A stretch of 11,998 bases of DNA from Candidatus Zixiibacteriota bacterium (GTDB lineage: Bacteria; Zixibacteria; MSB-5A5; GN15; PGXB01): NCBI GenBank assembly GCA_900498245.1, contig LS998015.1, forward strand, positions 395,560-407,557, read 5' to 3'. The position numbers and the translations under genes are program-made. This document shows positions 1-11,998 of this stretch, one piece after another. Numbering within the stretch: position 1 is the first letter of the stretch; each line of letters opens with the position of its first letter. Under the pieces are notes generated by a model, which did not search any database, was not told the origin of the DNA, and saw nothing but the letters and a program-made list of their open reading frames with translations.

Positions 1-80
1 GCCTCGACTTCCTCCTTATGGTAGCCCCGAAAGGAAGAAGTGAAAGTCTGATTGCGAATTTCGTTGGGTGTCAAATCCAT
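1..80 (-). CDS. divIVA: DivIVA-domain cell division/growth-site protein (N-terminal fragment, runs off the left edge)
   Basis: Only the first 26 codons are in the window; the rest lies beyond base 1. The ATG is at 78-80 on the minus strand, with AAGG about 7-8 bases upstream as ribosome binding site. The visible protein contains LTPNEIRNQTFTSSFRGY followed by HKEEVE, which matches the DivIVA N-terminal lipid-binding domain almost residue for residue (the Bacillus subtilis protein has LTPNDIHNKTFTKSFRGYDEDEV, from memory). Phe17 and Arg18, the membrane-inserting loop tip in B. subtilis DivIVA, are at the same positions here. DivIVA proteins bind negatively curved membrane and recruit division or polar-growth factors, with a coiled-coil C-terminus that is not visible here. 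The gene starts 24 bases after the yggS stop, so the two are probably co-transcribed, as ylmE and divIVA are in Firmicutes division clusters. The family assignment is firm; the exact role in this organism is not known. Confidence 0.88.
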   Translation of the reverse strand, partial: MDLTPNEIRNQTFTSSFRGYHKEEVE

Positions 81-104
81 ATCACACCTTATCCTTTATG
101 TGTA

Positions 105-803
105 TTAATTAATATTTCCATTTCTGCGGCCGAAGATGGCGGTCCCGATCCGGACCATGGTGGCCCCTTCCTCGACGGCAATTTCATAGTCCGACGACAT
201 CCCCATGGAGAGGGTATTGAAATAGTCGCCCACGATTTGCTTACCCTCCTCAAACAATTTGCGGGTCATGCGGAAGGCGGCGCGAATCTGCGAGGGGTCG
301 TCGGTCAAAGGCCCGATTGTCATCAGGCCGCACAATTTCATATTCTGCAAGAAAGAGATTTTCTTAATCAAATCAAGGGTCTTCGACGGTTCGACGCCGA
401 ATTTCGATTTTTCCCCGGAGGAATTGACTTCGATAAGGCAAGAGACGGTGCGGGCATGAATTTCATCGTCGGTGTCAATCAGTTCGGCCAGCCGGAAAGA
501 GTCGACCGATTGGATGGTGTCGAATATTTTGACGGCCCGTTTGACTTTGTTGCTCTGGAGATGGCCGATCATATGCCAACGGGCGATATCTCCGAGATTT
601 TTTATTTTGGGTTCGGCTTCCTGCAGGCGGTTTTCGCCGATATCGGTGATGCCGGCCTTGACGGCAGCGCGGACGGCGTCTTCCGGAAAGGTCTTGGAGA
701 CGGCAACGATGGTTATGTCATCGGCCGGCCGTTTCGTTTTTTCGGCGGCCCGGGCAATTTTGGCCCGTATCTCGTTTACATTATTTGTCACAAATTCCCA
801 CAT
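105..803 (-). CDS. yggS: YggS/PLPBP-family pyridoxal-phosphate homeostasis protein
   Basis: This 232-residue protein belongs to the YggS/PROSC (PLP-binding protein) family, the single-domain TIM-barrel relatives of alanine racemase that hold PLP and help vitamin B6 and amino-acid balance but have no known catalytic turnover. Visible landmarks are the PLP lysine in VAVSKTF (K37), GENRLQEAEPK (56-66), WHMIGHLQSNK (76-86), the EVNSSGEKSKFG loop (125-136), and the phosphate-binding end LSMGMSSDYEIAVEEG to RIGTAIFG (198-225). The length is normal for the family. The frame is open to a TTG at 828-830, but I choose the ATG at 801-803. It has a GGA nine bases upstream, the family normally starts just before this helix, and the predicted -10 box at 835-840 puts the transcript start at about 828. 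Downstream on the same strand is divIVA. It is a cytoplasmic housekeeping protein. Confidence 0.93.
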   Translation of the reverse strand: MWEFVTNNVNEIRAKIARAAEKTKRPADDITIVAVSKTFPEDAVRAAVKAGITDIGENRLQEAEPKIKNLGDIARWHMIGHLQSNKVKRAVKIFDTIQSVDSFRLAELIDTDDEIHARTVSCLIEVNSSGEKSKFGVEPSKTLDLIKKISFLQNMKLCGLMTIGPLTDDPSQIRAAFRMTRKLFEEGKQIVGDYFNTLSMGMSSDYEIAVEEGATMVRIGTAIFGRRNGNIN

Positions 804-834
804 TTTATCACGTCCAATCGGAATTATCAATGGT

Positions 835-864
835 ATTATATATTTGACGAGAGCGCAAAGACAA
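835..864 (-). promoter_or_regulatory. Predicted sigma-70 promoter for yggS-divIVA
   Basis: On the minus strand a perfect TATAAT lies at 835-840. An 18-base spacer separates it from TTGTCT (859-864, 4 of 6 matches to TTGACA). The predicted start site is near 828, about 25 bases before the chosen yggS ATG and at or inside the alternative TTG codon, which argues against that start. Confidence 0.55.
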
Positions 865-911
865 TCGAATAATGGATTTGAGTCGGATTGGGGGCAAAAT
901 TGCGTAAACTC

Positions 912-939
912 TTGACAAATGGCTCCAAAAGGATAAAAT
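912..939 (+). promoter_or_regulatory. Predicted sigma-70 promoter for the ferritin-like operon
   Basis: A perfect TTGACA at 912-917 is followed after 16 bases by TAAAAT at 934-939 (5 of 6). The expected start near 946 gives a leader of about 30 bases before the ATG at 977. It is divergent from the yggS promoter. I saw no clear Fur or PerR palindrome here. Confidence 0.65.
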
Positions 940-976
940 TGGTCTAATTAAACTGCAAAAACAGGAGATATATATC

Positions 977-1183
977 ATGATCGACCGGACCACCGACCCT
1001 CTGGAAGCCATCAAAATAGCGATGCAGCGCGAGCAGGAGGCCTTTGATTTTTACAACGAACACGCCAAGTTATTCGAAAATGAGGCGACGCGGGAGATGT
1101 TTCTCTACCTGGCCAAAGAAGAAGCCAAGCATAAGGCCAAACTTCAGGAGGAACTTGACAAGAATTATCTTTACGAGATGTAG
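977..1183 (+). CDS. 68-aa rubrerythrin/ferritin-like half-domain protein
   Basis: This tiny protein is a single two-helix half of a ferritin-like diiron bundle. It aligns without a gap to the first 68 residues of the next gene's product: E19, F25, Y26, E28, A30-K31-L32, R39, L45-A46, E48-E49 and H52 fall at identical numbers. It therefore has one Glu from helix 1 (E19) and one ExxH motif (E49-H52), which is half of a four-helix diiron site. By analogy with other half-ferritins it would have to dimerise, or pair with a partner, to bind two irons. A good AGGAGA ribosome site sits eight bases before the ATG, so it looks genuinely translated. The gap to the next gene is only 20 bases. A role in iron or peroxide handling is inferred from the family. 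It could also be a regulatory or vestigial fragment of the neighbour's fold. Confidence 0.82.
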   Translation: MIDRTTDPLEAIKIAMQREQEAFDFYNEHAKLFENEATREMFLYLAKEEAKHKAKLQEELDKNYLYEM

Positions 1184-1203
1184 AAAGAGGGAAGGAGCCG
1201 AAA

Positions 1204-1686
1204 ATGACGCCAGTTCATCCTGAAATATTAGCGGCGCTAACCGCCGGAATACAATCCGAGGTGGCCACCTATGTTTTTTATATCGAAGCCGCCAAGTTGG
1301 TGACCGATGAGGAAATCAGGGTCACGCTCCGGCAATTGGCCGGGGAAGAGAAGGGACATTTCCAGATTCTTGAAAAGCAGTATGATTCGCTGGTTCGCTC
1401 GGAGAAGTGGATCAGCACGGCCGATATCCTGAAGCAGCCGGGACTTCCGGAAATAACCGAAGAGATGGAGGCGCAGCATAAGGCTCTGGTAGTCAAGGTT
1501 CGACAGGCAAAAGACAAGCGGGAAATACTGGAACTGGCGCTGGGGTTGGAGAGAGCGGCCAACGCTCTTTTTGTCAAGGAAGCGGGGGAGGCGAAATCGA
1601 AAGAGGAAAGAGAGACTTTCGAACATCTGGCCCGTTTCGAGCAGGGGCATATCAATCTGATAAGCGGAATGATTGCCCGGCTTTAG
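1204..1686 (+). CDS. Ferritin-like diiron protein (rubrerythrin-type four-helix bundle, no rubredoxin domain)
   Basis: This 160-residue protein has the complete duplicated diiron signature. The first half supplies E19 and E49xxH52 (in LAGEEKGHF); the second half supplies E116 (in GLERAAN) and E146xxH149 (in FEQGHI). The helices are joined by a linker at about 65-85 (KWISTADILKQPG). There is no C-terminal CxxC rubredoxin domain, so it is not a classical rubrerythrin; it resembles the COG1633-type ferritin-like family. Such proteins act in the cytoplasm in peroxide reduction or iron oxidation; the substrate here is not shown by the sequence. The ribosome site is GGAAGGAG six bases before the ATG. 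It is the second gene of a two-gene operon with the half-ferritin and ends just before a strong terminator. The fold and metal site are certain; the precise reaction is open. Confidence 0.9.
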   Translation: MTPVHPEILAALTAGIQSEVATYVFYIEAAKLVTDEEIRVTLRQLAGEEKGHFQILEKQYDSLVRSEKWISTADILKQPGLPEITEEMEAQHKALVVKVRQAKDKREILELALGLERAANALFVKEAGEAKSKEERETFEHLARFEQGHINLISGMIARL

Positions 1687-1707
1687 ATCTATCAGACAAT
1701 AAATCCG

Positions 1708-1732
1708 AAAGTCCGCCGAAGGCGGACTTTTT
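1708..1732 (+). terminator. Intrinsic terminator of the ferritin-like operon
   Basis: The sequence forms a perfect 10-bp stem (AAAGTCCGCC at 1708-1717 with GGCGGACTTT at 1721-1730), a three-base GAA loop, and a run of five T at 1728-1732. It lies 22 bases after the stop codon. Confidence 0.9.
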
Positions 1733-1769
1733 ATTTGCTCAGAAATTTTAAGAATACTTAATTGCATAT

Positions 1770-2912
1770 ATGAAAAAACAGAATCTGACCTGGCTGGAAA
1801 TAGATTCCAGGGCCTTTTCCCAGAATATAAAGACGATCCGCAAACTGGCGGGAAAAAGACTGGTGGCCGTGGCGGTGAAATCTAATGGTTACGGCCACGG
1901 ATTGAATGAAATAATTTCGCTCCTTAAAAAGGAGAAAATCGAATATATCGCGGTGCATTCCCTGGAAGAGGCCTCGCGGGCGAGGCAGGCCGGATGGAAC
2001 CGGGAGATTCTGGTGGTCGGATATGTGAAGTTATGCGATCTGGCGGAGGTATTTCGACTCAATCTCGAACTCACCGTGTACAATTCGGAAACCGTAACAG
2101 CTCTGGGGAGATTGGCCGAGAAAAAGAAAGTCGCGGCCGATATTCATTTGAAAATCGAGACCGGCACCAACCGTCAGGGGGTCGAAGCCGGTAAACTGAA
2201 GAAGATTGTCTCATTAATCAAAAAATATCGCTACTTGCACCTGAAAGGTATTTCGACGCATTTCGCCAATATCGAAGACACGACCGATCATTCGTACGCC
2301 AATTATCAGTTGGGAGAATTCAACCGTCTGGCGGGGCAGATAGAAAAGATGGGCCTAAGGCCGGAACTTCGTCATACCGCCTGCTCCGCGGCGCTTCTAT
2401 TGTTCGAGGATACCAAGTTCGACCTGGTCCGTCCGGGGATCGCCGTATATGGTTTATGGCCGTCGAAAGAGACTTATTTATCGTACCGTCTGGCGGGTGG
2501 TTCCAACGGCATCTTGAGACCGGTTCTCGCCTGGAAAACAAGGGTGATACAAGTTAAGGATGTCCCGGCGGATGCCTTTATCGGCTATGGGTGCACGTAT
2601 CGTACCAGCGCGAAGACGAGACTGGCAATACTGCCGGTGGGATATTCGGATGGCTATGATCGGTCGCTGTCGAATCTGGCGCATGTGCTGATAAAAGGAA
2701 AACGGGCGCCGATAAGGGGGAGGATTTGCATGAATTTAATGATGGCCGATATAACCGATATTCCCGGGGTGAAACTCGAGGATGAAGTGACGCTTCTGGG
2801 GCGGGACGGTCGCGAAAATCTGACGGCCGATCAAATGGCGGCCTGGGCGCAGACGGTTAATTATGAAATTATCAGCCGGATAAATGAGCAGATTCCCCGG
2901 ATAATTGTGTAG
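1770..2912 (+). CDS. alr: Alanine racemase
   Basis: This PLP-dependent cytoplasmic enzyme interconverts L- and D-alanine for peptidoglycan. The 380-residue length is typical. The N-terminal TIM barrel carries the Schiff-base lysine in VKSNGYGHG (K37; the usual motif is VKADAYGHG). It also has the K128-IETG-TNRQG stretch with R135, matching the carbamylated-lysine and PLP-contacting arginine positions of Geobacillus Alr, and RHTACSAALLLF (201-212) followed by DLVRPGIAVYG (218-228). The C-terminal beta domain carries the second catalytic base Tyr273 in GYGCTY, the PVGYSDGYDR loop (289-298), and GRICMNLMMAD (317-327). In the last, Asn322 replaces the usual Asp of CMDQ, a small deviation. The end NYEIISRINEQIPRIIV is the normal Alr C-terminus. 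The start ATG has no obvious Shine-Dalgarno sequence. The gene follows a terminator, so it must have its own promoter; I could not place one convincingly. Confidence 0.95.
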   Translation: MKKQNLTWLEIDSRAFSQNIKTIRKLAGKRLVAVAVKSNGYGHGLNEIISLLKKEKIEYIAVHSLEEASRARQAGWNREILVVGYVKLCDLAEVFRLNLELTVYNSETVTALGRLAEKKKVAADIHLKIETGTNRQGVEAGKLKKIVSLIKKYRYLHLKGISTHFANIEDTTDHSYANYQLGEFNRLAGQIEKMGLRPELRHTACSAALLLFEDTKFDLVRPGIAVYGLWPSKETYLSYRLAGGSNGILRPVLAWKTRVIQVKDVPADAFIGYGCTYRTSAKTRLAILPVGYSDGYDRSLSNLAHVLIKGKRAPIRGRICMNLMMADITDIPGVKLEDEVTLLGRDGRENLTADQMAAWAQTVNYEIISRINEQIPRIIV

Positions 2913-3046
2913 ATAAATACCGGACAAAATTGGTGACTATTTATTGGGATTCAAGGGATTATTGGGATATATTTAGGGCCGAAATTTTTCATTTCGAAAA
3001 AAGTAAGTGAAATTACTCCTTATCCCCCTTGGAGATAAATTTTCGC

Positions 3047-3075
3047 TTGACACTTGTTGAGTTTTCGAGTAATTT
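3047..3075 (+). promoter_or_regulatory. Predicted rex promoter
   Basis: A perfect TTGACA lies at 3047-3052, then 17 bases, then a weak -10 TAATTT at 3070-3075. The predicted start is near 3082, the first base of the Rex operator, so a bound repressor would block initiation. The context GCTTGACACTTGTTG (3045-3059) recurs with one mismatch at 11825-11839. Confidence 0.5.
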
Positions 3076-3081
3076 TAAAAA

Positions 3082-3099
3082 TTGTGAATTGATTCACAT
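3082..3099 (+). promoter_or_regulatory. Rex operator upstream of rex (autoregulation)
   Basis: TTGTGAATTGATTCACAT is the Rex consensus palindrome TTGTGAA-N4-TTCACAA with only the last base changed. It lies 42 bases before the rex ATG, just after the predicted -10 box. Rex proteins commonly repress their own gene through such a site when NADH is low. Confidence 0.88.
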
Positions 3100-3141
3100 A
3101 TCCCGTTGATATGCGGATTTTATTGATAGAAAGATCTGGAG

Positions 3142-3798
3142 ATGATTTCAGAAAGCAGCAAGAGGAAAATTTCCGAATCGACGATTCATCGGCTGTCTCT
3201 TTATTATCGGGTTCTATCGATTTTGGAGAAGGAAAATAAAGAGACCGTATCATCCAAGGAACTTGCCAAGCGGGAGAAACTTACGCCGGCGCAAGTGCGC
3301 AAGGACCTGTCCTTTTTCGGATCGTTTGGAACGAGGGGTCTGGGATACCCGGTGCTGGAATTGAAACGTCAGATTGGAGAAATACTCGGGCTTAATCGGA
3401 CCTGGAATGTGGCGCTGGTCGGGGTGGGGAATATCGGTTCGGCGCTGGTGGGCTACAAGGAATTCCAGCGGCAGGGATTTCATATCAAAATAATATTCGA
3501 CAACGATCAGCGAAAAATCGGCTCGAATCATAAAGGGATTCAGGTCGCCGATATCCGCAATCTGGAAAAGGAACTTAGGGACAATCGGATCGAGATCGTG
3601 GTGATCGCGGTTCCAGCGACCGTGGCGCAGTATATAGTTGATGACATAGTTAAAGCGGGAATAAAGGCAATTTTGAATTTCGCTCCGGTGAATCTGAAAG
3701 TCCCGGAGGACGTATTTCTGCGCAATGAGAATATGTCGATGGAACTGGAATATCTTTCATTTGCGTTGATAAATCTTCAAAACGGCAAGAGGTTGTAA
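3142..3798 (+). CDS. rex: Redox-sensing transcriptional repressor Rex
   Basis: Rex is a dimeric repressor that binds TTGTGA-type palindromes and is released when NADH rises. The 218-residue protein has the winged-helix N-terminus (about 8-80): ISESTIHRLSLYYR opens it and LTPAQVRKDLSFFG (47-60) is the recognition helix, followed by the wing TRGLGYPV (64-71). The Rossmann domain follows, with GVGNIG (94-99) as dinucleotide loop and Asp120 at the end of the second strand (IFDND), which selects NAD(H) over NADP(H). VIAVPATVAQ (154-163) and LNFAPVNLKVPEDV (178-191) are conserved Rex segments, and the last helix (200-211) would be domain-swapped. The ATG at 3142 fits the family start, but GGAG directly abuts it with no spacing, so translation may be inefficient. 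The only other upstream in-frame codons are after stops at 3124-3129. A Rex operator precedes the gene, and a cluster of further operators lies at 11360-11576. Confidence 0.96.
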   Translation: MISESSKRKISESTIHRLSLYYRVLSILEKENKETVSSKELAKREKLTPAQVRKDLSFFGSFGTRGLGYPVLELKRQIGEILGLNRTWNVALVGVGNIGSALVGYKEFQRQGFHIKIIFDNDQRKIGSNHKGIQVADIRNLEKELRDNRIEIVVIAVPATVAQYIVDDIVKAGIKAILNFAPVNLKVPEDVFLRNENMSMELEYLSFALINLQNGKRL

Positions 3799-3843
3799 TC
3801 AAATTGATTTGAACCAGAGGGGAATTTGATTGTTGTTATAGAA

Positions 3844-3867
3844 ACCGCTTCAAGGGATTGAAGCGGT
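3844..3867 (+). other. Perfect hairpin 3' of rex
   Basis: ACCGCTTCAA (3844-3853), loop GGGA, and TTGAAGCGGT (3858-3867) form a perfect 10-bp stem 45 bases after the rex stop. There is no T run directly after it, so it may stabilise the mRNA 3' end rather than terminate. Confidence 0.6.
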
Positions 3868-3896
3868 AATTACCTCTTTAAGTGTCACCTTGGACG

Positions 3897-3932
3897 GGCG
3901 TCCGGCTTCTTCTCCGGACGCCTTTATTATTT
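3897..3932 (+). terminator. Intrinsic terminator downstream of rex
   Basis: GGCGTCCGG (3897-3905) pairs perfectly with CCGGACGCC (3914-3922) around an 8-base loop, followed by TTTATTATTT. It separates rex from the ankyrin gene. Confidence 0.85.
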
Positions 3933-3996
3933 CCGAACTAAAGTTCACCGGGATATTTCAAATTTCGGGGCGCGGAATATTTGCAACCTGTAATTT

Positions 3997-4025
3997 TCTC
4001 AAACGTAGTCCAATTAGTATATAAT
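3997..4025 (+). promoter_or_regulatory. Predicted promoter of the ankyrin-MBL gene
   Basis: A perfect TATAAT at 4020-4025 lies 23 bases before the ATG. The -35 position (3997-4002, TCTCAA) matches poorly, so an activator may help. The ribosome site GAGGGGAG (4036-4043) is strong. Confidence 0.45.
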
Positions 4026-4048
4026 AATCTTACCCGAGGGGAGATAGC

Positions 4049-6016
4049 ATGAAAATCGCAGTAATTCTGTCAATTATTCTGATTCTGGGCGCGGGGCTCT
4101 TTGCGGCGGAGATACATGATGCCGCGAGAGGCGGGGATCTGGAGAAAGTAAAATCGATTCTAATGGCCGATCCGGGAGCGGTGGGGGCCCTGAATGAAAC
4201 GGGATCGACGCCGCTTCACAGCGCCGCATATAACGGCCAGTTGGCGATGTCGGAATATTTGATTTCGGCGGGAGCCGATATCAACGCTCTATCAGCGCAG
4301 GGAAGCGCGCCGCTTCATGGGGCGTCCTTTTACGGACACCTCGAGGTTGTGAAGCTTCTCATTGCCAAGGGGGCAAAAGTGAATGTGGCCAACAGGTACG
4401 GTTTCATCCCACTTTTGAGCGCGGCGGCGGGGGGGAATACGGAAATCGTAGCGGCTCTTATAGAGGCCGGCGGGGATACCTCGGCACGGATCACCGATGG
4501 CGGCCTTAACGCCCTGCAACTGGCCGCTTACAACGGTCATTTGGGCACCGCCCAGTACCTTATCAGCAAAGGATTTGATTTAAATCAGAAGACGGAGACC
4601 GGAGAGACTTTTCTTCATGCCGCTGTCATGACCGACAGCGTTAATGTTGTCAAATTCGCGCTCGACAACGGTATCGACCCGAACGCGACCAATAACATGG
4701 GGGAAACGCCACTTCATCAGGCCGTCATGTCGGTTTTTTGGCAGGCTTTAACACCGGAAAAGACAGATATGATTAAACTGCTTTTGGGCAGGGGAGCCAA
4801 GATAAATGCGCGTCATAATCGGGGAGATACGCCGCTGAGTCGGGCCATTATGAGCGGCAACAGCCAGGTAGTTCAGTTGCTTCTTGAATCCGGGGCGGAT
4901 GTAAACAATATAAATGATGACGGTATGACGCCACTGGCGTCGGCCATCAAGGACAGCTACCTGGAAATTGCGGGACTCCTTCTTGATAAAGGGGCAATGA
5001 CGGAGACGAGGGAAATCCATTACGGTTTGACACCGTTGCATTTGGCGGTCCTGGGCGGGAATTTGGATATTGTGAAAGTCCTAATAGACCGTGTCAAGGA
5101 TGTCAATGCAAAGGACAATAGCGGCATGACGCCGCTTGACTACGCCAACAATTATGGTCACAGGCAGGTGGCCGATATTCTTATCAAGAAGGGATGCACC
5201 AGGGGAGTCTCGGAGCAATACCCCGGCGCCTCCGACCAACTTGCCAAAGGGACAACAGAAGGGACGGCCCAATTGTGGTATCTGGGACATTGCGGTTGGG
5301 CCATAAAGACCGCGAATCATCTGATGGTTTTCGATTATTTCCCCGGAAACGCGCTTCCGACCGAACTATCGCTCGTCAACGGCCATATCAATCCGGAAGA
5401 AATTAAGGATATGAACGTTGAGGTTTTTGTTTCCCATAATCATCAGGATCATTACAGCCCGGTGATTTTCGGGTGGCAGCCGACGGCAAAAAATCTGACA
5501 TATATTTTCGGTTTCAGACCGGAGGAACTTCCGGAGAACGCCCGACAGGGATATGACGGCCGCCCTTATGAATATATAGGGCCGAGGGAGGCAAAGACGG
5601 TCGACGGAATGCAGATAAGTACAATACGCGCCAATGACGGGGGAGTCGGTTTTTTGATTGAGGCCGACGGCCTGAAAATTTTCCATGCCGGAGATCATGC
5701 CGGATGGGACAATGGCGAGAGCCAGCCCTTCACCTCCGAAATAGATTACCTGGCCGGCCTGACTCCGAGTGTCGACATGGCCTTTATCAATACCACCGGG
5801 TGCCGTTTCTCACGGGATACTCTGGCTCTTCAGCAGAGCGTCTTTTATACGATAGAGAAATTGTTCCCGCGCTTGACTATTCCCACCCACGGTCAGGGCC
5901 GGGAATATGTTTATCGGGATTATGCCGCGAGGATCAAGGCGAATAATTTCAAGACCGATGTTGTCTGTGCTGATTTTAAGGGAGACAGATTCGAATATAT
6001 CAGAAGGCCGCTCTAA
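4049..6016 (+). CDS. Exported ankyrin-repeat / metallo-beta-lactamase-fold fusion protein
   Basis: The 655-residue protein starts with a signal peptide (hydrophobic 4-18, likely cut near A19/A20 in GLFAAE), so it acts outside the cytoplasm. Residues ~21-384 are about eleven ankyrin repeats, with TPLH-type caps at 54, 87 (APLH), 220 and 328 and divergent versions between. The repeat at about 218-257 has an insertion (SVFWQALTPEKTD). After a linker (385-403), residues ~404-655 form an UlaG-like metallo-beta-lactamase domain: WYLGHCGWAI (410-419), the metal motif H463-N-H465-Q-D467-H468, HAGDH (546-550, with D549), and PTHGQG (H614). The position that often holds a further His ligand reads RANDGG (527-532). 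I recall a related family having STD there, which would explain it. The domain suggests a hydrolase, while the repeats suggest protein binding; the substrate is unknown. It has its own promoter and terminator, so it is monocistronic. Confidence 0.88.
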   Translation: MKIAVILSIILILGAGLFAAEIHDAARGGDLEKVKSILMADPGAVGALNETGSTPLHSAAYNGQLAMSEYLISAGADINALSAQGSAPLHGASFYGHLEVVKLLIAKGAKVNVANRYGFIPLLSAAAGGNTEIVAALIEAGGDTSARITDGGLNALQLAAYNGHLGTAQYLISKGFDLNQKTETGETFLHAAVMTDSVNVVKFALDNGIDPNATNNMGETPLHQAVMSVFWQALTPEKTDMIKLLLGRGAKINARHNRGDTPLSRAIMSGNSQVVQLLLESGADVNNINDDGMTPLASAIKDSYLEIAGLLLDKGAMTETREIHYGLTPLHLAVLGGNLDIVKVLIDRVKDVNAKDNSGMTPLDYANNYGHRQVADILIKKGCTRGVSEQYPGASDQLAKGTTEGTAQLWYLGHCGWAIKTANHLMVFDYFPGNALPTELSLVNGHINPEEIKDMNVEVFVSHNHQDHYSPVIFGWQPTAKNLTYIFGFRPEELPENARQGYDGRPYEYIGPREAKTVDGMQISTIRANDGGVGFLIEADGLKIFHAGDHAGWDNGESQPFTSEIDYLAGLTPSVDMAFINTTGCRFSRDTLALQQSVFYTIEKLFPRLTIPTHGQGREYVYRDYAARIKANNFKTDVVCADFKGDRFEYIRRPL

Positions 6017-6050
6017 AAGCAGGCCGGGAAAATGGGATGATAAGGAATAG

Positions 6051-6073
6051 GGCGGCAGTTTAGCCGCCTTTTT
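6051..6073 (+). terminator. Intrinsic terminator after the ankyrin-MBL gene
   Basis: GGCGGC (6051-6056), loop AGTTTA, GCCGCC (6063-6068), then TTTTT (6069-6073). The stem is all G-C and perfect, 34 bases after the stop. Confidence 0.88.
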
Positions 6074-6148
6074 AATAGGGTCATAATTTCAGCGCCGTCT
6101 GTAAATCTTTATCTTGACTTGAGATGAAGCGGCAGCAAATATTCGGGC

Positions 6149-7477
6149 ATGATTCCGTTGAGCCGCAGGAACCTGGCCGTTATAATTTTCACGCTGCTTC
6201 TGATCGGGTTTGTCAATATCGCCTGGTGGATCTTTTATGGTCGGACCGAACGGAACTATGAGGCGCAACTATCGCGGCGGCTGACATCTCTGGCCCAACT
6301 GGGAGCCGATCAATTTTCCGGCAGTCTTGTGCAAGGATTGGTCTGCGGCGACCTTCGCGCCTATGAAAGAACGCTCGATTTGATCGACCACATTCGGGAT
6401 GCCGATTCTTTGTCGGAAGTATTCGTAATCGATTTGAAGGGACGGTATCTGGCGACGACATTGCCGAATTCCGATTCCGTATATTATCTGGGATCCTTAA
6501 ACCGCATATATATCGACTCGGCCTTCCTGGAAATATCGGGCCGTCCGGTCGTTACCGCAAGCTACCGGGCGGGCGATATTTTTCTAAAGTCGGCTTTCGT
6601 GCCGCTACCGGATACCGCCGGCACGAATGCGGCCCTGCTCGGTCTGGAGGCCGATATTGACTATACCGACGAATTACATCAATTGAAACGGAATCTCTAT
6701 ATCTCTTCGGCTCTTTCCGCGGGCGGCGGGCTGCTCTTCGGCCTGTTTTTCTTTTTTGTTCAGCGACGGATTAATGCTTCGGAGAAAGCCCTATTTCTTT
6801 CCCAGGCGCAGGCCAATCTGGGGCGGATGGTGGCGGTGGTTTCTCATGAGATTAAAAATCCCCTGATGATAATCCGGGCCTCGGCGGAGAGATTGAAGAA
6901 GGGGAACGGCGCCCCGGAAGCGGCTTTTATTCTCGAGGAAACCGATCGGCTCAATAATATCCTGACCGGGTATCTGGATTTTGCCTCCGGCAAGAAAAAC
7001 ATCAGGATTGAAAAAATCGCCATGTCGGCTTTGCTTTCAAAAATAGTCGAGCAATTCGGTCATCGCCTCAAATCGCAAGGTGTAAATTTGTTGATGGGAG
7101 ACACAAAAGAAGATATTTTTGTCATGGCGGATGCGGTGGCTCTGAGGCAGGTCATAATCAACCTGGTGCTGAACGGGGCGGAAGCGGTGAAAAACAAGGA
7201 GAATGGACTGATTCATATCGAGAGTTCGGCGAGAGAGAAGCGGGGCATTGTCGAAGTCACCGATAACGGAAGCGGCATCGATCCCGGAACGATGAAGGAT
7301 ATTTTCGAGCCGTTTTTTACGACCCGGACCAGCGGCTCAGGGCTGGGATTGTATTTATCGAAGCAATTGATTACCGCCATGCGGGGTGAGATTTCAGTGC
7401 GGAGCAAATCGGGCGGACCAACGGTTTTCATGATTGCCCTGCCACTGGCCGATGAGAATAGTAAGAGGGAGCAGTAA
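6149..7477 (+). CDS. Membrane sensor histidine kinase (NtrB-like, partner of the downstream sigma-54 activator)
   Basis: The 442-residue kinase has one membrane segment at about 9-29, an extracytoplasmic sensor at about 31-182 and a second membrane segment at about 184-204 (SALSAGGGLLFGLFFFFV). The sensor has a PAS/Cache-like run, VFVIDLKGRYLATT (91-104). I see no HAMP or PAS domain before the dimerisation helix. The phosphoacceptor is H233 in VVSHEIKNPLM. The ATP-binding domain has the N box around N338 and N342 (INLVLNGAEAV), G1 DNGSGID (372-378), F box FEPFF (386-390) and G2 GSGLGL (396-401). The stop TAA overlaps the next gene's ATG (TAATG), so kinase and regulator are translationally coupled and almost surely a cognate pair. 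The start ATG has no clear ribosome site. A TTGACT at 6114-6119 may be a -35 box, but no good -10 follows. The signal sensed is unknown. Confidence 0.93.
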   Translation: MIPLSRRNLAVIIFTLLLIGFVNIAWWIFYGRTERNYEAQLSRRLTSLAQLGADQFSGSLVQGLVCGDLRAYERTLDLIDHIRDADSLSEVFVIDLKGRYLATTLPNSDSVYYLGSLNRIYIDSAFLEISGRPVVTASYRAGDIFLKSAFVPLPDTAGTNAALLGLEADIDYTDELHQLKRNLYISSALSAGGGLLFGLFFFFVQRRINASEKALFLSQAQANLGRMVAVVSHEIKNPLMIIRASAERLKKGNGAPEAAFILEETDRLNNILTGYLDFASGKKNIRIEKIAMSALLSKIVEQFGHRLKSQGVNLLMGDTKEDIFVMADAVALRQVIINLVLNGAEAVKNKENGLIHIESSAREKRGIVEVTDNGSGIDPGTMKDIFEPFFTTRTSGSGLGLYLSKQLITAMRGEISVRSKSGGPTVFMIALPLADENSKREQ

Positions 7478-8811
7478 TGAGCCGTATTCTTGTCATAGAC
7501 GATGAACCAAAAATGACCTATCTGGTGGGAGATGCCCTCAGGGAGGCCGGATTCGATGTGACGACAATTAATAATTCCGGGGAGGCAATCCGCTTGATGG
7601 AAGGGCATTCCTTCGATATTATAGTTTCTGACCTGGCGATGCCGGAAATTTCCGGACTGGAAATTCTGGAAAAGGCCCGACAGAAGGGGGATGTGGAAGT
7701 AATTCTCATGACGGCATATGGGACGGTCGAAACCGCGGTCGCGGCCATGAAAGCGGGGGCGGCCGATTATATTATTAAGCCGTTTCCGATGGATGAATTG
7801 GTGCTTCTCTGCAGGAATCTGTCCGAGCGGCAGAAATTGACGGCCCTTTCGACGCTTCTAACCAAAGAGATCAAGGATATTTCGTACGACAAATTCATCG
7901 GGCGTTCTCCGGCCGCACATGATATGCTCGATTTGATTGCCAAGGTGGCGGTCACCGACACGACGGTCCTTCTGACGGGAAAATCGGGGACCGGCAAGGA
8001 ACTGGCGGCGCATCTGGTTCACGAAAACTCCCCGCGGAAGGATAAGCCGTTCATTCCGGTCAACTGCGCCGCTCTCACGGAGACCCTTCTGGAATCGGAA
8101 CTGTTCGGACACGAAAAGGGGGCTTTCACCGGAGCGGTCGCCCGCAAGCGGGGACGATTCGAACTGGCCGACGGGGGGACGATCTTTCTGGATGAAATCG
8201 GGGAAACATCGCCGGCCCTTCAGGCGAAACTTCTTCGGGTTCTGGAGGAACGTCAGTTCGTCCGGGTCGGGGGGGTAGATAATGTCAAGACCGATGTCCG
8301 CGTGATTGCGGCCACGAACAAGAACCTCAAAGAGGAAATAGCCAAAGGAAAGTTCCGGGAAGATTTGTACTATCGGCTGAATGTCTTTCCGATTCAGGTC
8401 CCGTCGCTGGCGGAACGGCGGGATGATATCGCGCTGCTGGCCGAATATTTTCTTTCGAAGAAGCAATATCGCCACGGACATCTTTCCTCGGAGATTGTCA
8501 ATATTTTGAAGTCATATCAATGGCCCGGCAATATTCGGGAACTTAAGAATATTCTGGAGCGGGCCATGATTCTGGCGGCGGGGGAACCCCTGGAGATGGA
8601 GCATATCGGGATAGATGACGAGACCGAGACGGCGCCTCTGGAAATGGAAAAGCCGGGGGATTTACCGGCGAGCGGTCTGGAGACGGCGGAAAAAGAGATG
8701 ATAGAGAAGGCCCTCAAGAATTCGGGCGGAAACAAGACCGAGGCCGCCAAGATGCTTAAAATAACTCGGCGGCGGCTTTACTCGAGGATGAAATTTCATG
8801 GTATCAGGTGA
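7477..8811 (+). CDS. NtrC-family sigma-54-dependent response regulator
   Basis: This 444-residue protein has the three standard parts of a bacterial enhancer-binding protein. The receiver (1-~120) has acidic D8-D9, phosphoacceptor D52 (VSDLAMPE), T79 and K101, all intact. The AAA+ domain (~140-370) has Walker A GKSGTGKE (168-175), the sigma-54-contacting GAFTGA loop complete at 215-220, Walker B GGTIFLDE (233-240), the RVIAATN sensor region and the RLNVFPIQVPSL stretch. The C-terminal Fis-type helix-turn-helix is at about 404-444 (NKTEAAKMLKITRRRLYSRM). It should bind enhancer DNA and use ATP to open sigma-54 promoters once phosphorylated by the kinase encoded just upstream. GGGAG seven bases before the ATG is its ribosome site. 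Its targets are not shown directly; a palindrome 12 bases after its stop is a candidate binding site. Confidence 0.95.
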   Translation: MSRILVIDDEPKMTYLVGDALREAGFDVTTINNSGEAIRLMEGHSFDIIVSDLAMPEISGLEILEKARQKGDVEVILMTAYGTVETAVAAMKAGAADYIIKPFPMDELVLLCRNLSERQKLTALSTLLTKEIKDISYDKFIGRSPAAHDMLDLIAKVAVTDTTVLLTGKSGTGKELAAHLVHENSPRKDKPFIPVNCAALTETLLESELFGHEKGAFTGAVARKRGRFELADGGTIFLDEIGETSPALQAKLLRVLEERQFVRVGGVDNVKTDVRVIAATNKNLKEEIAKGKFREDLYYRLNVFPIQVPSLAERRDDIALLAEYFLSKKQYRHGHLSSEIVNILKSYQWPGNIRELKNILERAMILAAGEPLEMEHIGIDDETETAPLEMEKPGDLPASGLETAEKEMIEKALKNSGGNKTEAAKMLKITRRRLYSRMKFHGIR

Positions 8812-8822
8812 ACGCCGTTGTT

Positions 8823-8846
8823 CATTTGTACCTGATGGTACGAATG
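8823..8846 (+). promoter_or_regulatory. Long inverted repeat, candidate enhancer site or terminator hairpin
   Basis: CATTTGTACC (8823-8832), TGAT, GGTACGAATG (8837-8846): ten paired positions, one of them a G-T mismatch as DNA or a G-U pair as RNA. No T run follows, so it is a poor terminator. The 4-base centre and the location about 100 bases before the next gene's promoter suit an enhancer site for the sigma-54 activator encoded just upstream. That role is inferred. Confidence 0.5.
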
Positions 8847-8874
8847 GCTCTTCATCGCGACGTATTAATCGGTC

Positions 8875-8909
8875 GAATGTGTTGACATTCAATCGGTTGC
8901 GATTATGGT
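8875..8909 (+). promoter_or_regulatory. Predicted promoter with operator-like palindrome over the -35 box
   Basis: TTGACA at 8882-8887, 16 bases, then TATGGT at 8904-8909 (4 of 6). The -35 lies inside a perfect inverted repeat GAATGT-GTTG-ACATTC (8875-8890), so a dimeric regulator bound there would block or modify initiation. The leader to the ATG at 8961 is about 45 bases, with a good ribosome site AAGGAG. Confidence 0.5.
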
Positions 8910-8960
8910 CGGTTCGGCACAGTATTTGAGATATATTTCTCCTGTAATAAGGAGACGAAT

Positions 8961-10034
8961 ATGAGAAGATATAATTTTGTCATAATTGCTATATTGGCTT
9001 TGATGCTTTTGCCGCTCGCGGCACGATCGCAAATGGGAAGCGGGAGGTTCGATGCGGAATTTTCCAGAACGGCCGAGATACTTGAGCGGGCGCAATCGGT
9101 GGTCGGCGACGCCAAGGCGGGGAGTATGGCGGACGAATTTCGGGGGGTCGTTCTGAAGGCGTCATCACTATTGGATCTGGCCGTGAATCTTCAGGGCGAA
9201 GCAATGGGGATGGGGCGAAACGGCCGGTATCTGGAAGGAATAGGCACGACCATGAAGGCGCGCGAAAGAGCTTTTGAAGCCATAAATTTAATTCGAAAAA
9301 GCAGCGCCAAATTGGCCAATCCGGCGGATGAAAATGATAATCTGGTCCTGCGGCAGTTGGAGCGGACCGATGATCTGATAATCAGGGTTCAAGACCAAAT
9401 GACGGCCGGATCACAGGCGCTTCTGGAATCGCTTTTCAACTCGGCCCAGGACGCTCAGCGGCAGGCGTGGGAGTTTTACCATAATGGGCAGTATCGTCCC
9501 GCGCTGAAACTTTCCCGGCAGGCGGAGCGGACCCTGCTGAGAATCGGGACGCGGGCCGAAAACGGTGCCGGTTCCGGGGCGCAGGTAGAAAACCGGATCC
9601 AGCAGACCGAGCAGAGGTTGGAACAGGTCGCCGCCATGGCGCAGAACTGCAATAAAAGCGAGGCTTCGGACCTCTATAAGAAAGCGATGAATAAGATTGC
9701 CGAAGCCAGACAGGAAGCGAACCGCGGCGATCTTAGCCGGGCCGAAAGCGGACTGGCTCAGGTGCAGGCGATGATCCAGAAAATTCTGGCTCTCTGTTCC
9801 GATGGAGAATCTTTGAATCGGGCCATTACGCAGGTCCGGGCCGAGATAGAGCGGGTCAGCGCCGATATCCGGAAAAGCGGCAATCAGGAAGCGATTTCTC
9901 TTATGGAAGCCGCCCGGGAGCATCTCGGGGAAGCGGAGACGCTCTGCGCCAAAGGGGATACGGATAATTGCGCCGCCAATATCAAGGCAGCCCAGATGAA
10001 TATTCGCAAGGCGGAACGGCTGGCGGGAATTTAG
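8961..10034 (+). CDS. Exported all-helical repeat protein of unknown function
   Basis: I do not recognise a named family. The 357-residue product has a signal peptide (hydrophobic 7-20, likely cut after ARS at 21-23), and the rest is predicted to be helical, rich in Ala, Glu, Gln and Arg. Four helical-hairpin units resembling degenerate TPRs can be seen at about 59-114, 152-195, 234-278 and 308-355. Each has a first helix, a short turn with Gly and often Tyr or Asp (GRY at 88-90, GQY at 176-178, GDL at 256-258, GDT at 332-334) and a second helix with regularly spaced Ala. Four cysteines (230, 279, 329, 337) lie only in the last two units and could form disulfides in an oxidising compartment. 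GGAG six bases upstream supports the start. The next gene begins four bases after this stop and encodes a beta-barrel, so a periplasmic role in an envelope complex is plausible. Confidence 0.82.
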   Translation: MRRYNFVIIAILALMLLPLAARSQMGSGRFDAEFSRTAEILERAQSVVGDAKAGSMADEFRGVVLKASSLLDLAVNLQGEAMGMGRNGRYLEGIGTTMKARERAFEAINLIRKSSAKLANPADENDNLVLRQLERTDDLIIRVQDQMTAGSQALLESLFNSAQDAQRQAWEFYHNGQYRPALKLSRQAERTLLRIGTRAENGAGSGAQVENRIQQTEQRLEQVAAMAQNCNKSEASDLYKKAMNKIAEARQEANRGDLSRAESGLAQVQAMIQKILALCSDGESLNRAITQVRAEIERVSADIRKSGNQEAISLMEAAREHLGEAETLCAKGDTDNCAANIKAAQMNIRKAERLAGI

Positions 10035-10037
10035 CAC

Positions 10038-11315
10038 TTGAGAGATAAACGGAAATTATTTGTTCTTTCAATATTTCTGTTATTCCATTTATATTCGCCG
10101 GCGGGGGCCTCGGATAATAAGACCGGCTTTCAGATTCTCACGGGGATCGGCTATGATTTCGTCTCGCAACGATATTTTATAGATTCGGTGGGCGTATCCG
10201 GCCCGGACTCGATTCTCAACTCGACGCTTCTCAAAAAAGACTATCTCGATGACAAAAAGGGCCTTCTCTATTTGCGGTATGACCCTCGTAAGAACGGCCG
10301 GGCCTTCTTTGAAGCGGGATGGGAGCAGACCCCGGAAATATACCGGGCCCTCGGCAATGGCCGGTTGGTGACGGAGAAAGGGGCCGACCGCATGGAACTG
10401 GATGGCCGGTTCGAAATAAAAAAGCGTTTCAAGGGGACCGAAGAAGTGGGGGAGGGACTCGGAATTGCCAATGCCCGAATCGGGTATATCAGGCGGTTGA
10501 ATGACATTCTCAGGGGCAAAATCAGAATTTACGGGGAAACGGTTCATTTCGACTCGACCGGGTATGCCATATTCGATTACCGGCGATATGGCGGCGAAAT
10601 CGGCATTGATGCCCTGACAAGGGATTTTAATAATATATATATGACCGTCGGCGGCGAGCGACGAGAAGTCCCCGATTCGACGGCTTTGGGATATTGGCTG
10701 GGACGGGGGATCGTTGGCTTCATGGGGGGACTGGGACAAGGTCAACTGATGGCCGAATTTGGATTGGAGTCAAGGAAATATCCGCAGGCAAACAGCGCCT
10801 CCGATTATCTTCTATATTCCCTATACTCCGAGGGGAAAATCTATTTGGGCAAGAAAGATTTTTTGAGACCGCGACTGGATCTGGAATATTTTAATTATCG
10901 CGGAGATCAGGCGATAAATGATGACTATCTGCTGGGCCGGGGAGCCCTGACAGCTGGTCCGGAGTTTGAAAAGGCGACTCTTGGAGTCGGACCGGCGGTG
11001 GAAATCTTGTGGATAAACTCTGAATTTCATACGGATAACTACCTTGAATATGGTCTGGAGGCCAATTTTGACTATTATTTGGGGAATAAGGCATTGGTTT
11101 TGTTGAGTAATCAGTTTGGATATCGGAATTATTCCGACAGCGGCTCGTTTTATAGCGATTTCAATTTTGTTCGCTTTAACTTGATCGGCAATGTCAAATT
11201 CTGGCGCGCCCTGACCTTCGATTTGCTGCTTTCGGCGGAGCGAGAGTGGCACAAGGTCGAGAGCGACAACACGACTTTATATCTTCTTTCAACCAACCTT
11301 ATATATACTTTCTGA
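10038..11315 (+). CDS. Predicted outer-membrane beta-barrel protein (TTG start)
   Basis: The 425-residue protein has a signal peptide: MRDKRK, a hydrophobic run 7-18, and a likely cut after PAGA at 24. After it come many alternating hydrophobic/polar strands rich in Tyr, Gly and Phe (for example DLLLSAEREWH and NFDYYLGNKALVLLS). The C-terminal STNLIYTF, with a terminal Phe, is the usual sorting signal of outer-membrane barrels, so the cell is diderm. I cannot assign a family or substrate. The start is TTG at 10038; no in-frame ATG occurs before the mature domain, and TTG is the only nearby choice that gives a proper signal peptide. No strong ribosome site precedes it. With three bases between the previous stop and this TTG, translation is probably coupled to the helical-repeat gene. 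No convincing terminator follows within about 45 bases. Confidence 0.85.
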   Translation: MRDKRKLFVLSIFLLFHLYSPAGASDNKTGFQILTGIGYDFVSQRYFIDSVGVSGPDSILNSTLLKKDYLDDKKGLLYLRYDPRKNGRAFFEAGWEQTPEIYRALGNGRLVTEKGADRMELDGRFEIKKRFKGTEEVGEGLGIANARIGYIRRLNDILRGKIRIYGETVHFDSTGYAIFDYRRYGGEIGIDALTRDFNNIYMTVGGERREVPDSTALGYWLGRGIVGFMGGLGQGQLMAEFGLESRKYPQANSASDYLLYSLYSEGKIYLGKKDFLRPRLDLEYFNYRGDQAINDDYLLGRGALTAGPEFEKATLGVGPAVEILWINSEFHTDNYLEYGLEANFDYYLGNKALVLLSNQFGYRNYSDSGSFYSDFNFVRFNLIGNVKFWRALTFDLLLSAEREWHKVESDNTTLYLLSTNLIYTF

Positions 11316-11359
11316 CCAGTTTAAAAGGGTCCTGGAACGGTCCGCACACAAGGAGTATA

Positions 11360-11377
11360 TTGTGAATTTATTCACAT
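11360..11377 (+). promoter_or_regulatory. Rex operator, site 1 of the distal array
   Basis: TTGTGAATTTATTCACAT matches TTGTGAA-N4-TTCACAA in 17 of 18 positions counting the free centre. It shares both half-sites, including the changed last base, with the operator at rex. Confidence 0.85.
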
Positions 11378-11426
11378 TTAACCGACTGTGGGGCGGGTTC
11401 CTGAGGGGAGTGACGAAAGGCAGTTA

Positions 11427-11444
11427 TTGTGACATATTTCACAA
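11427..11444 (+). promoter_or_regulatory. Rex operator, site 2 of the distal array
   Basis: TTGTGACATATTTCACAA has a perfect TTGTGA/TCACAA palindrome with a 6-base centre. It starts 67 bases after site 1. Confidence 0.88.
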
Positions 11445-11491
11445 GGAATTCTCGGCGACCTGGAATTGCCATGTCTAAAGACCTTTCTCTC

Positions 11492-11509
11492 TTGTTCCTT
11501 TTTTCACAA
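11492..11509 (+). promoter_or_regulatory. Degenerate Rex-like site (site 3 of the array)
   Basis: TTGTTCCTTTTTTCACAA has a perfect right half (TTCACAA) and a left half with only TTGT conserved. Alone it would be unconvincing. Its start is 65 bases after site 2 and 67 before site 4, exactly the slot the spacing predicts. Confidence 0.45.
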
Positions 11510-11533
11510 TTTTTTTGATTTGGGGTGGTTATT

Positions 11534-11554
11534 GGGGGTGGGGTAGGGTTGGGG
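11534..11554 (+). other. Strong G-quadruplex motif
   Basis: The run is G5-T-G4-TA-G3-TT-G4, four G-tracts with loops of 1, 2 and 2 bases, which is a canonical and very stable quadruplex pattern. Another G4 tract lies at 11522-11525. It ends four bases before Rex site 4. Confidence 0.8.
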
Positions 11555-11558
11555 TAGA

Positions 11559-11576
11559 TTGTGACATGATTCACAA
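11559..11576 (+). promoter_or_regulatory. Rex operator, site 4 of the distal array
   Basis: TTGTGACATGATTCACAA is a perfect TTGTGA/TCACAA palindrome, and with flanks it extends to GATTGTGA...TCACAATC. It is the best match in the window and starts 132 bases after site 2. Confidence 0.9.
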
Positions 11577-11826
11577 TCTGGCCGGTTGTGGTGGTGCTTT
11601 TGGAGGGTGGTTATGGAGGTGATCCGGGGGGTTGGTTTGGTTCTTTGGCGGCTGTTGAATTGGGGTCATGAGGTCGGCTGGGGTATTGATATTGGACGGC
11701 CGGATCTGGTTTTGGGGATGTTGGAAGGGATCTGAAGCCGGTATTCTGGGATTGGTTTGGAGGAGGAATTGGGCCTTTATTTGTTACTAACAGGGGTAGT
11801 ATTTTATCTTTTTTAGCATAATTTGC

Positions 11827-11854
11827 TTGACAATTGTTGGTTTGGGGTTATTTT
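11827..11854 (+). promoter_or_regulatory. Predicted promoter for a gene beyond the right edge
   Basis: TTGACA at 11827-11832, 16 bases, then TATTTT at 11849-11854 (4 of 6). The surrounding GCTTGACAATTGTTG (11825-11839) matches the rex promoter in 14 of 15 bases. Transcription would start near 11861. Confidence 0.45.
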
Positions 11855-11915
11855 GGTGATGTCCAGGGAATAGTTGTGTTGAAGAAGCACTTCTGTTAAG
11901 ATTCTGACGCACCTT

Positions 11916-11946
11916 TTGCAATATCAAGGAAGACTTGGTATTGTGA
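11916..11946 (+). other. Leader hairpin
   Basis: CAATATCAAG (11919-11928), loop GAAGA, CTTGGTATTG (11934-11943) pair over ten positions with one G-U. Further G-U and A-U pairs could extend the stem to 13. No T run follows, so it is an RNA structure of the predicted leader rather than a terminator. Confidence 0.5.
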
Positions 11947-11998
11947 GATAGAAAAAGCTCTTATTGATCGACCTTCCGAAAGTTCTTGGTGGTTCTTA

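Follow-up and report, generated by a model that had tools for sequence, protein, structure and literature searches.

Rex is the textbook NADH sensor and is thought to cover promoters via one or two sites, and the locus described here raises the question of what it might do with a row of evenly spaced palindromes of which none lies at the promoter of the gene that follows. The window, i.e. the whole stretch of 11,998 nucleotides that was analysed (G000:C1:395560-407557, G000 being the 3.5-Mb genome of a Candidatus Zixiibacteriota bacterium), carries four such sites in steps of 67, 65 and 67 bp, of the palindromic form TTGTGA-N6-TCACAA and, in three of the four, with 0-1 mismatch to it (Table 1). 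The initial annotation had listed three strong palindromes and a degenerate one with these steps, and all were found exactly where it had placed them. Sites with 0, 1 and 2 mismatches number two, two and one in the window, four of the five within 217 bp and the fifth before rex, whilst counts in first-order Markov shuffles of the window gave mean expectations of 0.00, 0.03 and 0.30 per 12-kb window (0.33 for up to two mismatches). The array is confirmed as real.

Table 1. Features of the locus, in window coordinates unless another locus is named.
Feature	Position	Strand	Sequence or remark
Single putative Rex operator	3082..3099	.	TTGTGAATTGATTCACAT; 60 bp upstream of rex
rex, redox-sensing transcriptional repressor	3142..3798	+	218 aa, without extra domain
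425-aa gene	10038..11315	+	stop codon 45 bp before array site 1
Array site 1	11360..11377	.	TTGTGAATTTATTCACAT; ~-501 relative to inferred transcription start
Array site 2	11427..11444	.	TTGTGACATATTTCACAA; ~-434 relative to inferred transcription start
Array site 3	11492..11509	.	TTGTTCCTTTTTTCACAA; ~-369; degenerate in the left half only
Array site 4	11559..11576	.	TTGTGACATGATTCACAA; ~-302 relative to inferred transcription start
Imperfect palindrome, TACTAC-N5..7-GTAGTA type	11784..11801	.	TTACTAACAGGGGTAGTA; upstream of the -35
Promoter TTGACA-N16-TATTTT	11827..11854	+	consensus type; -35 CTTGACA nearly invariant in relatives
Inferred transcription start	11861
Leader RNA start	11861..11998	+	~390 nt, runs off-window (L009:2421-2811) to the target ATG
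Target ATG	12252 (L009:2812)		off-window; 693 bp beyond the last array site
Second array copy	L050:6927-10473 (G000:C1:2044926-2048472)		probably with whole leader and gene

The rex product encoded in the window is a canonical, plain Rex, with the Pfam domains PF06971 and PF02629, matches over cut-off to the Rex equivalog NCBIfam models and an E-value of 7e-49 against Rex crystal structures. The motif that precedes it, presumably for autoregulation, also precedes rex in G001, G013, G006, G004, G009, G010 and G011, so in eight members of family f1 counting G000, and in seven of eight more distant genomes from f3 and f4, and within G000 it is found before nuoA, a ccmC-like gene, an HdrC-like gene and an aldehyde dehydrogenase gene. 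The operator of known Rex regulons is TTGTGAA-N4-TTCACAA (S. aureus, PMC2883068; S. mutans, PMC3441419), and G000 resembles these regulons in the 18-bp palindrome itself, in the site at rex and in the respiratory target nuo. The array sites are less strict than the textbook Rex operator, with C at position 7 in sites 2 to 4 and with positions 7 and 12 not always A/T; in the symmetrised motif TTGTGA is nearly invariant, and A occupies position 7 in most half-sites but in no more than 65% of them. Where array sites carry two mismatches in one half, these invariably fall in the promoter-distal (left) half whilst the right half TCACAA is kept, as read from the array loci of G000, G001, G006, G032/G023/G058, G066 and G048.

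This laxity at position 7 would also suit a regulator of the Crp/Fnr family or some other regulator. The TTGTGA-N6-TCACAA core is common to CRP sites, TGTGA-N6-TCACA being the CRP consensus too, TGT-N10-ACA fits NifA-type sites, and the window itself encodes an NtrC-type two-component pair. RExxxR is the CRP-type recognition helix and ExxSR the FNR-type, and the sole Crp/Fnr-type protein of G000 carries the helix SETLSR, i.e. the FNR-type ExxSR and not RExxxR; the main Crp/Fnr-type protein of other array-bearing family members likewise has an ExxSR helix, and G008, which carries rex and three perfect sites, lacks any Crp-type HTH protein. On regulator presence and recognition helix, CRP/FNR ownership of the sites was largely rejected, and with the motif standing at rex, nuoA and other redox genes and the target promoter being sigma70-like rather than sigma54, we consider a regulator other than Rex improbable. 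The one observation against Rex is that rex was not found in the 83%-complete assembly of G005, though two perfect sites are present there, and this may be an assembly gap; rex is present in eight of nine further array-bearing genomes. Rex is the likely binder of the array sites, since rex itself bears such a site, nuoA and ccmC each have a single one upstream, and the helix of the sole Crp/Fnr-type protein is of the FNR type. The initial reading of the palindromes as Rex operators thus holds, as a putative one, with the motif at rex and redox genes and rex encoded in the genome.

The gene downstream of the array encodes a predicted type IX-secreted protein of 861 aa, with a signal-peptide-like N-terminus and a C-terminal Por_Secre_tail domain (PF18962 and TIGR04183, over cut-off). 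The target also matches cohesin, its relatives match Ig/cadherin-like domains, and full-length relatives in named records are nearly all from Candidatus Zixiibacteriota. The initial annotation had supposed an off-window gene that might be a main redox switch target: the association with such a gene is conserved, but its product is a secreted surface-type protein and not that of a metabolic gene. Its promoter is sigma70-like, not sigma54, and strong, and is conserved across the order. The imperfect palindrome upstream of the -35 is conserved in most of 26 aligned upstream regions, and is found at loci without a Rex array too. A search for a promoter within the array gave a sole match that was weak, on the minus strand and near chance, and was rejected. 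The DNA between array and promoter (window 11510-11790) has a strong G/T skew with many plus-strand G runs (C 12%, G 42%); as a conserved feature this was discarded, being strong in G000, G010, G043 and G063 and absent from G012, G032 and G058.

The leader RNA is likewise conserved across the order, in 24 genomes, with a near-invariant 5' block (GUCUAGGGAAAUAGUUGUGU..GCUUCUGUU..GCACCUU) and a hairpin whose covariation is 0.541 vs 0.226 in shuffles, with both sides changed in nine of 11 pairs and 47 compensated cells vs 15.5 in shuffles. It had no match in Rfam.

Conservation of the array was followed across 80 genomes of the order with the 425-aa gene as anchor; orthologues of this gene occur in 57 of the 80, its protein has no Pfam or NCBIfam match, and a scan of named genomes with it found nothing. 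Arrays follow the 425-aa gene or precede the target in almost every member of the same family with enough sequence, and also occur in several genera of a second family and one genus of a third, with two to seven sites in most genomes and one in a few. A blind search for exact site pairs 55-85 bp apart gave 11 in the 80 genomes, all upstream of the target gene; when it was extended to 132 genomes of the phylum, none came from outside the order, and the reversed control pattern gave zero matches. In ten genomes of the second family (f4) the target gene is present and array sites are absent, and those tested have rex, so Rex control would be dispensable there.

Within G000 the array spacers are mutually unrelated (32-45% in pairwise alignments), by which a recent tandem duplication was rejected here, in agreement with the initial annotation of an evenly spaced array without such an origin. 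The congener G001 keeps steps of 67 and 65 bp, its sites lying 44, 111 and 176 bp beyond the stop codon of the upstream gene vs 45, 112 and 177 bp in G000, with the first three spacers 21-31% identical, i.e. at chance level, and with a third site degenerate in the same manner as that of G000. A further comparison is available within the genome, where window 11492..11680 (plus strand; sites 3 and 4) is 93% identical over 190 bp to G000:C1:2045058-2045247. This segment runs into a 3.2-kb assembly gap, a run of N (G000:C1:2045247-2048472), the far side of which carries sequence found after the stop codon of the first target gene, so that a second target gene, near-identical to the first, very probably lies within the gap. 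In this second copy sites 1 and 3 are likewise 132 bp apart, although the middle site is gone and the DNA that separates them shows 26% identity. Because the spacing is identical in the congener and in the second gene copy despite unrelated spacer DNA, we conclude from these alignments that it is under selection; its loss in relatives had been named beforehand as the refuting observation, and it is kept. Near-identical repeats seem to break contigs at the array locus in several relatives.

An older tandem duplication, in which a unit of ~66 or ~77 bp was copied and the spacers then drifted, so that the spacing only adds sites, has a parallel in G036 (L155:1305-1782), where seven Rex-type sites stand in 76-77 bp units with spacers still 62-88% alike, an array that by this likeness is a young tandem expansion. 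Drift of this kind is nevertheless quite improbable as an account of the spacing, given that G001 and the second copy retain the steps to the exact base pair despite randomised spacers, and that independent lineages share the same two step values, one turn apart.

Those two values emerge across the order, where array steps cluster at 63-68 and 74-77 bp, with some f4 arrays looser (steps of 99-112 and 145-151 bp). The best helical period for the short steps was 10.6 bp (p 0.0015) and for all steps 11.1 bp (p 0.00015), with a mean phase of ~0 at 11.0 bp, values to be read with the period having been fitted to the same data and with p-values that ignore phylogeny, related arrays not being independent. 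The in-vivo helical repeat in looped E. coli DNA is ~11 bp per turn (PMC8501960), and with steps that fit multiples of ~11.0 bp the sites probably lie on one face of the helix. The initial annotation had assumed 10.5 bp per turn, hence 6.2-6.4 turns per step and sites not on one face, and this is not borne out by the fit to multiples of 11.0-11.1 bp at a phase of ~0. One further even array in G000 (L051:6307-6402; G000:C1:978306-978401), of three sites in 39-bp steps with the middle one half-degenerate, precedes genes for an NHL-repeat protein and a multihaem cytochrome; its step does not fit 11-bp phasing.

The array is also held at a set distance from the promoter. Counted from the inferred transcription start, the position of the last site is -302 in G000, -303 in G014, -303 in G017, -312 in G013, -290 in G036 and -288 in G047, and the next site recurs across genera at -369, -371, -372, -367 and -368, with array sites across the order falling between ~-260 and ~-750. 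No site with up to two mismatches was found between ~-260 and the start in 24 upstream regions, so that the array would not directly act by the usual covering of the promoter by Rex. The first site is also regularly placed when measured from the other end: the first site lies 42-46 bp past the upstream stop codon in G000, G001, G005, G006, G008, G036, G047, G038 and G066, with the stop-to-site DNA mostly unrelated among these nine genomes, and the array fills the space from that stop codon to ~-290. This is what would be seen if Rex acted as a roadblock or insulator behind the upstream gene, stopping read-through from the rex-side genes so that the target is driven by its own promoter only, with spacing mattering for cooperative binding only. 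This is the main rival explanation. We regard it as rather unlikely, as the 425-aa gene lies elsewhere in G043, G073 and G016 whilst the array stays with the secreted-protein gene, the site positions are fixed relative to the promoter as well, and a roadblock would not need helical phasing. The number of sites, four in this array and three or more in the second copy vs about ten other strong ones in the genome, would also suit a sponge that mainly titrates Rex and sets a threshold for the remaining regulon, but a sponge predicts neither a fixed spacing nor a fixed distance to one promoter and seems very improbable.

We therefore favour, with somewhat better than even confidence, action at a distance, in which distal, helically phased putative Rex operators put the secreted-protein gene under NADH/NAD+ control. 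At low NADH, Rex dimers would fill the array sites along a single DNA face at intervals of six or seven turns, so that the array would be occupied ~300-500 bp upstream of the strong sigma70-type promoter. As no site overlaps that promoter, the resulting multi-dimer Rex assembly would exert its effect from a distance and most likely lower transcription, by looping or wrapping the DNA to reach the promoter or a factor bound at the TACTAC/GTAGTA element; NADH would then release Rex and the assembly would dissolve. What the computations show directly is the sites, their conservation together with the gene, the constraint on their spacing, the phase, the lack of sites at the promoter and the link of the motif with rex; Rex binding, repression rather than activation, and looping or wrapping as the physical step we infer. 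We know of no Rex-Rex bridging.

Known Rex targets have a single site or a pair, which as a rule lie at the promoter or close to it (PMC2883068; PMC3441419; PMC5886521), whereas here two to seven phased sites precede a secreted-protein gene, ~260-750 bp before its inferred start. Spacing in whole turns with an in-vivo repeat of ~11 bp recalls the looping operator pairs of the Lac repressor type (PMC8501960); however, the Rex dimer has one DNA-binding unit and no established Rex-Rex bridging, and the present array is a series of sites of which none lies at the promoter. Enhancer arrays of the NtrC/NifA type are similar in being distal, phased and composed of multiple palindromes serving one promoter, and TGT-N10-ACA formally overlaps the motif, but the promoter here is sigma70-like and the motif tracks rex. 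In the literature searched, which was incomplete, we found no description of a conserved phased array of Rex sites, none of a type IX-secreted protein under the control of Rex, and no paper joining Rex and Zixibacteria. It is a tentative proposal, held with less than even confidence, that Rex, otherwise known as a simple dimer that blocks promoters, forms in this order a multi-dimer, helix-phased array controlling a duplicated cell-surface protein from 300-750 bp, in two geometries of six and seven turns and together with a new conserved leader RNA.

A conserved row of sites with unconserved spacers suggests that Rex acts from a distance as an ordered assembly, and a distal array conserved turn for turn would, if true, extend the mode of action of Rex to higher-order DNA architecture. 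As the two geometries differ by one helical turn, a dependence on phase could be tested directly in a laboratory host, and the leader RNA merits a study of its own. If the proposed control is true, the redox state of uncultured Zixiibacteriota, a little-known phylum, would be tied to a secreted surface protein.
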